Shown piece after piece: positions 1 through 64,000 of a stretch of 64,000 bases of DNA. A program made the translations under genes and the position numbers. Source of the stretch: Nitrospira sp. ND1. Its GTDB lineage: Bacteria; Nitrospirota; Nitrospiria; Nitrospirales; Nitrospiraceae. The notes under the pieces are model-generated. The model saw only the letters and a program-made list of their open reading frames with translations. It did not search any database and was not told the origin of the DNA. Where the stretch lies: contig NZ_FWEX01000005.1 of NCBI RefSeq assembly GCF_900170025.1, positions 295,073-359,072 on the forward strand, in the 5' to 3' direction. Within the stretch, counting starts at the first letter, position 1, and every line of letters starts with the position of its first letter.

Positions 1-1310
1 TCCAGTTGCAGCGTGCCCTTGCTCTCAACGGTGCCCTGTTGATTGAGCCGAAAACCGGCTGACACCGGCCACGAGCCCTTCAACGGCACATGGATCCCGT
101 TCACCGTCACATGCAGGTCATCGATTGCCAACTGCGCCGGCGTCTTTAGACTCCGATCTTCGAACGCCACCTGCGCCTTGGTTACCTCAATCGCCTGCAC
201 GTCCACCGACCAGGACTGCCCGGAATCCGTCGCAGGCCGCTGCGGCTCAACCGGGTCCTCCCGGGAAGCCGCAACCGGAGTAAAGAGTGGTTTAAAATTC
301 ACGACGCCGTCCTCGGCAAGCCAGGCACGGATCTCTGCACCGCTCAGCGCAATCGTCCCGACTCCCGCCTCCCGCTTTGGAAGGTCCATGCGAATGCCTT
401 CGAACGCCAACGCCGGCACCGTCATGACCGGATCACGCTCCCCCGCCGCAGACAGCCGGAAATCGGACAGTAGGAATTTTCCCTCGTTCACCTGCAGGTT
501 GACCGGAGCAGCCGAAGTATCAAAGTGATACCGGGCATCGACGAGGACGGCCCCGCTCAGGATGTCGAATCGAAATCGATCGCGCAGACTCGGCCAGAAC
601 GTGTTGAGTTTGACGTTTGACAGAGAGACATGCCCGTCGGATTCCAGCGGATCGAGGTGGACCGTCCCTTCCCAGGCCAGCGTTTCGCCCTCGCCGAACT
701 CGGCCGAGAAGGCATAGGCGTTTTCACCCCCGCGCCGGGTGCCGAAATTGCGCAGCGTGATCTCAATCGGCACCACATCGATCGTCACCGGTTTGCGTTT
801 CGAATCGTCCCGGTACTCGATGACCCCCTGCCGGATGCTCAGAAGACGGATCTCGACCGGCGGCACAGGGGCGTTCTCCGCCTTGGTATCGGCTGGTGGG
901 GCAAGATCGGCCGGTGAGTCTTGAGACGGCGGCACCAGCCCCAGCAGATTCAACGTGCCATCGGCCCGGATGTGGACAAGGCCAAAGGGGAGGGTCAATC
1001 GGATTTCGTCGAACAGATAGGCCGACCGCACCAACGAGGTCCCTTCGAAGTCCACGAAGAGTTCTTCGAACCCCAGCATGGGCGTCTGATCCGGCTCCCG
1101 AATCTCGAAGGCCGTCAACATCAGCGAAAAGGTAAATGGATTGATCCGGACGTCACCGAGCACGACAGGGTGCCGAAGACGTTCGGCCAAGGCAGGAATC
1201 GCGTAGGTCTTGACGGCATAGGGCGCGACGACAAAACCGAGCAGCGCATAGAGCGCGACGATGCCACAGAGCACAATGAGGGCTGTTCGATACCGCGACA
1301 AGAGCGTCAT
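1..1310 (-). CDS. DUF748 (AsmA-like) protein, 5' part, runs off the window
   Basis: The minus-strand frame is open from an ATG at 1310 to the window edge with no stop (436 codons visible). The N-terminus is a short basic stretch followed by one hydrophobic segment (about residues 9-31), as in an inner-membrane anchor. The following sequence has the pattern of DUF748 proteins: a V-V-L-G-x-V-x-x-N-P-F-T-F-S-L motif near residue 48, then a glycine/asparagine-rich D-G-T-L-N-L-L-G-L segment near residue 118. Family members are large AsmA-related envelope proteins of poorly defined role, probably in lipid or outer-membrane homeostasis. The start codon lies only 21 nt downstream of the 3' end of a tRNA-Arg fragment and lacks a clear Shine-Dalgarno, so its native leader may have been altered by island insertion. 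Confidence 0.8.
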   Translation of the reverse strand, partial: MTLLSRYRTALIVLCGIVALYALLGFVVAPYAVKTYAIPALAERLRHPVVLGDVRINPFTFSLMLTAFEIREPDQTPMLGFEELFVDFEGTSLVRSAYLFDEIRLTLPFGLVHIRADGTLNLLGLVPPSQDSPADLAPPADTKAENAPVPPVEIRLLSIRQGVIEYRDDSKRKPVTIDVVPIEITLRNFGTRRGGENAYAFSAEFGEGETLAWEGTVHLDPLESDGHVSLSNVKLNTFWPSLRDRFRFDILSGAVLVDARYHFDTSAAPVNLQVNEGKFLLSDFRLSAAGERDPVMTVPALAFEGIRMDLPKREAGVGTIALSGAEIRAWLAEDGVVNFKPLFTPVAASREDPVEPQRPATDSGQSWSVDVQAIEVTKAQVAFEDRSLKTPAQLAIDDLHVTVNGIHVPLKGSWPVSAGFRLNQQGTVESKGTLQL

Positions 1311-1331
1311 GTCAGGAACACGTTGAGGAGG

Positions 1332-1377
1332 TGGTGCGCCCGGTTGGAATCGAACCAACGACCCTCAGCTTAGAAGG
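1332..1377 (-). repeat. Displaced 3' half of tRNA-Arg(TCT): attachment-site scar
   Basis: Read on the minus strand, the segment contains the anticodon loop with TCT, the 3' anticodon-stem strand, a variable region, a complete T arm (GGTTCGATTCC core) and an acceptor strand ending in an encoded CCA at 1334-1332. Upstream of the loop the sequence does not pair with the 3' stem strand, so the 5' half of the tRNA is missing. This is what remains outside an element that integrated into the anticodon-loop/3' half of a tRNA gene. An intact tRNA-Arg that would mark the other end was not found in the window. It is not a functional tRNA. Confidence 0.85.
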
Positions 1378-1481
1378 CCCACCAGAAGCCAATGATATTA
1401 ATAAAGATTTAGTGTGATTGTATCGCCTAAACGAATGCTAAACCAAGCGAAAATCTTCCTTACAGGTGGGATCAAGTAGGA

Positions 1482-2228
1482 TTAGGTTGGACTGGCATTC
1501 GGGAGTGAAACTGGGAGCGAACCGGGAGTAAAACCGGGAGTGGAATTCGGAGGAATTTCTGAAGAACTATCAGGTTCTATCTGGCTAGGACGTGGGCCCT
1601 GCATTGTCACGATAAAGTGTGCTCTACCGTAGAACTGAAATCCCCACAAAGATGAATCTGGAGCGTCCCACGCTCTGCAATAGCGGTATTTGAACACCGT
1701 GTCGCCTATGTTCACTAAATTTGATGACGTCAGGATTTCAGTGAGTGGTGCGAGATCGGGTCTATAGTGCGTCTCAACCGTCACTCCTGGAGTCAATCTT
1801 TGCCGGTAGTGATGCCACATTAGGCCCACCGCTATGCGTTCAACGACTCGCCGTATCCGGAGCGAGTTAAAGCCGATTTGTGCCGCCCTTCCCACGTAAA
1901 GGCCCCCTGGTGTCCTTACTTCACAAAGTCTGGCTTGGCTCAGTACCGCTCTGCGCAAACCAAGCCCTGTGTTTGGCATGACTCGTTCCGCCCAGAGTCT
2001 GGTTGCGACTGGATCTCTGTATGCGGCCTCACCCGCGACCATGAGACGAAAATATTCGTCATCCAATTTGAATGATTGATTGCAGGTCGGGCAGGCTGGC
2101 ACCGTTACGAGATTTAGAGGTCTGGGCTTAGGGAAAAGACATTTAGGCGGGACGTGATCTCTCGTAGGTATTAAATTTGTCGCACTACAATAAATGCAGA
2201 TTAATTCTGGGCCCTTGGAAGGAGGCAT
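1482..2228 (-). CDS. HNH-endonuclease-like zinc protein
   Basis: A 248-residue protein if started at the ATG at 2228; the frame extends upstream to 2309 but that stretch is basic low-complexity sequence. Near the N-terminus there is C-I-Y-C, then T-R-D-H-V-P-P-K-C-L-F, then V-P-A-C-P-T-C-N. This C-x2-C ... DHVxPK ... C-x2-CN arrangement is that of the beta-beta-alpha-metal core of HNH nucleases, with the two C-x2-C pairs binding structural zinc. The middle region is unassigned. The C-terminus is a proline/serine-rich tail built on a roughly 12-nt tandem repeat (about 1501-1547). Lower GC than the flagellar genes and location just inside a tRNA att scar suggest imported cargo. A restriction or mobile-element role is possible but not shown. 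Confidence 0.6.
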   Translation of the reverse strand: MPPSKGPELICIYCSATNLIPTRDHVPPKCLFPKPRPLNLVTVPACPTCNQSFKLDDEYFRLMVAGEAAYRDPVATRLWAERVMPNTGLGLRRAVLSQARLCEVRTPGGLYVGRAAQIGFNSLRIRRVVERIAVGLMWHHYRQRLTPGVTVETHYRPDLAPLTEILTSSNLVNIGDTVFKYRYCRAWDAPDSSLWGFQFYGRAHFIVTMQGPRPSQIEPDSSSEIPPNSTPGFTPGSLPVSLPNASPT

Positions 2229-2665
2229 TTTATTGTAATCGTATTCCGTTCTTTGGCATGGTTCTATAGCAGATCTATTGTTTGACCTTCTGCGACAAGA
2301 CCGTCGCATCGCGGGCGATGTACTTATTCGAAAGGCCCAAAGTGCGACTGATTGCGATTTATCGCGCTAGTCTATGAAATATAAAGAGAAAGTGGTCATA
2401 GCCGCGCCAACTCGGTTAGGACCATTTATGACCAAATTCGACCTGGAACCGTGACCAAAACCGTGACCAAGAAACTACTTAGATCAGGAAGACACCTTCT
2501 AGCTCACAGGATGGAATGGCTCCACGCCCTTTATCTATTATCTATCGAACCCTTGAGTTCATCATGCAACGGCAATCCTAGCACTGCGTGAGTTACATCG
2601 AGCTCCCTTGAACAGCGATTTTGGTTTCGAAGCCATAGATGGTCGGCTTATGGCTAAAAGCAACT
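2229..2665. other. Gene-free, AT-richer interval in the old island
   Basis: No credible gene is seen on either strand. The most notable content is a pair of direct GTGACCAA-type repeats around 2450-2470 (read on the other strand as GGTCACGG twice, 12 bp apart). They resemble in spacing the GGTTACACTT pairs found at both ends of the tRNA-Thr element. They could be a degraded recombinase arm-site or the remains of an integrase 3' end. Nothing else recognisable was found. Confidence 0.4.
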
Positions 2666-3238
2666 TCACACCAGTTTGCCAGTCTGAAGTGCTTTGCCGA
2701 TCCCGAAGGCAATCCGCCGCGATGCCAACGCTTGCGGAAACTCTACCTTAATAGGAGCAAGGTCATTTCCGATTATCCAAGCATGATCTAATCCGGGCTG
2801 ACCGACGAGTCCCAGGTACTTCGTCTCGGTACGGAGAAACACACATTCGATAACTTTCCAGCTTTCAGCATGAGCACGACCTTCCTTTGCAGCAAACGAG
2901 GCAAAGGCCGCTCTTCGCTCGCTAAGAGGGGGTACTTGGGGATCACCTATGACAACAGTGTCGTCAGATACTGGCTCGCGGTCAGCGATCCATCCAGATC
3001 CGGTGTATTCGATTAGGAGATCCTGAACGGTCATACCGGATTTGGGTATGTATTCGAGGCAATTGTTTGATGAAATAGCAAAGAATGGCTCATCCTCATC
3101 GAACTCGAAAATAACTAGGTCTGAGTCTTGATGCGCGAGAGTAAGAACGAACGGGACATTTTCGCTAGGTGTTCCATCGGTACTGAACTCCAAGGCGAGA
3201 TATTCGTTCATTTGCAAACGTAATTCCGACATTTCCAT
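2666..3238 (-). CDS. Hypothetical acidic protein
   Basis: A 190-residue open frame with even composition and few rare residues; many Asp/Glu in the first 120 residues (including an F-E-F-D-E-D-E-P stretch), no signal peptide, no membrane segment and no family motif that I recognise. The start could be either of two ATGs two codons apart; neither has a good Shine-Dalgarno. Its AT-richer composition resembles the neighbouring HNH-like gene and differs from the GC-rich flagellar region, so it is probably island cargo. The overall look (a small soluble alpha/beta protein) is compatible with an immunity or SMI1/KNR4-like protein, but I see no diagnostic motif and assign no function. Confidence 0.5.
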   Translation of the reverse strand: MEMSELRLQMNEYLALEFSTDGTPSENVPFVLTLAHQDSDLVIFEFDEDEPFFAISSNNCLEYIPKSGMTVQDLLIEYTGSGWIADREPVSDDTVVIGDPQVPPLSERRAAFASFAAKEGRAHAESWKVIECVFLRTETKYLGLVGQPGLDHAWIIGNDLAPIKVEFPQALASRRIAFGIGKALQTGKLV

Positions 3239-3343
3239 GATAGATCACTCAGCAGTAAGAAGAGTGTGTCTATTGGGAACCCCGCCCCTGTCCCCGCGAG
3301 TCCAGCCTCGTGATTCTACTTTAACCATATAGATCAAGTGAAG

Positions 3344-3400
3344 CGGGGGCTGCGCCCCCGATCCCCCCGGCCGTCCGGTCCAATGGTCCGGATCGGCCGG
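3344..3400. repeat. GC-rich hairpin cluster beside the Rep-like module
   Basis: Two strong inverted repeats lie side by side. The first is CGGGGGC-TGC-GCCCCCG (3344-3360). The second is formed by CCGGCCGTCCGG (3367-3378) and CCGGATCGGCCGG (3388-3400) around a short loop. They sit in a 366-bp gene-free gap (3239-3604) downstream of the zinc-ribbon and Rep-like genes. Either could be a terminator for the minus-strand module, though no T-run follows; alternatively such extruding hairpins are the usual shape of rolling-circle origins. The remaining part of the gap shows nothing else. Confidence 0.5.
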
Positions 3401-3604
3401 GCGGCCTCGTTGGTCGGAATCTATGCGCGACCAATCTCCCCATGGTTTTAGTACCCCTATTCTCTTCTATACGATTGCAACCAACATTCAAACAGGGCGG
3501 CGGCCAAGCTGACGCATCGCCGCCTTTCAAAAGGTTGGAGCATCCTTCCCTCTCACCCGTGAGGGATAGTGGACGGGTGACAGGGAGAAATGGATTAGAA
3601 CGTA

Positions 3605-3853
3605 TCACCGTCGCCCCGTCAGCCCTGCACACTCCACACAAAGCCAGACTTCGCACATCACGTCGTTCTCCGCATAACAGAACCGCACCCACGCTCGTTC
3701 AATTTGGCAGAACTCACAGAGCCGTTCCTTGGTATGTTCAGGACAAAGCCAGGCTTTCCGCGCCCGGTCATAGGTGGTCGCTTCCCGTCCGCAACAGGCC
3801 GGGCCGAACAGACTCGGCAGCTTTAGATCGCATCGATGCCAGATCATCCTCAC
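3605..3853 (-). CDS. Small cysteine-rich (zinc-ribbon-like) protein
   Basis: An 82-residue protein with eight cysteines arranged in pairs: a CC pair near residue 20, C-P-E-H, C-E-F-C, then C and C-V-E-C near the C-terminus. The spacing suggests two zinc-binding knuckles. Its start overlaps the stop of the Rep-like gene by 4 bp (ATGA at 3850-3853), indicating translational coupling and a joint function with it. Small zinc proteins downstream of Rep genes are common in rolling-circle elements, but no specific family is recognised. Confidence 0.6.
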   Translation of the reverse strand: MRMIWHRCDLKLPSLFGPACCGREATTYDRARKAWLCPEHTKERLCEFCQIERAWVRFCYAENDVMCEVWLCVECAGLTGRR

Positions 3854-4563
3854 ACCTCCTGGTAGACCAGCCCCTTCCCCAGCACGAGTTGCAGAATGGT
3901 GCCGCTAAACCAAATGGGATGCCCAGAGAGCAGATCCTCCCAGGTCTTAATGAACACGATTCGAGGGATTTCGATCTCGCCCCTGATCCGGCGATAGGCG
4001 TTCCGGGTGGACCACTGGTGGCGCATTTCTTCCCAGAGTCGGCTGATGGGAAAGCCGAGGGACCGTTTCCAGGACCAACACATATTCACGTAGCCGCATT
4101 GATCTTGGACGTATTGGCTGATGACGTAGCGGCTCAGCCGGTTCCGGGACCGATGGCTGGGCTGATAGGCCTTGATCCAGACGACTGGAGCCCCGTGGAG
4201 GGCCTGCCATTGCGTGGAGAGCCATTCCTGAGAGATCCAGAAGCGGCGAGCACGCTCCCCATCCGGCACCCGCCAAGCCCAAAAGATGTGCAGCACGCCA
4301 TGCCCTTCTTCCGTCCTGACCTGGTAATACTCCAAGCCCTGAAAGCCGAGTTGACGTTCGATCCGTTGACGCAGTTGCTTGTGATGATACGTCAGCTTCT
4401 CCGCATCCCCGCCTTCCGCCGTGGACAGCGTGACCCACAGCACTTGGAACTGGTGGCATTCCCAGAACCAGAGGAGCGACCGCACCCGGTGATAGCCTCG
4501 TTTCTGCTTTCGCGTCCATTCCCCCGCCACTGGTTCCCGCCGAAACTCCTTCCAGCGGCTCAT
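3850..4563 (-). CDS. Rolling-circle Rep-like protein with atypical HUH motif
   Basis: A 237-residue basic, tryptophan-rich protein. About residue 85 it carries E-E-G-H-G-V-L-H-I-F-W, which aligns with the metal-binding motif of HUH endonucleases (usually L-H-x-H) but with Phe in place of the second His. About residue 145 there is R-Y-V-I-S-Q-Y-V-Q-D-Q, matching the tyrosine motif (Y-x3-Y) of Rep or relaxase proteins, followed by a W-S-W-K segment. The gene is flanked by a coupled HTH gene upstream (4-bp overlap) and a coupled zinc-ribbon gene downstream, a compact replication module. The altered second His may be a natural variant or a sign of decay. Family assignment is by motif only. Confidence 0.6.
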   Translation of the reverse strand: MSRWKEFRREPVAGEWTRKQKRGYHRVRSLLWFWECHQFQVLWVTLSTAEGGDAEKLTYHHKQLRQRIERQLGFQGLEYYQVRTEEGHGVLHIFWAWRVPDGERARRFWISQEWLSTQWQALHGAPVVWIKAYQPSHRSRNRLSRYVISQYVQDQCGYVNMCWSWKRSLGFPISRLWEEMRHQWSTRNAYRRIRGEIEIPRIVFIKTWEDLLSGHPIWFSGTILQLVLGKGLVYQEV

Positions 4564-4769
4564 CGGGCAGCCTCCGCTTGAGGAATCACCGGCCTCAGGC
4601 CGGCAGCCAGAATCCGTTCCAATTCCTCAATGGGAATCCGCACGGCGCGCACCGACGGCTTCACATAGGCGATCTGCCGTTTCAGGATGGCTTTCCTAAT
4701 CGTGCTTTCTTTGAGCCCTAACCGGTTCGCCGCTTCTCGAATGGTGATCAATTTTGTACTGGGGACCAT
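4560..4769 (-). CDS. HTH DNA-binding protein (excisionase/MerR-like)
   Basis: A 69-residue protein started at the ATG at 4769, which has an excellent Shine-Dalgarno (AAGGAGG, 6 nt away); the frame also extends 9 codons upstream. The pattern I-R-E-A-A-N-R-L-G-L-K-E-S-T-I-R-K-A-I is a clear helix-turn-helix, followed by a wing-like K-P-S-V-R-A-V-R-I-P segment, as in the HTH_17/excisionase family that binds near element ends or autoregulates. It overlaps the Rep-like gene by 4 bp. A perfect 9-bp inverted repeat lies 33-60 bp upstream of its start and is a good operator candidate. Confidence 0.75.
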   Translation of the reverse strand: MVPSTKLITIREAANRLGLKESTIRKAILKRQIAYVKPSVRAVRIPIEELERILAAGLRPVIPQAEAAR

Positions 4770-4801
4770 CGGACACCTCCTTACAGAATGGTTCAAAAAT
4801 G

Positions 4802-4829
4802 ATCACGGCTGATATTATTGAGCCGTGAT
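4802..4829. promoter_or_regulatory. Inverted-repeat operator candidate between divergent genes
   Basis: ATCACGGCT at 4802-4810 and its exact complement AGCCGTGAT at 4821-4829 are separated by an AT-rich 10-bp spacer. The site lies in the 202-bp intergenic region between the minus-strand HTH gene and the plus-strand CGNR-like gene, so one bound regulator could control both directions. The geometry suits a dimeric HTH protein. Confidence 0.55.
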
Positions 4830-4971
4830 TCTTCTTGACACCCATTAGCAAGGCGGAGGTACACTTGCCAAACACATTCCGGTGGAGACGGCCCTTTCGC
4901 ACGACACATTTTTCGGTGGTGTTGGGATTAAGAACTGAGGGAGGGGTCCACGTGAAAAAGGAGCCGAAGGC

Positions 4972-5637
4972 ATGAGCGCACAGGGACATGCAGAGCAGGA
5001 CTTTCAATTGGAGTATGAGAAGGCGATGGAGCGTATCCAGACGATGCCAGATGGCGCCGTGGGTTGGATGCTCCGGTTTTTACAGACCGACCTGGAGGCC
5101 TTGACGCCCACGGAATGGACGCTGGTGGCGTTTGAGGTCGCGGCCTTTGTCGATGAGACGGGGGAGCGGTATGGCGGGATGATGGCCCCGGAAAGTGGCT
5201 GGAGCGTGGAGGGCGTGCCTCATGCGAAGAACTATCAGACGATACCGAGTCGCAAAGAAGCCCTGGACATTCAAGCTACCGTCCTGGAGCAGTTAGAGCT
5301 CTATTGGCATGAAGGCTACACCACCTTCACGTTTCCGCAGATGACGCTGGTAGCGGTGTCGCCGGGTGAGGGGTCTGACGAGGCCGGGACGGTCATCGTG
5401 AGCGCGAAACGCAAGGCGAAGGAGTTTGAATACCGATTTGTCCACCTCCTGGCCCAAACGGGGGACTACATTCGACGCTGTCCGGAATGCGCCACGATCT
5501 TTTTCGCGATCCGACGCGACCAGCTATACTGTCAGCCGCGCTGCCAAAACCGAGTCGCAGCGAGAAAGTGGCGCGAGGCCCAGAAGACCGGGGAGCGAAA
5601 GGAGAGCCACCGTGGCAAGAAAAGCAGGAAAGGATAG
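4972..5637 (+). CDS. CGNR-like zinc-finger protein
   Basis: A 221-residue soluble protein. The C-terminal 45 residues hold C-P-E-C-A-T-I-F-F-A-I-R-R-D-Q-L-Y-C-x3-C-Q-N-R-V-A-A-R-K-W-R, which follows the pattern of CGNR zinc fingers (C-x2-C ... C-x3-C-x-N-R), a DNA-binding module usually at the C-terminus of transcription regulators. The N-terminal 150 residues show no recognised domain. The protein ends in a strongly basic tail. It is divergent from the HTH/Rep module and ends 8 bp before the IS21 insertion, so its 3' flank has been replaced by the IS. It may be a regulator of the old island. Confidence 0.6.
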   Translation: MSAQGHAEQDFQLEYEKAMERIQTMPDGAVGWMLRFLQTDLEALTPTEWTLVAFEVAAFVDETGERYGGMMAPESGWSVEGVPHAKNYQTIPSRKEALDIQATVLEQLELYWHEGYTTFTFPQMTLVAVSPGEGSDEAGTVIVSAKRKAKEFEYRFVHLLAQTGDYIRRCPECATIFFAIRRDQLYCQPRCQNRVAARKWREAQKTGERKESHRGKKSRKG

Positions 5638-5700
5638 AGGCATCTGTCAAGGGTCACCCAAATGTCCTCAGTTCGGGGCATCGAAAATTCCCCACCCGGA

Positions 5701-6480
5701 TTACGTCGTCGTCGCGTCGTCCATTCGCACGAGCCCCGCTTTCAGCTTCTCCTTGAGCCGGTAGGAGTGCCCGCGGATATTGATCGTGATCGCGTGGTGG
5801 AGCACCCGATCCAGGATCGCCGTCGCGAGCACCCGGTCCCCGAACACCTCCCCCCAGGCGCCGAAACTCTGGTTACTGGTCAGAATCATCGGCCCCTTCT
5901 CGTAGCGCCGTGAGATGAGTTGGAAAAACAAATTGGCGCCGGTCCGGTCGATCGGCAGATAGCCAATCTCATCGATGATCAGGAGGCGGGGAATCGTGTA
6001 CAGCTTCAGCTTGTCGTCCAGCCGATTCTCCGTGAGGGCCCGGGTGAGCGTCGCAATCATGGCGGCCGCGGTGGTGAACAACACGCGATAGCCCTGTTCG
6101 ATCGCTTTGAGCCCCAACCCAATCGCCAGATGGCTTTTGCCGACGCCGGGCGGCCCGAGCAGCACGACGTTCTCGCCGTGCTCGATGAAGTGGCAGGTCG
6201 CGACCTGCTGCAGGTGCTTCTTATCCAGCGAGGGTTGGTAGGTAAAGTCGAAGGCCTCCAGGCTCTTCACGAACGGGAAGCGGGCGAGACTGGTGCGCAT
6301 CGTGATGTTCTTTTCGGCCTTGGCGGCCACTTCTTCGCCCAGCACCTGGTCGAGGAAGTCGGCGTAGGAGAGGTCCTTGGCCGCCGCCTCTTGCAAGAGC
6401 GCATCGAGCCGCTCGCGGCTCTTCAAGAGCCGCAACCGCGTCAACTGTTCACGGAGCCGTTCCAGTTGTGCCGGGTTCAT
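5701..6480 (-). CDS. istB: IS21-family helper ATPase IstB
   Basis: AAA+ ATPase of 259 residues started at the ATG at 6480 (Shine-Dalgarno GGAGG 7 nt away). Visible motifs are Walker [11 protein letters not shown] (about residue 105), Walker [12 protein letters not shown] (about residue 170), and the S-N-Q-S-F sensor region. IstB assembles on target DNA and activates the IstA transposase. The start overlaps the istA stop in an ATGA, so translation is coupled. Length matches the family and no damage is seen. Confidence 0.93.
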
Positions 6481-7745
6481 CGCGGCACCTCCTGCGCCGT
6501 CGCGCTCCCGCACACCGCCTCATAGCACGCCAGATCCCGCACTTCGACCTCCGGCATCGCGCCCGGAGGCAGGGCCGGGGCCGTCCAAGTGGATCGGCGT
6601 TGGCGGGCGGTCCGTGCACTGGCGCCGGGGCCGTGCTCGGGTAGGATGCAGAATTGGTGGGTGCCGGGTAAGACCGGATGCCGCGCGACCTCCCGGTCGC
6701 GATGGAAGATGTACACGAGATCGCCCCGGCGCTGCACCTCGACCCGCTGGCCGATGAGGCGGAAGGGCACGGAGTAGCGGTTGGTCGCCAAGCTGACCAA
6801 ATAGTCCTCGGCCACGATCCGTGAGACACGGGCCTCCTGCTGGAAGCTGCGTTGCCCCGCCAGTGGCACCAGCTGCCCGCGTTCTCGCGCAAAGCGTGCA
6901 ATGGGGGGTTCGTGGGTCGTGCCGTGCAGCCGACAGTCTGCGATGGTGGCGTTCCATTCATCCAGCTGGGCTTGGAAGTCCACGAGATCGATGAACGTCC
7001 GGCCGGGCAGAAAATTCCGCTTCACATACTTCACACCTGATTCGACTTTGCCCTTGGTCTGCGCCCGGTACGGTCGACAGACCCGCGGCTCAAAGCCCCA
7101 ATAGTCGGCAAACGCTTTGAAGGTGGGATTCCAGATCCGCCGCCCCGTGTCATCCGCGTAACACACGGTGCGTGGGCGATCATAGAGATGCTCCCGGGTG
7201 TGGCCGCCGAAATGGGCGAAGGCCCGTTCATGGGATTCGAGAAACTGGGCGAGCCGCTCATCCGCACAGGCGTAATAGAACCCGCGGCGACTGAAGCCCA
7301 GCGTGAGCACGAACACGTGGACGACCTGCGGGCCGGCGCGAAAGGACACCAGGGCTTGGCCCCAATCAATCTGACTTTGCTGCCCCGGTGGGGTCTCAAA
7401 CCGGAGCAGGGCCCGGTCTGCGTGCCCCTGGACTTCGCGCAGCGGGGCCACACACCGCTTCACGGTCTCGTAACTGCCGGTATAGCCGCGGCTTGCCCGC
7501 AGCTCCTGATACAGAATCCGCGCCGAGTACCCGACCTGTGGGGCGCGGGTCTGCACAAAGTCGGCATGGGCGGTCAGGAGGGTCTCCGCGACCACCGCCC
7601 GCTGGTATGGGCGCCAGGTCGGCTGTCGCAGACTGCGGCGTACGGTCTTGCGATCCAGGTCCAATCGCCGCCCAATCTCAGAAATGGACACGCGCTCCTC
7701 ATCAAACAACCGCCGGATCTCCGCCCACCGTTCCTGATCCACCAT
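6477..7745 (-). CDS. istA: IS21-family transposase IstA
   Basis: A 422-residue transposase starting at the ATG at 7745, chosen because GGGGAGG stands 5 nt upstream; the frame continues further up. The N-terminus has a helix-turn-helix (I-S-E-I-G-R-R-L-D-L-D-R-K-T-V-R-R). The DDE catalytic core begins at Q-I-D-W-G-Q (first Asp), and the K-G-K-V-E-S-G-V-K-Y segment carries the final Glu. A C-terminal beta-rich region binds DNA. IstA and IstB together perform cut-and-paste or copy-out transposition. The reading frame is intact, so the element may still be active. Confidence 0.93.
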   Translation of the reverse strand: MVDQERWAEIRRLFDEERVSISEIGRRLDLDRKTVRRSLRQPTWRPYQRAVVAETLLTAHADFVQTRAPQVGYSARILYQELRASRGYTGSYETVKRCVAPLREVQGHADRALLRFETPPGQQSQIDWGQALVSFRAGPQVVHVFVLTLGFSRRGFYYACADERLAQFLESHERAFAHFGGHTREHLYDRPRTVCYADDTGRRIWNPTFKAFADYWGFEPRVCRPYRAQTKGKVESGVKYVKRNFLPGRTFIDLVDFQAQLDEWNATIADCRLHGTTHEPPIARFARERGQLVPLAGQRSFQQEARVSRIVAEDYLVSLATNRYSVPFRLIGQRVEVQRRGDLVYIFHRDREVARHPVLPGTHQFCILPEHGPGASARTARQRRSTWTAPALPPGAMPEVEVRDLACYEAVCGSATAQEVPR

Positions 7746-7972
7746 GCACGCCTCCCCAGGTTGGTCCACCTGGACGCGCATGATCGTCGTCTCGCTCGTC
7801 TCGTCAAGTCCCATCTCCCGCCTCCTTCTGGTAGAGGGTGGGGAGAATTCAATGACCACACCTGGGGATTATTGGATGACCGCTGACACTCGCGTGCCGT
7901 CATCGGCTGGGCGATGGGCCCGCGCTTGACCGGAGAGTTAACCGAACAGGCCCTCCGCATGGTGAAATATCT

Positions 7973-9094
7973 TGTTGAGAATGGGCCCCTCCACTGCGCT
8001 AGAGTCGCAGCGCCATTGAAGGAGGGACAGTATGTCGACGATCACGACCAAGGAGTTGACGACACTGAAGATCCCCAGACGGTATCACCACACCGTCAAG
8101 AGCCGCCTCGCCATCGTGCACTATGCAACGGACTTCGGGATCAAAGGAGCGGCCCGGCGGTTCGGCCTGGATCGGAAGACGGTCCGAGCGTGGCGCCGCC
8201 GCTTGCAGGCCGCCGGTCTCGTGGGCCTGGTTCCGCGCTACCCGCCGATCCGTGCACGCCGCATTGCGGAGTCGACCGTGGCGTTGATTGAACACGCCCG
8301 GCGCGATCTGATGTACGGGGCGGTCCGCACCCGGATTTGGCTCGAGCGTGTCCATCGGATCCGGGTCGCCGCGGCTACGATTCGCCGGATCTGCCACCGG
8401 CTCGGCTATCCATCGCTCCGCCGAAAACCCTCACGACGTCCTCGGCAACTAACGCTCTTCAGTCGCGAGCGACCGGGGGACTGTGTCCAGGTGGACGTCA
8501 AGGAAGTCAAAGTGGCAGGTGCGAAGTATTTCCAATACACCGCTATCGACGACTGCACGCGCTATCGGATTCTCCGTCTCTATCCCCGGAAAAATCATCA
8601 GACCAGTCATACCTTCTTCAGCACCCTTCGGGCCGCGCTCCCATTTCCCATCCGCAAAGTACAGGTCGACAACGGCGCAGAGTTCTCGCTCGCCTTTGCC
8701 CTCACGGTTCAACAGGCTGGGGTGCGGCTACGCTACATCAAGCCGCGATGTCCGGAGCAGAACGGCAAAGTCGAACGCAGTCATCGTGTTGATAACGAGG
8801 AGTTTTGGAGTCGGTCAACATTTGCCGGTTTCGCACCGGCGGCCGAAGCCGTACTGGCCTGGGAACACCGTTACAACCACGAGCGCTTCTCCATGGCCCT
8901 TAATGGCCTCACCCCGGCCGAGAAACTCGCAACATTCATGGCTCCGTCTCCGCTTCCGTCAGGCACCGTCCTCCCGCATCCGGTTCCCGCTTCGACCTCG
9001 ACCATGGACCCGCCGCCAATCGCGTGTCCTGAGCCACTTGTGCGACGCGTGCTCTGCCACAGTCACGACCTAAACCCTGGGGTCACTTCTTGAC
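7973..9094 (+). mobile_element. IS481-family insertion sequence
   Basis: The right end, read inward, is TGTCAAGAAGTGACCCC (ending at 9094, inside the transposase stop region). The left end TGTTGAGAATGGGCCCC at 7973 matches it at about 12 of 17 positions. The 1.12-kb length and the single transposase frame fit the IS481 family. Flanks do not show a matching target duplication. An 84-bp orphan segment (7889-7972) separates it from the IS21 element, and the truncated IS3-family copy follows it after 12 bp. Confidence 0.75.
8032..9093 (+). CDS. IS481-family DDE transposase
   Basis: A 353-residue transposase with a strong Shine-Dalgarno (GAAGGAGGGACAGT before ATG). The N-terminal helix-turn-helix contains G-A-A-R-R-F-G-L-D-R-K-T-V-R-A-W. 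The rve/DDE core shows C-V-Q-V-D-V-K (first Asp), V-Q-V-D-N-G-A-E-F (second Asp) and C-P-E-Q-N-G-K-V-E-R-S-H (Glu), with the usual spacing. The stop codon lies in the terminal inverted repeat, as is common in this family. The proline-rich C-terminal tail is longer than necessary for catalysis. No frameshift is visible. Confidence 0.88.
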   Translation: MSTITTKELTTLKIPRRYHHTVKSRLAIVHYATDFGIKGAARRFGLDRKTVRAWRRRLQAAGLVGLVPRYPPIRARRIAESTVALIEHARRDLMYGAVRTRIWLERVHRIRVAAATIRRICHRLGYPSLRRKPSRRPRQLTLFSRERPGDCVQVDVKEVKVAGAKYFQYTAIDDCTRYRILRLYPRKNHQTSHTFFSTLRAALPFPIRKVQVDNGAEFSLAFALTVQQAGVRLRYIKPRCPEQNGKVERSHRVDNEEFWSRSTFAGFAPAAEAVLAWEHRYNHERFSMALNGLTPAEKLATFMAPSPLPSGTVLPHPVPASTSTMDPPPIACPEPLVRRVLCHSHDLNPGVTS

Positions 9095-9106
9095 AAGTCA
9101 TTACAC

Positions 9107-9442
9107 ATGGCGCTCGCCACGCGGCAGCCCTCAGCAGGACTCCTGCATCACTCCGATCGCGGGGGGCAATATGCGGCAGGGGCCTACCAGCAGTTGCTCA
9201 CCACGTATGGCATCACGGCCAGCATGAGCCGCACCGGCAATTGCTGGGACAACGCCTGTGTCGAGAGCTTCTTCGGAACATTGAAGCGGGAACTCGTGTA
9301 CCATCGGCACTATGCCACACGAGCGGAAGCGAAACAGGACATCTTCGAATACATCGAGGTGTTCTACAATCGGACGCGTCGGCACTCGACCCTCGGCTAT
9401 GACTCCCCGGCCGAGTACGAAGCGAGAGCCGCAGTCGCGTAA
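9107..9442 (+). pseudogene. IS3-family transposase OrfB, C-terminal remnant
   Basis: 111 residues equal to the last third of an IS3-family OrfB: L-L-H-H-S-D-R-G-G-Q-Y (second catalytic Asp), then S-R-T-G-N-C-W-D-N-A-C-V-E-S-F-F (Glu), then the T-R-R-H-S-T-L-G-Y-x-S-P-x-x-Y-E terminal box. The N-terminal two thirds and OrfA are absent; homology begins abruptly at 9107, just after the IS481 right end. The remnant cannot encode an active transposase. Confidence 0.9.
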
Positions 9443-9472
9443 CCTGGTGTCCATCAAATCGGGGGAAGGTCA
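9107..9472 (+). mobile_element. Truncated IS3-family element with right inverted repeat
   Basis: The OrfB remnant is followed by TGTCCATCAAATCGGGGGAA and four further bases GGTCA ending at 9472, a typical IS3-family right terminal repeat ending in CA. No matching left end is found on the far side of the IS481 or IS21 elements, so the left part was deleted. The IS end lies only 17 bp from the left att copy of the tRNA-Thr element. Confidence 0.8.
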
Positions 9473-9489
9473 CACGTCCGTCTGATTTG

Positions 9490-9534
9490 TGGAGCTGGCG
9501 AGAGGAATCGAACCCCCAACCGGCGGTTTACAAA
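9490..9534 (+). repeat. attL: copy of tRNA-Thr 3' half
   Basis: 45 bp identical to 15426-15470, running from the CCA end through the T arm to the anticodon loop, with no tRNA 5' half beyond it. The identity stops exactly at the anticodon loop (TTTACAAA then divergence), the expected crossover region of a tRNA-targeting tyrosine recombinase. Confidence 0.92.
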
Positions 9535-9586
9535 GCAGTCCTGAGCCTCTTTCCTCACATCACTCTACAGCATCAGATCCAATAGA

Positions 9587-9616
9587 ATCGCCTGATCCAC
9601 CATTGGGTTAGGCGAT
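9587..9616. repeat. Hairpin upstream of the Rep-like gene
   Basis: ATCGCCT at 9587-9593 and its exact complement AGGCGAT at 9610-9616 form a 7-bp stem with a 16-nt loop, immediately before the Rep-like reading frame and 50 bp inside the element. It is a candidate replication-origin or recombination structure; no nick site can be named from sequence alone. Confidence 0.4.
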
Positions 9617-9617
9617 A

Positions 9618-10685
9618 GTGCCATGTTGCGTGGAGTTGTCATTCAAAAGGGTAAAAAGGGCGGTTACGGTTACACTTTTGGTTACACTTTTTGAGGTGAG
9701 GTCGAGCGTGGACAGGACAGAGAAAGAACCAACGCAGCAATCGAGGCTGTCCCGCTCGGCCGGTGATGCCGGTGCGCGGGGTGGCGCAAGCCACCCGCGC
9801 ACGGGAGCCGCGCCAGCGGCATCTCCTAAACTTGACAGGAGGACATTTCTCGGCGAACACACCTGGCCTCACATCACACTACCTCCCGCAGGAAACGTCT
9901 GGTCCATCACGATTCATGATTTTGGAAAACAATGGGTTGAAATGTCTTGGGGAAGGTTAGATCCGATTCAAGGCAAGAGAGGAGAAAAAGGCGCATCGCG
10001 GAATAGAAAGATGAACGAGTCACGGGCACGAGGCCGGGCCAAAGGCACTATTCGGAAGAAATGCCTGACCATCGGAGCCGACCATCTGGTGACCTTGACC
10101 TACCGAGCGAATGTGAATGATCGAGACCGTGTCTTACACGATCTGGAACGGCTACGGCGAGCACTCTCGCGATCAGGCTGTTCCATGCCTTATGTCGCGG
10201 TCCTGGAACGGCAACAGCGTGGGGCGTTGCATCCGCATCTGGCGGTGAAGGGTTTTCGGGATGTGCGGCTATTGCGGCGGTGCTGGTACAAAATCGTCGG
10301 CAATGGTCAGGGACAAGTGAACGTCAGAGGGCCCCGGCCAGGAAGTTCACCGGTTAAACTTGCCCGTTACCTGTCGAAATACATCAGCAAGGATTTCGAC
10401 AATATGCCGCGTGAGTTTGAAGAGCACAGATACTTTTGCTCATTAGGCGTCAAGGTGCCGACGGAAAAACATGAGTTTATCCTGGACCGAAGGGCAACAG
10501 ACGTGGAAAGGAAAATGTACAGCCTCATGCGACGAGAGGCGTTACGTCGCGTTGGCGTCTGCTGCCGTCTCACGGAATGGATGGGTGGGGCAGGCACCTA
10601 CGGCTGGATGGCTGGTTTTGAAGATGCCTCAATCCGGACGGTTAGCAAAACTGATGAAAGTGTGCCGATTGGTCCAAGCCCGTGA
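9618..10685 (+). CDS. HUH-type rolling-circle Rep-like protein
   Basis: Up to 355 residues; the first 80 or so are low-complexity and the true start is uncertain (an AGGAGG at about 9836-9842 has no ATG at a normal distance). The C-terminal half carries the Rep signature: L-V-T-L-T-Y near residue 155, G-A-L-H-P-H-L-A-V-K-G near residue 200 (metal-binding His-x-His) and Y-L-S-K-Y-I-S-K near residue 250 (nucleophile tyrosine motif Y-x3-Y-x2-K). Such proteins nick an origin and start rolling-circle replication of plasmids, phages and satellites. It is the first gene inside the tRNA-Thr element and would let the excised circle replicate. Assignment is by motifs; substrate and origin are unknown. 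Confidence 0.65.
   Translation: MPCCVELSFKRVKRAVTVTLLVTLFEVRSSVDRTEKEPTQQSRLSRSAGDAGARGGASHPRTGAAPAASPKLDRRTFLGEHTWPHITLPPAGNVWSITIHDFGKQWVEMSWGRLDPIQGKRGEKGASRNRKMNESRARGRAKGTIRKKCLTIGADHLVTLTYRANVNDRDRVLHDLERLRRALSRSGCSMPYVAVLERQQRGALHPHLAVKGFRDVRLLRRCWYKIVGNGQGQVNVRGPRPGSSPVKLARYLSKYISKDFDNMPREFEEHRYFCSLGVKVPTEKHEFILDRRATDVERKMYSLMRREALRRVGVCCRLTEWMGGAGTYGWMAGFEDASIRTVSKTDESVPIGPSP
9662..9691. repeat. GGTTACACTTTT tandem repeats, left end
   Basis: GGTTAC at 9662 is followed by two 12-bp copies of GGTTACACTTTT (9668-9679, 9680-9691). The same decamer occurs twice with 12-bp spacing at the other end of the element (15337-15358). Paired motifs at both ends suit arm-type binding sites for the integrase or the HTH protein. 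Confidence 0.55.
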
Positions 10686-10828
10686 CAGTTCCACGCCGGA
10701 GCATGCTATAGCGCAGGCGTTCTGGGGGAAAGGGGGTGTCGAAGACTCCCCCTTCTACGAAACGTTTATATCGCATCGGTGTTATTGAATTAACCCTCTG
10801 CAACTAGTGAATCAATGTGAGCAGGCGA

Positions 10829-10857
10829 TTGAAGCGATTCGATTATCAGCATAAAAT
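10829..10857 (+). promoter_or_regulatory. Sigma-70-type promoter before the kinase-TPR pair
   Basis: TTGAAG (10829-10834) and TAAAAT (10852-10857) are separated by exactly 17 bp, 69 bp upstream of the kinase start. This is the best promoter in the 240-bp gap 10686-10925, which contains no gene. A weak Shine-Dalgarno AAGGA lies 11 nt before the kinase ATG. Confidence 0.45.
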
Positions 10858-10925
10858 GCCTTCAACCCTCTCCCTCAATACTTATTGTCTTTTGTATCAC
10901 TGTCATAAAAAGGATTGACTGACAT

Positions 10926-11984
10926 ATGAATGGTCGCCAAGTCCCCAACGTTGCCTCGACTCCGGCGGAGAATTTGGAAAATATGGATCTCGGCAACGGC
11001 TGGACTGTAGCAAGCAGAATCACACGTAAGAAAAGGAGCACGGGGGGGCACTTCTCCATCGGATACAAAGTCGTGGGTGCGCAGGGTAAAGAAGCTTTTA
11101 TGAAAGCATTGGACTTTTCGGCAGCTTCGCAGTCACAAGATCCTATCCGCGAGCTACAGAAGCTTACTGAGGCATATAACTATGAGCGTGATTTACTGAC
11201 GAAGTGTAAGAATCGTCGATTAAACCGTGTGATGGTACCCATCATCGATGGCACGATACATGTTCCGGGCTATGGAATTTATAGTCCGGTTTCCTACTTA
11301 ATATTTGAACTTGCTAAAGGCGACATAAGGGATGTCCTGTCAGATTTCTCAAAGTTTGACCTGGTGTGGTGCCTAAAGTCCCTTCATAACGTAGCAGTGG
11401 GGCTGCATCAATTACACAGTTCGGGAATTGCTCATCAGGACCTTAAGCCCTCCAATGTCTTATTCACCAACACTAACGAATCGAAACTCGCCGATCTGGG
11501 CAGGGCTACTGCTCAAGACCATCCTTCTCCTATCCATCATTATCAGGTGCCCGGAGATTTAGGCTATGCCCCAATTGATTTGAGTTATACCCCGACAACT
11601 GTCGATGGTTTCGAAAAGAGATTTTTGGCAGATTTGTACTTGATGGGAAGTCTATTCTTTTTCCATTTCACAGGTGTAGCAGCGGTCCATGCATTGCGAA
11701 TGAAGATTCAGGGAGTACCTTTGAGTAATACTTCGTTCCTGGCCGATCTTCCCTACCTTCAACACGCTTACGAAGAGACACTTGTTGATCTGAGGAGGGG
11801 AGTTGAGCCACTAGCCGGTGCTCTTGTAGAACCAATTATTCAGATCGTCAGGCAGCTTTGTGAGCCTGATCCTAAAAGGCGTGGTGACCCGCGATGGAAA
11901 GATTCCATAGTGCCTAGCTATAACATGGAAACCTATATTTCCAGACTAGACTTGCTCTGCAAAAAGGCCGAGTTGCTGCTATGA
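10926..11984 (+). CDS. Ser/Thr protein kinase (Hanks-type), element cargo
   Basis: A 352-residue kinase. Visible motifs: a glycine-loop-like S-T-G-G-H-F-S-I-G-Y (38-47), the ATP-anchoring lysine in A-F-M-K-A-L (Lys60), a likely C-helix Glu around 82-87, H-Q-D-L-K-P-S-N (170-177, catalytic Asp172, with HQD instead of HRD), and A-D-L-G (189-192, DLG replacing DFG, Asp190). All residues needed for catalysis appear present. There is no membrane segment or PASTA repeat, so it is a soluble kinase unlike housekeeping PknB. It overlaps the following TPR gene by 4 bp (ATGA), so the two are co-translated. Lower GC than the flagellar genes points to transfer. Position in a mobile element suggests a defence or element-protection role; that is inference. 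Confidence 0.8.
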   Translation: MNGRQVPNVASTPAENLENMDLGNGWTVASRITRKKRSTGGHFSIGYKVVGAQGKEAFMKALDFSAASQSQDPIRELQKLTEAYNYERDLLTKCKNRRLNRVMVPIIDGTIHVPGYGIYSPVSYLIFELAKGDIRDVLSDFSKFDLVWCLKSLHNVAVGLHQLHSSGIAHQDLKPSNVLFTNTNESKLADLGRATAQDHPSPIHHYQVPGDLGYAPIDLSYTPTTVDGFEKRFLADLYLMGSLFFFHFTGVAAVHALRMKIQGVPLSNTSFLADLPYLQHAYEETLVDLRRGVEPLAGALVEPIIQIVRQLCEPDPKRRGDPRWKDSIVPSYNMETYISRLDLLCKKAELLL

Positions 11985-13474
11985 GTCTAGGAGCACTAGA
12001 TAAAGATCGACAGGTAATCCCCCGATGGCATACCTACCCAATGGCGAGGTGGCTGGGAGTAACTGCGTCAGTTGAAGGTCAATTGCCAACGCCAGCATTG
12101 GGTGATGATTATCAGGAGAAGGTTGCCTCCTGGGAAAAATCAAAGCGTTTAGGTCACGCATCAGATCTGGTCGGCAATGCGCTTATATTGAATCAATTTG
12201 GTGATCAGAGCGCTATAGCTGCAGCGCAGTTCATTTTTGATAATAGCGAAAAAGCCTCTCCTCTTCTCTTGGAAGTTGCAGAAACGTTTCTTCGCCTATC
12301 GAAAAATGAATCGCTTGCACTCCCCAATGTCATAGTCCCAGATGAGAACAATCGCGTCCGAGAAGTAATTTCTAGATTGAAGGCAAGAACGAGAGAATAT
12401 CCAAGAAATCCAATTTTGTGGATGGATCTGGCATTTTATTACAGTGCACTAGGCCAAACCGAATTAGCCGATCGGGCTGTGACTGTCGCACTGTCATTGA
12501 ACCAGGAAAATCGGTATCTCCTGCGGTCTGGAGCGCGCTTCTTCATGCACCTGGGGACGCCAGATAAAGCACTTTATTATTTGCGCAAAAGCAACAGTGG
12601 ACAACAAGACCCTTGGATTGTGGCTGCTGAAATTGCCATCACAGATACCATCGAAGGGACCTCTCAGCGAATGAAAAGTGCGCGAACCATGCTTGAAAAT
12701 AAGTCCTACGCCAAGTTCCATCTTTCAGAGCTTGCCAGCGCATTAGGAACTATAGAATTAAAAAGCGGAGCACGAAAAAAGGGGAATAAGCTATTTGCTC
12801 TCGCCCTGGAAGAGCCCACCGAAAACACTCTGGCTCAGATAACCTTTCTGCAGAACCGTCACGGGGAACCGAGGGGAGCGATTAGTCCTGACCGCTCTGC
12901 TCAATCATTTGAAGCAGAGGCAATGTTAAAGGCGCATAACTATGATTTTGATGGCGCTCTAGATGCCTCAAAAAAATGGTTCGCGTATCAACCCTTCAGC
13001 TCCCGTCCTGCCGTACATGGATCGTACATAGCAGGCGTCGCTCTTGGAAAGTATGAAGAAGCCATAAAGGTGGCACGGATGGGACTTCTCTCGTCACCTA
13101 AGGACGTCATGCTTAAGAACAATCTTGCTTTTTCCTTAGCCTCTGTTGGGAGAGTGGAAGAAGCCAAGGGTGTCCTGGAAGGGATTGAAGAGGACAGACT
13201 TTCTGAAAGTGAAAAAAACACCCTAACCGCTACAAGAGGGGTCATATCTTTCCGTAGCGAAGACCATGCGGAAGGCAGAAGACTGTACGGCATCGCCATT
13301 GATGGCTTCAAGAAAGAGAAGAGCACAAGGTTAGAAACACTGGCGAAGTTTTTTTGGGCTAGAGAGGAAGAGCGGATAGGCTCGGGGCTTGGGAGGCAGA
13401 TGGCGGAAGAAGCGATAAAGAATGCCAAGAAACTTGATATACGAGAGTTGATGGGACACTTCGAAAAAAAATAG
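11981..13474 (+). CDS. TPR-repeat protein paired with the kinase
   Basis: A 497-residue soluble protein. TPR-like helical hairpins are visible around residues 140-200 (N-P-I-L-W-M-D-L-A-F-Y-Y-S-A-L-G-Q-T-E-L-A, then V-A-L-S-L-N) and 345-410 (A-G-V-A-L-G-K-Y-E-E-A-I-K-V-A, then N-N-L-A-F-S-L-A-S-V-G-R-V-E-E-A). The first 100 residues are not TPR and contain no catalytic motif that I recognise. The start lies inside the kinase stop (ATGA), so a tight stoichiometric link is expected. TPR proteins next to kinases often act as substrate adaptors or sensors. It could equally be a target phosphorylated by the kinase. Function is unknown. Confidence 0.7.
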   Translation: MSLGALDKDRQVIPRWHTYPMARWLGVTASVEGQLPTPALGDDYQEKVASWEKSKRLGHASDLVGNALILNQFGDQSAIAAAQFIFDNSEKASPLLLEVAETFLRLSKNESLALPNVIVPDENNRVREVISRLKARTREYPRNPILWMDLAFYYSALGQTELADRAVTVALSLNQENRYLLRSGARFFMHLGTPDKALYYLRKSNSGQQDPWIVAAEIAITDTIEGTSQRMKSARTMLENKSYAKFHLSELASALGTIELKSGARKKGNKLFALALEEPTENTLAQITFLQNRHGEPRGAISPDRSAQSFEAEAMLKAHNYDFDGALDASKKWFAYQPFSSRPAVHGSYIAGVALGKYEEAIKVARMGLLSSPKDVMLKNNLAFSLASVGRVEEAKGVLEGIEEDRLSESEKNTLTATRGVISFRSEDHAEGRRLYGIAIDGFKKEKSTRLETLAKFFWAREEERIGSGLGRQMAEEAIKNAKKLDIRELMGHFEKK

Positions 13475-13630
13475 TGACTGTGGTTAAGGTTGTCGTTTCT
13501 GATGAACCCTCCTTCTTTCTCTCCTGACGCGTTTCTCCCCTATATCTCTGCATAACGCTTTGGCAGCATATCGCTCAAGCGCGATCACGGACTGTAGTAA
13601 ATGGCTGATATAAAAGCCAAGTTTTGACAA

Positions 13631-13685
13631 TTGACTTTATTATAGCAGGCGGCTATAAACACATTATTATAACGGAGGGCTATAA
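13631..13685 (+). promoter_or_regulatory. Promoter with two palindromic operators for the RHH gene
   Basis: TTGACT (13631-13636) and TATAAA (13654-13659) with a 17-bp spacer form a good promoter; a second TTGACA lies at 13624. Two copies of the palindrome TTATARC-N5-GCTATAA are present: 13640-13658, covering the -10 box, and 13667-13685, covering the GGAGG ribosome site up to the ATG. They are 27 bp apart. Repressor binding there would block both transcription and access to the start. This layout fits autoregulation by the ribbon-helix-helix protein encoded immediately downstream. Confidence 0.7.
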
Positions 13686-13985
13686 ATGAGTCCTAAGCCT
13701 AAAAACACGCCGCACCGAGTATTGCTATCGTTGCCCACAGATCTCTACGAGACGATTTCACGCGTATCGGCTGCTATGGAGAAGCCGCGAGCCGAAATCA
13801 TCCGCGATCTACTAAGTGAACAGCAGCCAATTCTCGAACACATGGCCACGATGTTGGAACAGGCAAAAGCGGGAAAGCTTGATCAGGCTATGAAGGGATG
13901 GAAGAAAATGACCGGGGAGGCGTTAAAGGGCCTTGGAGTAATCATGAATCCGCCTGATCTTAAGAAATCCAAACTAAGATCCTAG
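13686..13985 (+). CDS. Ribbon-helix-helix (CopG/Arc-type) regulator
   Basis: A 99-residue protein. Residues 10-45 follow the RHH pattern: a short beta strand R-V-L-L-S-L-P, then L-Y-E-T-I-S-R-V-S-A-A-M, then R-A-E-I-I-R-D-L-L. The rest is a charged helical tail, possibly for oligomerisation. RHH proteins repress replication, toxin-antitoxin or mobile-element genes by binding palindromes with the beta strand. Two such palindromes overlap its own promoter and ribosome site. No toxin-like gene follows directly, so a copy-number or integrase-control role is more likely than a toxin-antitoxin pair. Confidence 0.7.
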   Translation: MSPKPKNTPHRVLLSLPTDLYETISRVSAAMEKPRAEIIRDLLSEQQPILEHMATMLEQAKAGKLDQAMKGWKKMTGEALKGLGVIMNPPDLKKSKLRS

Positions 13986-14034
13986 CGGCGTTATCGGACG
14001 TCAGTGTGTAAAAACCAGATTTAAACGGAAGGGG

Positions 14035-14322
14035 GTGATGGAAATGTCAGAGGAAGTATTCAAACGGCTGTATTCAGTCAGAGAGGCGGCTCGATACCTG
14101 GGTATCAGCCAGTGGGCGGTTCGGCATCTCAATTGGTCCAGCAAACTGCCCTGTGTACGGCAGGGACGACGAGTCCTATTCGATATTTACGATATGGACC
14201 GGTTCATCGAAAACAACAAGAGGGGGGGACATCATGGGGATGCTTTATCGACGCAAGAAACGCGATCCGACGACAGGGACTTTAGCCGAACAGGGCCCAT
14301 ATTGGATGAAATATTACGTTGA
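14035..14322 (+). CDS. HTH excisionase-like protein
   Basis: Up to 95 residues; GTG at 14035, ATG at 14038 or ATG at 14044 could each start, all close behind GAAGGGGG. The N-terminal 60 residues contain L-Y-S-V-R-E-A-A-R-Y-L-G-I-S-Q-W-A-V-R-H-L, then R-Q-G-R-R-V-L-F-D-I-Y-D-M-D-R-F-I, the classical HTH_17/Xis winged-helix pattern. The gene overlaps the 5' part of the integrase gene by about 90 bp in another frame, so its last 30 residues may be dispensable. It probably directs excision or regulates the integrase. Confidence 0.72.
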   Translation: MMEMSEEVFKRLYSVREAARYLGISQWAVRHLNWSSKLPCVRQGRRVLFDIYDMDRFIENNKRGGHHGDALSTQETRSDDRDFSRTGPILDEILR

Positions 14323-15490
14323 CGGCAGACCTATCCAAGAAAGCACGAGGACCAGTGATAAGGAGCGAGCCAAACGGATTCTTAAAATTAAGGAAGGGGA
14401 GATCGCTGCAGGGCTGTATCGTGGGCCCAATATCGACAGAACACGCTATGAGGACCTGGCTGAGCTCGTGAGACAAGATTACGAATTAAACAAGCGTAAG
14501 ACTGGACGTCGGGTCAGTGAATATCAGCACCATTTAGAACCATACTTCCGAAAGATGCGGGTGTCCGCCATCACCACTGAGCGAATCAAAGCCTATATCG
14601 TGAAACGCCAAGGAGAAGGCGCGGCAAACGCCACCATCAACCGGGAAACTGGATTTCTGAAGCGTATGTTTCGGATGGGCTTTCAACAAACACCACAACT
14701 GGTCGTTCGGGTTCCCCATATTCCCCAACTCAAGGAATACAACATTCGATCAGGATTCTTTGAGCATGAGGATTTTCTCGCGCTTCGAGGCGCCTTACCT
14801 GACTATGCCCAGGTGGCTGCAACACTCGCCTACTACAGCGGGATGCGAATGGGGGAGGTCTGCTCGCTGCAATGGCGGCAAATCAATTGGACAGAAGGGA
14901 AGCTGTTCCTGCAGGCCCAGGACACCAAAACCAATACGCCCAGAGTTCTCTATCTAACAGGCGATCTCTACCGGGTGCTGTTGGCCTGGAAGACACGCTG
15001 CGACCACAAATGGCCTGTTTGTCCCTGGATCTGCCATCGTGGAGGAATTCGCCTACAAAGTTTGAAGCATTCTTGGCGGAAGGCGTGCGAGACGGTTGGC
15101 CTCGGCGGGATGGTGAAAGACGAGAAGAAAAAGCACTTGGTGTGGGTAGGTAGAATCCCACATGACTTCCGTCGTACGGCTGTCCGCAATATGGTGCGGG
15201 CCGGAGTGCCGGAGAAGGTGGCCATGTCCATTTCCGGCCATAAGACTCGAAGCGTGTTTGACCGGTACAACATTGTGAACGAACGGGACCTCGAACAGGC
15301 CGCGCGCTCACTCTCTGCGTACTTTGAGCGTCAGACGGTTACACTTACGGTTACACTCGCAGAACTGCGAGGGGAGAGTAGTGGCTCTGTAAGCCGCCAA
15401 CCGGTTGATTCGTCAGTGGAATTTATGGAGCTGGCGAGAGGAATCGAACCCCCAACCGGCGGTTTACAAAACCGCTGCTCTGCCAATTGA
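14234..15490 (+). CDS. Tyrosine recombinase (phage-type integrase)
   Basis: A 418-residue integrase from the ATG at 14234, chosen for the AGGGGGG 5 nt upstream; the frame opens at 14153. The N-terminus is an arm-binding segment with Y-W-M-K-Y-Y-V-D-G, then a SAM-like core-binding domain. The catalytic domain shows S-G-M-R-M-G-E (first Arg), H-D-F-R-R-T (His and second Arg), S-G-H-K-T and F-D-R-Y-N (nucleophile Tyr). The 3' end of the gene runs into the tRNA-Thr repeat, so the last residues are encoded by the att site, as usual for tRNA-targeting integrases. It should catalyse integration between the tRNA and the element. Confidence 0.9.
   Translation: MGMLYRRKKRDPTTGTLAEQGPYWMKYYVDGRPIQESTRTSDKERAKRILKIKEGEIAAGLYRGPNIDRTRYEDLAELVRQDYELNKRKTGRRVSEYQHHLEPYFRKMRVSAITTERIKAYIVKRQGEGAANATINRETGFLKRMFRMGFQQTPQLVVRVPHIPQLKEYNIRSGFFEHEDFLALRGALPDYAQVAATLAYYSGMRMGEVCSLQWRQINWTEGKLFLQAQDTKTNTPRVLYLTGDLYRVLLAWKTRCDHKWPVCPWICHRGGIRLQSLKHSWRKACETVGLGGMVKDEKKKHLVWVGRIPHDFRRTAVRNMVRAGVPEKVAMSISGHKTRSVFDRYNIVNERDLEQAARSLSAYFERQTVTLTVTLAELRGESSGSVSRQPVDSSVEFMELARGIEPPTGGLQNRCSAN
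15337..15358. repeat. GGTTACACTT repeats, right end
   Basis: GGTTACACTT at 15337-15346 and GGTTACACTC at 15349-15358 lie in the 3' part of the integrase gene, about 70 bp from the right att copy, in the same orientation as the left-end copies at 9668-9691. They are candidate integrase arm sites. Confidence 0.5.
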
Positions 15491-15501
15491 GCTACGCCAG
15501 C
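15426..15501 (-). tRNA. tRNA-Thr (anticodon TGT)
   Basis: A full 76-nt cloverleaf on the minus strand: acceptor GCTGGCG pairs with CGCCAGC, D arm GCTCAATTGGCAGAGC, anticodon stem AGCGGT/ACCGC-type around loop TTTGTAA (anticodon TGT), T arm GGGGGTTCGATTCCTCT, and an encoded CCA at 15428-15426. Its 3' half is identical to the copy at 9490-9534, so it was regenerated by the integrated element and should be functional. Confidence 0.95.
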
Positions 15502-15808
15502 CCGCGAGATCAGCTACCTGATTAATACCAAGTGAATCTGAAAGGAAGATTTCGAACCCTACAATTCTTCTTCTCACCTGTCAAGATCTAGGCTGGGTGC
15601 GATCGGAGAGAGAAGCTCGCTTTGTGTAGGATCTGATGGCTCAGCTATGCAGGCCATCCTTACTTTCACTTGAATAAAGTCTCAATTCCCAATAAGCTGA
15701 CTCTGTGTTCAACCATTCAACGAGAGAGTTGTTTCTCGTAGTGCGTTCTAGTCATCCTTATTTAGCCGAACCTGATTTCTTTGGTCCCCTCAGAGAGGAG
15801 TGCCCTTG
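15502..15808. other. Intergenic region, no gene seen
   Basis: 307 bp between tRNA-Thr and the first flagellar regulator. No reading frame, clear promoter or strong hairpin could be supported here. It should contain the tRNA-Thr promoter (minus strand) and the promoter of the regulator. Confidence 0.5.
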
Positions 15809-17224
15809 ATGAGCCAGTCACATATTCTCGTGATTGATGATGATCCTGCTGTGCGTCAAATCTTGGCGGAGACGCTCGCTGGTGAAGGACATCAGGTGAC
15901 GGTCATGTCCAGTGGGCTGGACGGAGTAGAGGCTGTCAAGGATCAGCCGGTACATGTGGTGCTGACGGATCTCCAGATGCCGGGGATCGATGGGTTGGAA
16001 ACCATTGATCGAATCTCAAAAGTCGACTCCAAGATTATTGCGATTGTCATGACGGGTTATGGGACAGTCGACTACGCGGTACGGGCGATGAAAGCCGGCG
16101 CATTTGATTTTATTACCAAGCCCTTTGAGCCCGATACCGTGGCGGTAGTGGTCCGAAAAGCATTGGACGTCTACAAGTTGAAGCAGGAAAACCATCTGCT
16201 TCGAAAAGCCGTGCGAGATCAGTATCGCCTGGAGCATCTGGTGGGGACGAGCGCACCGATGCGCATGGTACTTGACTTTGTCGAAAAGGTGGCCGATAGC
16301 GACAGCACAGTGCTGATTGAAGGTGAGAGTGGGACCGGCAAGGAATTGATCGCGCGGATGTTACATTTCAACAGCATGCGGAGGGAGCGTCCGCTAGTCC
16401 CGGTCAACTGCGGGGCCATTCCAGAAACCTTGTTAGAGTCCGAACTGTTCGGGCATGAGAAGGGGGCCTTTACCGGAGCGGCCCATACGCGCCTCGGGCG
16501 ATTCGAGCTGGCTCATGGCGGAACCATCTTTTTGGACGAGGTCGGGGAGATGAGTTTGCCGTTACAGGTCAAACTACTGCGGGTGTTGCAAGAGCGATGC
16601 TTCGAGCGCGTGGGCGGGACAAGGACGATCAATGTCGATGTCCGTATCATTGCGGCGACGAATCAGGATTTGGCGCAAGCGGTTCAAGAGCGCCGGTTCC
16701 GACAAGACTTGTATTACCGGCTGCACGTGATTCCCATTCACATTCCGCCATTGCGGGAACGCCGTAGCGATATTCCGCTTCTGGTCAACCATTTCATCGC
16801 CCAGTTTAATCAATTGCGGCGGACGGAGATTCTAGGTATGGAGCCCGATGCGTTAGCGCGCATGATGGAAGAAGAATGGCCGGGGAATATCCGGGAACTT
16901 GAAAACATGATCGAACGTCTCTGTGTGTTGAAGAAACGGGGCATGATCACTATGAGCGATTTGCCTGAGCGGCCCGTCAAAATGAATGCCGCGAAGGGAG
17001 TCGAGTCGCCCGAGCAGTTTGTTCGCTTTTCGGAAGACGGGATCAATTTGACCAAAGAACTCGAACACTATGAAAATAGGCTTATTGGGGAAGCGTTGCG
17101 AAAGGCCAATGGAATTACCAGCCGAGCCGCACAGTTGCTTCAAGTGAATCGAACCACACTGGTGGAAAAGCTCAAACGGAAAGGATTTGATCCCAAGACT
17201 CACGGGTATTCGGTTCAAAACTAA
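15809..17224 (+). CDS. NtrC-family sigma-54-dependent response regulator
   Basis: 471 residues from the ATG at 15809 (GAGAGGAG upstream; an in-frame GTG at 15800 is too close to it). Domain order: receiver (D-D-D near residue 10, phosphoacceptor in L-T-D-L-Q-M-P near 52, T in M-T-G-Y-G, K in T-K-P-F), AAA+ sigma-54 activator (Walker A G-E-S-G-T-G-K-E, the GAFTGA loop that contacts sigma-54, and a G-G-T-I-F-L-D-E Walker B), and a Fis-type HTH at the end (S-R-A-A-Q-L-L-Q-V-N-R-T-T-L). It resembles FlrA/FleQ or FlrC/FleR type flagellar activators and stands at the head of the locus. It presumably drives the sigma-54 promoters seen downstream. Confidence 0.85.
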   Translation: MSQSHILVIDDDPAVRQILAETLAGEGHQVTVMSSGLDGVEAVKDQPVHVVLTDLQMPGIDGLETIDRISKVDSKIIAIVMTGYGTVDYAVRAMKAGAFDFITKPFEPDTVAVVVRKALDVYKLKQENHLLRKAVRDQYRLEHLVGTSAPMRMVLDFVEKVADSDSTVLIEGESGTGKELIARMLHFNSMRRERPLVPVNCGAIPETLLESELFGHEKGAFTGAAHTRLGRFELAHGGTIFLDEVGEMSLPLQVKLLRVLQERCFERVGGTRTINVDVRIIAATNQDLAQAVQERRFRQDLYYRLHVIPIHIPPLRERRSDIPLLVNHFIAQFNQLRRTEILGMEPDALARMMEEEWPGNIRELENMIERLCVLKKRGMITMSDLPERPVKMNAAKGVESPEQFVRFSEDGINLTKELEHYENRLIGEALRKANGITSRAAQLLQVNRTTLVEKLKRKGFDPKTHGYSVQN

Positions 17225-17400
17225 CGTTCCTCACACGTTCTCTCCTCTCACACGTCATTTTTTTGACCGGTCCCACAAAGTGCCTGTCGGGACTTCTGAC
17301 AACACCTGCTGTCCAGTTTTCGCTGCTGACCGAAATCCTCAAGTGATGCCGCGATTTGGATGATTCCAGAAAGGGCACAGGACTTGCTGATTTGCCCCCT

Positions 17401-19575
17401 GTGCAATACCGAACTTCGCCACAACAACCCGTCAGGATCCGTATAGGTCTGGCATTTTTCCTGGGTAGTCTGTTCCTCGCTGGGGGCTCTTCTGTTATGG
17501 CTGCCGGTGGACCCTCGACGATGCGACAGCAATTACCGGCCATGATGCCTGAGCCGTCGGAATTGGTTCGAGGCGCACTTCCTGATCCAGGGCCTCGCTT
17601 GGAACGGATTCCCGAGAGTCCTGAATGGGGTGAGTTTGAACGGGGAGTGGCCCTCTACAATCAGGGGCAGTATCTCGAGGCGCGACTTCACCTGACTAAC
17701 ATGCTGAGAGAGCATCGCGAGATTCCGCTCCGCTCGTCTATTCAAGCATTTCTAACAGAAAGCTCCTTAAAGAGTAGCGCACAAGAACTGAGGCCTCTGG
17801 AAATCATCGATCAGTACAAGGCCCTGATTCGAGAAGATCCTCAGTCGACAAATGCCAGGCGGGCCGCCTGGAGAATCGGCGATGTGTATCGTGTCGAAGG
17901 TTGGTACCAGGAGGCGCAGATCGCCTACCAGCATGCGCTCAGTCTCTCCGAGCGAGATTCCTACGATGCCAATCGAGCTATGCTCGGTCTGGGCTATGTC
18001 TTTCGAGGCATCAAGAGTTGGAAGGACAGCGTACAGACGTTTGATCACGTCCTGAAACGAACCACGGACCCCACGCTGCTGGTGTCCGCGTCGCTGGGAC
18101 AGGCCCACAGCCTCTATCGAATGGGACGGATCAAGGACGCTGATGGGTTGTATGAAAGCATCAGCAGCCGCTGGCCTGGCGCTCTTCGGGCGGACCCGTT
18201 TGCATTGCTGCGTTACGCGGATACAGCCGGAGAAGCCCACCGCGGACCGGTCATGCGGGAACAGCTCCTCCATTTCTACAACCTGTATCCCTCCAGGCCG
18301 GAGAATCCATTTGTGTTGATGCACCTGGCCGACAGTTACAAAGAGGCCGGGCGATGGGAAGATGCGAGCATTTTTTATGCGGCGTTGTTGAGCCAGTATC
18401 CGGATGCGCAGGTTGTGCCCACGGCCAAGCTCCGATATGCGGAGGTGCAGGAGCATCTCGCTCCCGAAGGCGAGGAGGTCAATCTTCGGCACACGATTGC
18501 CGCACATCTCGCGAATGTTCCCCTCAAGCCCGGTGAAATGCTCAGCCCGCGCCAGTTGTTCGAAAGCAGCGCCAAGCAATATGAAGACTCACCGGTTGGA
18601 AGCGAGGCGTTATTTCATCTCGGGGAGGCGTTGGAGCGGGCAGGAAAGCGGGAAGACGCGCTGAAAGCCTACGAGCAGGTGGTCCAGCGGGCAGGGAAAT
18701 TTGAGAACGATCCCTGGCCGGAGAAGGGCGGGGCGCAGCTCGTGAGATTTCTGCGCCCCCGGCTGGAAGCGGCACTTAAAGCAGACGACGATTTTGAGCT
18801 CATCAACCTGTTCCACCGTAACGGCCCGTTTGCCGATCGGCTGTACGCCGGTACGGAACTGCTGCTTAAGGTGGCCGAGGCGCATCGTCGGCTTGGATTT
18901 CCCATCGAATCGGCGCGGCTCTTTCAGTCGTTGATTCGAGACTCGAAAGCCGAGGCTTTTCACGAAGTCGCCTTAATGGGTCTCGGCGATAGTTACTTGG
19001 AACAAAAGGACATGCGCGCGGCCCGGGCCGTCTTCGAGCGGTATCGGTTGCAATTTCCCGTCGGCCGGTTCGCTGGACAGGCGCTGATTGGAATCCTGAC
19101 GTCCTTCGAGGGCGAAGGAAACACGTCTGGGTTGGTGAAGCTTGGAAAGCAGTGGTTGATACACAACCCTCGCCACCCGGACCGCGCATTGGTTCAGCTG
19201 AAGGTAGCCGATGCGTTGAGGCAGGCAAAACGGGATGCCGAAGCCGCTCCCCTCTATGAGAGCGTACTCAAGGCGGGGATGGACCTGTCCGCATTGGACC
19301 GGCTGCGATATGCCGATGTTTTGGCAAGACTGAATCGTCAGGAGGCGGCGCTGGCCCTGTATAAGCAGGCATTGGTTGCGGGGTTGGAGCCTGAACAGGA
19401 AGCCTGGGCCCAATTTCAAATCGTGCAGCTGGCCAGGGGCGTCAAGCGTGAAGAGTTTGCACGGAGCGGGCTTCGCGCACTGAACGAGAACAGCGATAGC
19501 CTGGTTCGGCGTATGGCCGCCGTGCTGCAGACCGAGCTGCCTGAGCCCACTTCCGCCGCAGGAGGCAAAAAGTGA
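17401..19575 (+). CDS. Secreted TPR-repeat protein in the flagellar regulatory operon
   Basis: About 724 residues from the GTG at 17401; an alternative TTG at 17356 adds 15 residues, and neither has a convincing Shine-Dalgarno. A hydrophobic segment I-G-L-A-F-F-L-G-S-L-F-L-A-G-G followed by V-M-A-A-G looks like a signal peptide. The rest is a long array of TPR hairpins (for example around R-I-G-D-V-Y-R-V-E-G-W-Y-Q-E-A and A-L-F-H-L-G-E-A-L-E-R-A-G-K-R-E-D-A). It ends within the start of the histidine kinase gene (TGATG), so the two are co-translated. A periplasmic TPR protein coupled to a flagellar two-component pair may sense or scaffold assembly; that role is inferred from context only. Confidence 0.75.
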   Translation: MQYRTSPQQPVRIRIGLAFFLGSLFLAGGSSVMAAGGPSTMRQQLPAMMPEPSELVRGALPDPGPRLERIPESPEWGEFERGVALYNQGQYLEARLHLTNMLREHREIPLRSSIQAFLTESSLKSSAQELRPLEIIDQYKALIREDPQSTNARRAAWRIGDVYRVEGWYQEAQIAYQHALSLSERDSYDANRAMLGLGYVFRGIKSWKDSVQTFDHVLKRTTDPTLLVSASLGQAHSLYRMGRIKDADGLYESISSRWPGALRADPFALLRYADTAGEAHRGPVMREQLLHFYNLYPSRPENPFVLMHLADSYKEAGRWEDASIFYAALLSQYPDAQVVPTAKLRYAEVQEHLAPEGEEVNLRHTIAAHLANVPLKPGEMLSPRQLFESSAKQYEDSPVGSEALFHLGEALERAGKREDALKAYEQVVQRAGKFENDPWPEKGGAQLVRFLRPRLEAALKADDDFELINLFHRNGPFADRLYAGTELLLKVAEAHRRLGFPIESARLFQSLIRDSKAEAFHEVALMGLGDSYLEQKDMRAARAVFERYRLQFPVGRFAGQALIGILTSFEGEGNTSGLVKLGKQWLIHNPRHPDRALVQLKVADALRQAKRDAEAAPLYESVLKAGMDLSALDRLRYADVLARLNRQEAALALYKQALVAGLEPEQEAWAQFQIVQLARGVKREEFARSGLRALNENSDSLVRRMAAVLQTELPEPTSAAGGKK

Positions 19576-20864
19576 TGACAGCGCGCGATGCCGAAGCATC
19601 GAACAACGATCTGCTGACACGTGCGTTCCATGACTTTGACCAGGCTGCCACCGTCCTTCAACAGTCGTATGACGCGTTGACGACACGGCTGCAGCAGATG
19701 GATCTCGAACTCGCGCAAACCAATGCCAGTTTGCGCGAACATCTACGTGAGACAGAAGAAATGCGCGCCCATGTGACAGCGGTGTTGGAATCGTTGGATA
19801 CGGGTGTGATCGTCGCGGACTCGCAGGACTCGGTGGTGCGGTGCAATCACGCCACGGAACGTCTGTTGGGGGTTCCGCAAGCCCGCCTCAGGGGGCGTCG
19901 AGCGACAGAGGTGCTGGAGGAAATCCGGAAAGACCACGGCGAGTACCCGCTGGTACTTCCGACGGGCGTGACCATTGCCATCTCGCAGAGCGACTTGACC
20001 GATGAAACCGGGAGTTTGATCGGCAAACTGGTGTTGATCCATGACGTGACCCACATTCGACAACTGGAAGACCGTTTGCAGCGACGCAATCGGCTGGAGG
20101 CCATGGGGCAGATGGTCGGTAACATCGCGCATGAGATCCGGAATCCTCTGGGCAGCGTTGAATTGTTCGCGTCGATGCTGCGCAAGGATCTGCGTGACCA
20201 GCCGCATTTGCGGACATACGCGGAGCATATCTCCGTGGCGGTGCAGGCCATGGACCGGTTGTTGTCGAACCTGCTCGTCTATACCAGACCGGACTGTTCG
20301 AGGCTGGCATGGCAGGATACGGAATCGCTGATTCGGGAAGTACTTACGCTGGCGAGCCATGCCATGTCACTGGCTTCGATCGTGGTCCGTTGCGAGATCG
20401 ATCCCCGCGTTCCGAAAATTTGGTGTGACGGCGGGAAAATAAAACAGGTGCTGCTGAATCTTGTTCTGAACGCCGTCCAGGCCATGCCCGAAGGCGGCAG
20501 CCTGATATTGTCCGCTCGTATGGCGCCGGAAGAAATCTCAGAATTGCCTGCCATCCAACTCACGGTCAGTGACACCGGCACGGGGATTCCGCTCGAGCTG
20601 CAGTCGCGGGTATTCGATCCGTTTTTTACCACGAAAGACCATGGGACGGGATTGGGGCTCGCCATCGTACATGCGCTGGTCGAGGCTCATCACGGCCGCA
20701 TCGATGTGGAGAGCAGGCCGGGGCAGGGGACCTCATTTGTCATGAGATTACCCCAGGGTTCCATACAACAGCCAACGCTGTCTGCGCGAAACGCCGCGTT
20801 GGTCGGCCGGTCCGTGCAAACCCGCCCAATCGAGAATGCAACCGAAGAGGAGATCTACGAATGA
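19575..20864 (+). CDS. PAS-containing sensor histidine kinase, FlrB/FleS-like
   Basis: 429 residues from the ATG at 19575 (GGAGG 9 nt upstream). There is no membrane segment, so it is cytosolic. Order: a coiled-coil N-terminus (about 10-65), a PAS domain (about 65-170), HisKA with N-I-A-H-E-I-R-N-P-L-G (phospho-His), and the HATPase with L-N-L-V-L-N-A-V-Q-A-M (N box), D-T-G-T-G-I-P (G1) and G-T-G-L-G-L-A-I (G2). FlrB/FleS kinases have this soluble PAS layout and phosphorylate the adjacent NtrC-type regulator once the export apparatus is built. Stop and next start overlap as ATGA. Confidence 0.85.
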   Translation: MTARDAEASNNDLLTRAFHDFDQAATVLQQSYDALTTRLQQMDLELAQTNASLREHLRETEEMRAHVTAVLESLDTGVIVADSQDSVVRCNHATERLLGVPQARLRGRRATEVLEEIRKDHGEYPLVLPTGVTIAISQSDLTDETGSLIGKLVLIHDVTHIRQLEDRLQRRNRLEAMGQMVGNIAHEIRNPLGSVELFASMLRKDLRDQPHLRTYAEHISVAVQAMDRLLSNLLVYTRPDCSRLAWQDTESLIREVLTLASHAMSLASIVVRCEIDPRVPKIWCDGGKIKQVLLNLVLNAVQAMPEGGSLILSARMAPEEISELPAIQLTVSDTGTGIPLELQSRVFDPFFTTKDHGTGLGLAIVHALVEAHHGRIDVESRPGQGTSFVMRLPQGSIQQPTLSARNAALVGRSVQTRPIENATEEEIYE

Positions 20865-22279
20865 GCGTGCAACAGGATTTACAAGGCCCCTCCGCCACTT
20901 CCGAAGAAGCTCGGATGGTCCTGATCGTCGATGATGAACCCTCGATGAGAACGGCCTTATCTGAAACCGTCCGCAGATTAGGCTATCAAGTCCGGGGGGC
21001 GATCGACGGCGTCGACGCAATTGAGCAGATTGAACGAGTGAAACCCTGGCTGGTGGTGACCGATTTAAAGATGCCGCGCCTGACCGGGCTGGAACTCGTC
21101 AAGGCCATCAAACAAAAATCCCCCCAGACGTTCATTGTCCTGATGACCGCCTACGGCACGGTGGAGACAGCGGTGGAAGCGATGAAATACGGCGCCAATG
21201 ACTACATCTTAAAGCCGTTCTCGACGGACCTATTGGAACGAGTGATTCTCAACCTGCAGGCCACCACGGCGCCGGACGAGCAGGAAGGGCCCGCCACACT
21301 GGAAGCGCGGGCGATTTTGACGCAGGACCCGGGCATGATCCGCCTGCTCACCACGCTGGAGGGTGTCGCGGCGAGTCAGGCGACCGTGCTGATCAGCGGC
21401 GAGAGCGGGACCGGGAAGGAACTCCTGGCACGCTATATCCACGCGCGCAGTCCGCGCGCGCATCGCCCTTTCGTGGCGTTGAATTGCGCCGCACTCCCGG
21501 ACAGTCTCCTCGAGAGTGAGTTGTTCGGCCACGAACGCGGCGCATTTACCGGAGCCATTCAGAAAAAGTTAGGCAAGTTCGAAATGGCGCATACCGGGAC
21601 GCTGTTTCTCGATGAAATCAGCGAAATGAATTTAGGCTTGCAGTCCAAACTTTTGCGCGTCTTGCAAGAGCGTGAAGTCGATCGTATCGGTGGGCGCGAG
21701 CCTGTTCCAGTGAATATTCGCGTCATCGCCACGACCAATCGCTCCCTGTATCACGAAGTCACCCAGGGCCGATTCCGTGAGGATCTTTTCTATCGGTTGA
21801 ACGTGTTTCCCGTCACGGTGCCTCCGCTTCGTGATCGGTCGGGCGATATTCCGCTTCTGGCGAGACATTTCCTTCGCTCCTCGGCACAGCGAAACGGACT
21901 CACCATGCCGACGTTGTCCGAGCGGGCGATCGCCGATCTCCAGCAGCGTCCCTGGAAAGGCAACGTTCGTGAACTCGAAAATGTCATGGAGCGTGCCATC
22001 CTGGTAGCCACCGGAGGGGCGGTCGATGTGGATCATCTGATGCCGGGCGATGGCACGGTGCCGGTACGGGAGGTAGAGGCCGGCGACGCGATCGTGACGC
22101 CCTCCGCGCATGGGTCGCTATGGGAGATGGAACGGGATCTTATTTTCAAGACCCTGGCCCGCGTGAAAGAAAACCGCACGCATGCGGCGAAGGAATTGGG
22201 GATCAGTATCAGAACGCTACGGAATAAATTGCGGGAGTATCGCGACATGGGGTACCAGGTCGAGGCCGAGAAGTCCTAA
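20861..22279 (+). CDS. NtrC-family response regulator, FlrC/FleR-like
   Basis: 472 residues. Receiver domain with D-D-E near residue 26, V-V-T-D-L-K-M-P (phosphoacceptor) and L-K-P-F; AAA+ domain with G-E-S-G-T-G-K-E-L-L-A-R and GAFTGA; Fis-type HTH with H-A-A-K-E-L-G-I-S-I-R-T-L-R-N-K-L. It is translated with its cognate kinase (4-bp overlap) and lies directly upstream of the flgB operon, whose leader has a sigma-54 promoter. It is the probable direct activator of the hook and basal-body operons. Confidence 0.88.
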   Translation: MSVQQDLQGPSATSEEARMVLIVDDEPSMRTALSETVRRLGYQVRGAIDGVDAIEQIERVKPWLVVTDLKMPRLTGLELVKAIKQKSPQTFIVLMTAYGTVETAVEAMKYGANDYILKPFSTDLLERVILNLQATTAPDEQEGPATLEARAILTQDPGMIRLLTTLEGVAASQATVLISGESGTGKELLARYIHARSPRAHRPFVALNCAALPDSLLESELFGHERGAFTGAIQKKLGKFEMAHTGTLFLDEISEMNLGLQSKLLRVLQEREVDRIGGREPVPVNIRVIATTNRSLYHEVTQGRFREDLFYRLNVFPVTVPPLRDRSGDIPLLARHFLRSSAQRNGLTMPTLSERAIADLQQRPWKGNVRELENVMERAILVATGGAVDVDHLMPGDGTVPVREVEAGDAIVTPSAHGSLWEMERDLIFKTLARVKENRTHAAKELGISIRTLRNKLREYRDMGYQVEAEKS

Positions 22280-22393
22280 TGTCGCTTGCAGGGAGATGGG
22301 CAGATTATTCTCCGAGGTGGACATTTTTGCCGGGTGCCGACCTAAGCGGCGCACCAAAAAAGGACGCGGTCCGGATTCGATGAGCCGCAAGCG

Positions 22394-22409
22394 CGGTATA
22401 CGTATTGCA
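22394..22409 (+). promoter_or_regulatory. Sigma-54 promoter for flgB
   Basis: CGGTATACGTATTGCA: the GG of the -24 element (22395-22396) and GC of the -12 element (22407-22408) are exactly 10 bp apart, with TTGCA intact. It is about 40 bp upstream of flgB. The -24 half is weaker than consensus (GGTAT in place of GGCAC). Confidence 0.65.
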
Positions 22410-22448
22410 CATCCTGCGATGGTGAAGCTTTTCTAAGGAGCGTCGGAC

Positions 22449-22856
22449 ATGACTATTTTTGACAGAACCATGCAGTTGTTGAGTCGGTCGCTGGATCTTC
22501 GCGGTGCTCGCCAGCAGGTGATCGCGGCGAATATCGCCAACGAAGAAACGCCCAAGTATCGCGCGAAGGATTTGAATTTCGGTCAGGCACTGGCCAATGC
22601 ACAGCAGGGCAAGTTGCCGATCTCTCTGGTTTCCACCAACGCTCAACATTTCGGGCCACAAGGCACTGGTTATCAACGGGTCCACGGCCAGCTCGAAGAC
22701 GTGCCGGCAGGCGATCTGCCGCTGGACGCCAATTCCGTCAACATTGAATTGGAAATGGCCAAAATGTCGGATAACGCTCAGCAATACAACACCGCAGCGA
22801 CCATCATCGGGATGAAGTTCAAAGGTCTTTTGGGTGCCATTCGAGAAGGACGGTAG
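22449..22856 (+). CDS. flgB: Flagellar basal-body rod protein FlgB
   Basis: 135 residues, the normal size. N-terminal L-R-G-A-R-Q-Q-V-I-A-A-N-I-A-N-E-E-T-P-x-Y is the rod-protein signature, and the C-terminal heptad region M-A-K-M-S-D-N-A-Q-Q-Y-N-T-A is the usual amphipathic helix. FlgB forms the proximal rod next to FliE. It is the first gene of the flgBC-fliEFG operon, preceded by a sigma-54-type promoter. Confidence 0.93.
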   Translation: MTIFDRTMQLLSRSLDLRGARQQVIAANIANEETPKYRAKDLNFGQALANAQQGKLPISLVSTNAQHFGPQGTGYQRVHGQLEDVPAGDLPLDANSVNIELEMAKMSDNAQQYNTAATIIGMKFKGLLGAIREGR

Positions 22857-22916
22857 GCGCGATCGTGGGAAACACTCAACTCATGACTTCCGGAAGCAAC
22901 CAGAAAGAGGTGTGTG

Positions 22917-23366
22917 ATGGAATTGACAGATAGCCTTGCGGTCTCCGTCTCCGCGCTGGATGCCCATCGGCATCGACTCAATGTCATTGCCAGCAACCTG
23001 GCCAACGCCCAGTCGACGAAAACCAGCACGGGCGGTCCCTATCGCCGCCGTGATGTCGTGTTTCAGGCCGCGCCCGTATCCTCGGCGTTTCAAAAGGCCT
23101 TCAAGCAAGTGACGTCCGGACCAGGCCGTCAAGCGTTGGACGGTGTCAAAGTCGCTCGCGTCATCGAAGACAAGAAGCCCGGACAGACGGTATATGACCC
23201 GCGTCATCCCGATGCCGATAAAAAGGGATTCGTGACGATGCCCAATGTGAATGTCATGGAAGAGATGGTCAACATGATCGGCGCCTCGCGCGCCTATGAA
23301 GCGAACGTGCAGGCGATTAACGCGACCCGCACCATGTGGAATCGTGCGTTGGAGATCGGGAGGTAG
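22917..23366 (+). CDS. flgC: Flagellar basal-body rod protein FlgC
   Basis: 149 residues from the ATG at 22917 (AAGAGG 6 nt upstream; an in-frame GTG at 22914 also exists). V-S-A-L-D-A-H-R-H-R-L-N-V-I-A-S-N-L-A-N-A-Q-S-T is the rod-protein N-terminal motif; the C-terminus has N-V-N-V-M-E-E-M-V-N-M-I-G-A-S-R-A-Y-E-A-N. FlgC is the second proximal-rod component. The gene runs 3 bp short of fliE, so the two are probably coupled. Confidence 0.93.
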   Translation: MELTDSLAVSVSALDAHRHRLNVIASNLANAQSTKTSTGGPYRRRDVVFQAAPVSSAFQKAFKQVTSGPGRQALDGVKVARVIEDKKPGQTVYDPRHPDADKKGFVTMPNVNVMEEMVNMIGASRAYEANVQAINATRTMWNRALEIGR

Positions 23367-23368
23367 TC

Positions 23369-23680
23369 ATGTCTGATCTGCGTATTGCGGGAGCGAATGG
23401 CTTCCGACCGATTGAGATGCCTGAGATTCACGAGGCGGGGCCAGGCGGTGAGGCCGGCGCAGCGAACTTCATGGGCTCCCTCAAGGAGGCCATCGGGCAT
23501 ATCAACGATGCACAGACCGGCGCCAGCCAGGCCGTCGATGCGTTGGTGACCGGGCAGAGCACCAACATTCATCAAACCATGGTGGCATTGCAACAGGCCG
23601 ATGTGTCTTTTCAGTTGATGATGCAGGTGCGGAACAAGCTGGTCACCGCCTACGAGGAAATTCAGCGGATGCAGATTTAG
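23369..23680 (+). CDS. fliE: Flagellar hook-basal body protein FliE
   Basis: 103 residues from the ATG at 23369, whose Shine-Dalgarno GGGAGG overlaps the flgC stop. The C-terminal half is typical of FliE: S-L-K-E-A-I-G-H-I-N-D-A-Q, then V-D-A-L-V-T-G, H-Q-T-M-V-A-L-Q-Q-A-D-V-S-F-Q-L-M-M-Q-V-R-N-K-L-V-x-A-Y-E-E-I. FliE joins the MS ring to the rod and is the first export substrate. Confidence 0.93.
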   Translation: MSDLRIAGANGFRPIEMPEIHEAGPGGEAGAANFMGSLKEAIGHINDAQTGASQAVDALVTGQSTNIHQTMVALQQADVSFQLMMQVRNKLVTAYEEIQRMQI

Positions 23681-23729
23681 GCGGTTGTTGTCCGGTCGCC
23701 GGTCTCATGCATAAAGGATTCCACACCGT

Positions 23730-25286
23730 ATGTTTTCAAAATTCAGCCAGTTCACGATCAACCAACGCTTCATCATCCTGCTCGCGCTCGCCGGGTCCAT
23801 TGCAGGACTGGTCGCGGTAACCCTCTGGACGCAACAGCCGGATATGCAGGTGCTCTTTGCCAACCTGGCGGTCGATGATGCGTCAGGCATAATCGACAAA
23901 CTGAAAGATGCGAAGGTGCCCTACGAGACGGCCAACGGAGGGACCACCGTGCTGGTGCCCAGCGCGCAGGTGCATGACTTGCGTTTGGAGATGGCGGGGC
24001 AAGGTCTCCCGCATGGCGGGGGCGTGGGATATGAGATTTTCGATCGGACGACCATGGGCATGTCCGATTTCGTGCAGAAGTTGAATTATCGACGGGCCTT
24101 GCAGGGCGAGTTGGCCCGCACCATCACTCAAATGCCGGAGGTGGAACGAGCACGGGTGCATTTGGCGATTCCTGAACGACGGCTGTTCGCCACCGAGCAG
24201 GACCGTGCGCGAGCCTCTGTGGTGGTGTCCCTGCGCGCCAGTCAAACGTTGTCGAAGGCGCAAATTCAGGGCGTGGTGCACCTGGTGTCCAGCAGCGTCG
24301 AAGGGCTTCAAGCTCGCGATGTGACCGTCGTCGATGGCCACGGCAATTTATTGTCCAACACCTCCAGCGATGAATCAGCCGGGCTCTCCGGAACCCAGAT
24401 GGAATATCAGCGTACGCTGGAAAAGGACATCGAGACTCGTATTCAAACGATGTTGGAACGGATTGTCGGCGTCAATAAGGCCGTGGTGCGCGTGTCGAGT
24501 GTGCTGGATTTCCGCAAAATCGAAACCACCGAAGAACGCTACGATCCGAACGGGCAGGTCGTTCGCAGTGAGCAGCGCGGACAGGAAAAATCGAGCGGGG
24601 TGAACGGCGCCTCGGGCGGCGTGCCCGGCGTCGAGTCGAACGTGCCGGGTGGCACCGAAGCCGAAGGCGGACAAACCAGCTCGAACAACAACCAGACGAA
24701 AAATGAGACGGTCAATTATGAAATCAGCCGGACCGTGTCGCGCATCGTGGAGCCGACCGGCACCATCAAGAAGCTCTCGGTCGCAGTCCTGGTAGACGGC
24801 ACGTATGAGGGCGGGGGCAAGGCGGGCGAAGGCGGTGCGGATCAGCCCAAGAAATATGTGCCTCGTTCTGAGGAAGAAATGAAACGCATCGAAGAAATCG
24901 TCAAGAAGGCGATGGGGTATTCGACCGAACGGCAGGATCAAGTGGAAGTGGTGAGCATTCAGTTCGGGCTAGGAGCGGAGGAACCGGCCGGTGGGGTCGA
25001 GGCCACGCCGGATGCGAGCAAGGCCTGGATGCCTTACGTGCGCTACGCGGTCGGCGGTGTTCTGTTTTTCCTGATTTTCTTCATGGTGGTTCGCCCGCTG
25101 ATGGTGATGCTGGTTCAGTCCGCGCCCGCAGCCGGCGGCGGCGAGACGCCGGCGCTGCCCGCGTCGGTGGGACAGGTTGAAGCGGCCATCAGCGGCAAGC
25201 AGCCGGGGCAGATCCTCGATATGGCCAAGAACAACCCCGCCAATACCGCCGTCGTCGTGAAACAGTGGTTGAAGAGTAACGCCTAA
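23730..25286 (+). CDS. fliF: Flagellar MS-ring protein FliF
   Basis: 518 residues with two membrane segments, one near residues 16-33 and one near 433-455. Between them lie the ring-building motifs (Y-E-T-A-N-G-G-T-T-V-L-V-P; R-A-L-Q-G-E-L-A-R-T-I; A-R-V-H-L-A-I-P-E-R; Y-E-I-S-R-T-V). A glycine/serine-rich loop around 285-325 is the usual periplasmic insertion. The cytoplasmic C-terminus binds FliG, the next gene. Size and topology are standard. Confidence 0.95.
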   Translation: MFSKFSQFTINQRFIILLALAGSIAGLVAVTLWTQQPDMQVLFANLAVDDASGIIDKLKDAKVPYETANGGTTVLVPSAQVHDLRLEMAGQGLPHGGGVGYEIFDRTTMGMSDFVQKLNYRRALQGELARTITQMPEVERARVHLAIPERRLFATEQDRARASVVVSLRASQTLSKAQIQGVVHLVSSSVEGLQARDVTVVDGHGNLLSNTSSDESAGLSGTQMEYQRTLEKDIETRIQTMLERIVGVNKAVVRVSSVLDFRKIETTEERYDPNGQVVRSEQRGQEKSSGVNGASGGVPGVESNVPGGTEAEGGQTSSNNNQTKNETVNYEISRTVSRIVEPTGTIKKLSVAVLVDGTYEGGGKAGEGGADQPKKYVPRSEEEMKRIEEIVKKAMGYSTERQDQVEVVSIQFGLGAEEPAGGVEATPDASKAWMPYVRYAVGGVLFFLIFFMVVRPLMVMLVQSAPAAGGGETPALPASVGQVEAAISGKQPGQILDMAKNNPANTAVVVKQWLKSNA

Positions 25287-25297
25287 CCAAGCAGATC

Positions 25298-26293
25298 ATG
25301 AATAAAGAACTGTCGGGCGCACAAAAAGCGGCGATCCTACTTCGAGCCATCGGTGAGGAAGCGGCGGCGGCGGTGATGAAGACCCTCGACCCGAAGGATA
25401 TTCGCAAGCTCGGGAGCTTCATGAAAGAGACCGCAAACATTACGAAACAGGAAGAGGACAGCGTGATCGCCGAATTTGAGCAGGCGAGCTCATCCGGCGA
25501 GGTGCAATTCGAGGGACGCGAATTCATGGAAGCCATTCTGAAGAAGGCGCTGGGTCCTGAAAAGGCTGCCAGAATGATGGAGTCCTTGAATACGAAGACC
25601 TATCCAGGTATCGACGCCCTGAAGTGGGTCGATCCCCGAACCGTCGCGCAAATTCTCAAGATCGAACATCCCCAGACGATCGCCGTCTGCCTGGGACAAA
25701 TGGAAGCCGAACAGGCCAGTGCCGTGCTGGCGTTGTTGCCGGTACATCTGCATGCCGACGTGTCGCTGCGATTGGCGACAATGCAAGAAGTGCAGCCGGA
25801 AGTGCTGTCCGAATTGAGCGATAGTTTACAGGAAATTCTGTCGGCTTCGATGGGCATGTCGAGCATGTCGGTCGGCGGCGCCGAGCTGATGGCCGATATT
25901 CTGACGCGTGTGGATAAGAACACCGAAGGGGCCATTATGGCCAAGATCACCGAACGCGATCAGGCCCTGGCAGAAAGCATCCGGGCGCTGATGTTCGTCT
26001 TCGATGACCTGGTGGAACTGGATTCCCGCGGCATGCAGGAACTCATGAAGGAAATCAGCAAAGAAGACCTCCCGGTCGCGCTTCGTGGCGCCACGCCGGA
26101 GATCAAGGAGAAGTTTCTCAAGAATATGTCCAGTCGCGCCGCCGAAATGCTCAAGGAAGACATGGAAACGCGCGGGCCGGTCAAGGTATCCGATGTCGAG
26201 AAAGCGCAGCAGAACATTCTCAAAGTCTGTCGCAAGCTTGAGGAGGAAGGTCGCATCGTGATCGGGGGCGGGGGAGGCGAGGAGTTGCTGTAG
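25298..26293 (+). CDS. fliG: Flagellar motor switch protein FliG
   Basis: 331 residues. N-terminal L-S-G-A-Q-K-A-A-I-L-L-R-A-I-G-E-E binds FliF; the middle holds E-H-P-Q-T-I-A-V-C-L-G (EHPQ motif); the C-terminal torque domain carries M-F-V-F-D-D-L-V-E-L-D and R-G-M-Q-E-L-M-K-E-I with the charged residues that face the stator. FliG converts stator action into rotation. It is 11 bp after fliF and abuts the REC-FliH gene. Confidence 0.95.
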   Translation: MNKELSGAQKAAILLRAIGEEAAAAVMKTLDPKDIRKLGSFMKETANITKQEEDSVIAEFEQASSSGEVQFEGREFMEAILKKALGPEKAARMMESLNTKTYPGIDALKWVDPRTVAQILKIEHPQTIAVCLGQMEAEQASAVLALLPVHLHADVSLRLATMQEVQPEVLSELSDSLQEILSASMGMSSMSVGGAELMADILTRVDKNTEGAIMAKITERDQALAESIRALMFVFDDLVELDSRGMQELMKEISKEDLPVALRGATPEIKEKFLKNMSSRAAEMLKEDMETRGPVKVSDVEKAQQNILKVCRKLEEEGRIVIGGGGGEELL

Positions 26294-27343
26294 ATGAGAA
26301 CCGTTGATGTGGGAAGTCGCCTGCCACAGATGTCTCCCGCGGACAATGAGAAGGAACTCGCCCCACGGGCCATTCTCATCGTTGACGACGAACCATCCAT
26401 CGGCTTCCTCTTGACCGAAATGCTGCAGTCCACAGGGCACCCGATTCTCACGGCCGGGTCTGTCAGCGAGGCCCTGACGCACCTCAAGTCCCGCCCGATT
26501 GCCGTGCTGATCGTCGATGTTCAATTGGCCGGAACGGATGGAATTGCTTTCTTGCAACAGGCGTTGGAGGTCGATAGCCGTCTCCTGAGTATCGTTATGA
26601 CCGGACACGGCAACATCGAACTGGCTGTGCGTGCCATGAAATCAGGCGCCGCGGACTTCTTAACCAAACCGTTCGAAGTGGAATTGGTCAGACAATCCGT
26701 GTCGCGACTGCTGGAGCTCTATCGTCTCAGGCAGGAGAATACGGTCCTCACGCGCACCTTGATTCGTTCCGGCAACATTCAGTTGCGGACGGTGCCGCTG
26801 GCCGATTTCAGCCGAGGGAATCGGCCCTTCGGAACGGATGACGTGACCGAATTCGAGCGGGGCTTGGCGGAGGGGGAAAAGCGGGCCACGGAGCGGGTCT
26901 CCTCGCTGCGTCAACGGGAACAGGCGCTGGTCGCCTCACTGATGGCGCAGTTGGAGGGAAGCTGGCGCAATCTGCACGACACGGTGGAAGAAGAAGTCGC
27001 ATCCCTTTCGTTCATGATCGCGCAAAAGGTCCTGCGCGAACTGGTGACGGAAAAACGTGAGGTGATCGTGACGCAGGTACGAACGGCACTGGCCCATTTG
27101 CATGAAAGCGGGCTTGTCCGGATCCGGGTGCATCCGTCGGATCTGCCGCTGCTCGAAGCGTCGCGGGCGGCATTGAGTCAGACTCCGCATGGGCTATTGA
27201 CCCTGAAATTTGAAACGGATCCCGGTATTAGCCCGGGGGGCTGTCTCGTGCAGGCGCAGAGCCTCTTGATCGACGCCACGCTGGATACCCAACTGCTGCG
27301 GCTCGGTGAAGCCTTGAGAAAGCGGGATACCGGTGAAGCTTAG
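26294..27343 (+). CDS. fliH: Receiver-domain/FliH fusion protein
   Basis: One continuous 349-residue frame in the place where fliH normally stands. Residues 25-145 are a full CheY-like receiver: Asp31/Asp32, phosphoacceptor Asp75 (V-L-I-V-D-V-Q), Thr103 (V-M-T-G-H-G) and Lys125 (L-T-K-P-F). Residues 185-345 are FliH: G-L-A-E-G-E-K-R-A-T-E-R coiled coil, E-E-E-V-A-S-L-S-F-M-I-A-Q-K-V-L-R-E-L, V-R-I-R-V-H-P-S-D-L and G-G-C-L-V-Q-A-Q-S-L-L-I-D-A-T-L. FliH normally binds the ATPase FliI and inhibits it until docking. It overlaps fliI by 11 bp. A phosphorylatable receiver on FliH is unusual and suggests that phosphorylation tunes export; this is inference. Confidence 0.85.
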   Translation: MRTVDVGSRLPQMSPADNEKELAPRAILIVDDEPSIGFLLTEMLQSTGHPILTAGSVSEALTHLKSRPIAVLIVDVQLAGTDGIAFLQQALEVDSRLLSIVMTGHGNIELAVRAMKSGAADFLTKPFEVELVRQSVSRLLELYRLRQENTVLTRTLIRSGNIQLRTVPLADFSRGNRPFGTDDVTEFERGLAEGEKRATERVSSLRQREQALVASLMAQLEGSWRNLHDTVEEEVASLSFMIAQKVLRELVTEKREVIVTQVRTALAHLHESGLVRIRVHPSDLPLLEASRAALSQTPHGLLTLKFETDPGISPGGCLVQAQSLLIDATLDTQLLRLGEALRKRDTGEA

Positions 27344-28640
27344 CGAACGTCTCGAACAAGTCGAACCCTTGTCCGTCACGGGCCGGGTGGCCCAAGCCGT
27401 CGGGATCGTCATTGAGGCCTCGGGGCCGTTCACCTCTGTCGGAGAGGTCTGCGAGATCACTCGCGAAGGTGGTCATGGCGCCGTGATGGCAGAAGTGGTC
27501 GGATTCCGGGAGGATCGTGTGCTGTTGATGCCGCTGGGTGAAATGCAGGGCATCGGACCGGGCAGCCGTGTCGTGATGAAAGGGCACGTGGCTTCGGTGT
27601 CGGTCGGACCGCAGATGTTGGGGCGCATTTTCGATGGACTCGGGCACCCGCTGGACGGATTGCCGCCGGTGCGCACCGACGTCCAGGTTCCATTGTATGC
27701 GCCTCCGCTGAATCCATTGCATCGCGCCAGAATTACCCAGCCGGTCGATCTTGGCATTCGGTCGATCAATGCCCTGTTGACCTGCGGCCAAGGCCAGAAA
27801 ATCGGCGTGTTCGCCGGCTCCGGGGTGGGAAAAAGTGTCTTGTTGGGCATGATCAGCCGGTATACGCAGGCGGACATCAGGGTCATCGCCCTCGTCGGCG
27901 AACGGGGCCGCGAGGTCAAAGAGTTCCTGGAGCGCGACCTGACACCGGAAGCACGGGCCCGCTCCATCGTTGTAGTCGCGACTTCGGATCAACCGCCGCT
28001 GGTGCGCATTCGCGGCGCCTTAGTGGCGACGGCTATCGCCGAATATTTTCGCGATTGCGGCAAACATGTGTTGCTGATGATGGATTCCCTTTCCCGCCTG
28101 GCCTATAGCCAGAGGGAAGTCGGGCTCGCCATCGGTGAACCTCCCACCACCAAAGGGTATACACCGTCCGTCTTTGCCGTGTTGCCGAAGTTGTTGGAAC
28201 GGGTCGGACCGGCACAAAGCGGGGGCAGCATTACCGGGCTCTATACCGTGCTTGTCGATGGCGACGACCTCAATGATCCGGTCGCGGATGCCGTACGCTC
28301 CATTCTCGACGGACACATTGTGCTCTCGCGTGAACTCGCCGCGCGCAATCACTTTCCGGCCATCGATATTCTGCAGAGTACCAGCCGGGTCATGCGCGAC
28401 ATTGTCACGCCGGCACACTATGCCGCGGCACGATTGGTCCTGGAACGCACGGCGCTCTATCGGCGATCTGAAGATCTCATCACACTGGGCGCGTATAAGC
28501 CGGGCACGAGCAAGGAGCTGGATAAAGCCGTGTCCGCTCATGAAGGCATCACGGCGTTTCTGCGGCAGGAGACGAAGCAGTCCGTCGGGTTGTCGCAGTC
28601 CATTGATGCCTTGCTGGCGCTGGCGGGAACGATTCAATGA
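27333..28640 (+). CDS. fliI: Flagellar export ATPase FliI
   Basis: 435 residues starting at a GTG (27333) within the 3' end of the REC-FliH gene. The F1-beta-like core shows Walker A F-A-G-S-G-V-G-K-S-V, the G-E-R-G-R-E-V catalytic Glu region, L-L-M-M-D-S-L-S-R-L-A (Walker B), and E-P-P-T-T-K-G-Y-T-P-S-V-F, a FliI/SctN hallmark. It powers substrate unloading and export together with FliH and FliJ. Stop overlaps fliJ start (ATGA). Confidence 0.96.
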   Translation: MKLSERLEQVEPLSVTGRVAQAVGIVIEASGPFTSVGEVCEITREGGHGAVMAEVVGFREDRVLLMPLGEMQGIGPGSRVVMKGHVASVSVGPQMLGRIFDGLGHPLDGLPPVRTDVQVPLYAPPLNPLHRARITQPVDLGIRSINALLTCGQGQKIGVFAGSGVGKSVLLGMISRYTQADIRVIALVGERGREVKEFLERDLTPEARARSIVVVATSDQPPLVRIRGALVATAIAEYFRDCGKHVLLMMDSLSRLAYSQREVGLAIGEPPTTKGYTPSVFAVLPKLLERVGPAQSGGSITGLYTVLVDGDDLNDPVADAVRSILDGHIVLSRELAARNHFPAIDILQSTSRVMRDIVTPAHYAAARLVLERTALYRRSEDLITLGAYKPGTSKELDKAVSAHEGITAFLRQETKQSVGLSQSIDALLALAGTIQ

Positions 28641-29077
28641 ACGTGACCGTGCTCCGCACCTACGCGATCCAACTTGAAGAGGTCGCCAAGCTCGAGTTGG
28701 CGGAACTCGCGAGCGCGCTGCAGCAGACGGTCGACCGTATGACGATGTTGGATTCGCGGGCGAGGGCGGATGCCGACCAATATTTGCTCCAGGTGCGACA
28801 GGGGAGCACCGTGGATCAGGTGTACGGTCACCTCGACGCGATGGATCAGGCCATCGCAGCACGGAAGAGCATGGAGCAGATGCAGAGGGATCAACAGGTC
28901 AAAATGGAAGACAAACGCGGAGAGCTCCTGGAAGCCATGCAGTATCGCAAGAAGCTGGACCTCCTTGATGCGCGCGCCGCGCTGGAACGACGTCGTCGAC
29001 GAGAACGGCAGGATCAGCAGCTGCTGGATGAACGAGCCTGGCGACGGAGTCCATTACAACAGGGAGAACGGGCATGA
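28637..29077 (+). CDS. fliJ: Flagellar export protein FliJ
   Basis: 146 residues, almost entirely charged coiled coil (repeating Q/E/R heptads through residues 10-135), located directly after fliI, as is standard. There is little sequence conservation in this family, so the assignment rests on coiled-coil character, length and the overlaps at both ends (ATGA with fliI and with motE). FliJ links FliI to FlhA and escorts chaperones. Confidence 0.85.
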   Translation: MNVTVLRTYAIQLEEVAKLELAELASALQQTVDRMTMLDSRARADADQYLLQVRQGSTVDQVYGHLDAMDQAIAARKSMEQMQRDQQVKMEDKRGELLEAMQYRKKLDLLDARAALERRRRRERQDQQLLDERAWRRSPLQQGERA

Positions 29078-29706
29078 TCGCGATGGCGAGGGGTGACGTT
29101 CGAACAATCTGCACAAGGGGGATCCTCAGGGTTGCCTTCAGTGTGGCCCTTCTGGGAGGCATGGGCACGGCAGTCGTCGCGGATGAAGGTGCTCCGGCGC
29201 CGGCAGCAGTGAAGGAAGAACCAAAAGCCGACGCGATCAAAAAAGAGGTCCAAGGTCCTGCCATCAGCACGCCGCGTGAAATTTTTCAGATGCTGGAGCA
29301 GCGCAAACGGGCCCTGGATAAGCGTGAGGCGGCGTTACGCGGATCGGAGATGCATCTCCTGGAACTCAAAGCGGAACTCGAACAGATTGTGACGCGGCAT
29401 GAACAGGCAGTTGAGGCTGAAAAAAAGCGTCGTCAGGCAGCCCAGAACAAGGCGACGAGTGAAGCGGAGAAGCCCAAGCCGACGGCCAAACCGGGAGGGG
29501 CGGCCAACGTCAATCAGACCCAGCTGGCGAAAATCTACGAAGCGATGCCGGCTGAGGAAGCCGCCGCCCGTCTGGAGCGTATGCCGGATAGGAAGGCGCT
29601 CGAAGTGTTACGCCTGATTAAGGGCAAATCTGCCGGGGCGATCCTCGCTGAAGTCAAACCGGAGCGCGCTGCCCGCCTGACCGAACAATTGCTGACGGCC
29701 CCGTAA
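29074..29706 (+). CDS. motE: MotE-like flagellar periplasmic protein
   Basis: 210 residues. A hydrophobic stretch at about 17-35 (L-R-V-A-F-S-V-A-L-L-G-G-M-G-T-A-V-V-A) is a signal peptide or anchor. A charged coiled coil follows (about 65-125), then an MgtE-N-like domain with I-Y-E-A-M-P-A-E-E-A-A-A-R-L-E-R-M, K-A-L-E-V-L-R-L-I-K-G-K and A-G-A-I-L-A-E-V. MotE-type proteins stabilise the stator MotC or MotB in the periplasm. It closes the fliHIJ-motE run by a 4-bp overlap with fliJ. Confidence 0.8.
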   Translation: MIAMARGDVRTICTRGILRVAFSVALLGGMGTAVVADEGAPAPAAVKEEPKADAIKKEVQGPAISTPREIFQMLEQRKRALDKREAALRGSEMHLLELKAELEQIVTRHEQAVEAEKKRRQAAQNKATSEAEKPKPTAKPGGAANVNQTQLAKIYEAMPAEEAAARLERMPDRKALEVLRLIKGKSAGAILAEVKPERAARLTEQLLTAP

Positions 29707-29840
29707 ACAGACCCTTCGTGTCCCGGTGATTCGGCAGGTTTTGCCGTCACCTCCTGCAGAAACTTCCGTCTTCAAGTCTCCGCGTTTAGTCCTCCTTGCA
29801 AAAATCCCGTGTCATGCGCGCTTTTCTCGTTCGACGTGGA

Positions 29841-29856
29841 TGGCACGGCCTTTGTA
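29841..29856 (+). promoter_or_regulatory. Sigma-54-like promoter for fliK-flgD-flgE
   Basis: TGGCACGGCCTTTGTA: the -24 element TGGCACG is perfect, the -12 element reads TTGTA instead of TTGCA. It lies in the 198-bp gap before fliK, 49 bp upstream of the ATG at 29905. The position supports starting fliK at 29905 rather than at codons upstream of the promoter. Confidence 0.55.
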
Positions 29857-29904
29857 ATGCTGTTCCATGACAACGCACGGGGTTCGAAACGGACAGGAAC
29901 ACCT

Positions 29905-31479
29905 ATGGCCACTGACATGCAGCCCTTCTTGAACGGAATTCCAAGTCACAGCACTCATGGCGCCCCAGTCGCGCGAGAACGCCAGGCGACGGCTCACGGT
30001 TCGGCGCCATCTCGCACATTCGATTCGTTGCTTGAGCGAGCAGAAGCCCACCGGGGGGCGATGACACCGGAACCGGCCTCAGCTCGAGCCGCATCGAAAC
30101 CGGCTTCACCGACTCGTTCGTCGCATCATTCCAAGGTGGAATCAGACAAGCAAGGAGCTGCTCGCTCTAGGGAGTTCGCACGGCAGGAACGAGCTGCCAG
30201 CCTAAAAGAAGAGTCCTGTGTGAAGGCTGACTGTGTGTCCGACACGGAAGTCGAGAGCCCCAATGCTGAAGACAATACTGAACAGGCTGAGGATCAGAGC
30301 ACGCAACGGCAGGAGATCCTTGTGGCCGCGTTGCTTCTTCCCACGCCTGCGGTCGCACAGACGCCAGTACAGATCAGTGGTGAAACGGATTCGGAATTGG
30401 ACCCCTCTGCGGATGGCGCCGGAAAAGTGGCGCCTACAGCCGCCACAGGCCCTCACGAGACGCCTTCCGCTCAGCTCGCAGCGCTGGATCCCTCGGTACA
30501 GACATCTGAAGAGGCACTCGTCGGCCAGGCTGCAACGGCCCAGGCGCAGACGTCAGACATAAAAGAATCCGCTGAAAAAGAACAGCCAGGCGAGGGAATG
30601 ATTGATATGTCGGCGTTCCCTCATCCCGACAGTCATGGTGAGGCGAGAGAAGTGAGCGCGGATCGAACGGACGCGGCCGTCACCGCGAGCACGATCGATC
30701 CGGAGAAAGTGACGACTGTCGCTGCGGCTGTCACGACACGCACGGCAGAGGCAGGAGGCATGAAACAGGCTGACGGCGATCGGGTTGACCGGCCGGCATT
30801 TCTTGAAGATCTCGCACAGGACAGTCCGGTGAGCACCGAACAGGGAAGTGCGAACGCCGGGAAATTTCTCGAGAATGAGTCAGAGCCGTTTTCCGACTCT
30901 TCTGCCGATGCCGATCGCTCGATGCCGAATAAAGCCATGAGCAACGGGCCGATCGATCGTTCGTTGTTCCTGGACCGGATGAGTGGACTGAATCAACCGG
31001 CCCCGCCTCCCTCCGAAAGCGCCGTCGGCCGCAACGAGGCCGGCCAGCCCGCTGCAGTCCTGCGAGCAGCAGAAGCCGAACGCATGAGCGAGCTTCGAGG
31101 AGCCTCGCCCGTCTCACAAAGCGTCATGCTGGACTTGGATCCCCTGGACATGGGCCCCTTGCGAGTCCGTGTCATGATGAGCGACCAAACGGTCCATGCG
31201 CATATCCGGACGGAACATGGAGAACTGGGACAAGGCCTCCTGCAACAGGGGCAGTCACTGGAATCATCGCTCCGCACGACAGGCCTCGAAATGGGCATGT
31301 TGCGGGTCACCGTCGATCAACAACAGGGTCGGAACGACAATGCCTGGATGTTTCAACAGCAGCATCAGGATCGCCCGACGACCTCGTCCGGCCAGCGGTC
31401 CACGACGGGAGAAGAAGAGCGCAGTGCGAGGGGAGAGACCGGCGACTACACGAATGAACGCGTCAGTATATTTGCATGA
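29905..31479 (+). CDS. fliK: Flagellar hook-length control protein FliK
   Basis: 524 residues from the ATG at 29905 (AGGAA upstream and downstream of the sigma-54-like promoter; the frame is open from 29809). The first 390 residues are low-complexity, rich in Ala/Glu/Ser/Gln, the disordered molecular-ruler part. The C-terminal Flg_hook domain has [19 protein letters not shown], then V-H-A-H-I-R-T-E, then L-G-M-like [10 protein letters not shown], matching the conserved L-x-P-x-x-L-G-x-V-x-V motif. FliK ends hook growth by switching export specificity. Hook genes flgD and flgE follow. Confidence 0.88.
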
Positions 31480-31490
31480 TTGGAGGTCCC

Positions 31491-31781
31491 ATGGATATCA
31501 GCAAGGTGATTACACAGGCGACACCCCCAGACTCATCCACGCCGACCACCGATGGTCCGAAGCCGCTGGGAAAAGACGATTTCCTGAAGCTGCTCGTCAC
31601 CCAGCTTCAGCATCAAGATCCGCTGAAGCCGATGGAAAATGAGGACTTCGTCGCGCAAACCGCACAGTTCTCGCAGCTGGAACAAATGTCCAAGCTGGTG
31701 TCCTTGATGGAGAAAAGTGTGACGCTTCAGGAAAACGCGCAGAACAAAACCGCGACCACCGGCACGACGGCCGTCGCATAA
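31491..31781 (+). CDS. flgD: Flagellar hook capping protein FlgD, short form
   Basis: 96 residues from the ATG at 31491 (GGAGG 5 nt upstream). The conserved N-terminal block [25 protein letters not shown] is complete, as is [14 protein letters not shown]. The FlgD Ig-like and Tudor-like domains of longer homologues (about 220 residues) are missing. Short FlgD proteins exist in other phyla and are functional, so this need not be truncation. FlgD caps the growing hook. Confidence 0.9.
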
Positions 31782-31854
31782 CGGCCATCGCCCTGCGGTG
31801 CGGGCGAACGCTTGGGAGAACGTTTCAGGTCGTGGTAACAAGGAGGATGAGACA

Positions 31855-33078
31855 ATGGGCATTTTAACGTCGATGTTTACGGCAGTGACCGGCTTGAGCT
31901 CCTACGGCAACGCCATGGGGGTGATCGGGAACAATATCGCCAACGTCGGGACCGCAGGATTTAAGTCCAGCCGGGCGACCTTTTCGGACCTGATTTCATC
32001 CAGCCTGGGCGGTGGCTCCGGCAGCGATCAAATCGGTCTCGGCGTGTTCCTCAACGATGTGCAGACCAATTTCTCCCAAGGGTCGATGACGACCACAGGC
32101 AATACCTTCGACCTGGCGATCGATGGAAACGGCTTCTACCTGGTGAGAAACACGTCCGGCGCCAATTTCTATTCGCGGGCCGGCCAATTCAAAGTCGACA
32201 GTGTCGGTCAGGTCGTCGATAGCAGCGGAGCTCTGTTGCAAGGCTACCAGGCCGACACGAACGGCAACATCACGAGCACGATCGGCGGCATTACACTGAC
32301 ATCGAGTGCCGTACCGCCGGTCGCGACGACCAGCGCCGAGATACTTGGGAATCTCAATGCCAATGCGACGGCGCCGACGACAGCCTTCAGCGTCACCGAT
32401 ACGACCTCCTACAATTTCTCCACGGGCATGACGTTCTATGACTCCCTGGGGAACTCCCATCAAATGCAGTTGTATTTCCGCAAGACGGCGGCGAATGCCT
32501 GGGGCGTGTACTCTCAAATCGACGGGGGTGCGGCTGCCGCCCAAACCAACATGACGTTTAACGCCAGCGGCGCCGTGACCGCGGGCGGAACACAGACGGT
32601 GACTGCGACACTGACCAACGGCGCCACCACGCCGCAGGCCATGACGGTGGATTTGTCCTCTCTGACGCAATTCGGCGCCGCTTCCGGTGTCGCGAGTCAA
32701 ACGCAAGACGGCTATTCATCGGGCACGCTCGACCGCATCAGCGTCGATAAAGAAGGACGAGTGATGGCCCAATTCACGAACGGGGAAACACGTGCTCTTG
32801 CTCAGGTCGTCTTGAGCCGCTTTACCAATCCCGACGGCTTGGTCAACGTCGGCGACAATCACTTTCTGGAGACGGTCGAGTCCGGGGCGGCTCTGGCCGG
32901 TGCCCCGACCGTAAATGGATTGGGCAGAGTCCTGTCGGGAACCGTGGAGCAATCCAACGTGGATCTCGGGAAGGAGTTTGTGGACATGATTATTACGCAG
33001 CGCGCATTTCAAGCCAATTCACGTGCGATTACGACGAGCGACGAAATGTTGCAGGAACTCGTGAATCTCAAACGGTAA
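31855..33078 (+). CDS. flgE: Flagellar hook protein FlgE
   Basis: 407 residues from the ATG at 31855 (AAGGAGG upstream; the frame opens earlier at 31798). N-terminus S-M-F-T-A-V-T-G-L-S-S-Y-G-N-A-M-G-V-I-G-N-N-I-A-N and C-terminus S-N-V-D-L-G-K-E-F-V-D-M-I-I-T-Q-R-A-F-Q-A-N-S-R-A-I are the rod/hook family signatures. A Ser/Thr/Ala-rich middle forms the outer hook domains. A strong inverted repeat follows the stop. Confidence 0.94.
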   Translation: MGILTSMFTAVTGLSSYGNAMGVIGNNIANVGTAGFKSSRATFSDLISSSLGGGSGSDQIGLGVFLNDVQTNFSQGSMTTTGNTFDLAIDGNGFYLVRNTSGANFYSRAGQFKVDSVGQVVDSSGALLQGYQADTNGNITSTIGGITLTSSAVPPVATTSAEILGNLNANATAPTTAFSVTDTTSYNFSTGMTFYDSLGNSHQMQLYFRKTAANAWGVYSQIDGGAAAAQTNMTFNASGAVTAGGTQTVTATLTNGATTPQAMTVDLSSLTQFGAASGVASQTQDGYSSGTLDRISVDKEGRVMAQFTNGETRALAQVVLSRFTNPDGLVNVGDNHFLETVESGAALAGAPTVNGLGRVLSGTVEQSNVDLGKEFVDMIITQRAFQANSRAITTSDEMLQELVNLKR

Positions 33079-33085
33079 GCGAGGA

Positions 33086-33122
33086 GGGCCCTGATGCGCC
33101 TGGTAAGCACGCGTCAGGGCCC
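33086..33122 (+). terminator. Stem-loop after flgE
   Basis: GGGCCCTGA (33086-33094) and TCAGGGCCC (33114-33122) form a perfect 9-bp stem 7 bp after the flgE stop. There is no T-run, so it may be a transcript-stabilising hairpin rather than an intrinsic terminator. Confidence 0.55.
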
Positions 33123-33353
33123 AAGTCGGCAATTTCTACCTAGCGTTTCGCCAACACACAGTCCCCTCACGTCTTCTCACCGTCGTCAACATTCTGTCGG
33201 CCCTCGCAAAGCCCGCGTCACTCCGCTGACACGGTCTCAGGCCCGGTCTTCGTTCGCACGTGCCCGGGAAACGTCGTGACCTGAAATCAGTGGGTTATCG
33301 CAGGCGCCGGTCCAGAGAGCGAAATCTGTAGAGGCCTGTTGTCGGTCGTCGCG

Positions 33354-33369
33354 TGGCATATGCATTGCA
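33354..33369 (+). promoter_or_regulatory. Sigma-54 promoter for fliL
   Basis: TGGCATATGCATTGCA has TGGCA at -24 and TTGCA at -12 with GG and GC exactly 10 bp apart. It is 43 bp upstream of the fliL ATG in the 333-bp gap 33079-33411, which has no gene. It probably drives the fliLMNOPQR-flhBAFG run. Confidence 0.75.
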
Positions 33370-33411
33370 CAACCGAGCAGCGCCGGCAAACACTGTCCGC
33401 AGGAGGTTCGT

Positions 33412-33948
33412 ATGTCAGAAGCAACTGAAGAGAAGGCGCCCGCAGCGCCCGCGGGTATTCCCATGAAGATGGTCATCATCATCGTCGCGGGGGTATTGGT
33501 TCTCGGCCTGGGTGGCGCCTTTGCGATGTTCAAAATGATGGGCGGACCCTCCGGCGAGAAGGCGCATAGCGAAAACGGAGGAGAGAAGCAAGTCGCTCAC
33601 GGGGAGGCCGAAGACAAAGGCGGGGGGCATGGGGCCGTTGCCGATGCCAGTGCGATTGCCGACCTGGACCCCTTTATCGTCAACCTTGCGGACACGCCTG
33701 AAATTCGTTACCTCAAAGTGACCCTCAAGGTGGAGGCCGACAGCTCAAACACCGTTGAGCAGATCAAAGCGCGCACTCCGCAAATCCGCGACGCCATCCT
33801 CGTGTTGCTGACCGGGTTGGATTCCGCCACCGCCCGCTCGCCTCAAGGTAAACACAAATTGCGCGAGGACATCACGGATCGCATCAACGGGTTGCTGCCG
33901 AAAAAGTCGGTGAAGTCCACCTACTTCACGGAATTCGTCATTCAATAG
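33412..33948 (+). CDS. fliL: Flagellar basal-body-associated protein FliL
   Basis: 178 residues with GCAGGAGG before the start. One membrane segment (about 17-37: M-K-M-V-I-I-I-V-A-G-V-L-V-L-G-L-G-G), a Gly/His/Glu-rich linker, then the periplasmic FliL domain with D-L-D-P-F-I-V-N-L-A-D, Y-L-K-V-T-L-K-V-E and R-D-A-I-L-V-L-L. FliL rings surround the stators and support torque. Confidence 0.92.
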   Translation: MSEATEEKAPAAPAGIPMKMVIIIVAGVLVLGLGGAFAMFKMMGGPSGEKAHSENGGEKQVAHGEAEDKGGGHGAVADASAIADLDPFIVNLADTPEIRYLKVTLKVEADSSNTVEQIKARTPQIRDAILVLLTGLDSATARSPQGKHKLREDITDRINGLLPKKSVKSTYFTEFVIQ

Positions 33949-33972
33949 TCGATCGTCGTTCGCCGGGACGCC

Positions 33973-34944
33973 ATGGATAAAATACTCTCTCAAGAAGAAA
34001 TCGATGCCTTAATGGGCGGCGTCATGTCCGGCGAAGTGGAGACGGCTCCGAAGGAAGAGGAAGATCCGGGCGGGGTCAAAACGTACAGCCTCACCAGCCA
34101 GGAACGCATCATTCGCGGGCGTATGCCCACGATGGAGATGATCAACGATCGGTTCACGCGTCAGCAATCCATCTCCTGGAGTGCCGTGCTGCGCGAGAAG
34201 ATCGAATTCAGCGTCCTCGGCACCCAAATCATGAAGTTCGGGGACTTCATTCAAAAAGTTCCGGTTCCCTCCTCCTTCAATCTGTTCGCCATGGAGCCGA
34301 TGCGAGGCAACGGGCTCTACGTCATGGATGCCATGCTGGTGTACCTGATTGTGGATTTCTTCTTCGGTGGAAAAGTGCAAACGCATGTGAAGCCTGAAGG
34401 CAGAGAGTTCACCACCATTCAAGTTCGGCTGATTAAGAAGCTGGTTCAGCAGGCGCTGGCCGATCTGGAGAAAGCCTGGCAGGCCGTGATGCCGGTGAAG
34501 ATCGGGTACTTACGATCGGAGAGCAACCCGCAGTTCGCCATGGTCGTGACGACGTCTGAAATCGTCGTGGTGGTGACGTTACAGGTGCACCTGGGCGACA
34601 TCTCCCGCGAAATGTTTATCGCATATCCCTACTCCATGTTGGAGCCGATCAAAGAAAAACTGTATTCCGGTTTGTTTGCCGACAATGTCGAGCAGGACAG
34701 CAGTTGGGGCAGTCGTTTCAAGGATTCCTTACAGGAATGCGACGTGGCTATGACCGTGCAGTTGGGAACCGCGCGTATCAATGTGCAGGACTTGCTCAAT
34801 TTCAATCCCGGCGATGTGTTGATGCTCGACCAACATCCCGGCGATCCGATGCTGTGCCTGGTCGAGGGCGATCCGAAATTTCAAGGGCAGCCCGGGATCT
34901 TTAAGGGTAATCATGCGTGCCGCGTGACCAAGATATTGGGGTAG
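33973..34944 (+). CDS. fliM: Flagellar motor switch protein FliM
   Basis: 323 residues. The N-terminus M-D-K-I-L-S-Q-E-E-I-D-A-L-M-G-G is the CheY-phosphate binding segment. The CheC-like middle domain and a C-terminal SpoA domain (A-M-T-V-Q-L-G-T-A-R-I-N-V-Q-D-L-L-N-F-N-P-G-D-V) follow. FliM couples chemotaxis signals to the C ring. It precedes fliN in normal order. Confidence 0.95.
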   Translation: MDKILSQEEIDALMGGVMSGEVETAPKEEEDPGGVKTYSLTSQERIIRGRMPTMEMINDRFTRQQSISWSAVLREKIEFSVLGTQIMKFGDFIQKVPVPSSFNLFAMEPMRGNGLYVMDAMLVYLIVDFFFGGKVQTHVKPEGREFTTIQVRLIKKLVQQALADLEKAWQAVMPVKIGYLRSESNPQFAMVVTTSEIVVVVTLQVHLGDISREMFIAYPYSMLEPIKEKLYSGLFADNVEQDSSWGSRFKDSLQECDVAMTVQLGTARINVQDLLNFNPGDVLMLDQHPGDPMLCLVEGDPKFQGQPGIFKGNHACRVTKILG

Positions 34945-34973
34945 AGCGTCCCGGAACTAAAGGAGATTTGCGC

Positions 34974-35348
34974 ATGGGCAACGGAGACACCACTGCACCG
35001 TCGGACGCTTCCAATGCCGGCGCCGGGGACATCAACGTGCAACCGACCTCGTTTCCCCCTGTTGACAATCAGAACGCCGTGCCCGCCAACAAGAACATCG
35101 AGTTTGTGCTCGATATTCCGCTGCAAGTGACCGTGCAGATCGGCTCGACACGGATGCTGATCCGGGAGTTGCTGCAGTTGGGGCAGGGGTCGGTCATCGA
35201 ACTCAACAAGCTGGCCGGCGAACCGATGGAAGTGCTGGTCAACAACAAATTGGTCGCGCGCGGCGAAGTCGTCGTGGTCAACGAAAAGTTCGGGATTCGC
35301 CTCACGGATGTCGTGAGTCCGAATCAGCGCATTCAGCAACTCGGGTAG
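34974..35348 (+). CDS. fliN: Flagellar motor switch protein FliN
   Basis: 124 residues from the ATG at 34974 (AAAGGAG upstream; the frame opens at 34917 in fliM). A variable N-terminus of about 45 residues is followed by the SpoA domain: V-L-D-I-P-L-Q-V-T-V-Q-I-G-S-T-R-M-L-I-R-E-L-L-Q-L-G-Q-G-S-V-I-E-L and G-E-V-V-V-V-N-E-K-F-G-I-R-L-T-D-V. FliN builds the base of the C ring and docks FliH, here a receiver-bearing version. Confidence 0.95.
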   Translation: MGNGDTTAPSDASNAGAGDINVQPTSFPPVDNQNAVPANKNIEFVLDIPLQVTVQIGSTRMLIRELLQLGQGSVIELNKLAGEPMEVLVNNKLVARGEVVVVNEKFGIRLTDVVSPNQRIQQLG

Positions 35349-35405
35349 TCGGCGCAACGTGCGGCAATGCCGCCGCTCCGGCGGCGAGAGGAATGAACGG
35401 TCCCC

Positions 35406-35774
35406 ATGGAGATTTGGGAAAGCGTGGTTCGCATGGTGTCGGCGCTCGGGGTCGTCCTGGCATTGATCCTGGGTCTGCTGGCCGTGGCGCGATCCGCCGT
35501 CGGGCGTCGGTTTCTCCCTGTGAATGGCGCACCGTTGGTCAAGATTTTAGGAAGTGGTCCGCTCGGATCCAGAAAGCACGTGATGGTGGTGGCAGTGGCA
35601 GGAGAGGTGCTCATCCTGGGCACCACCGCCACCGATTTGGTGCCGCTCGGAAAAATTGCCGATCCTGACGTCGCGAAACGCCTCATCGCCGAGGCGTCCG
35701 TGCTGCCGTCCGGAGCAGCAATCGGAATCCCCGGGTCCGGCAACCTTGAGGAGACAGCACGTGCACACAGCTAG
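35406..35774 (+). CDS. fliO: Flagellar biosynthetic protein FliO
   Basis: 122 residues: one N-terminal membrane segment (about 9-28, V-R-M-V-S-A-L-G-V-V-L-A-L-I-L-G-L-L) and a small cytosolic domain with L-G-S-R-K-H-V-M-V-V and V-L-I-L-G-T-T-A, typical of FliO. FliO assists assembly of the FliP-FliR core. Its 3' end overlaps the fliP start by 14 bp. Confidence 0.87.
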   Translation: MEIWESVVRMVSALGVVLALILGLLAVARSAVGRRFLPVNGAPLVKILGSGPLGSRKHVMVVAVAGEVLILGTTATDLVPLGKIADPDVAKRLIAEASVLPSGAAIGIPGSGNLEETARAHS

Positions 35775-36561
35775 TCTCCTGAGCCCGCCGAGAGAGGCGT
35801 CGGCCGCGCAACGTTCCGGATGGTGGGCCGGTCTCCTCATCAGTCTGGTCGTGCTCGCCTGCCTGTTCAGCGTCTCCTTCGCATACGCCGAAGGGCCTTC
35901 CTTGACGATCGATCTCGGCCAGGGCGGCAGCAAGCAGACTGCCGTGGTCCTGCAGATTCTGGCCCTGTTCACCGTCCTCTCCCTAGCGCCCGCCTTGTTC
36001 ATCATGGTGACGTCGTTTACGCGTATGGTCATCGTGCTGTCCTTTCTTCGCCAGGCCATGGGGACGCAGCAGGTACCGCCCAATCAAGTTCTGATCAGCC
36101 TCGCGTTGTTTCTGACCATGTTCGTGATGGCTCCCGTCGGACAGGCCGTCTACAAGGATGCCCTGCAACCGCTGCTCGCCGAGCAAATCGGGTACGAAGA
36201 TGCCTGGAATCGAGGGATTCAGCCGATCCGGGCGTTCATGTTGAAACAAATGCGCGACAAGGATCTCGAACTGTTCATGGAGCTGTCGCATGCGCCCAAA
36301 GCGACGCAAGTAGAACAGGTGCCGATCCACGTGATCATTCCTGCCTTCGTCCTGAGTGAGCTGCGCATTTCGTTTCAAATCGGATTTCTCCTCTACATTC
36401 CGTTCCTCATCGTGGACATGGTCGTCGCCAGCGTCCTGATGTCTATGGGCATGATGTTGTTGCCGCCCGTCATGATCTCCTTGCCGTTCAAATTGATTTT
36501 GTTCGTGCTGGCTGACGGCTGGTATCTGGTCGTCGGATCGATGGTCAGGAGCTTTCAGTAG
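35761..36561 (+). CDS. fliP: Flagellar export gate protein FliP
   Basis: 266 residues from the GTG at 35761 (GAGGAG upstream, inside fliO). A signal peptide (about 20-42) precedes the conserved family block: S-L-A-P-A-L-F-I-M-V-T-S-F-T-R-M-V-I-V-L-S-F-L-R-Q-A-M-G-T-Q and I-P-A-F-V-L-S-E-L-R-I-S-F-Q-I-G-F, with L-P-P-V-M-I-S-L-P-F-K-L near the end. It forms the export gate together with FliQ and FliR. Confidence 0.95.
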   Translation: MHTASLLSPPREASAAQRSGWWAGLLISLVVLACLFSVSFAYAEGPSLTIDLGQGGSKQTAVVLQILALFTVLSLAPALFIMVTSFTRMVIVLSFLRQAMGTQQVPPNQVLISLALFLTMFVMAPVGQAVYKDALQPLLAEQIGYEDAWNRGIQPIRAFMLKQMRDKDLELFMELSHAPKATQVEQVPIHVIIPAFVLSELRISFQIGFLLYIPFLIVDMVVASVLMSMGMMLLPPVMISLPFKLILFVLADGWYLVVGSMVRSFQ

Positions 36562-36571
36562 GAGCGCACGC

Positions 36572-36841
36572 ATGACGATTGAAACAGTCACAGAAATCGG
36601 TCGCCAAGCGATTGAAACCACCATGCTGGTGTCGGCGCCGATCTTGGGTTTGAGCCTGATCGTAGGGTTGCTGGTCAGCACCTTTCAGGCGATGACTCAG
36701 ATCAACGAAGCGACGTTGACCTTTGTGCCTAAGGTGCTGGCGGTGTTCGCCGCCACACTCTTGTTTCTGCCGTGGATGATGGGTGTCCTCATTGCATTTA
36801 TGACCCATATCATCACGAGTATCCCGTCCCTGATTCACTGA
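36572..36841 (+). CDS. fliQ: Flagellar export gate protein FliQ
   Basis: 89 residues with two membrane helices (about 14-38 and 48-72) and the FliQ signature G-L-L-V-S-T-F-Q-A-M-T-Q-I-N-E-A-T-L-T-F-V-P-K. AGGAG stands before the start, 10 bp after fliP. Confidence 0.95.
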   Translation: MTIETVTEIGRQAIETTMLVSAPILGLSLIVGLLVSTFQAMTQINEATLTFVPKVLAVFAATLLFLPWMMGVLIAFMTHIITSIPSLIH

Positions 36842-36857
36842 TAGGCCCGTTACTACG

Positions 36858-37646
36858 ATGAGCGCTGCGCAAACCCTGCATCTCGCACTGCCTCAGTTCC
36901 AGGCCTTTTCCATCCTGCTGGTGCGGATTGCCGGCATTGTCAGCGTCTTTCCTATCCTCAATACGCGCACGATTCCAATGCCGGTCAAAACAGGACTCGT
37001 CGCCACGCTGGGCCTGGTCTTGGCGCCGATCATTCACCTGCCGAGCCTGCCGACGGATCCGGCCTTGGTCATCGCCGGGATCGGCAGCGAGTTTCTGATC
37101 GGGCTGACGATCGGTTTGGCAGTGCGACTGCTGTTCTCGGGCTTCCAGGTCGCCGGTGACATGATCGGCACGCAGATGGGCTTCAGCGCCATTCAAATGT
37201 TCGATCCCATGAGCCACCAGAACACGCCGATCATTGCACAATTTCAACTCACGCTCGGCTCCTTGGTATTCCTCTCTCTCAACGCGCATCTGCTGGTGGT
37301 GCATGCGATCGGCATGAGCTACGAATACGTGCCGCCGTTCGGCGCTTCGTTATCCGACGGCATCGCTCAGGATATCGTTCACCTGGCGCAGAACATGCTG
37401 GGGGTCGCCCTCAAGCTCGCGGCTCCCGTCTTCGCGACTCTCCTGATCGTCAATACCGTCCTGGCAATCCTTGGTCGGGCGGTACCTCAGATGAACGTGT
37501 TCGTCACGAGTTTTCCGATCACCATCGGGGCGGGCTTCCTCGCGATGAGCCTGGCGATGCCCTTCACCTTGTTGTTGTTTGAAAAAGAATTCGAAACCCT
37601 GGTGGAAACCATTCTCGGACTCCTGAAGGCACTCGGTCATGGCTGA
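36858..37646 (+). CDS. fliR: Flagellar export gate protein FliR
   Basis: 262 residues, six or seven membrane helices. Recognisable are R-I-A-G-I-V-S-V-F-P-I, E-F-L-I-G-L-T-I-G-L-A-V-R-L-L-F-S-G-F-Q-V-A-G and G-R-A-V-P-Q-M-N-V-F. It overlaps flhB by 8 bp. FliR is the gate subunit to which FlhB binds. Confidence 0.94.
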   Translation: MSAAQTLHLALPQFQAFSILLVRIAGIVSVFPILNTRTIPMPVKTGLVATLGLVLAPIIHLPSLPTDPALVIAGIGSEFLIGLTIGLAVRLLFSGFQVAGDMIGTQMGFSAIQMFDPMSHQNTPIIAQFQLTLGSLVFLSLNAHLLVVHAIGMSYEYVPPFGASLSDGIAQDIVHLAQNMLGVALKLAAPVFATLLIVNTVLAILGRAVPQMNVFVTSFPITIGAGFLAMSLAMPFTLLLFEKEFETLVETILGLLKALGHG

Positions 37647-38721
37647 CAGCGGACAGAATCGGACAGAACAGGCAACCCCGAAACGCAAAGCGGATGCGAG
37701 GGCGAAAGGCCAGGTCGCTCTCAGCCGGGATGCCGCCATGGCAGTAGGATTGCTGGGGAGCTTGGGCGCCCTCTATTGGATGACGCCGGGCATCCTGAAC
37801 AAGCTTCGAGAGTCGCTGCAGTTGTGGCTGAGCAAATCCATGGAGGAGTCCACACAGCGGACACTGAGTCTCGACCATCTGCACTTGATCTTAAGGCAGA
37901 TCGGGATCGATGTGTTTATCATGCTCGGCCCGGTCATTGCCGGGATCGCGGTGGTCGGCGTGGGTGCCAACCTCATGCAAACCGGTTTCCTCTGGAAGCG
38001 AGACGGACTGCAGTTGGAGTTTTCCCGCATTAGCCCGATGGGCGGTTTCTCACGGCTCTTCTCCGTCCGGTCCTTCAGCGAACTGGTGAAATCGTGGCTC
38101 AAGATCTTCGCCATCGGAGGAGTCGGCTATCTCACGATCAAGCAGGATATGCTGTTGTTCTCTCCTCTGACACAATTCGGCATGGAGACGCTCTTGCCGA
38201 CGGTAGGGTGGGCGACATTCAAAGCTGCGCTCATGATGGGCGGTGCAGCCCTGGTGATCGGCGGCCTCGACTATGGCTTCCAACGGTTTGAATGGGAGCG
38301 TGACCTCCGCATGTCACGCGACGAAATCAAAGAGGAAAGCCGGGCGGCAGAAGGAGACCCAGGGCTGAAGGCCAAGATCCGCAGCACTCAGAGAGAGATG
38401 TCCCGGAAACGCATGATGGCAGAGGTACCCAAGGCCGACGTGATTATCACCAACCCGACACACCTGGCGGTGGCCCTGAAATATGACTCCAAGGCGATGG
38501 GAGCGCCGGTCGTCGTCGCAAAAGGCGCCGGCTTTGTCGCGGAAAAGATCCGGGAAATCGGTCGACAACACGGAGTCATGATCGTCGAAAACAAGCTGGT
38601 CGCACGAACCCTCTTCAAACTGGTCGAGGTAGGCCGGGAAGTGCCCGAGGATCTCTATCGTGCAGTCGCCGAAATCCTGGCGTTTGTGTATCGCGTGCGC
38701 GGCAAACTGCCGCCGGCGTAG
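37639..38721 (+). CDS. flhB: Flagellar export switch protein FlhB
   Basis: 360 residues. N-terminal R-T-E-Q-A-T-P-K-R-K-A-D-A-R-A-K-G-Q-V is the FlhB signature; four membrane segments follow. The cytoplasmic autocleavage motif N-P-T-H (I-I-T-N-P-T-H-L-A-V-A-L) is intact, so substrate-specificity switching by self-cleavage should work in concert with FliK. Confidence 0.95.
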   Translation: MADSGQNRTEQATPKRKADARAKGQVALSRDAAMAVGLLGSLGALYWMTPGILNKLRESLQLWLSKSMEESTQRTLSLDHLHLILRQIGIDVFIMLGPVIAGIAVVGVGANLMQTGFLWKRDGLQLEFSRISPMGGFSRLFSVRSFSELVKSWLKIFAIGGVGYLTIKQDMLLFSPLTQFGMETLLPTVGWATFKAALMMGGAALVIGGLDYGFQRFEWERDLRMSRDEIKEESRAAEGDPGLKAKIRSTQREMSRKRMMAEVPKADVIITNPTHLAVALKYDSKAMGAPVVVAKGAGFVAEKIREIGRQHGVMIVENKLVARTLFKLVEVGREVPEDLYRAVAEILAFVYRVRGKLPPA

Positions 38722-38743
38722 ATCCGATTGGATTGGAGTCTAG

Positions 38744-40848
38744 ATGGCGAACGAGAGCACATCGGTTTCCACGACCTCCTTGGTCAAACACCCCGACATC
38801 ATGATGTCCGTGGGGGTTGTGGGCATTTTGATGGTCATGTTGATTCCTCTTCCCCGGTTTTTTCTGGATCTGCTCCTGGCCTTCAACATCACGCTGTCCA
38901 TCATCATTCTGCTGGTCGGTATGCAGGTACGCCGTCCGTTGGAATTCTCGGTGTTCCCTTCGATTCTGCTGATGGTGACACTCCTGCGTCTCGCCCTCAA
39001 TATCGCCTCCACGCGCTTGATTCTCCTGCACGGCAATGAAGGCGCCGCCGCCGCAGGGGAGGTCATCCGGGCCTTCGGCACCTTCGTGGTCGGCGGCAAC
39101 TATACCGTCGGGCTCGTGGTGTTCACCATTCTCGTCATCATCAACTTCGTGGTCATCACGAAGGGCGCCGGGCGCGTCGCCGAAGTGGCAGCCCGGTTCA
39201 CCTTGGACGCGATGCCCGGCAAACAGATGAGCATCGACGCCGATCTGAACGCCGGCCTGATCAATGACAAAGAGGCCCGCCAACGGCGGAAGGAGATCGC
39301 CCAGGAAGCGGATTTCTACGGCGCCATGGACGGTTCGAGCAAATTTGTGCGCGGCGACGCCGTGGCGGCCGTCATCATCACGCTCGTCAACATTCTTGGC
39401 GGGTTGACGATCGGTGTGTTGCAACAGGGCATGACGCTGGCGGCAGCGGCGCAGACCTATACGTTGTTGACGGTGGGTGAAGGCCTCGTGGCGCAAGTGC
39501 CGGCGCTCATTGTTTCAACCGCGGCCGGTATCGTCATCACTCGGGCCGCCTCCGAGGTCAACTTAGGATTTGAGATCAGCCGCCAGGTCCTCATCTCCCC
39601 GAAGGCGATCGGCACGGCTTCAGGGATTCTTATCACGCTGGGCCTGGTCCCGGGCCTTCCCCATCTCGCATTCCTCGCGTTGGGTGGCCTGACCGCCTGG
39701 ATGGCGTATCAGATCAACGAACAGCAGAAAACCGCGGAAGCCGTTCCGACACCGGCCTCGCCTCAGGTCAAGGCCGAGGAGGCCGGCACCCAGGTGGTCC
39801 CCCTGGATCTCATGGAAGTGCAGGTCGGATACGGTCTCATCAGCCTGGTGGACGGAGGGCAGGGTGGCGCCCTGCTGGACCGGATCAAGGGGCTCCGGCG
39901 ACAGTTCGCCGAACAAATGGGCTTTGTCCTGCCGCCGATCCATATTCGCGACAACTTGCAGCTTCGGCCCAACGAATATGCGGCGCTGCTCAAAGGCGTG
40001 GAACTCGCCAAGTCGGAGGTGATGCCGGCGCATGTGCTGGCGATCGATCCTGGTACGGCTCAGCGAGGAGCTATCCATGGGCTGCCGACCAAAGAACCGG
40101 CGTTCGGTCTGCCGGCCATGTGGGTACCGGAGCAGCAGCGTGAACAGGCGCAAATAGCGGGGTATACGGTCGTGGATCCGGGATCGGCCATCGCGACGCA
40201 CTTGTCTGAGTTGATCAAGCGGCATGCGCATGAACTGCTGGGGCGGCAAGAAGTACAGGGCTTGCTCGATCAACTGGGCAAAAATCACCCCAAGCTGGTT
40301 GAGGAAGTGATTCCAAATCTCATCCCGTTGGGCACGCTCGTCAGAGTTTTGTCGCATCTCCTGCGAGAGGGTGTCCCAATTCGTGACTTGCGGACGATTC
40401 TTGAAACTATTGCCGACCATGCGGCGACCACAAAAGACGCCGATATTTTGACGGAAGTCGCCAGGCAAGCGCTGGGACGGACCATCACGAAGCAATATCT
40501 CGCGCCAGATGGCTCGTTGCCGATCATCGGACTGGATCCGCGATTGGATCGTACCCTCGCCGATCAAGCGAATGCAGCCGGACAGGGAACCCAGTGGGTG
40601 CCCGATCCGCTGGTGGCACAGAAACTGCTCACTGCATTGAAGGCTGCCGCGGAACGCATGGTCGGTCGCGGGCATCAACCGGTCATTTTGTGCTCGCCTT
40701 CGTTGCGACGACATCTGCGGAAACTGACGGACAGAATTTTGCACTCGGTTCCGATTTTAGGATTGAACGAGGTGGAAAGCGTGACACGTTTGCAGGCAGT
40801 GGAAACCGTACGGCTCGACCTCGAGGTCGGTGAAACCAGGAGCTTGGC

Positions 40849-40852
<4 letters not shown>
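38744..40852 (+). CDS. flhA: Flagellar export apparatus protein FlhA
   Basis: 702 residues: eight membrane helices in the first 330 residues with the conserved FHIPEP-region residues (P-S-I-L-L-M-V-T-L-L-R-L-A-L-N-I-A-S-T-R-L-I-L, then A-R-F-T-L-D-A-M-P-G-K-Q-M-S-I-D-A-D-L) and a soluble C-terminal domain forming the nonameric ring (P-V-I-L-C-S-P-S-L-R-R near the end). Its stop overlaps flhF as ATGA. Confidence 0.96.
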
Positions 40853-42132
<1,280 letters not shown>

Positions 42133-42160
42133 GCGACTGACGAACAAGAGGGGAGTGACG

Positions 42161-43027
42161 ATGGCGATGCAACCAGGAATTTTGGATCCGCAGATGAGAG
42201 CGCTTGATGACAACGTCGGTCCCTCCCGCACGCAAGTGATTACCGTCACCAGCGGAAAAGGCGGGGTGGGGAAGACCAACGTGGTGGCGAATACCGCCAT
42301 CGCCCTGGCCCAAACCGGAAAGCGTGTGCTCGTGCTGGATGCGGATCTCGGGTTGGGAAACGTCGATATTCTGCTCGGTCTGACACCGAAATATACGTTG
42401 GAGCACGTGCTCGCGAAGACCTGCCGGCTGGAAGATATCGCGCTGACCGGCCCGCATGGCATTACCGTCCTCCCGGCCAGTACCGGCATTTCTCAGTTGA
42501 CGATCCTGACGGAAGCGCAACAGCTCATCCTTCAAGATGAACTTGAGCGATTGGCATCGAACATGGATGTGTTGTTGATCGATACCGGGGCGGGCATTTC
42601 TTCGACCGTGACCTACTTTGCGGCGGCGGCCCAATCCATTATCGTCGTGGTGTCTCCCGAGCCGACCTCCATGACGGACGCCTATGCGTTGATGAAAGTC
42701 CTGTTGCGGCAATACCGGGAACGCCGCTTCCATGTGCTCGTCAACATGGTGAAGTCGCCGCGGGACGCCGCGCGGATCTTCCGGAAACTGGAGTTGGCCG
42801 TCAGTCGATTCCTGCATATTTCGCTGGATTACCTGGGCGCGATTCCCTTGGACGACTATGTGCCGATGGCCGTGACCCAGCAGCGGGCCGTCATCGATCT
42901 CTTTCCGCACGCGCCGGCCAGCCGTGCGTTTCGAGAACTGACTGAGGCGGTGGCTCAGTTAACCCCACCGGCGCTTCCCAAAGGCACAGTGCAGTTCCTC
43001 TGGCAACAACTTTTGCGGACGCACTGA
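42161..43027 (+). CDS. flhG: MinD-like ATPase FlhG (YlxH/FleN)
   Basis: 288 residues from the ATG at 42161 (GAGGGGAG upstream; the open frame begins inside flhF). Deviant Walker A S-G-K-G-G-V-G-K-T-N, D-A-D-L-G-L-G-N-V-D switch region and D-T-G-A-G-I identify a ParA/MinD ATPase. FlhG limits flagellar number, partly by antagonising the NtrC-type master regulator. The N-terminus has a Q-P-G-I-L-D-P-Q-M-like stretch resembling the DQAxxLR FlhF-activating motif only loosely. Confidence 0.93.
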   Translation: MAMQPGILDPQMRALDDNVGPSRTQVITVTSGKGGVGKTNVVANTAIALAQTGKRVLVLDADLGLGNVDILLGLTPKYTLEHVLAKTCRLEDIALTGPHGITVLPASTGISQLTILTEAQQLILQDELERLASNMDVLLIDTGAGISSTVTYFAAAAQSIIVVVSPEPTSMTDAYALMKVLLRQYRERRFHVLVNMVKSPRDAARIFRKLELAVSRFLHISLDYLGAIPLDDYVPMAVTQQRAVIDLFPHAPASRAFRELTEAVAQLTPPALPKGTVQFLWQQLLRTH

Positions 43028-43045
43028 CTGAAAGGACTGTAGCGA

Positions 43046-43807
43046 ATGATGGACGCTCGAAAAATGTCTGCGCTCAGAAACGCCCCGCGTCGGGTGATTG
43101 CGGAAGCGGATCGTGAACGGGTGATTCAGGAATTCACCCACGTCGTGAAGGCCATGGCCCATCGACTGGCGTTTCGCTTGCCGGCCTATATGGACGCGGA
43201 AGATTTGATGTCCGTCGGAATCATGGGACTCATGGATGCCATGGATAAGTACGATCCGACCCGCGAAGCCAAATTCAAGACCTACGCAGAGTTTCGCATC
43301 CGTGGCGCCATGCTCGATGAAATCCGGTCGATGGATTGGATCCCGCGCTCGGTCCACGAGCGGATTACGCTCCTTCAAAAGACCTATTCCGAGCTGCTGC
43401 ACAGACTCGGACGCCCGCCGACAGACCAGGAAGTCGGCAAAGAGCTGAAGATGTCCACGGAGGAACTGGATGAATTCCTGACTCGCTCACGTGGCGCCGT
43501 GGTGATCAGCCTGGACGATCTCGGCGTGCAGGATGCGGACGGGCATAAGATCATCAGTGTGTTGACCGACTCCAATCAGCCGGATCCGCTCTCGGTCCTA
43601 GTGAGCGAACGGGCACGCCACGTGCTCGAAGCTGCAATCCAGGATCTGCCGGAGAAAGAACGGTTGGTATTGTCGCTTTACTATTTCGAGGAACTCACGA
43701 TGAAGGAGATCGGGCAGGCGCTCAAGGTGACCGAATCGCGAGTATGCCAGATTCATTCGAAAGCCATCCTCCACTTGAAAGCGCGGCTCGAACCGGTCGA
43801 TGTGTAA
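43046..43807 (+). CDS. fliA: Flagellar sigma factor FliA (sigma-28)
   Basis: 253 residues. Region 2 shows P-A-Y-M-D-A-E-D-L-M-S-V-G-I-M-G-L-M-D-A-M-D-K-Y-D and F-K-T-Y-A-E-F-R-I-R-G-A-M-L-D-E-I-R-S-M-D-W-I-P-R-S; region 4 ends with L-S-L-Y-Y-F-E-E-L-T-M-K-E-I-G-Q-A-L-K-V-T-E-S-R-V-C-Q-I-H. It directs late flagellar genes; the sigma-28-like promoter before flgM is a probable target. Confidence 0.95.
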   Translation: MMDARKMSALRNAPRRVIAEADRERVIQEFTHVVKAMAHRLAFRLPAYMDAEDLMSVGIMGLMDAMDKYDPTREAKFKTYAEFRIRGAMLDEIRSMDWIPRSVHERITLLQKTYSELLHRLGRPPTDQEVGKELKMSTEELDEFLTRSRGAVVISLDDLGVQDADGHKIISVLTDSNQPDPLSVLVSERARHVLEAAIQDLPEKERLVLSLYYFEELTMKEIGQALKVTESRVCQIHSKAILHLKARLEPVDV

Positions 43808-43966
43808 CGTGCCCCTCCGGACGGTGTAGCAGTCGTTGCTGTTCGTTCGTGTCGGCGGCGGCCATGCATCGTCGCGCGGGCTACACTGCCTTTAGTTTCG
43901 CCTCCTCTTCTCCGATACCTTCCTAGCTCAACATACCGTTGGCTGCGATGCTCCATTGGGGAGGGT

Positions 43967-44842
43967 ATGCATTCGTCACGTCCTGAACTCAACACCTCGA
44001 GCGACCGCAACGGGTCGGATTCAACGAACCGGCATGGGTGGCCCGACGACGAAGCGGGTACCGAATCGCTTCAGAGCGCTCGACTCGGCGTAATGGCCTG
44101 TATCCTGTTCATGGCCGGCGGATTGTATTGGACTGCCTCCGTGGGCCTCCTGACAATGTCGGCGTTGACGGCCTATCCCGTCATGATCTCCGCCGGCATT
44201 CTCCTCACGCTGATGGTCTTTGGCGCGACACTCTGGACTCCGCGGGGCCCACAATCGGCTTCCAGGATGCATTCACTGTCGGAAGAATCGAACGGGTCCG
44301 GCATGAACACCTACGACTCGGTCACCGGATTGCCGACCTATCGCCTCTTTACATCTCTCCTCAATCAAGCCGTAGTGCACGCTCTCAAGTATGGGCGGCC
44401 CGTGGCGGTCCTGATGATCGAACTCGATCACTTCACGCCGAAAACCGACGAACAGGCGCAGATCAACCTCAACCTCATGTATCGCGTTCACGCAGCGCGT
44501 GTGAAGAGCGCCCTGCGCACCACCGACACGGTAGCGCGAATTGCCGAACGCACCTTTGTCGTCCTGTTGGATCAGGTCACAGGTCCGGAGGAGGTGGTGG
44601 CCATCGCCAGGAAGATGCAACTCACGATATCGCTGCCGGTCACCCTCGACGGGCACGAATTGTTCCTCACCAGCCGCATAGGAATCAGCCTCTCCAACCA
44701 GGACACTATGGACAGTGACGCGCTCCTCGATGTGGCCACCCGGGCCGTCGCAACGGCTCGTGCCGAAGGGTACGCTCTCTATGGACTCCCCGGTGCGATG
44801 GTATCCGCCTCCGTTGATGCAACCTCCACGATCGCTGCGTGA
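43967..44842 (+). CDS. Membrane protein with degenerate GGDEF domain
   Basis: 291 residues. Two membrane segments lie at about 41-60 and 66-92. The C-terminal 175 residues fold like a diguanylate cyclase (Y-D-S-V-T-G-L-P-T-Y-R-L-F opening, V-L-M-I-E-L-D-H-F, D-T-V-A-R-I), but the signature GG[D/E]EF is replaced by I-A-E-R-T-F and no RxxD inhibitory site is seen. It is therefore unlikely to make c-di-GMP and may act as a receptor or scaffold. The start is uncertain because the GGGGAGG lies only 2 nt before the ATG. It sits between fliA and flgF. Confidence 0.75.
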   Translation: MHSSRPELNTSSDRNGSDSTNRHGWPDDEAGTESLQSARLGVMACILFMAGGLYWTASVGLLTMSALTAYPVMISAGILLTLMVFGATLWTPRGPQSASRMHSLSEESNGSGMNTYDSVTGLPTYRLFTSLLNQAVVHALKYGRPVAVLMIELDHFTPKTDEQAQINLNLMYRVHAARVKSALRTTDTVARIAERTFVVLLDQVTGPEEVVAIARKMQLTISLPVTLDGHELFLTSRIGISLSNQDTMDSDALLDVATRAVATARAEGYALYGLPGAMVSASVDATSTIAA

Positions 44843-45060
44843 TCTCCAGAATTCTCGTTGCGCCCCATTCTATGTAGGCAGGACTTTCCCTGCTTCCGGC
44901 AAAGACTTCCCGTTTGCCACGTCGTTTGACAGGCGCCGTTGACGGCGGAAGAATTTCCCTCCGGCCGCTCAAATACCTTCCGGTTCCCATCTCTCGACAA
45001 TCACAAGGATTTTCGTCCGGCGATCGCTTCGGCTGTGCCAGGCCGTCTGACGTATTGCGA

Positions 45061-45076
45061 TGGCATGTCCATTGCT
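45061..45076 (+). promoter_or_regulatory. Sigma-54 promoter for flgF
   Basis: TGGCATGTCCATTGCT keeps TGGCA at -24 and TTGCT at -12 with GG and GC 10 bp apart, 45 bp upstream of flgF. It lies in the 278-bp gap 44843-45120, otherwise empty, and would start the flgFGAHIJ run. Confidence 0.75.
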
Positions 45077-45120
45077 AACTCCCCCTGTAGCACAACAGGT
45101 TCATCTGGACAGTACAAACT

Positions 45121-45888
45121 ATGAATCGAGCCATCTACCCCATACTCTCAGGCGCCGTAGCCCAGGAAAAACAACTCACGGTCTTCGCCAATAATCTGGC
45201 GAACGTGAACACGGCCGGATTCAAGCAGGACCAGCAGGGATTCCGCGGCCTTTTCGCCCGGGCCAGTTCGACGGGGATGGGAGTGGTGTCAGGAGGCCTC
45301 TCCTCCGCCATTTCGACCAGACCGGCCGGTCCCAGCGAACGGGTCTTTGCCGAAGTGCATGGGGTCCGAACGGCCTTTGAGCCGGGGCGGATCCGCATTA
45401 CCGGTAATCCACTGGATGTCGCCATACAGAACGATGGGTTTTTTGAGGTCAAGACCCCGGACGGGGTTCGCTATACGCGCAACGGCATCTTTTCTCTCGA
45501 CAGCCAACGACGCCTGGTCACCAATCTCGGGCACCCTGTCATGGGGACCAAAGGGGAAATCAAGGTGCCGCCCGGCAACATTCAGATCAATGCGGAAGGG
45601 GCGATCCAGGTGGACGGCACTCCGATCGGCAGCATCAAGGTGGTCGAGTTCCCGGAGAACGCGATGCCGCAAAAGTTTGCCGAAGGACTGTTTGTCGGAG
45701 GGAAACCGACGGTGTCGACAAGGCCGCAGGTGCAGTCGGGACACATCGAAGAGTCCAACGTGAATTCGTTGAGTGAAATGGTGAAGATGATGCAAGGCAT
45801 GCGCAGTTACGAGTCGGCGCAGAAATTGATCCAAACGATGGATCGCATGACCGAAACGGCCATTCAGGATCTGGGTCGGGTGCAATAG
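45121..45888 (+). CDS. flgF: Flagellar basal-body rod protein FlgF
   Basis: 255 residues. N-terminal L-T-V-F-A-N-N-L-A-N-V-N-T-A-G-F-K-Q-D and C-terminal E-E-S-N-V-N-S-L-S-E-M-V-K-M-M-Q-G-M-R-S-Y-E-S-A are rod-protein signatures; FlgF rather than FlgG by position and by the M-V-K-M-M variant. It is followed 9 bp later by flgG. Confidence 0.92.
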   Translation: MNRAIYPILSGAVAQEKQLTVFANNLANVNTAGFKQDQQGFRGLFARASSTGMGVVSGGLSSAISTRPAGPSERVFAEVHGVRTAFEPGRIRITGNPLDVAIQNDGFFEVKTPDGVRYTRNGIFSLDSQRRLVTNLGHPVMGTKGEIKVPPGNIQINAEGAIQVDGTPIGSIKVVEFPENAMPQKFAEGLFVGGKPTVSTRPQVQSGHIEESNVNSLSEMVKMMQGMRSYESAQKLIQTMDRMTETAIQDLGRVQ

Positions 45889-45897
45889 GAGGAGCGT

Positions 45898-46689
45898 ATG
45901 ATTCGCGCAATGTGGACGGCCGCGACGGGCATGACGGCCCAGCAACTGAACGTGGATACCATCGCCAACAATCTGGCGAACGTGAACACGAACGCATTCA
46001 AACGCAGCCGTGCGGAATTCGGCGATCTGCTGTATCAGATTCAACGCCTACCGGGCACGAACGCGTCGAACGTGGGCGTCTTTCCTGTCGGCGTGCAGGT
46101 CGGGGGCGGTGTGCGTCCCATTACGGTGGCCAAGGAATGGGTGCAAGGGAACATGCGGCAGACCGGGAACGATCTCGACCTGGCTATCGACGGCGCCGGA
46201 TTTTTCCAAGTGACCCGGCCCGACGGGACCATCATGTACACCCGCAACGGATCCTTCAAGCGCGATAACGTCGGCAACCTCGTGACCGGCGACGGCGACC
46301 AGCTCAACCCGGTTATTACGATTCCGTCGGGCGCGCTGAAAATCGATGTCGGCCAGGACGGCACCGTCTCCGTTCTGCTTCCCGGCGTCACACAAGCGTC
46401 GCAGGTGGGGCAGATTCAGCTGGTCCGCTTCGACAACCCTTCGGGCCTGGTGGCGATGGGCGGCAACCTATTCCTGGACAGCTTTGCCTCCGGACCGGCG
46501 CAACAGGGTACCGGCGGATTCTCGACCGGCTTCGGCACCTTGCAGCAGGGATTCCTGGAAAGTTCGAACGTCAACCTGGCGGAGGAGATGGTCAACATGA
46601 TCATCGCCCAACGGAGTTACGAAATTAACTCCAAGACCATTCAGGCATCCGATGAAATGATGCAGATTGCCAACAACCTGCGCCGGTAA
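45898..46689 (+). CDS. flgG: Flagellar distal rod protein FlgG
   Basis: 263 residues, AGGAGGAG before the ATG. N-terminal M-I-R-A-M-W-T-A-A-T-G-M-T-A-Q-Q-L-N-V-D-T-I-A-N-N-L-A-N-V-N-T is diagnostic of FlgG, and E-S-S-N-V-N-L-A-E-E-M-V-N-M-I-I-A-Q-R-S-Y-E-I-N closes it. FlgG forms the distal rod on which the P and L rings assemble. Confidence 0.95.
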   Translation: MIRAMWTAATGMTAQQLNVDTIANNLANVNTNAFKRSRAEFGDLLYQIQRLPGTNASNVGVFPVGVQVGGGVRPITVAKEWVQGNMRQTGNDLDLAIDGAGFFQVTRPDGTIMYTRNGSFKRDNVGNLVTGDGDQLNPVITIPSGALKIDVGQDGTVSVLLPGVTQASQVGQIQLVRFDNPSGLVAMGGNLFLDSFASGPAQQGTGGFSTGFGTLQQGFLESSNVNLAEEMVNMIIAQRSYEINSKTIQASDEMMQIANNLRR

Positions 46690-46722
46690 TCGGCGCCGCA
46701 CCTTCAACCAAGGGTGACACCT

Positions 46723-47520
46723 GTGAATCGACTCAGTCTCCTGTCTGTTGCGACCATCAGCCTGGTCACGAGCGCCGTCCTCCCGGCCATGGCAGGGGAG
46801 CGGGCTCCGGTCCGGCCGCTGTTCCAGGTGCAGGGGGCTGTTGCGCATCAGGCGCAGGGCCTCCCGCAGGCCCGTGGGAAACGGCTCATCTATCCCGAAC
46901 AAATCCGCGGGGTGATCCACGATTTCGTCAAACGGGAACTGGCCGGACGCGCCGTCGACTGCCAGGTGGCGATCGGCGATCCTCAGCAGCCGATCGTCGT
47001 ACCCTCCGGGACGGTCGATCTGCAAGTCAGCGCCGGTCGATCGGACGAACCGCTGGGACGTCGAGTGTTCCAGATTCATCTGGCCGTGAACGGGCGATTC
47101 ATCAAGACCGTCGATGCCACCGCCGATGTGGCCGCCATTGTCGAGGTGGTGGTGCCGGTGCGGTCGATCAAGGTCGACGAGGAAATTGCGGTCGACGACG
47201 TCACCACGGAACGGATCGTCCTGTACGACCTGAAGCAACCGTTTGTGACCAGTCCTGCCGAGGTCATCGGTAAAGCGGCCATTCGCCCGCTTCCGCCTCA
47301 AAATGCCATACGCATGACCTCGGTGCGGCGCCCTTTCGCCGTGCACAAGGGCGATCGGGTCACCATTGAAGCCCGGCAGGGCGGGTTGTCGATTCAAACC
47401 GTCGGAGTCACCAAATCGCATGGTGAATTGGGTCAAACCATCACGGTCTCCAATGTCGATTCCGGCAAGGAATTGCGGGCGACCGTCGTTGCCCCGGGGG
47501 TGGTCCGTGTCAGTTTTTAA
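46723..47520 (+). CDS. flgA: P-ring assembly chaperone FlgA
   Basis: 265 residues from the GTG at 46723 (AAGGG 8 nt upstream; another GTG at 46714 precedes it). A signal peptide covers about residues 1-24 (A-V-L-P-A-M-A-G cleavage). The SAF domain region near 140-200 and the terminal R-F-S-like repeats (V-H-K-G-D-R-V-T-I-E, G-K-E-L-R-A-T-V-V-A-P-G-V-V-R-V) are those of FlgA. It chaperones FlgI in the periplasm; flgI in this window is disrupted. Confidence 0.9.
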   Translation: MNRLSLLSVATISLVTSAVLPAMAGERAPVRPLFQVQGAVAHQAQGLPQARGKRLIYPEQIRGVIHDFVKRELAGRAVDCQVAIGDPQQPIVVPSGTVDLQVSAGRSDEPLGRRVFQIHLAVNGRFIKTVDATADVAAIVEVVVPVRSIKVDEEIAVDDVTTERIVLYDLKQPFVTSPAEVIGKAAIRPLPPQNAIRMTSVRRPFAVHKGDRVTIEARQGGLSIQTVGVTKSHGELGQTITVSNVDSGKELRATVVAPGVVRVSF

Positions 47521-47530
47521 CCGCTCTCTC

Positions 47531-48223
47531 ATGCAATGTCGCCCCATCGGATTCATCTGGTGCGGTCTGGCGCTGTGTGTGCTGGTCGGTTGTTCGGCCT
47601 CGCCCAGCACGAAGCAACAAAAGGTGGAGATGGCCAAATTGCCACCGCCGAAAACCACGGGATCGCTGTGGCAGGAAGAGAATGGGCGGGCCTATCTCTA
47701 CGAAGATCTTCGCGCCATGCGCATCGGCGACATCATCACGATTCTAATCGTGGAAAAACACAAGGGCTCGAAGAGCGCCGACACGAACGCAGAGAGAGAC
47801 TCGACTATTTCGAATGGAATCGGCGGCACCGGGATGGGCTATCTCGGCATCCCGGGAATCCGCCTGGGCGGAGAAGCCAAGCGAGGGTTCGGTATCGATG
47901 CCAGCGCCAAGAGCAAGTTCGGCGGCAAAGGCGCAACCAACCGGGAAGACACGTTGACGGGCACGATTTCGGCCATCGTGACGGAGGTGTTGCCGAACGG
48001 AGACTTACGGGTCGAGGGCCGACGTGAGGTGACCGTCAATTCGGAACGCCAGATCATGACCATCGGGGGCATCGTCAGGCGCGTGGATGTGAATACGAAA
48101 AACACGGTGCAGTCGAGCGCCATTGCCGACGCCAAGATCGAATATTCCGGCCTGGGCGTCGTCGACGATGTGCAGCGGCCCGGCTGGCTCGTCAGAATTC
48201 TGGATTGGGTCTATCCGTTTTAG
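47531..48223 (+). CDS. flgH: Flagellar L-ring lipoprotein FlgH
   Basis: 230 residues from the ATG at 47531; a GTG at 47507 overlapping flgA is an alternative with a weak G-rich leader. The N-terminus is a lipoprotein signal with L-V-G-C lipobox. Conserved FlgH parts are S-L-W-Q-E-E-N-G-R-A-Y-L-Y-E-D-L-R-A-M-R-I-G-D-I-I-T-I-L-I-V-E, T-L-T-G-T-I-S-A-I-V and G-D-L-R-V-E-G-R-R-E-V-T-V-N-S-E-R-Q. An L ring implies an outer membrane. Confidence 0.93.
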   Translation: MQCRPIGFIWCGLALCVLVGCSASPSTKQQKVEMAKLPPPKTTGSLWQEENGRAYLYEDLRAMRIGDIITILIVEKHKGSKSADTNAERDSTISNGIGGTGMGYLGIPGIRLGGEAKRGFGIDASAKSKFGGKGATNREDTLTGTISAIVTEVLPNGDLRVEGRREVTVNSERQIMTIGGIVRRVDVNTKNTVQSSAIADAKIEYSGLGVVDDVQRPGWLVRILDWVYPF

Positions 48224-48266
48224 TCGCAAGTCCGTCGGGAAGCATCGACCAGCCACAGGAGTCATC

Positions 48267-49455
48267 ATGACGAGGCCGCGCAAACAACAACGGGCGATGA
48301 TCACGCAATGCTTTCGTCTCATGCTTTCAAGCGGGGTGCTGCGACCGGCCTCAATGGATCCCGGCCTCCTTGCCCGCCCCTGGACACCTCCGCCGCCGAA
48401 ACCGGCGCCTGTTCCTGAAAGACAGCCACAAGGAACGGCCTGGTTTCGGCGGACCGTGGTGGGCATGCTGGCCTTTCTCACGATCACGTTATTTACGGCC
48501 TCATTAGCTCAAGCTGTTCGAGTCAAGGATGTGGCCACGATCGAAGGCGTGCGCGAAAACCAGCTGATCGGGTATGGCTTGATCGTCGGTCTCGACCGGA
48601 CGGGCGATCAGGTCATCGGCGGCCAGTTCACGATTCAAGCCATGATGTCCATGTTGAACAAAATGGGTATCAATCTGGTGATCGATCCCATCCAGTTGCT
48701 CACCCGCAATATCGCGTCGGTGATGGTGACGGCGAAGCTCCCGCCGTTTGTGAAACCCGGCATGACGCTGGACGCGGTCGTCTCTTCCATGGCCAATGCG
48801 AAAAGTCTCCAAGGCGGCACGCTGCTGTCGACGCCGCTGAAGGCGCCGAACCAACAGGTATTTGCGGTCGCGCAGGGGCCTGTCTCTATCGGCGGATTCC
48901 TGGGCCGTGTTGCTGCGACACCCAGATTTCACTACCGCCATTCGCACGGCGGAGGCGATCGACGGGACCTTCGGGAAGGGCACGGCTGTTCCGGTGAATG
49001 CGGGCCTCGTGAAAACGTCGCTTCCCGCAACCTTTCACGGCCGAGTCGTGGAATACATCGCCACTATGGAAGGACTGGACGTGACCGTCGATGTCGCCGC
49101 CAAAGTGGTGGTGAATGAACGCACCGGTACGGTCGTCCTCGGCGAACATGTCCGGTTATCCACATGCGCGATCTCGCATGGCAACCTCACGATTTCCGTC
49201 AAGAACACGCTCAACGTGTCACAGCCTCCGGCTCCGTTGATCGGCTCGACCCAAGGGCAAACGACGGTCACTCCCGATGTGCAGACGGAAGTGACCGAAC
49301 AGGAGTCGCGACTGATCGTGGTCGATCAAACGGTGACGCTTGGAGAAGTGGTACGGGCACTCAACGCGGTGGGCGTGACTCCGCGAGATCTCGTGGCCAT
49401 CCTATCGGCCTTGCGTTCTGCCGGAGCACTTCAAGCGAATCTTGAGATTGTCTAA
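48267..49455 (+). pseudogene. flgI: P-ring protein FlgI, frameshifted with internal deletion
   Basis: The 5' part (from the ATG at 48267, AGGAG 5 nt upstream) reads normally through V-R-V-K-D-V-A-T-I-E-G, L-I-G-Y-G-L-I-V-G-L-D-R-T-G-D and G-P-V-S-I-G-G-F near 48899. Family sequence then resumes in the +1 frame at V-L-L-R-H-P-D-F-T-T-A near 48907 and runs to the normal end (V-N-E-R-T-G-T-V-V-L-G-E-H-V-R, L-A-L-A-like L-R-S-A-G-A-L-Q-A). The segment between GGF and LRxPDFTTA, about 40 residues in intact FlgI (including the NHPTVGRI block), is missing. The original frame ends at 49118. The N-terminus also carries about 65 residues before the signal peptide near 48465. Either a real deletion or an assembly error. 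Confidence 0.8.
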
Positions 49456-49473
49456 GAAAGGGCCACGCTTCCA

Positions 49474-49803
49474 ATGGAAATACAAAATTTTATGTCCAGC
49501 CAATTGGATCTGGCCAAAATGGCGACTCCGCAGCCGCTCGGATTCCGCGGTCCGGCCGAACAGGGGCCGGCAGGGGACAAGGCCCGCGCGGCGCTCCATA
49601 AAGCCGGGCAGGAGTTTGAAGCGTATTTCATCTCGTATCTTATTAAAAATATGAGGGAAACTGTTCCGAAGGGACTCCTGGACCGGAAAAGCGAGCAGGT
49701 CTGGTACTCCTTTTACGATCAAGAGATAGCCAAATTGTCCACAGAAGCAGGGGGGATCGGCATTACGGCATTCGTCGATGCCTATGCGGAAAAACTTCCC
49801 TAA
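49474..49803 (+). CDS. flgJ: Rod-binding protein FlgJ (rod-cap domain only)
   Basis: 109 residues. A-G-Q-E-F-E-A-Y-F-I-S-Y-L-I-K-N-M-R-E-T-V is the rod-binding motif, followed by Y-D-Q-E-I-A-K-L-S. The C-terminal muramidase domain found in enterobacterial FlgJ is absent, as in many other phyla; a separate cell-wall hydrolase would be needed. It follows flgI by 18 bp. Confidence 0.9.
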   Translation: MEIQNFMSSQLDLAKMATPQPLGFRGPAEQGPAGDKARAALHKAGQEFEAYFISYLIKNMRETVPKGLLDRKSEQVWYSFYDQEIAKLSTEAGGIGITAFVDAYAEKLP

Positions 49804-49818
49804 TTCGATCGCTTTTCC

Positions 49819-49846
49819 TAAAGTTCCCGGCCGATCCCGCCGATAG
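49819..49846 (+). promoter_or_regulatory. Sigma-28 promoter for flgM
   Basis: TAAAGTTC (49819-49826) and GCCGATAG (49839-49846) match the sigma-28 consensus TAAAGTTT / GCCGATAA at all but two positions, with a 12-bp spacer (usual 11). It lies 61 bp upstream of flgM, a classical FliA target. Confidence 0.7.
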
Positions 49847-49907
49847 AGTACTCGACTAGGGGAAAGGCCTTTCGGAAGACCCTGGCTATGGGGGAGGAGA
49901 AGCAGTC

Positions 49908-50213
49908 ATGGAGATCTCACATAACGGCCGAGCGGCAGATCTCGCGAAAATCCTGTTGGGAGTTCAGGACACTGAACGGACACACAATAAGAAGACCGCG
50001 TCTCAAGGGACGCAGTCACAGGATCGTGTCCAGATTTCCGAACAGGCCAAGGAACTCCAGCGTCTGAGGGCGGCAGCGGAACAGCCGGATGCGGAGCGTG
50101 ATGCCAGAGTCGGTCAAATTCGTCAGTCGGTCGAAGGGGGCACGTACAACGTGGACGGTAAGAAGGTTGCGGATGCCATCATTCGTAACGTCCTGACCGA
50201 CGCAGTTCTGTAA
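49908..50213 (+). CDS. flgM: Anti-sigma-28 factor FlgM
   Basis: 101 residues with GAGGAG before the start. The C-terminal part has D-R-V-Q-I-S-E-Q-A-K-E-L-Q-R-L, V-G-Q-I-R-Q-S-V-E-G-G-T-Y-N-V-D-G-K-K-V-A-D-A-I-I, which is the conserved FlgM sigma-binding region. FlgM holds FliA inactive until exported through the completed hook. It heads the flgMNKL run. Confidence 0.9.
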   Translation: MEISHNGRAADLAKILLGVQDTERTHNKKTASQGTQSQDRVQISEQAKELQRLRAAAEQPDAERDARVGQIRQSVEGGTYNVDGKKVADAIIRNVLTDAVL

Positions 50214-50286
50214 CGCCCTTCGCGTACGGCTCGACTCTTCGATCACGCGGCCTCACATGGCGGAACCGTTCGTTTGAAGGGGAGAC

Positions 50287-50739
50287 ATGGTGTCGACCGT
50301 ACCGCAGCCACTTTCCACAGCGTCGGACTCCCTTCTTTGCCGCATGCTCGACAAGGTCACGGCCTTTCAGGCCCTGCTGCTTGAGGAGCAGGACGCCATT
50401 CGCTCCCTTTCGTTTGGACAATTCACCTCCGTGACCATGCGAAAAACTCAACTATTGGATGAGATGCGTGAATTGGAACAGCAACGCCGGAACGAAGCAA
50501 CCTTGTCTGGTTCGTATGGCTCGCCGCCCTCGCTCAAGCAACAGGAGGCTGATCTCGTCGCGGCGATCGGGCAGACGGATCGGCTGAACCGGTTCAACGC
50601 CGCCCTCATCGGGCAGTCGCTCGAGTTCTTGCAAGGCACGCTCCGGATCTGGCAGCGCTCACCGCAGTCGGCGGCACTCTATTCGTCCTCGGGTGCCGCG
50701 GTCGCAGGAAACGGCGGCAGAGTGAGAGCCAAAGGATAA
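50287..50739 (+). CDS. flgN: FlgN-type chaperone for hook-filament junction proteins
   Basis: 150 residues, helical throughout, without signal peptide. The pattern L-L-E-E-Q-D-A-I-R-S-L-S-F-G-Q-F ... K-T-Q-L-L-D-E-M-R-E-L-E and its position between flgM and flgK identify FlgN, which binds and delivers FlgK and FlgL to the export gate. The family is poorly conserved, so context carries weight. Confidence 0.83.
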   Translation: MVSTVPQPLSTASDSLLCRMLDKVTAFQALLLEEQDAIRSLSFGQFTSVTMRKTQLLDEMRELEQQRRNEATLSGSYGSPPSLKQQEADLVAAIGQTDRLNRFNAALIGQSLEFLQGTLRIWQRSPQSAALYSSSGAAVAGNGGRVRAKG

Positions 50740-50750
50740 CGGGTGGTCGT

Positions 50751-52145
50751 ATGTCGGGACTCAATGGATTATTCGGCATCGGTTCCAATGCGCTGGCCAC
50801 CTTCCAGCGCGCCCTGTCCGTCACAGGCCAGAATATCGCGAACGTCAGCACCCCGGGCTACTCCCGGCAAGAGATCACCCTCAGCGAAAGCCTGCCCGAG
50901 AATGGTCAGCCGGGTCAGATCGGAACCGGCGTCACGGCCACTGAAATCCGCCGCTCCGTCGATAGCTTTGTGGAACGTCAATTGTTAAGTTCCAACGAGC
51001 GGGTGGGGCAGTTCGGAGCTTCACAGAAAGCGCTCTCGCAAATTCAATTGGTCTTCAACGATGCGAACGACCAAGGCATCGCGGCGGGACTCAATGAATT
51101 CTTCAAGGCCTGGCAGGATGTCGCCACCAATCCTGCAGATCTGACGGCCCGTACGGTGCTGCTGACAAAAGCCGATGGATTGACCAAACTCTTGAACCAG
51201 GCCGACGCACAACTGTCGGCTCAACGCACCTCCCTCGATGGCCAGGTGCAGAGCAGCATTAACGACGTCAATGCCCTGGCGAGCAAGATTGCCGATCTCA
51301 ACAGCCAGATCAAGCTGACAGAGATCAGCGGCCAGCACGCCAATGATTTACGCGATCAACGCGGTCGCTTTCTCAACGACCTTGCCGGCCTGGTCGAGAT
51401 CTCCTCGATTGAGGACGCGACCGGACAGGTGACGGTATTCGTGGGAATTGGGCAGGTGCTGGTCGCTGAGAAGACAGCCTACACACTGACCGGTGTCGCG
51501 AACGTCGCCAATAACGGGCTCCTGGATGTGCGCTACGATGGGGGAACCGGACCCAATACGGATATCACGTCGGCGATCAGCGGCGGCCGCCTCAAGGGTT
51601 TGATCGACGCGCGTGACACGACCGCAGCCGGTCTGCAGACATCGCTCAATACCCTCACCTCTCAACTCGTCTCGCAGGTCAACACCCAGCATCGCCTGGG
51701 GTACGGTCTGGATGGATCCACGACGCAGGACTTCTTCACGGCCTCAGGGACCGCGGCCGGCACCATCAGCCTGGCCCTGACCGATCGACAGAAGATCGCG
51801 GCCTCATCGACGGCCGCCGGCGTGCCCGGCAACAATGTGAATGCCCTGGCGTTAAGCAATCTGCAAACGGCCTCGGTGGCGGGATTGGGCAATACGACCT
51901 TTCAGGGATACTACAGCGCGATGGCCGGCAGCTTCGGAGCGACCCTGCAGGGAGCCACACGCGATCTGCAAGGGCAGGAGATCCTGCACGACCAGCTGCT
52001 GGCGCACCGGGCGGAAGTGTCCGGAGTATCGATGGATGAAGAGCTCATCAATCTGTTGAAGTATCAGCGCGCATTTGAGGCAGCCTCGAAACTCATTACC
52101 ACCAGCGATGAGATGCTGCAGACGATTCTGACCCTGAAGCGGTAG
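50751..52145 (+). CDS. flgK: Hook-filament junction protein FlgK
   Basis: 464 residues. N-terminal G-I-G-S-N-A-L-A-T-F-Q-R-A-L-S-V-T-G-Q-N-I-A-N-V-S-T-P-G-Y-S-R-Q and C-terminal V-S-M-D-E-E-L-I-N-L-L-K-Y-Q-R-A-F-E-A-A-S-K-L-I-T-T are diagnostic of HAP1. It starts 11 bp after flgN. Confidence 0.95.
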   Translation: MSGLNGLFGIGSNALATFQRALSVTGQNIANVSTPGYSRQEITLSESLPENGQPGQIGTGVTATEIRRSVDSFVERQLLSSNERVGQFGASQKALSQIQLVFNDANDQGIAAGLNEFFKAWQDVATNPADLTARTVLLTKADGLTKLLNQADAQLSAQRTSLDGQVQSSINDVNALASKIADLNSQIKLTEISGQHANDLRDQRGRFLNDLAGLVEISSIEDATGQVTVFVGIGQVLVAEKTAYTLTGVANVANNGLLDVRYDGGTGPNTDITSAISGGRLKGLIDARDTTAAGLQTSLNTLTSQLVSQVNTQHRLGYGLDGSTTQDFFTASGTAAGTISLALTDRQKIAASSTAAGVPGNNVNALALSNLQTASVAGLGNTTFQGYYSAMAGSFGATLQGATRDLQGQEILHDQLLAHRAEVSGVSMDEELINLLKYQRAFEAASKLITTSDEMLQTILTLKR

Positions 52146-52176
52146 CCGCCTTCTCATCTCACAGGGAGCAGCCAGT

Positions 52177-53067
52177 ATGAGAGTCGCCGACCAACAAATG
52201 TACGGAATCCTGCTCGGCAATCTTCAACGCTCCCGGTTGCAGATGCTCACCTCGCAGGAACAAATTTCCAGCCAAAAACGGGTCACCAATCCAGCGGACG
52301 ATCCGAGCGCATTCGGACAGATCGTGCTCGACAAGTCCGCGCTTTCGCAGACGACGCAGTGGGTTCGCAATATCAATTTCGGGACCTCACGTGTGAATGC
52401 CGCCGATCAGGCCTTGGGACAGGTCCAGAACCTGATCACCAGAGTGCGGGAGCTGACCATTCAGGCCAGCAGCGACACGACGTCCGCAGAAGGGCGTCAG
52501 AGCATCGCCAAAGAGGTCCGGCAGCTTCAGCGCCAGCTGGTTCAACTCGGCAACACGGAAGTGGCGGGGCAGGCGATCTTCGGCGGTACGAAGACGGATG
52601 TGCAGCCCTTCACGATCACATCAGGAGATACGGTCGCCTATCAGGGCAACAGCGAGACCCAGTCCATCGCGGTCGGTGAAAATCAAACCGTGCAGATCCT
52701 CGTGCCGGGAAGCAGCATCTTCACCGGATCGACGACCAACATGTTCGATTCGTTGCGGGACCTCCTCACGGCTCTGGAAAGCAACAATCGCTCCGGTATT
52801 CAAGCCGGACTGGGAAATCTGGATTTGGCGACGGCTCAAATCAGCGATGTACAGGGCACCGTCGGCGCTCTCGCCAACCGCCTCCAGGTCACGCACGACG
52901 CCTTGGACACGGCCACCTTGACCATCACAAAATCCATCTCAGACAATCAGGATGCGGACCTTGCCACGGCCATTACGCAACTCCGCCTCCAGGAAGTCGC
53001 CGTGCAGGCCGCCAGTGAAACCTTCACCAAAATTTTCGACTCGTCGTTGATCAACTATCTCCGCTGA
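52177..53067 (+). CDS. flgL: Hook-filament junction protein FlgL
   Basis: 296 residues. Flagellin-like N-terminus R-V-T-N-P-A-D-D-P-S-A-F-G-Q-I-V and C-terminus with V-A-V-Q-A-A-S-E-T-F-T-K-I-F-D-S-S-L-I-N-Y-L. The N-terminal M-R-V-A-D-Q-Q-M-Y and genomic position after flgK separate it from flagellin. Confidence 0.94.
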   Translation: MRVADQQMYGILLGNLQRSRLQMLTSQEQISSQKRVTNPADDPSAFGQIVLDKSALSQTTQWVRNINFGTSRVNAADQALGQVQNLITRVRELTIQASSDTTSAEGRQSIAKEVRQLQRQLVQLGNTEVAGQAIFGGTKTDVQPFTITSGDTVAYQGNSETQSIAVGENQTVQILVPGSSIFTGSTTNMFDSLRDLLTALESNNRSGIQAGLGNLDLATAQISDVQGTVGALANRLQVTHDALDTATLTITKSISDNQDADLATAITQLRLQEVAVQAASETFTKIFDSSLINYLR

Positions 53068-53140
53068 TCGACGCTCAAGTTCACCTTCATCGAAACCGAT
53101 ATATCCATGTACTTGTATCCACACGCCAAGGAAGGCTTGT

Positions 53141-53386
53141 ATGCTGGTCTTAACACGACGCCGGGGAGAAGGCGTGACCATCGGTCCCGATGTTCGCATC
53201 GTGGTGCTCGGCATCAAAGGCGGCCAAGTCCGGCTCGGGATCGAAGCACCGCCCAATGTGCAGGTGCATCGCGATGAAGTGCATGCGAGGATCCAAGACG
53301 AAAATCGCATCGCCGCCGGGCCAGGGGTTATTCCATTGGAAGCGTTTCGTCAATTGTCGAACAAAACCGGGCGTCGTGGAGGTTGA
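53141..53386 (+). CDS. csrA: Translational regulator CsrA
   Basis: 81 residues. M-L-V-L-T-R-R-R-G-E-G-V-T-I-G, V-L-G-I-K-G-G-Q-V-R-L-G-I-E-A-P and V-H-R-D-E-V are the CsrA signature. It represses mRNAs with GGA sites, often flagellin mRNA. It is adjacent to fliW, its protein antagonist. Confidence 0.95.
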   Translation: MLVLTRRRGEGVTIGPDVRIVVLGIKGGQVRLGIEAPPNVQVHRDEVHARIQDENRIAAGPGVIPLEAFRQLSNKTGRRGG

Positions 53387-53395
53387 GGAACCGTC

Positions 53396-53872
53396 ATGAA
53401 GTGTCAGTCGACCAGGTTCGGGACTTTTGAGGTAAATGACGACACGCTCCTGGTGTTTCCTTCCGGTATTCTGGGCTTTCCGGAATGGAGCAAGTACGTG
53501 CTGCTCGATCACGATACCGAGGCCCCGTTCAAGTGGCTGCAATGTGTCGAAGAACCCCAGCTGGCCTTCGTCATCCTGGATCCTGACTTCTTCAAGCCCG
53601 ATTATCAGATCGAGGTGTCGTTGGATGCGCTCATCGAAATTCAAAAGCAGGACAGCGATGAACTGTCCGTCGTCACGATCTTGACCATTCCTTCAGATGA
53701 TCCCACTGCCGTGACGGCCAATTTGCGGGGACCGCTGGTCATGAATCACCGGACCAGGCTCTGCAAGCAATTAGTCCTCTCGGAGGATTGGCCGACTCGA
53801 TATCCTCTCTTTTCCGCTCCCCCCGCACAACGCCCCACTCCAACGGCTCCGCTTCAGGCGACAGCCGGCTAA
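53396..53872 (+). CDS. fliW: Flagellar assembly factor FliW
   Basis: 158 residues. F-P-S-G-I-L-G-F-P-E-W-S-K-Y, P-F-K-W-L-Q-C-V-E-E-P-Q-L-A-F-V-I-L-D-P and T-A-N-L-R-G-P-L-V-M-N are typical. FliW binds CsrA and flagellin in a three-way switch. The stop of csrA and the FliW start are 9 bp apart. The flagellin gene itself is outside the window. Confidence 0.94.
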   Translation: MKCQSTRFGTFEVNDDTLLVFPSGILGFPEWSKYVLLDHDTEAPFKWLQCVEEPQLAFVILDPDFFKPDYQIEVSLDALIEIQKQDSDELSVVTILTIPSDDPTAVTANLRGPLVMNHRTRLCKQLVLSEDWPTRYPLFSAPPAQRPTPTAPLQATAG

Positions 53873-53955
53873 ACACGCATCACTCATCGCGTACCGGGCT
53901 CAGCGTGCGCCGTGTCGGTATGACAATAACCCGCTGGATGCGCAAAAAGGCCGTC

Positions 53956-54125
53956 TTCATAGTCCGTCGTTCGTGAAACGTCGTTCGTCTCTCGTCTGCA
54001 GAAAAGAGCTTATGGCATAGAGCTCATAGCGTATGGCCAGAAATCGAGAGTGGGCATCTCTACTCTCAGCTGTATGCCACCAGCGATACGCTCTGACCGC
54101 GACGAGATACGCTTCACGATTCACG
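53956..54125. repeat. Imperfect long inverted repeat in the fliW downstream gap
   Basis: The gap 53873-54208 has no gene. Within it, left-arm words (GTGAAACGT, TCTCGTCTG, AGAGCTTATGG, CATAGCGTATGGCC, GAGAGT) recur in reverse-complement order on the right (ACTCTC at 54062, TATGCCACC, GATACGCTCTGAC, GACGAGA, CGATTCACGG), centred near 54056. The two halves match only partly. It may act as a bidirectional transcription stop between convergent operons or be a member of an intergenic repeat family. Confidence 0.45.
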
Positions 54126-54208
54126 GATGTCGAGGACGCCGCTGGCGGACTTTTTCCGCATCCTGCTAAAAAAAGAGCGTTGCGGCTTTCCCATGCACTG
54201 TGAATAGA

Positions 54209-57061
54209 CTAGCGCGACTGAGCCGGGTCGGCTGGTGTGATCTGGCGCTCCAGCACCGCAACCAGTTGCTGAACCGTACGTTCGAGCTGGGCGAATAGGG
54301 CAGGGGCTTCGGCGAGCGTCCCGAGACGTCCGTTGGCCTCCAGCTGACTTGCCAGGAGCACCACCTCCGGTGCGCACAAATTACCTGCCGTGCCTTTGAG
54401 GCTATGAGCCGCCCGTTCAAGAGCGACTCCGTCAGCCTGCTTGATGGCCGCTTCGATCTCCTGGACCATAATCCGGTGGCGCTCCAGGAACAGACGAATC
54501 AATTGATCGAACAAATCCACATCGCCGCCGATATTGACCAACATCGTGCTCGCGTCAAATACGCGGGCATCGGTCTTCGTCATTTCACGGGGAGGCGTCG
54601 GGGCCGGCGCATGGTCGGGGGTCGCTAGGGGAGCCCACCGCTGCAAGAGTCTGCCGAGATCGTCCGTCTTCACCGGTTTGGAGAGATAGTCATCCATGCC
54701 GACGGCTTTGCAGCGCTCGCGGTCTCCCGGCATGGCGTTCGCCGTCAGCGCAATGATGGGGATATGGGCACGGGTGCCGGATGCGTCGGACTGTTGTTCC
54801 TGTTCTCGAATCCGGCGGGTCGCCTCATATCCATCCATCGTCGGCATCTGGCAGTCCATGACGATCGCGGCATAGAGCCCCCGCTCAAACGCCGCTACGG
54901 CTTCCTGGCCGTTGGACACGATGTCCGGCTGATAGCCGAGGCGTTCCAACATACGGACGGCCAGCTTCTGGTTCACCACGTTGTCTTCTGCGACGAGGAT
55001 ACGCGGGCGGGCACGCTGTTCGGCCAAGGTGTGGCGGGTGATCAATGTCGGGGCAATCGTCGGTCCCGTCTCCACCCCTGGAACGGTGGCGGTGGCCGAT
55101 CCCTGCAGTCCAAACACGACGCGGAGGCAACCTTGGAGCTGGTCATGGCGTACAGGCTTCGTCAGATAGGCGGTAAAACCTGCGCGCCGCGCTCGTTCCG
55201 CATGACCGGGCTGAATCAGGGAGGTCAAGACAATCAAGCGAACCCCGGCTCCTTGAGGGTGGGTCCTGATATCCTGGGCCAGTTGGAGTCCATCTTTCCC
55301 CGGCATCAGCATATCGAGCACCGCCGCGTCGTAGGGCCGGCCTTGTGCGGCGGCCTGTTCCAGCATCTGAATGGCTTCATCGGCATGGCGCGCCTGGCCG
55401 TCCTGCATACCCCAGCCTGATACCAGATGATGAAGAATGGTGCGATTGGACTCATTATCGTCGACAATCAGAATGCGGCGACCGCTCAACTCGACCGAGG
55501 GAACGATGGCCGGCGCACAGACCGCCTGCTTCTGAAATCTCGCAGTGCACCAGAACGTGGTGCCCTGGCCCGGTTGGCTGCGTAGCCCGACCTGGCCGCC
55601 CATGAGTTCCACCAATTGTTTGGAGATGGCGAGACCGAGTCCCGTCCCCCCGTATTTCCTGGTGGTGGAACTGTCGGCTTGGGTGAAAGCCTGAAACAGT
55701 CGTGACTGCACGTCTTCGCTGATGCCGATGCCGGAGTCCGTCACCTCGAACTTGATGATGACCTCGGAAGGGGAGTCGCGCTCCAGAAACGCCTGCAGGG
55801 TGACTTCTCCGCGTTCGGTGAACTTGATGGCGTTGCCCACGAAATTGGTCAGCACCTGCCGCAGCCGTCCAGGGTCGCCGCGCAACGCGTTCGGCACGGC
55901 GGCATGGACCAGGCCCGTAATCTCCAGGCCTTTACGCTGAGCCCGTTCCGCGAACTGGGACAGCACGTCTTCAACGGTCGTACGCAGATGAAAATCGAGA
56001 TGTTCCAATTCCAACTTGCCCGCCTCGATCTTGCTGCATTCGAGCACATCGTTGATCAGTGAAAGTTGCGCTTCTCCGCATTGCTGGATGGTATTCGTGA
56101 AGGACCGTTGCTCTTCGGTCAACGGTGTCTCCAGTAACAAGCTCGCCATCCCGATGACGCCGTTCATCGGCGTGCGCAATTCGTGCGTGATCATCGCCAG
56201 AAACGACGACTTCGCCCGTGCCGCCGTCTGCGCCTGCTGGAGTGCCTGGTCCAACTGGCGGTTGCTCTCGCGCAGGCGATCGGCGGTCTCGTTGAGCGCC
56301 CGGTGAGTTGCATGCACTTCGCTCAGATCGGTGGCAAAGGCCCGCACGAGGCCGTGTCCGGGTACCGGACAGAGAGTCCAGCTATAACACGCGTCGCCGC
56401 GCACGACTTCCTGGGACGTCAAGGTCCGTCCCTCCAGTAAGCAGGTCGCGACAAGAGCGGGAAGGTTATCCGGAAGGATGTCCGGCTTGCCTGCAAGGTC
56501 GTATCCGAAGCGACCGAGTACGTCTGCCATGGCCGGATTCGCATAGACCAGATTTCCGTGCCGGTCGATTTCCACAATCGGATAGGGACTTTCCTCGGCC
56601 ACTTCGGCCAGACGGTCACGGTCTTTCTCCAATTCGACTTCGCGTGACACATCGCGCAGGGTCATCAACGTGGCGACCGAGGGAATCCCGGAGATGCGGA
56701 GGTGTTGCCATTCGATCACCGTGGAATTGCCGGCGTCGCTTTCGTCAGCTCTCGTCGCCTGGCCGGCGGGGGGAAGCGGCCCGTCAGCCAGTTTCACGAT
56801 CCCCGTGGCCCGAAGCGAGTCGCTCAGATCGAGGCGCTGACCGATGAGGTCCGATAGCGCTTGTCCCGTACAGGCCGCCGGGGATCGCCCGAAAAGACGA
56901 GCGGCGGTTCGATTCACGAAAATAACCGTTTGCTCGGCCGCCAGAAGACAGATGCCGAGCGGCACAGCATCCCACAGCAAGGTTAAGACCTCCGGAGGCA
57001 CGGCAAGGCCAGCGACGTGCTGAGGCTGAGGGGCACGTGGATGCTGAGGATGGTGCGTCAC
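54209..57061 (-). CDS. Hybrid histidine kinase: PAS-PAS-HisKA-HATPase-REC-REC-Hpt
   Basis: 950 residues starting at a GTG that overlaps the HD-GYP stop by 4 bp (57058-57061). No membrane segment is seen. Order: PAS (about 25-130), PAS (about 150-260), coiled coil, HisKA with A-M-I-T-H-E-L-R-T-P-M-N-G-V, HATPase with D-S-G-I-G-I and G-T-G-L-G-L-A-I, receiver 1 (I-V-D-D-N-E-S-N-R; D in A-A-V-L-D-M-L-M-P), receiver 2 (V-A-E-D-N-V-V-N-Q; D in I-V-M-D-C-Q-M-P), and a C-terminal Hpt domain with A-A-H-S-L-K-G-T-A-G-N. It is a self-contained phosphorelay of BarA/ArcB style. Its coupling to an HD-GYP gene suggests control of c-di-GMP. Confidence 0.92.
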   Translation of the reverse strand: MTHHPQHPRAPQPQHVAGLAVPPEVLTLLWDAVPLGICLLAAEQTVIFVNRTAARLFGRSPAACTGQALSDLIGQRLDLSDSLRATGIVKLADGPLPPAGQATRADESDAGNSTVIEWQHLRISGIPSVATLMTLRDVSREVELEKDRDRLAEVAEESPYPIVEIDRHGNLVYANPAMADVLGRFGYDLAGKPDILPDNLPALVATCLLEGRTLTSQEVVRGDACYSWTLCPVPGHGLVRAFATDLSEVHATHRALNETADRLRESNRQLDQALQQAQTAARAKSSFLAMITHELRTPMNGVIGMASLLLETPLTEEQRSFTNTIQQCGEAQLSLINDVLECSKIEAGKLELEHLDFHLRTTVEDVLSQFAERAQRKGLEITGLVHAAVPNALRGDPGRLRQVLTNFVGNAIKFTERGEVTLQAFLERDSPSEVIIKFEVTDSGIGISEDVQSRLFQAFTQADSSTTRKYGGTGLGLAISKQLVELMGGQVGLRSQPGQGTTFWCTARFQKQAVCAPAIVPSVELSGRRILIVDDNESNRTILHHLVSGWGMQDGQARHADEAIQMLEQAAAQGRPYDAAVLDMLMPGKDGLQLAQDIRTHPQGAGVRLIVLTSLIQPGHAERARRAGFTAYLTKPVRHDQLQGCLRVVFGLQGSATATVPGVETGPTIAPTLITRHTLAEQRARPRILVAEDNVVNQKLAVRMLERLGYQPDIVSNGQEAVAAFERGLYAAIVMDCQMPTMDGYEATRRIREQEQQSDASGTRAHIPIIALTANAMPGDRERCKAVGMDDYLSKPVKTDDLGRLLQRWAPLATPDHAPAPTPPREMTKTDARVFDASTMLVNIGGDVDLFDQLIRLFLERHRIMVQEIEAAIKQADGVALERAAHSLKGTAGNLCAPEVVLLASQLEANGRLGTLAEAPALFAQLERTVQQLVAVLERQITPADPAQSR

Positions 57062-58311
57062 GAGCGAGCACCTACGGCAGGTTCAAGATATTGCGGGAGA
57101 TCGACCTGTTCCAGCTTTGGATCCAATGCCCGAAGAATGGTGCGGGTCGGTTGGTCGGGCGGTTGGTTTTGAAGGTCGACTTCAAACGGCTCCTGTTGGC
57201 TGTGCCCTTCAGCCCCCTTGATAATTCGAATACGTGGCCGCAAACGGTCTTCATGATTCAGACCGACGACCAGGGCGCATTCATTCGTATTGAGCTTGAT
57301 GAGGCTCCCGAGAGGGTAGACGCCCAGGGCCTTGATGGCGACTTCCACCAGCGTCTTCTCGTAACGGCCTTTCGCTCCAAGCACGAAGAGCTGCCGAATT
57401 GCATCGTGAGGCAGCAGGGGCGGACGGCCATGTCGCGCGCTGACTAAATCGTCATAGGTGTCCGCCAACCCCACCAGTTGCGCCAGCATGGAGACAGCTT
57501 CCTGCTTCAGGTGTTGAGGAAACCCGCTCCCGTCCTGATATTCATGATGTTGCAGGATAATGCGGGAGACCGCATCGGGGATCGAGCCCACTTGAGTCAG
57601 TACGGTGGCCGCCAATTGAGGGTGTTGCTTCATGAGGATCTGCTCCTGATCGGTCAGCGGAGTGGTTTTCCGATACAGGTTGCGCGGGAGTCGCACATAG
57701 CCGATGTCATGAAGCAGAGCCCCCAGTCCAAGAGATTCCAGGTCGGCTTCCGCACAGCCGTTTTCCACGGCAAGAATGAGGGTGAGCACGCACACATCCA
57801 TGCCATGATTGGCGAGGGTGGCGTCAAATCGTCGGACTTTATCCAGACAGAACTGGATCAGCATCGCTTCCGGCTGTGCCACGATCTGCTCCAGTAGCCT
57901 GCTCACGATCGGCTTGAGGGCCGCGATCTTCGGCGGGTTACCCGCTTCGAGGTCACTGAAGACGCGTTCCACGGCGGCCATGCTTTCCCGATAGGCCGCG
58001 GCAGCCACTGCGGCCTGTGGGACTTGCGCGCTTTCCTGGGGCACGGCGGCTTCAACGCTTACCGGTGGCGGTTCATCCGGAGGAGGCGCAGTGGCCGGCG
58101 CTGGCGGGGCGGCAGCCCCGACGTCCAGCCCGCGGTCAGTATCGATGGTGACGACGAGGATGCCATGGCGTTTGAGTTGCACGATGTCGTCGGGATTTGA
58201 AACCAGCCACTTATGGAGGAGAAACGGAGTGCGGTACCAAGGCTGATCCAAACCGGCGATAAACATGCCGACGGTGAGTTGATCGATGGGGATGTGCTTT
58301 GTCGAGGCCAT
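57058..58311 (-). CDS. HD-GYP c-di-GMP phosphodiesterase with DUF3391 domain
   Basis: 417 residues from the ATG at 58311, where DUF3391 homology begins (I-P-I-D-Q-L-T-V-G-M-F-I-A-G-L-D); the frame opens at 58431. The N-terminal DUF3391 domain ends near 90, a proline/alanine-rich linker follows, and the HD-GYP domain shows L-L-H-D-I-G-Y-V-R-L-P (HD), H-H-E-Y-Q-D-G-S-G-F-P (GYP present as GFP) and L-A-D-T-Y-D-D-L. Such enzymes hydrolyse c-di-GMP. It is co-transcribed with the hybrid kinase downstream. Confidence 0.88.
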   Translation of the reverse strand: MASTKHIPIDQLTVGMFIAGLDQPWYRTPFLLHKWLVSNPDDIVQLKRHGILVVTIDTDRGLDVGAAAPPAPATAPPPDEPPPVSVEAAVPQESAQVPQAAVAAAAYRESMAAVERVFSDLEAGNPPKIAALKPIVSRLLEQIVAQPEAMLIQFCLDKVRRFDATLANHGMDVCVLTLILAVENGCAEADLESLGLGALLHDIGYVRLPRNLYRKTTPLTDQEQILMKQHPQLAATVLTQVGSIPDAVSRIILQHHEYQDGSGFPQHLKQEAVSMLAQLVGLADTYDDLVSARHGRPPLLPHDAIRQLFVLGAKGRYEKTLVEVAIKALGVYPLGSLIKLNTNECALVVGLNHEDRLRPRIRIIKGAEGHSQQEPFEVDLQNQPPDQPTRTILRALDPKLEQVDLPQYLEPAVGARS

Positions 58312-58524
58312 ATCAGCGCTGTACCTACTCCTCAGGACGGATTGAACTGAGCGCAGTCCTTCCGGTGTTTCATCTATGCTGTAGAGTTCATATCGGTTGA
58401 TCTGAAGCCGGTCTTTACCTGTGCCGACCACGCAGCTCCATAGGCTCCTTCAGGTCTTGCAGCCGGCGACCGATAGAGCTGACGAGGGTGTGTCTATGCG
58501 CCTGCAGGCGCGGGGGAAAAGCAT

Positions 58525-59238
58525 ATGAGCGAACTGGTCATCTGTCGACATCCGTCCTCGTTTCTCTCGGTCGGTCTTTCGCTTCAGCTCAGCGTGCCGA
58601 AGGACGAAACGCAAGGGCAGTATGGCTCATCGGTCCTGGGGTGGAAACACCGGAGTTGGATCGTCTGTGAATGGCCGTTTCATTTGGGACAGCCGATTCC
58701 CTGCGTGAAAGGGACCCTCTGTCTGTTGCGGTATATCTATGAAGGAAAAATGATCGGATATCGCGCGGAGGTACTGGAGACGCAGATGCAGCCCTTCCCG
58801 TTTCTGCTGCTCGCATTTCCCTCCGAGCTGGAGGAGGTGCCGCTCCGGAAGCATGGACGGGTGTCGGCACAGGAGCCGATCGTGCTCTCTGCCGTGCAGG
58901 AGTATGCATCCAGCTCGCGAAATGAACCCCCGATCCGCATCGGCGGGCTCCTGAAGGATTTGAGTGCCTCCGGCTGCGCCGTTCTCATTCAACGTCCGGT
59001 CCAGGACTTTTACCTGGGGATGGCTCTGCGTGTTGAGTTCGAAATCATCGGCACCGGACACGTCAACAATCTGACAGGGGTCGTCCGAAACCTGTCACTG
59101 CAGGCCGACGGAACGCACCTCGGCCTGGAGTTCCGGTTCGACGGCAAAGAAACGATCGAGTATCGGGGATGGGGAGGATCGGTGCGGAACGCGCTTGAAT
59201 CCTTCCTGCATCGGAAACACTCCTTCGAGTCCGCCTAG
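58525..59238 (+). CDS. YcgR-type PilZ c-di-GMP effector
   Basis: 237 residues with GGGGGAAAAG before the ATG. The first 105 residues resemble the YcgR N-terminal beta domain. At about 110 stands R-K-H-G-R (the RxxxR c-di-GMP binding motif) and at about 147 D-L-S-A-S-G (the [DN]xSxxG motif), followed by a beta-rich PilZ barrel. YcgR-like proteins brake the flagellar motor when c-di-GMP is high. The flagellar locus, HD-GYP gene and degenerate GGDEF gene nearby support a motility role. Confidence 0.82.
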   Translation: MSELVICRHPSSFLSVGLSLQLSVPKDETQGQYGSSVLGWKHRSWIVCEWPFHLGQPIPCVKGTLCLLRYIYEGKMIGYRAEVLETQMQPFPFLLLAFPSELEEVPLRKHGRVSAQEPIVLSAVQEYASSSRNEPPIRIGGLLKDLSASGCAVLIQRPVQDFYLGMALRVEFEIIGTGHVNNLTGVVRNLSLQADGTHLGLEFRFDGKETIEYRGWGGSVRNALESFLHRKHSFESA

Positions 59239-59434
59239 ACTGCAGCGGTTGCCGTTGACTGGGAAGTTTTTGCCCGGTCGTTTGCGGCGACTCGTTCCCT
59301 ACGCCCAGAAATCCCGTCGTTTCAATTCCTCCCGCCGCACACGTCAGTGGCATACATCTTGATTGGTATCCCGTTGCCACACCTCGTCCTGTGAGGGACG
59401 CAGGCCACGTTCAGGAGCAAGAGGGACGACAATC

Positions 59435-60628
59435 ATGACGCTTCACGCACAGAGTGCCAAGCTCAATCCTCGCTGGTGCCTCGCGCAGGATACGATCGAC
59501 CGGCAGGATATCGACCATTTGATCGAGTGGCTGCGGACCTATCCTCGCCTCACCAAAGGGGCGGTGACCCTCGACTTCGAGCGGCAATGGTCGGAATGGT
59601 TAGGGCGTCCCTATTCGGTGCACTGCAACTCCGGCTCGTCGGCCAATCTTTTGATGTATTACGCATTGCTGCGCTCAGGCAAGCTGCGCAACACAACCGT
59701 GATCGTCCCGAGTGTGGGATGGGTGACGTCCATCGCCCCGGCAATTCAATTCGGCTTTACACCCATCATGTGCGAGGCCGATCCGGATACCTTCGGCCTC
59801 GACCTCAACCATCTGGAAGACCTCTTACAACGCCATGACGCGCAGACGGTGTTACTCGTCCAGGTACTCGGAGTCCCGCATCGCATGCAGGAGCTGCAGA
59901 CCCTGAAGGACCGGTACGGGTTTTATCTGCTCGAAGATGCCTGTGCCGCCATCGGCGCGGAATATGGCGGTAAGAAGATCGGCACATTCGGCGACATGGC
60001 GAGCTTCTCCTTCTATTTCGGCCACCAGATGTCCACGATTGAAGGCGGCATGGTGTCGACCAGCGACAAGCAGTTGGCGGACATGCTCTTAATGCTGCGC
60101 AGCCATGGGTGGAGCAAGGACCTCGACCAGAGCAGCCATCAGGCGTTACTGACGCAATACCAGGTTGACGATTTCCACTCGCCTTTTGTGTTTTACGAGC
60201 CGGGCTTCAATCTCCGCTCGACCGATCTCAATGCCTTCATCGGCATCGAGCAACTGCACAAGCTGGACTGGATGACCGGCCGACGGCAGGCCAATCACGA
60301 ACGGTACCTGCAGCACTTGGGTAGCCGGTTTTACACTCAGCGGCCGCCGACAGGGAGCAAAGTTGCCAGCATCTCCTTCGGTTTGCTCGCAGATTCGACG
60401 GAACAACGCCGTCGGATTGTCCGGGCATTGGTTACAGAAGGGGTGGAAACGAGAATTTTCTCCGCCGGCAATCTGGGGCTTCATCCTTTCTGGATGAACC
60501 GCTACGGGAAGGCCAGCTTCCCTGTGGCAGACCGCATACATCATTGCGGCTTCTTCCTGCCCAATCACGCCTCCATGAACGAACAGGATGTGGCTCACAT
60601 CGCGCGCATTGTCCTGGAGGCCGCGTGA
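59435..60628 (+). CDS. DegT/DnrJ/EryC1-family enzyme with His at the PLP-lysine site
   Basis: 397 residues from the ATG at 59435 (the frame opens at 59363). Fold type I PLP motifs: N-S-G-S-S-A-N-L near 70, E-D-A-C-A-A-I-G-A near 170, and S-F-Y-F-G-H-Q-M-S-T-I-E-G-G-M near 190-204. In ordinary DegT aminotransferases the H (residue 197) is the Schiff-base lysine. The same Lys-to-His change defines the dehydratases ColD and E1 (RfbH), which remove the C3 hydroxyl of 4-keto-6-deoxy sugars. It is therefore probably a sugar 3-dehydratase rather than an aminotransferase. It heads a sugar-nucleotide operon. Confidence 0.82.
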   Translation: MTLHAQSAKLNPRWCLAQDTIDRQDIDHLIEWLRTYPRLTKGAVTLDFERQWSEWLGRPYSVHCNSGSSANLLMYYALLRSGKLRNTTVIVPSVGWVTSIAPAIQFGFTPIMCEADPDTFGLDLNHLEDLLQRHDAQTVLLVQVLGVPHRMQELQTLKDRYGFYLLEDACAAIGAEYGGKKIGTFGDMASFSFYFGHQMSTIEGGMVSTSDKQLADMLLMLRSHGWSKDLDQSSHQALLTQYQVDDFHSPFVFYEPGFNLRSTDLNAFIGIEQLHKLDWMTGRRQANHERYLQHLGSRFYTQRPPTGSKVASISFGLLADSTEQRRRIVRALVTEGVETRIFSAGNLGLHPFWMNRYGKASFPVADRIHHCGFFLPNHASMNEQDVAHIARIVLEAA

Positions 60629-60680
60629 CAGCATCGTTGTATATCAGCAGCTATGTATTCACAGGGGAGCTCGTTCGATC

Positions 60681-61628
60681 ATGACGACAGCCTCAACCCA
60701 TGTGCTCGTGACCGGCGGCGCCGGTTATCTCGGCTCCGTGCTCAGCAGAGGTCTATTGGATCGGGGGTACAGGGTCACCGTCCTCGACAATTTCATGTAT
60801 CGCCAGAACAGTTTAATGGACTGTTGCGACGAGGAGGGGTTTCAGGTGGTGCGGGGCGACTGCCGGGACGAACGCCTGCTGACGGATCTGCTGCGAACCG
60901 TCGACATCATCGTCCCACTTGCCGCCTTAGTCGGGGCGCCGCTCTGCGACCGGGACCGCGTCGGGGCCTACACGGTGAACTTCGAAGCCGTACAACTCCT
61001 GTGCAAACTGTCTTCTCCCCGGCAGCGGATTATTTTCCCCGTCACGAACAGCGGCTACGGAATCGGTCAACCGGGAGTGCCCTGCACGGAGGAGTCACCG
61101 CTTCGCCCCATCAGCCTCTATGGCGAGACCAAAGTGAAAGCCGAGCGGGTGGTGCTGGATCGGGGAAACGCCATCACGCTGCGCCTGGCGACGGTGTTCG
61201 GCGTGTCGCCGAGAATGCGAATGGATCTGCTGGTCAACGACTTTGTCTGGCGCGCCGTGCAGGATCGCGCCGTCGTCGTATTCGAAGGGCACTGCAAACG
61301 CAACTATATCCATATCCGGGACGTCGTCCGGACGTTTCTGCATGCCATCGATCATTTCGATGAAATGAAAGATCGTCCGTACAACGTGGGGCTGGACGAT
61401 GCCAACCTGTCGAAACTCGAACTCTGCCGGGTGATCCAGCGATTGATACCTCACTTCGTCTCGTTCGAGGCGCCGATCGGCGAGGACCCGGATAAGCGCG
61501 ATTACATCGTCTCCAACCAGCGTCTCCTGGCCACCGGGTTCAAGCCGGAGTGGTCCTTGGAACGCGGCATTCGTGAATTGATGAAGTGTTACACGATCAT
61601 CAAAGCCGGTCAGTATGCCAATGTCTGA
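60681..61628 (+). CDS. NAD-dependent epimerase/dehydratase (extended SDR)
   Basis: 315 residues from the ATG at 60681 (GGGGAG upstream). T-G-G-A-G-Y-L-G-S-V is the Rossmann G-x2-G-x2-G motif; V-T-N-S-G-Y-G plus S-L-Y-G-E-T-K holds the catalytic Ser/Thr and Y-x3-K; R-L-A-T-V-F-G-V-S follows. It acts on a nucleotide sugar, as an epimerase, dehydratase or reductase. The exact reaction cannot be read from the sequence. Its place between the ColD-like enzyme and the sugar kinase suggests the same pathway. Confidence 0.85.
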   Translation: MTTASTHVLVTGGAGYLGSVLSRGLLDRGYRVTVLDNFMYRQNSLMDCCDEEGFQVVRGDCRDERLLTDLLRTVDIIVPLAALVGAPLCDRDRVGAYTVNFEAVQLLCKLSSPRQRIIFPVTNSGYGIGQPGVPCTEESPLRPISLYGETKVKAERVVLDRGNAITLRLATVFGVSPRMRMDLLVNDFVWRAVQDRAVVVFEGHCKRNYIHIRDVVRTFLHAIDHFDEMKDRPYNVGLDDANLSKLELCRVIQRLIPHFVSFEAPIGEDPDKRDYIVSNQRLLATGFKPEWSLERGIRELMKCYTIIKAGQYANV

Positions 61629-61658
61629 TTCGAGAGCGGATGGACGGGGAGGGCATCG

Positions 61659-62729
61659 ATGATTATCAGTCGAACACCGTTCCGAATGTCCTTCTTCGGT
61701 GGCGGCACCGATTATCCCGTGTGGTTCCGTGAACATGGCGGAGCCGTTCTCGCCACGACCATCGACAAGTATTGTTACATCAGCTGCCGCCGCCTGCCGC
61801 CGTTCTTCGAACACCGGTCGCGCATTGCCTATTCGCGTATCGAGCTGGTGAAAAACAATGAAGAGATCGAACATCCCGCCGTTCGCGGAGTCCTGAAGTA
61901 TCTCAACATCAACGACGGCCTGGAGATTCACCACGACGGGGATCTGCCTGCGCGAACCGGCTTAGGCTCGAGCTCGTCGTTCACGGTAGGCCTGCTCCAC
62001 ACCCTTTATGCCCTTCAACACATCATGCCCAGCAAAGATCAGCTGGCCCAAGCGGCCATCCATGTCGAGCAGAACGTGCTTGGCGAAGCCGTCGGTTGCC
62101 AGGATCAAGTGCTCGCGGCGCATGGCAGTCTCTGCAAAGCGACGTTTTTTCAGAACGGAGAGATCGGGCATACCCCGATCATCATGCAACCCGACCGGCT
62201 TGCCGCCTTTCAGAGCCACTTGCAACTCTACTTCACAGGGTTTTCGCGGATTGCGTCGGAGGTGGCTCGCGAGCAGATCGATCGCACGAGTCAACGCAAA
62301 GCCGAACTGTTTGCCATGCTGGAAATGGTCGAAGAGGGCATCACGATCCTCACCGGCGGCGGCGACCTAGCTGCGTTTGGAACCCTGCTGCACGAAGGCT
62401 GGATGCTCAAACGCCGCTTGACGTCACGGATCACCACTCCGGCCATCGACGAGATTTACACGGCGGCCAGGGCGGCCGGCGCACTGGGCGGAAAGTTGCT
62501 GGGCGCCGGAGGCGGAGGGTTCATGCTCCTGTTTGCCAAGCCGGAGGACCATGAGCGGATTCGCAGCGCTCTGCCAGGATTGTTGCAGGTTCCGTTTAAG
62601 TTTGAAGGCCTGGGTACACAGATCGTGTTTTATCAGGAAGATCATCTCATGCTCGACGACGTGTGGGCTCACAACTCGGCTGATACGGCCTCCCAACTGA
62701 AGGCCGCGTTACTCGGAAAGGCAGCGTGA
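61659..62729 (+). CDS. GHMP sugar kinase (HddA-like heptose-7-phosphate kinase family)
   Basis: 356 residues. N-terminal I-S-R-T-P-F-R-M-S-F-F-G-G-G-T-D-Y-P and the ATP-binding L-P-A-R-T-G-L-G-S-S-S-S are characteristic of the HddA branch of GHMP kinases; G-A-L-G-G-K-L-L-G-A-G-G-G-G-F is the C-terminal motif. Family members phosphorylate D-glycero-D-manno-heptose 7-phosphate or fucose/mannose-type sugars at C1. It overlaps the nucleotidyltransferase by 4 bp (GTGA). Confidence 0.88.
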   Translation: MIISRTPFRMSFFGGGTDYPVWFREHGGAVLATTIDKYCYISCRRLPPFFEHRSRIAYSRIELVKNNEEIEHPAVRGVLKYLNINDGLEIHHDGDLPARTGLGSSSSFTVGLLHTLYALQHIMPSKDQLAQAAIHVEQNVLGEAVGCQDQVLAAHGSLCKATFFQNGEIGHTPIIMQPDRLAAFQSHLQLYFTGFSRIASEVAREQIDRTSQRKAELFAMLEMVEEGITILTGGGDLAAFGTLLHEGWMLKRRLTSRITTPAIDEIYTAARAAGALGGKLLGAGGGGFMLLFAKPEDHERIRSALPGLLQVPFKFEGLGTQIVFYQEDHLMLDDVWAHNSADTASQLKAALLGKAA

Positions 62730-63493
62730 AGATGGGCCGGTTTGCGGATTGCGATGTGGTCATTCTGTGCGGGGGGCTCGGTACACGCCTGCAATCTGTC
62801 GTGGCGGATCGCCCGAAATCGATGACGGAGATTCATGGCCGCCCGTTTGTGGCATGTCTCGTCGAACATTTTCTGCGCCATGGCACGCGTCGGTTTATTT
62901 TCAGCACCGGATACAAGGGCGACATGATCGAGGACTGGTTTGGCCGCCATCGAGGCGGGTATGAAACCCTGTTCGTCCGCGACCCCGCTCCGCTGGGAAC
63001 GGGCGGAGCGGTCGCGCAAGCGATGAAGCTCGTTCGCAGCAATCCATTTTTGGTGCTGAACGGAGACTCCCTCTGTGAGCTCGATCCGGAGCGACTCCTG
63101 CGGTTCCATACCCGTAAACGCGCCCGCGCGACGATCGCGGTCACCCAAGCCGACTCACGGGAAGATACCGGAGCCGTCACGTTAGGGGAGGACGACCGCG
63201 TCCTGTCCATGGTGGAGAAGCCGCGCACCAGAACGACGGGCTATCACAATGCCGGCATCTATCTGTTCGATCGTACCGTCGAGGCGCTGTTTCCGAACAG
63301 TCGTTCCTGGTCACTGGAGCGCGAGTTACTTCCGCAGCTGGTCACCGAACCGTTCTATGGATTTGTCACAGCCAGCGCGCTGTACGACATCGGCACCCCC
63401 GAACGCCTCGTGCATTTTCGCGAGGTCTGGAAAGACCCGTCAGTTCATTTTCCGGTCACATCTATGCATCAGGAACAAGGATCGCTGTTGTAA
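62726..63493 (+). CDS. Sugar-1-phosphate nucleotidyltransferase (HddC-like)
   Basis: 255 residues from the GTG at 62726 overlapping the kinase stop; ATG at 62732 is the alternative. L-C-G-G-L-G-T-R-L and D-R-P-K-S-M form the NTP-binding site; L-N-G-D-S-L is the metal-binding loop. It should activate the sugar-1-phosphate made by the preceding kinase, as HddC does in GDP-heptose synthesis. Its stop overlaps the next start by one base. Confidence 0.88.
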   Translation: MKMGRFADCDVVILCGGLGTRLQSVVADRPKSMTEIHGRPFVACLVEHFLRHGTRRFIFSTGYKGDMIEDWFGRHRGGYETLFVRDPAPLGTGGAVAQAMKLVRSNPFLVLNGDSLCELDPERLLRFHTRKRARATIAVTQADSREDTGAVTLGEDDRVLSMVEKPRTRTTGYHNAGIYLFDRTVEALFPNSRSWSLERELLPQLVTEPFYGFVTASALYDIGTPERLVHFREVWKDPSVHFPVTSMHQEQGSLL

Positions 63494-64000
63494 TGGCTCA
63501 TCGGACAGTCCCGGGTTCACAGACAACGCGCCGATTGGCATTTTCATCGCGAGGTGAACGCCTGATCGGGCAGGAGATGTTCCGGGTCATGGATCGGGCT
63601 CAAGCCCTGGAGCGGCAGGGGTATCGCATCTATCATCTGGAACTCGGCAATCCCCGCATGGCTCCGCCGGGTGAAATCGTCGACGGCACCGTGCAGGCGC
63701 TCCGCGAGAAACAGCTGGGATATGCGCCGATGGCCGGTGTGAAGGAATTACGAGCCGCGTTGGCGGCTCGATACACCTCGTTGACGGGCGAGGCGCTGAC
63801 CGACTCCCAGGTCGTGATCAGCCCTGCGAATCTCCTGATTCATCAGTTTCTGGACATCACCTGCAATCCCGGCGATCGCGTGGTGCTGTTCACGCCGGCA
63901 TTTCCCTCCTACTGGGCCGCTGCGACGCATCAGGGACTTCAGGTCAGGCCGGTGCCGCTTTCTGAGCGCGACGGATTTCACCTGACCCGACAGGCCATCG
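63493..64000 (+). CDS. Class I/II PLP aminotransferase, 5' part
   Basis: 169 codons are visible before the window ends; the frame is open. The start ATG at 63493 overlaps the previous stop (TAATG). L-G-N-P-R-M-A-P-P near residue 53, Y-A-P-M-A-G-V-K-E-L-R near 77 and N-P-G-D-R-V-V-L-F-T-P-A-F-P-S-Y near 127 are the fold type I aminotransferase N-terminal motifs. The lysine-containing active-site part is outside the window, so activity and substrate are not known. It probably belongs to the sugar operon. Confidence 0.8.
   Translation, partial: MAHRTVPGSQTTRRLAFSSRGERLIGQEMFRVMDRAQALERQGYRIYHLELGNPRMAPPGEIVDGTVQALREKQLGYAPMAGVKELRAALAARYTSLTGEALTDSQVVISPANLLIHQFLDITCNPGDRVVLFTPAFPSYWAAATHQGLQVRPVPLSERDGFHLTRQAI

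What the first reader, a model, noticed from the sequence alone, without database searches (positions are those of the whole stretch)
10926..13474. Soluble protein kinase and TPR protein as coupled cargo of a tRNA-Thr integrative element
A catalytically complete kinase (Lys60, HQD Asp172, DLG Asp190) and a 497-residue TPR protein overlap as ATGA, have their own promoter, are AT-richer than the chromosome and are the only non-mobility genes in the element. Known bacterial defence systems use protein kinases (for example Stk2 and the Pgl/BREX kinase PglW), but I do not recognise this two-gene architecture. It could be a defence, superinfection-exclusion or host-manipulation module. This is the best candidate for an undescribed system here.
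Basis: partly seen in the sequence, partly recalled or inferred. Interest (0 to 1): 0.85.

Follow-up and report, generated by a model that had tools for sequence, protein, structure and literature searches.

The report
Kinase-TPR phage-defence candidate on mini-element
A small mobile DNA element carries a two-gene kinase and repeat-protein pair that is already catalogued, but not yet tested in print as far as I could find, as a candidate anti-virus defence of bacteria; some sister elements carry known defence genes in the same slot.

Summary
The genes are real: kinase 10926-11984 (352 aa) and TPR protein 11981-13474 (497 aa), overlapping by 4 bases. They are the only cargo of a 5.94-kb integrative element (exact 45-bp repeats 9490-9534/15426-15470, tRNA-Thr, rolling-circle Rep, RHH, Xis, Int). 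The architecture is not undescribed: PADLOC-DB lists it as candidate PDC-M71 (M71A E=1.1e-122; M71B E=5.4e-157). I found no paper naming it; most PDCs are described as unvalidated. New here: the TPR gene follows the kinase in 80 of 82 testable loci; catalytic residues are kept in 80 of 80 aligned kinases; the proteins are co-inherited (r=0.82). The same chassis recurs in related genomes with other cargo, twice defence-like (PD-T4-2; an Avs4-like protein), elsewhere not recognisably so. Homologues lie near type I RM, pAgo, CBASS, DrmD, HerA and SIR2 genes, beside phage portal genes, and in E. coli near AbiP2 and ThsB. Best reading: phosphorylation-based anti-phage module, TPR protein as sensor, kinase as effector. 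The mechanism is inferred; a fused structure prediction left the interface unresolved.

The parts
9490..9534 (.). left attachment repeat, 45 bp, exact copy of the 3' part of tRNA-Thr
9618..10685 (+). rolling-circle replication initiator (Rep); true start probably internal
   Evidence: PF23343 E 1.2e-14; phrog_3419 E 2.4e-55; 31.6% identical over 80% of the query to an Inoviridae Rep
10926..11984 (+). protein kinase, PDC-M71A
   Evidence: PF00069; PDLC04780 PDC-M71A E 1.1e-122 over 11-350; catalytic residues
11981..13474 (+). TPR superhelix protein, PDC-M71B
   Evidence: PDLC04781 PDC-M71B E 5.4e-157 over 7-484; AlphaFold model pLDDT 92.1, pTM 0.87
13686..13985 (+). ribbon-helix-helix protein of the element chassis
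   Evidence: PF01402; 92-99% identical in seven sister elements
14035..14322 (+). excisionase-like HTH protein
   Evidence: PF12728; TIGR01764
14153..15490 (+). tyrosine integrase (ORF as listed; its end runs into the tRNA repeat)
   Evidence: PF00589 E 1e-16; phrog_1 E 2.2e-49
15426..15470 (.). right attachment repeat inside tRNA-Thr
15426..15501 (-). tRNA-Thr (TGT), integration site

Best explanation
The pair is a PDC-M71 module, most likely an anti-phage system carried as swappable cargo by a small rolling-circle integrative element. Proposed mechanism: M71A (a kinase with a complete catalytic set) and M71B (a TPR superhelix) work as a coupled pair. M71B holds the kinase in check or directs it, and binds a phage-made protein or peptide in its superhelical groove. 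The kinase then phosphorylates host (or phage) proteins and stops the infection, probably by growth arrest or cell death. Shown: the two genes, their coupling, the family membership, the catalytic residues, co-inheritance, the predicted fold of the TPR protein, the defence-rich and mobile company of homologues. Inferred: kinase activity, antiviral activity, that the TPR protein is the sensor and the kinase the effector, its targets, and abortive infection.
For: Full-length PADLOC matches for both proteins. TPR gene follows in 80 of 82 loci with at least 600 bp downstream; a start giving a 4-base overlap in 40 of 78 loci, window included. Kinase and TPR distances correlate, r=0.82 over 75 loci, maximum of 1000 permutations 0.13. 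K60, E87, N177, D190, G192, D236, R319 kept in 80 of 80 aligned kinases. Sister elements with the same chassis carry PD-T4-2 A and B (E 5.1e-153, 3.1e-50) plus a TIR match (2.1e-11) in L200, and an Avs4-like STAND protein (1.2e-11, partial) in L197, a second element of the same genome. Next to homologues: PLD and MrfA-Zn-domain genes, HerA, SIR2, RloB, type I S subunit; within two genes: pAgo, oligonucleotide cyclase, HmaA, DrmD, type I MTase, type I S subunits and MAD5. In viral contig L088 the pair lies beside portal and terminase, in L089 beside a portal-like gene (below Pfam's cut-off). In E. coli locus L214 the pair (M71A 2.6e-94, M71B 5.8e-103) lies near AbiP2 (1.7e-195) and ThsB (7.1e-125). 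Rare and patchy: 3 of 198 genomes of the own phylum, own genome included; 3 of 199 in the family of a Rhizobium, that genome included.
Against: No functional test. The slot is not reserved for defence: cargo proteins scanned from L198 (1), L202 (1) and L203 (2) and one of four from L200 had no PADLOC match, and L198, L199, L201 and L202 carry lipoprotein-like genes by eye. The neighbourhood control (140 genes further away in the same loci) also held defence genes (PglX, RmrA, HEC-06, SoFic), so closeness adds little beyond 'in an island'. The fused kinase-TPR model has pTM 0.65, in my estimate about what two well folded but freely placed parts of this size would give, so a stable complex is not shown. 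TPR fold matches are generic.
Confidence: 0.6

Rival explanations
1. Toxin-antitoxin-like maintenance module: the kinase is toxic and the TPR protein its antidote; the pair stabilises the element and any phage protection is a by-product.
For: Overlapping two-gene arrangement; small HTH regulators recognised by eye as the next gene upstream in 12 of 89 homologous loci and in L115; kinase-based toxin-antitoxin defence exists (KKP, PMC11341870, abstract and section 11; DS-6, PMC13092281, passages).
Against: Weak only: the partner is large for an antidote, and the interrupted copies do not decide (four broken kinases, L030, L046, L054, L066, still have the TPR gene; L004 and L059 have neither whole).
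Confidence: 0.2
2. Regulatory module of the mobile element: phosphorylation controls excision, replication or host silencing of this and co-resident elements.
For: KKP does this for Pf prophages through MvaU (PMC11341870 abstract); the element's Rep is distantly inovirus-like.
Against: Seven sister elements with 92-99% identical RHH and 82-93% identical Rep lack the pair, and the pair occurs with unrelated vehicles: plasmids, viral contigs, defence islands.
Confidence: 0.08
3. Partner of ribonucleotide reductase: the kinase-TPR pair acts on dNTP synthesis.
For: An RNR large-subunit gene lies upstream on the same strand in 8 of 89 loci, as the next called ORF in six and behind one small ORF in L035 and L084, scattered on a quick kinase tree (6 changes, at least 4 forced by well supported branches). 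The RNRs differ: the class II N-terminal domain is present in L022, L036 and L051 and absent in L019, L035 and L059.
Against: The 3' flank of nrdJ is a variable spot in 30 Rhizobiaceae and 30 Acidobacteria loci, and only the starting genome of each set carries the kinase there, so a shared insertion spot explains it.
Confidence: 0.05

Closest known systems
PDC-M71 (PADLOC-DB 2.0.0 candidate)
   Same: Both proteins match full length, adjacent on one strand
   Different: No difference in architecture found; this copy sits alone on a mini-element with a rolling-circle Rep
KKP (kinase-kinase-phosphatase; PMC11341870, abstract, section 11 and passages)
   Same: Ser/Thr kinase defence on mobile elements
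   Different: One kinase and no phosphatase recognised in the element; TPR protein instead
DS-6 (HipA-related kinase with a DUF3037/DUF1829 protein; PMC13092281, passages)
   Same: Two-gene defence whose kinase residue is needed for protection
   Different: HipA-type kinase and a different partner; not compared by sequence here
Stk2 of staphylococci (as described in PMC11341870, passage)
   Same: Eukaryote-like kinase
   Different: Stk2 is a single host-encoded gene; here a two-gene pair
PD-T4-6 and MADS MAD6 (PADLOC models)
   Same: Kinase domain similarity (best E 5.3e-15 and 1.3e-17)
   Different: Only part of the kinase matches (115-252 and 124-215); no MADS partner genes in the element
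AICE-type integrative elements (recalled; weak pSAM2 RepSA match, below cut-off)
   Same: Rep, Xis and Int at a tRNA
   Different: No TraB-like translocase gene recognised in the element

Membership tests
PDC-M71 | M71A kinase, full-length match | tested here: met
   PDLC04780 E 1.1e-122, residues 11-350 of 352
PDC-M71 | M71B TPR protein, full-length match | tested here: met
   PDLC04781 E 5.4e-157, residues 7-484 of 497
PDC-M71 | the two genes adjacent on one strand (rule inferred; PADLOC's system definition was not seen) | tested here: met
   4-base overlap
PDC-M71 | company of other defence genes (homologues) | tested here: met
   the further-away control is also positive
PDC-M71 | antiviral activity | not testable with these tools
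   no assay; no paper found
KKP | two kinases and a phosphatase | tested here: not met
   ORF inventory and Pfam of the element
Stk2 / PD-T4-6 | full-length match as a single-gene system | tested here: not met
   only part of the kinase matches PD-T4-6; the Stk2 model matches residues 124-253 of the E. coli homologue and is not among the 25 of 33 families shown for the window kinase
MADS | MAD6 with the other MADS proteins | tested here: not met
   MAD6 match over residues 124-215 only; no other such gene recognised in the element
AICE | TraB/FtsK-type transfer gene | tested here: not met
   ORF inventory 9490-15470 and Pfam
RRNPP-type peptide receptor | TPR domain binding a short peptide | tested here: inconclusive
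   Rap, AimR and NprR among the fold matches, Z 14-17, mixed with other TPR proteins

The most novel reading that the evidence does not exclude
M71B is a phage-peptide or phage-protein receptor that gates an immune kinase, and the kinase shuts down a core host process such as dNTP synthesis (hinted at by its repeated placement behind ribonucleotide reductase genes of different make-up). This would be a sensor-kinase immune pathway unlike Stk2, PglW and KKP.
Probability: 0.08. Interest if true: 0.75.

Novelty: new member of a known kind. Interest (0 to 1): 0.42.

Why it matters
PDC-M71 is found in many phyla but, as far as I could find, is an untested candidate. The sister-element comparison gives independent support for it: one small chassis, one slot, and in two sisters PD-T4-2 or an Avs4-like protein in place of the kinase-TPR pair. 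A natural E. coli copy makes it directly testable in K-12. If active, it adds a kinase with a dedicated TPR partner to the few phosphorylation-based defences.

Tried and rejected
RNR partnership: looked striking (8 of 89 loci), then judged a shared insertion spot after reading up to 1.5 kb downstream of nrdJ in 30 Rhizobiaceae and 30 Acidobacteria loci (variability judged by eye; a few Acidobacteria share the same next gene; kinase absent except in the starting genomes). A third conserved gene next to the pair: none found; the largest neighbour clusters are recombinases in 11 loci each. Solved-structure search by sequence: the 60 best of 1012 for the kinase are ordinary kinases, and 9 weak ones for the TPR protein. 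Phage records: no match to the TPR protein; an enterobacterial M71A gave 15 weak matches, 23-28% identical and none covering 80%. Fold matches to IFT, PEX5, Rap, AimR are too generic to name a ligand. First alignments for the fused model placed part of the TPR rows on the kinase and were not used; tests led to A11. The cargo of L204 and L206-L212 was not scanned with profiles.

Rows dropped: 7 loci for under 600 bp downstream (L015, L033, L051, L055, L063, L073, L084); L091 and L092 had no kinase-profile match; 10 of 90 kinase rows, short, cut or interrupted (L004, L030, L033, L042, L046, L051, L054, L059, L066, L084), were not in the alignment behind the 80-of-80 count. The search patterns contain the AH-x-D-x-KP and GG-x-x-S motifs, so their conservation is partly by selection. 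Of 109 relatives found, 80 were kept by the tool.

Full report
What is there. Two ORFs at 10926-11984 (352 aa) and 11981-13474 (497 aa) overlap by four bases. The first is a protein kinase by Pfam, the second a TPR protein. They lie between a rolling-circle Rep and an RHH-Xis-Int cassette, inside exact 45-bp repeats 9490-9534 and 15426-15470; the right repeat is the 3' part of tRNA-Thr. The repeats are 5936 bp apart. The pair has 47.4% G+C against 58.9% over 17-64 kb of the window. The claimed own promoter is not above chance.

It is already catalogued. PADLOC-DB 2.0.0 has models for exactly this pair: PDC-M71A (E 1.1e-122, residues 11-350) and PDC-M71B (E 5.4e-157, residues 7-484). PDCs are candidates from a 'guilt-by-embedding' approach and most lack experimental validation; I read that in passages of PMC12988326. 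The source preprint (Payne et al. 2024) is not held; I saw only its entry in a reference list (PMC13092281, passages). A search for 'PDC-M71' found 0 papers; one for tetratricopeptide, protein kinase, anti-phage, two-gene and defense system found 2, both on fungi by title; one for TPR, Hanks-type kinase, phage and abortive infection found none.

The pair is a unit. A scan of one genome per species found 109 relatives of the kinase and kept 80, from many phyla; viral contigs gave 7, of which 5 matched the kinase profile; four plasmid loci were opened of 18 plasmid records matched. Of these 89 loci, 82 have at least 600 bp downstream and 80 of these carry the TPR gene; the exceptions are a plasmid copy cut short next to an IS6 gene (L004) and a broken kinase (L059). 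The query alignment held kinases only, so the TPR gene was not selected for, though all four seed loci had it. A start giving a 4-base overlap exists in 40 of 78 loci, window included. Kinase and TPR distances correlate at r=0.82 over 75 loci (1000 permutations, maximum 0.13). In 80 of 80 aligned kinases K60, E87, H170, D172, K174, N177, D190, G192, D236 and R319 are unchanged; 10 of 90 rows, short, cut or interrupted, were left out, and the part with H170, D172 and K174 is biased by the search pattern. The TPR protein has a conserved N-terminal segment: R10 in 78, P14 in 79, R15 in 64 and W16 in 75 of 79.

The element is a vehicle with a cargo slot. Rep relatives occur in 18 of 245 genomes drawn from the window's phylum, own genome included. 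I fetched 16 regions. Seven (L197-L203) have the whole chassis Rep-RHH-Xis-Int, with RHH 92-99%, Rep 82-93% and integrase 43-88% identical. None of the 16 regions has a match to the TPR protein or more than a weak 47-residue match to the kinase (L210). tRNA-Thr is predicted next to the integrase end in L197, L199, L201, L202 and L203, not in L198 and L200. Flanking repeats of 45-48 bp were found in L197, L198, L199, L201 and L202 and also in L204, but not in L200 (its contig starts 318 bases before the Rep match) or L203; L209 has only 15 bp. Sizes run from 5.2 to 9.4 kb. The slot of L200 holds PD-T4-2 A and B and a protein with a TIR match; that of L197, in the window's own genome, a 1780-aa protein with STAND-type NTPase matches and a partial Avs4 match (E 1.2e-11). 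L205, which has the Rep but no detected RHH, Xis or Int, has a PDC-M48B match. Against this, the cargo proteins scanned from L198, L202 and L203 and one of four from L200 had no PADLOC match, and L198, L199, L201 and L202 carry lipoprotein-like genes (by eye). So of the eight chassis, window included, three carry cargo that PADLOC recognises (window, L197, L200); L199 and L201 were not scanned.

Company elsewhere. Near neighbours (within two genes; 241 ORFs of at least 120 aa, E at most 1e-20, the 25 top families shown per call) match pAgo, type I MTase, oligonucleotide cyclase, HmaA, DrmD, PDC-S01 and PDC-S02, and type I specificity subunits, type I MTase and MAD5. More families match there (142 of 123 ORFs scanned, 137 of 118) than among 140 ORFs six or more places away (57), but the models are redundant, so these are not gene counts, and the control also holds PglX, RmrA, HEC-06 and SoFic. 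This shows islands, not tight linkage. Pfam confirmed a type I S subunit (L010), HerA (L046), SIR2 (L054), RloB (L034) and a PLD gene (L017) beside the pair. In viral contig L088 the pair abuts a portal gene with a gpP-like terminase next; in L089 a portal-like match is below Pfam's cut-off. Two clusters of serine- and tyrosine-recombinase-like proteins (named by eye) occur within 10 kb in 11 loci each, 22 different loci of 89. In E. coli 13 of 5426 complete genomes, several of them near-copies, match the kinase of a Citrobacter locus over 255 bases. I opened two: in both a TPR gene follows and a RepL gene and a TIR gene are near; L213 also has a MobQ relaxase and L214 a reverse transcriptase matching AbiP2. 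PADLOC named the L214 pair M71A and M71B. M71A is rare: 3 of 198 genomes of the phylum, own included, 3 of 199 in the family of a Rhizobium, that one included.

A tempting link, weighed. In 8 of 89 loci a ribonucleotide reductase large-subunit gene lies just upstream, in six as the next called ORF and in two (L035, L084) behind one small ORF. Pfam confirmed it in the six tested, and a genome search found such a gene in all eight genomes; in 5 of 8 it is the only such place found. On a quick kinase tree the label needs 6 changes, at least 4 forced by well supported branches. But the 3' flank of nrdJ is variable in 30 Rhizobiaceae and 30 Acidobacteria loci, and only the starting genome of each set has the kinase there. 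I read this as a common insertion spot; the functional reading stays open at low odds.

Structure. The TPR protein is predicted with pLDDT 92.1 and pTM 0.87, essentially all helical; matches are TPR superhelices in general, peptide receptors (PEX5, Rap, AimR, NprR) among them. The in-frame kinase-TPR reading of L025 folds well in both parts (pLDDT 91.3), but pTM 0.65 leaves their relative placement open; its kinase part rested on few alignment rows.

Mechanism. A kinase with complete catalytic residues, an obligate TPR partner and no third conserved gene fits a sensor-effector pair: the TPR protein recognises a phage product and the kinase acts. KKP shows that kinase toxicity can stop phages and that a phage replication protein can be the trigger (PMC11341870: abstract, section 11 and passages seen), but it has two kinases and a phosphatase, so this is not KKP. 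DS-6 shows a two-gene system whose kinase residue is needed (PMC13092281, passages). Odds: PDC-M71 membership about 0.97; antiviral function about 0.75; TPR sensor with kinase effector about 0.45.

Noticed in passing
L197-L203 (sister elements); L197 lies in the window's own genome, G000:C6:970500-983500: A family of Rep-slot-RHH-Xis-Int elements (5.2-9.4 kb where both repeats were found), mostly at tRNA-Thr, with different cargo, including PD-T4-2 and an Avs4-like protein. Two paper searches gave no description of it.
   Followed up: partly
L117-L146 and L167-L196: The 3' flank of the ribonucleotide reductase gene nrdJ is a variable accessory spot in Rhizobiaceae and Acidobacteria, with toxin-antitoxin-like, nuclease-like and methyltransferase-like genes by eye.
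   Followed up: partly
L213, L214: E. coli loci with the pair, RepL and ThsB-like TIR genes, MobQ (L213) and an AbiP2-like reverse transcriptase (L214).
   Followed up: yes
window 9666-9688 and 15335-15357: A short direct repeat near both ends of the element, possibly integrase arm-binding sites.
   Followed up: no
window 5701-9442: Transposase-like genes (two confirmed by Pfam domains, the others by eye) abut the left end of the element.
   Followed up: no
L059:2401-6582: The ribonucleotide reductase beside a broken kinase copy carries intein and LAGLIDADG matches.
   Followed up: no
L003, L009, L023, L024, L031, L032, L040, L062, L070, L079, L081, L086 and L115: Small HTH regulators (XRE-, MarR- and MerR-like by eye, a few on the opposite strand) are the next gene upstream of the kinase; none in the window.
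   Followed up: no
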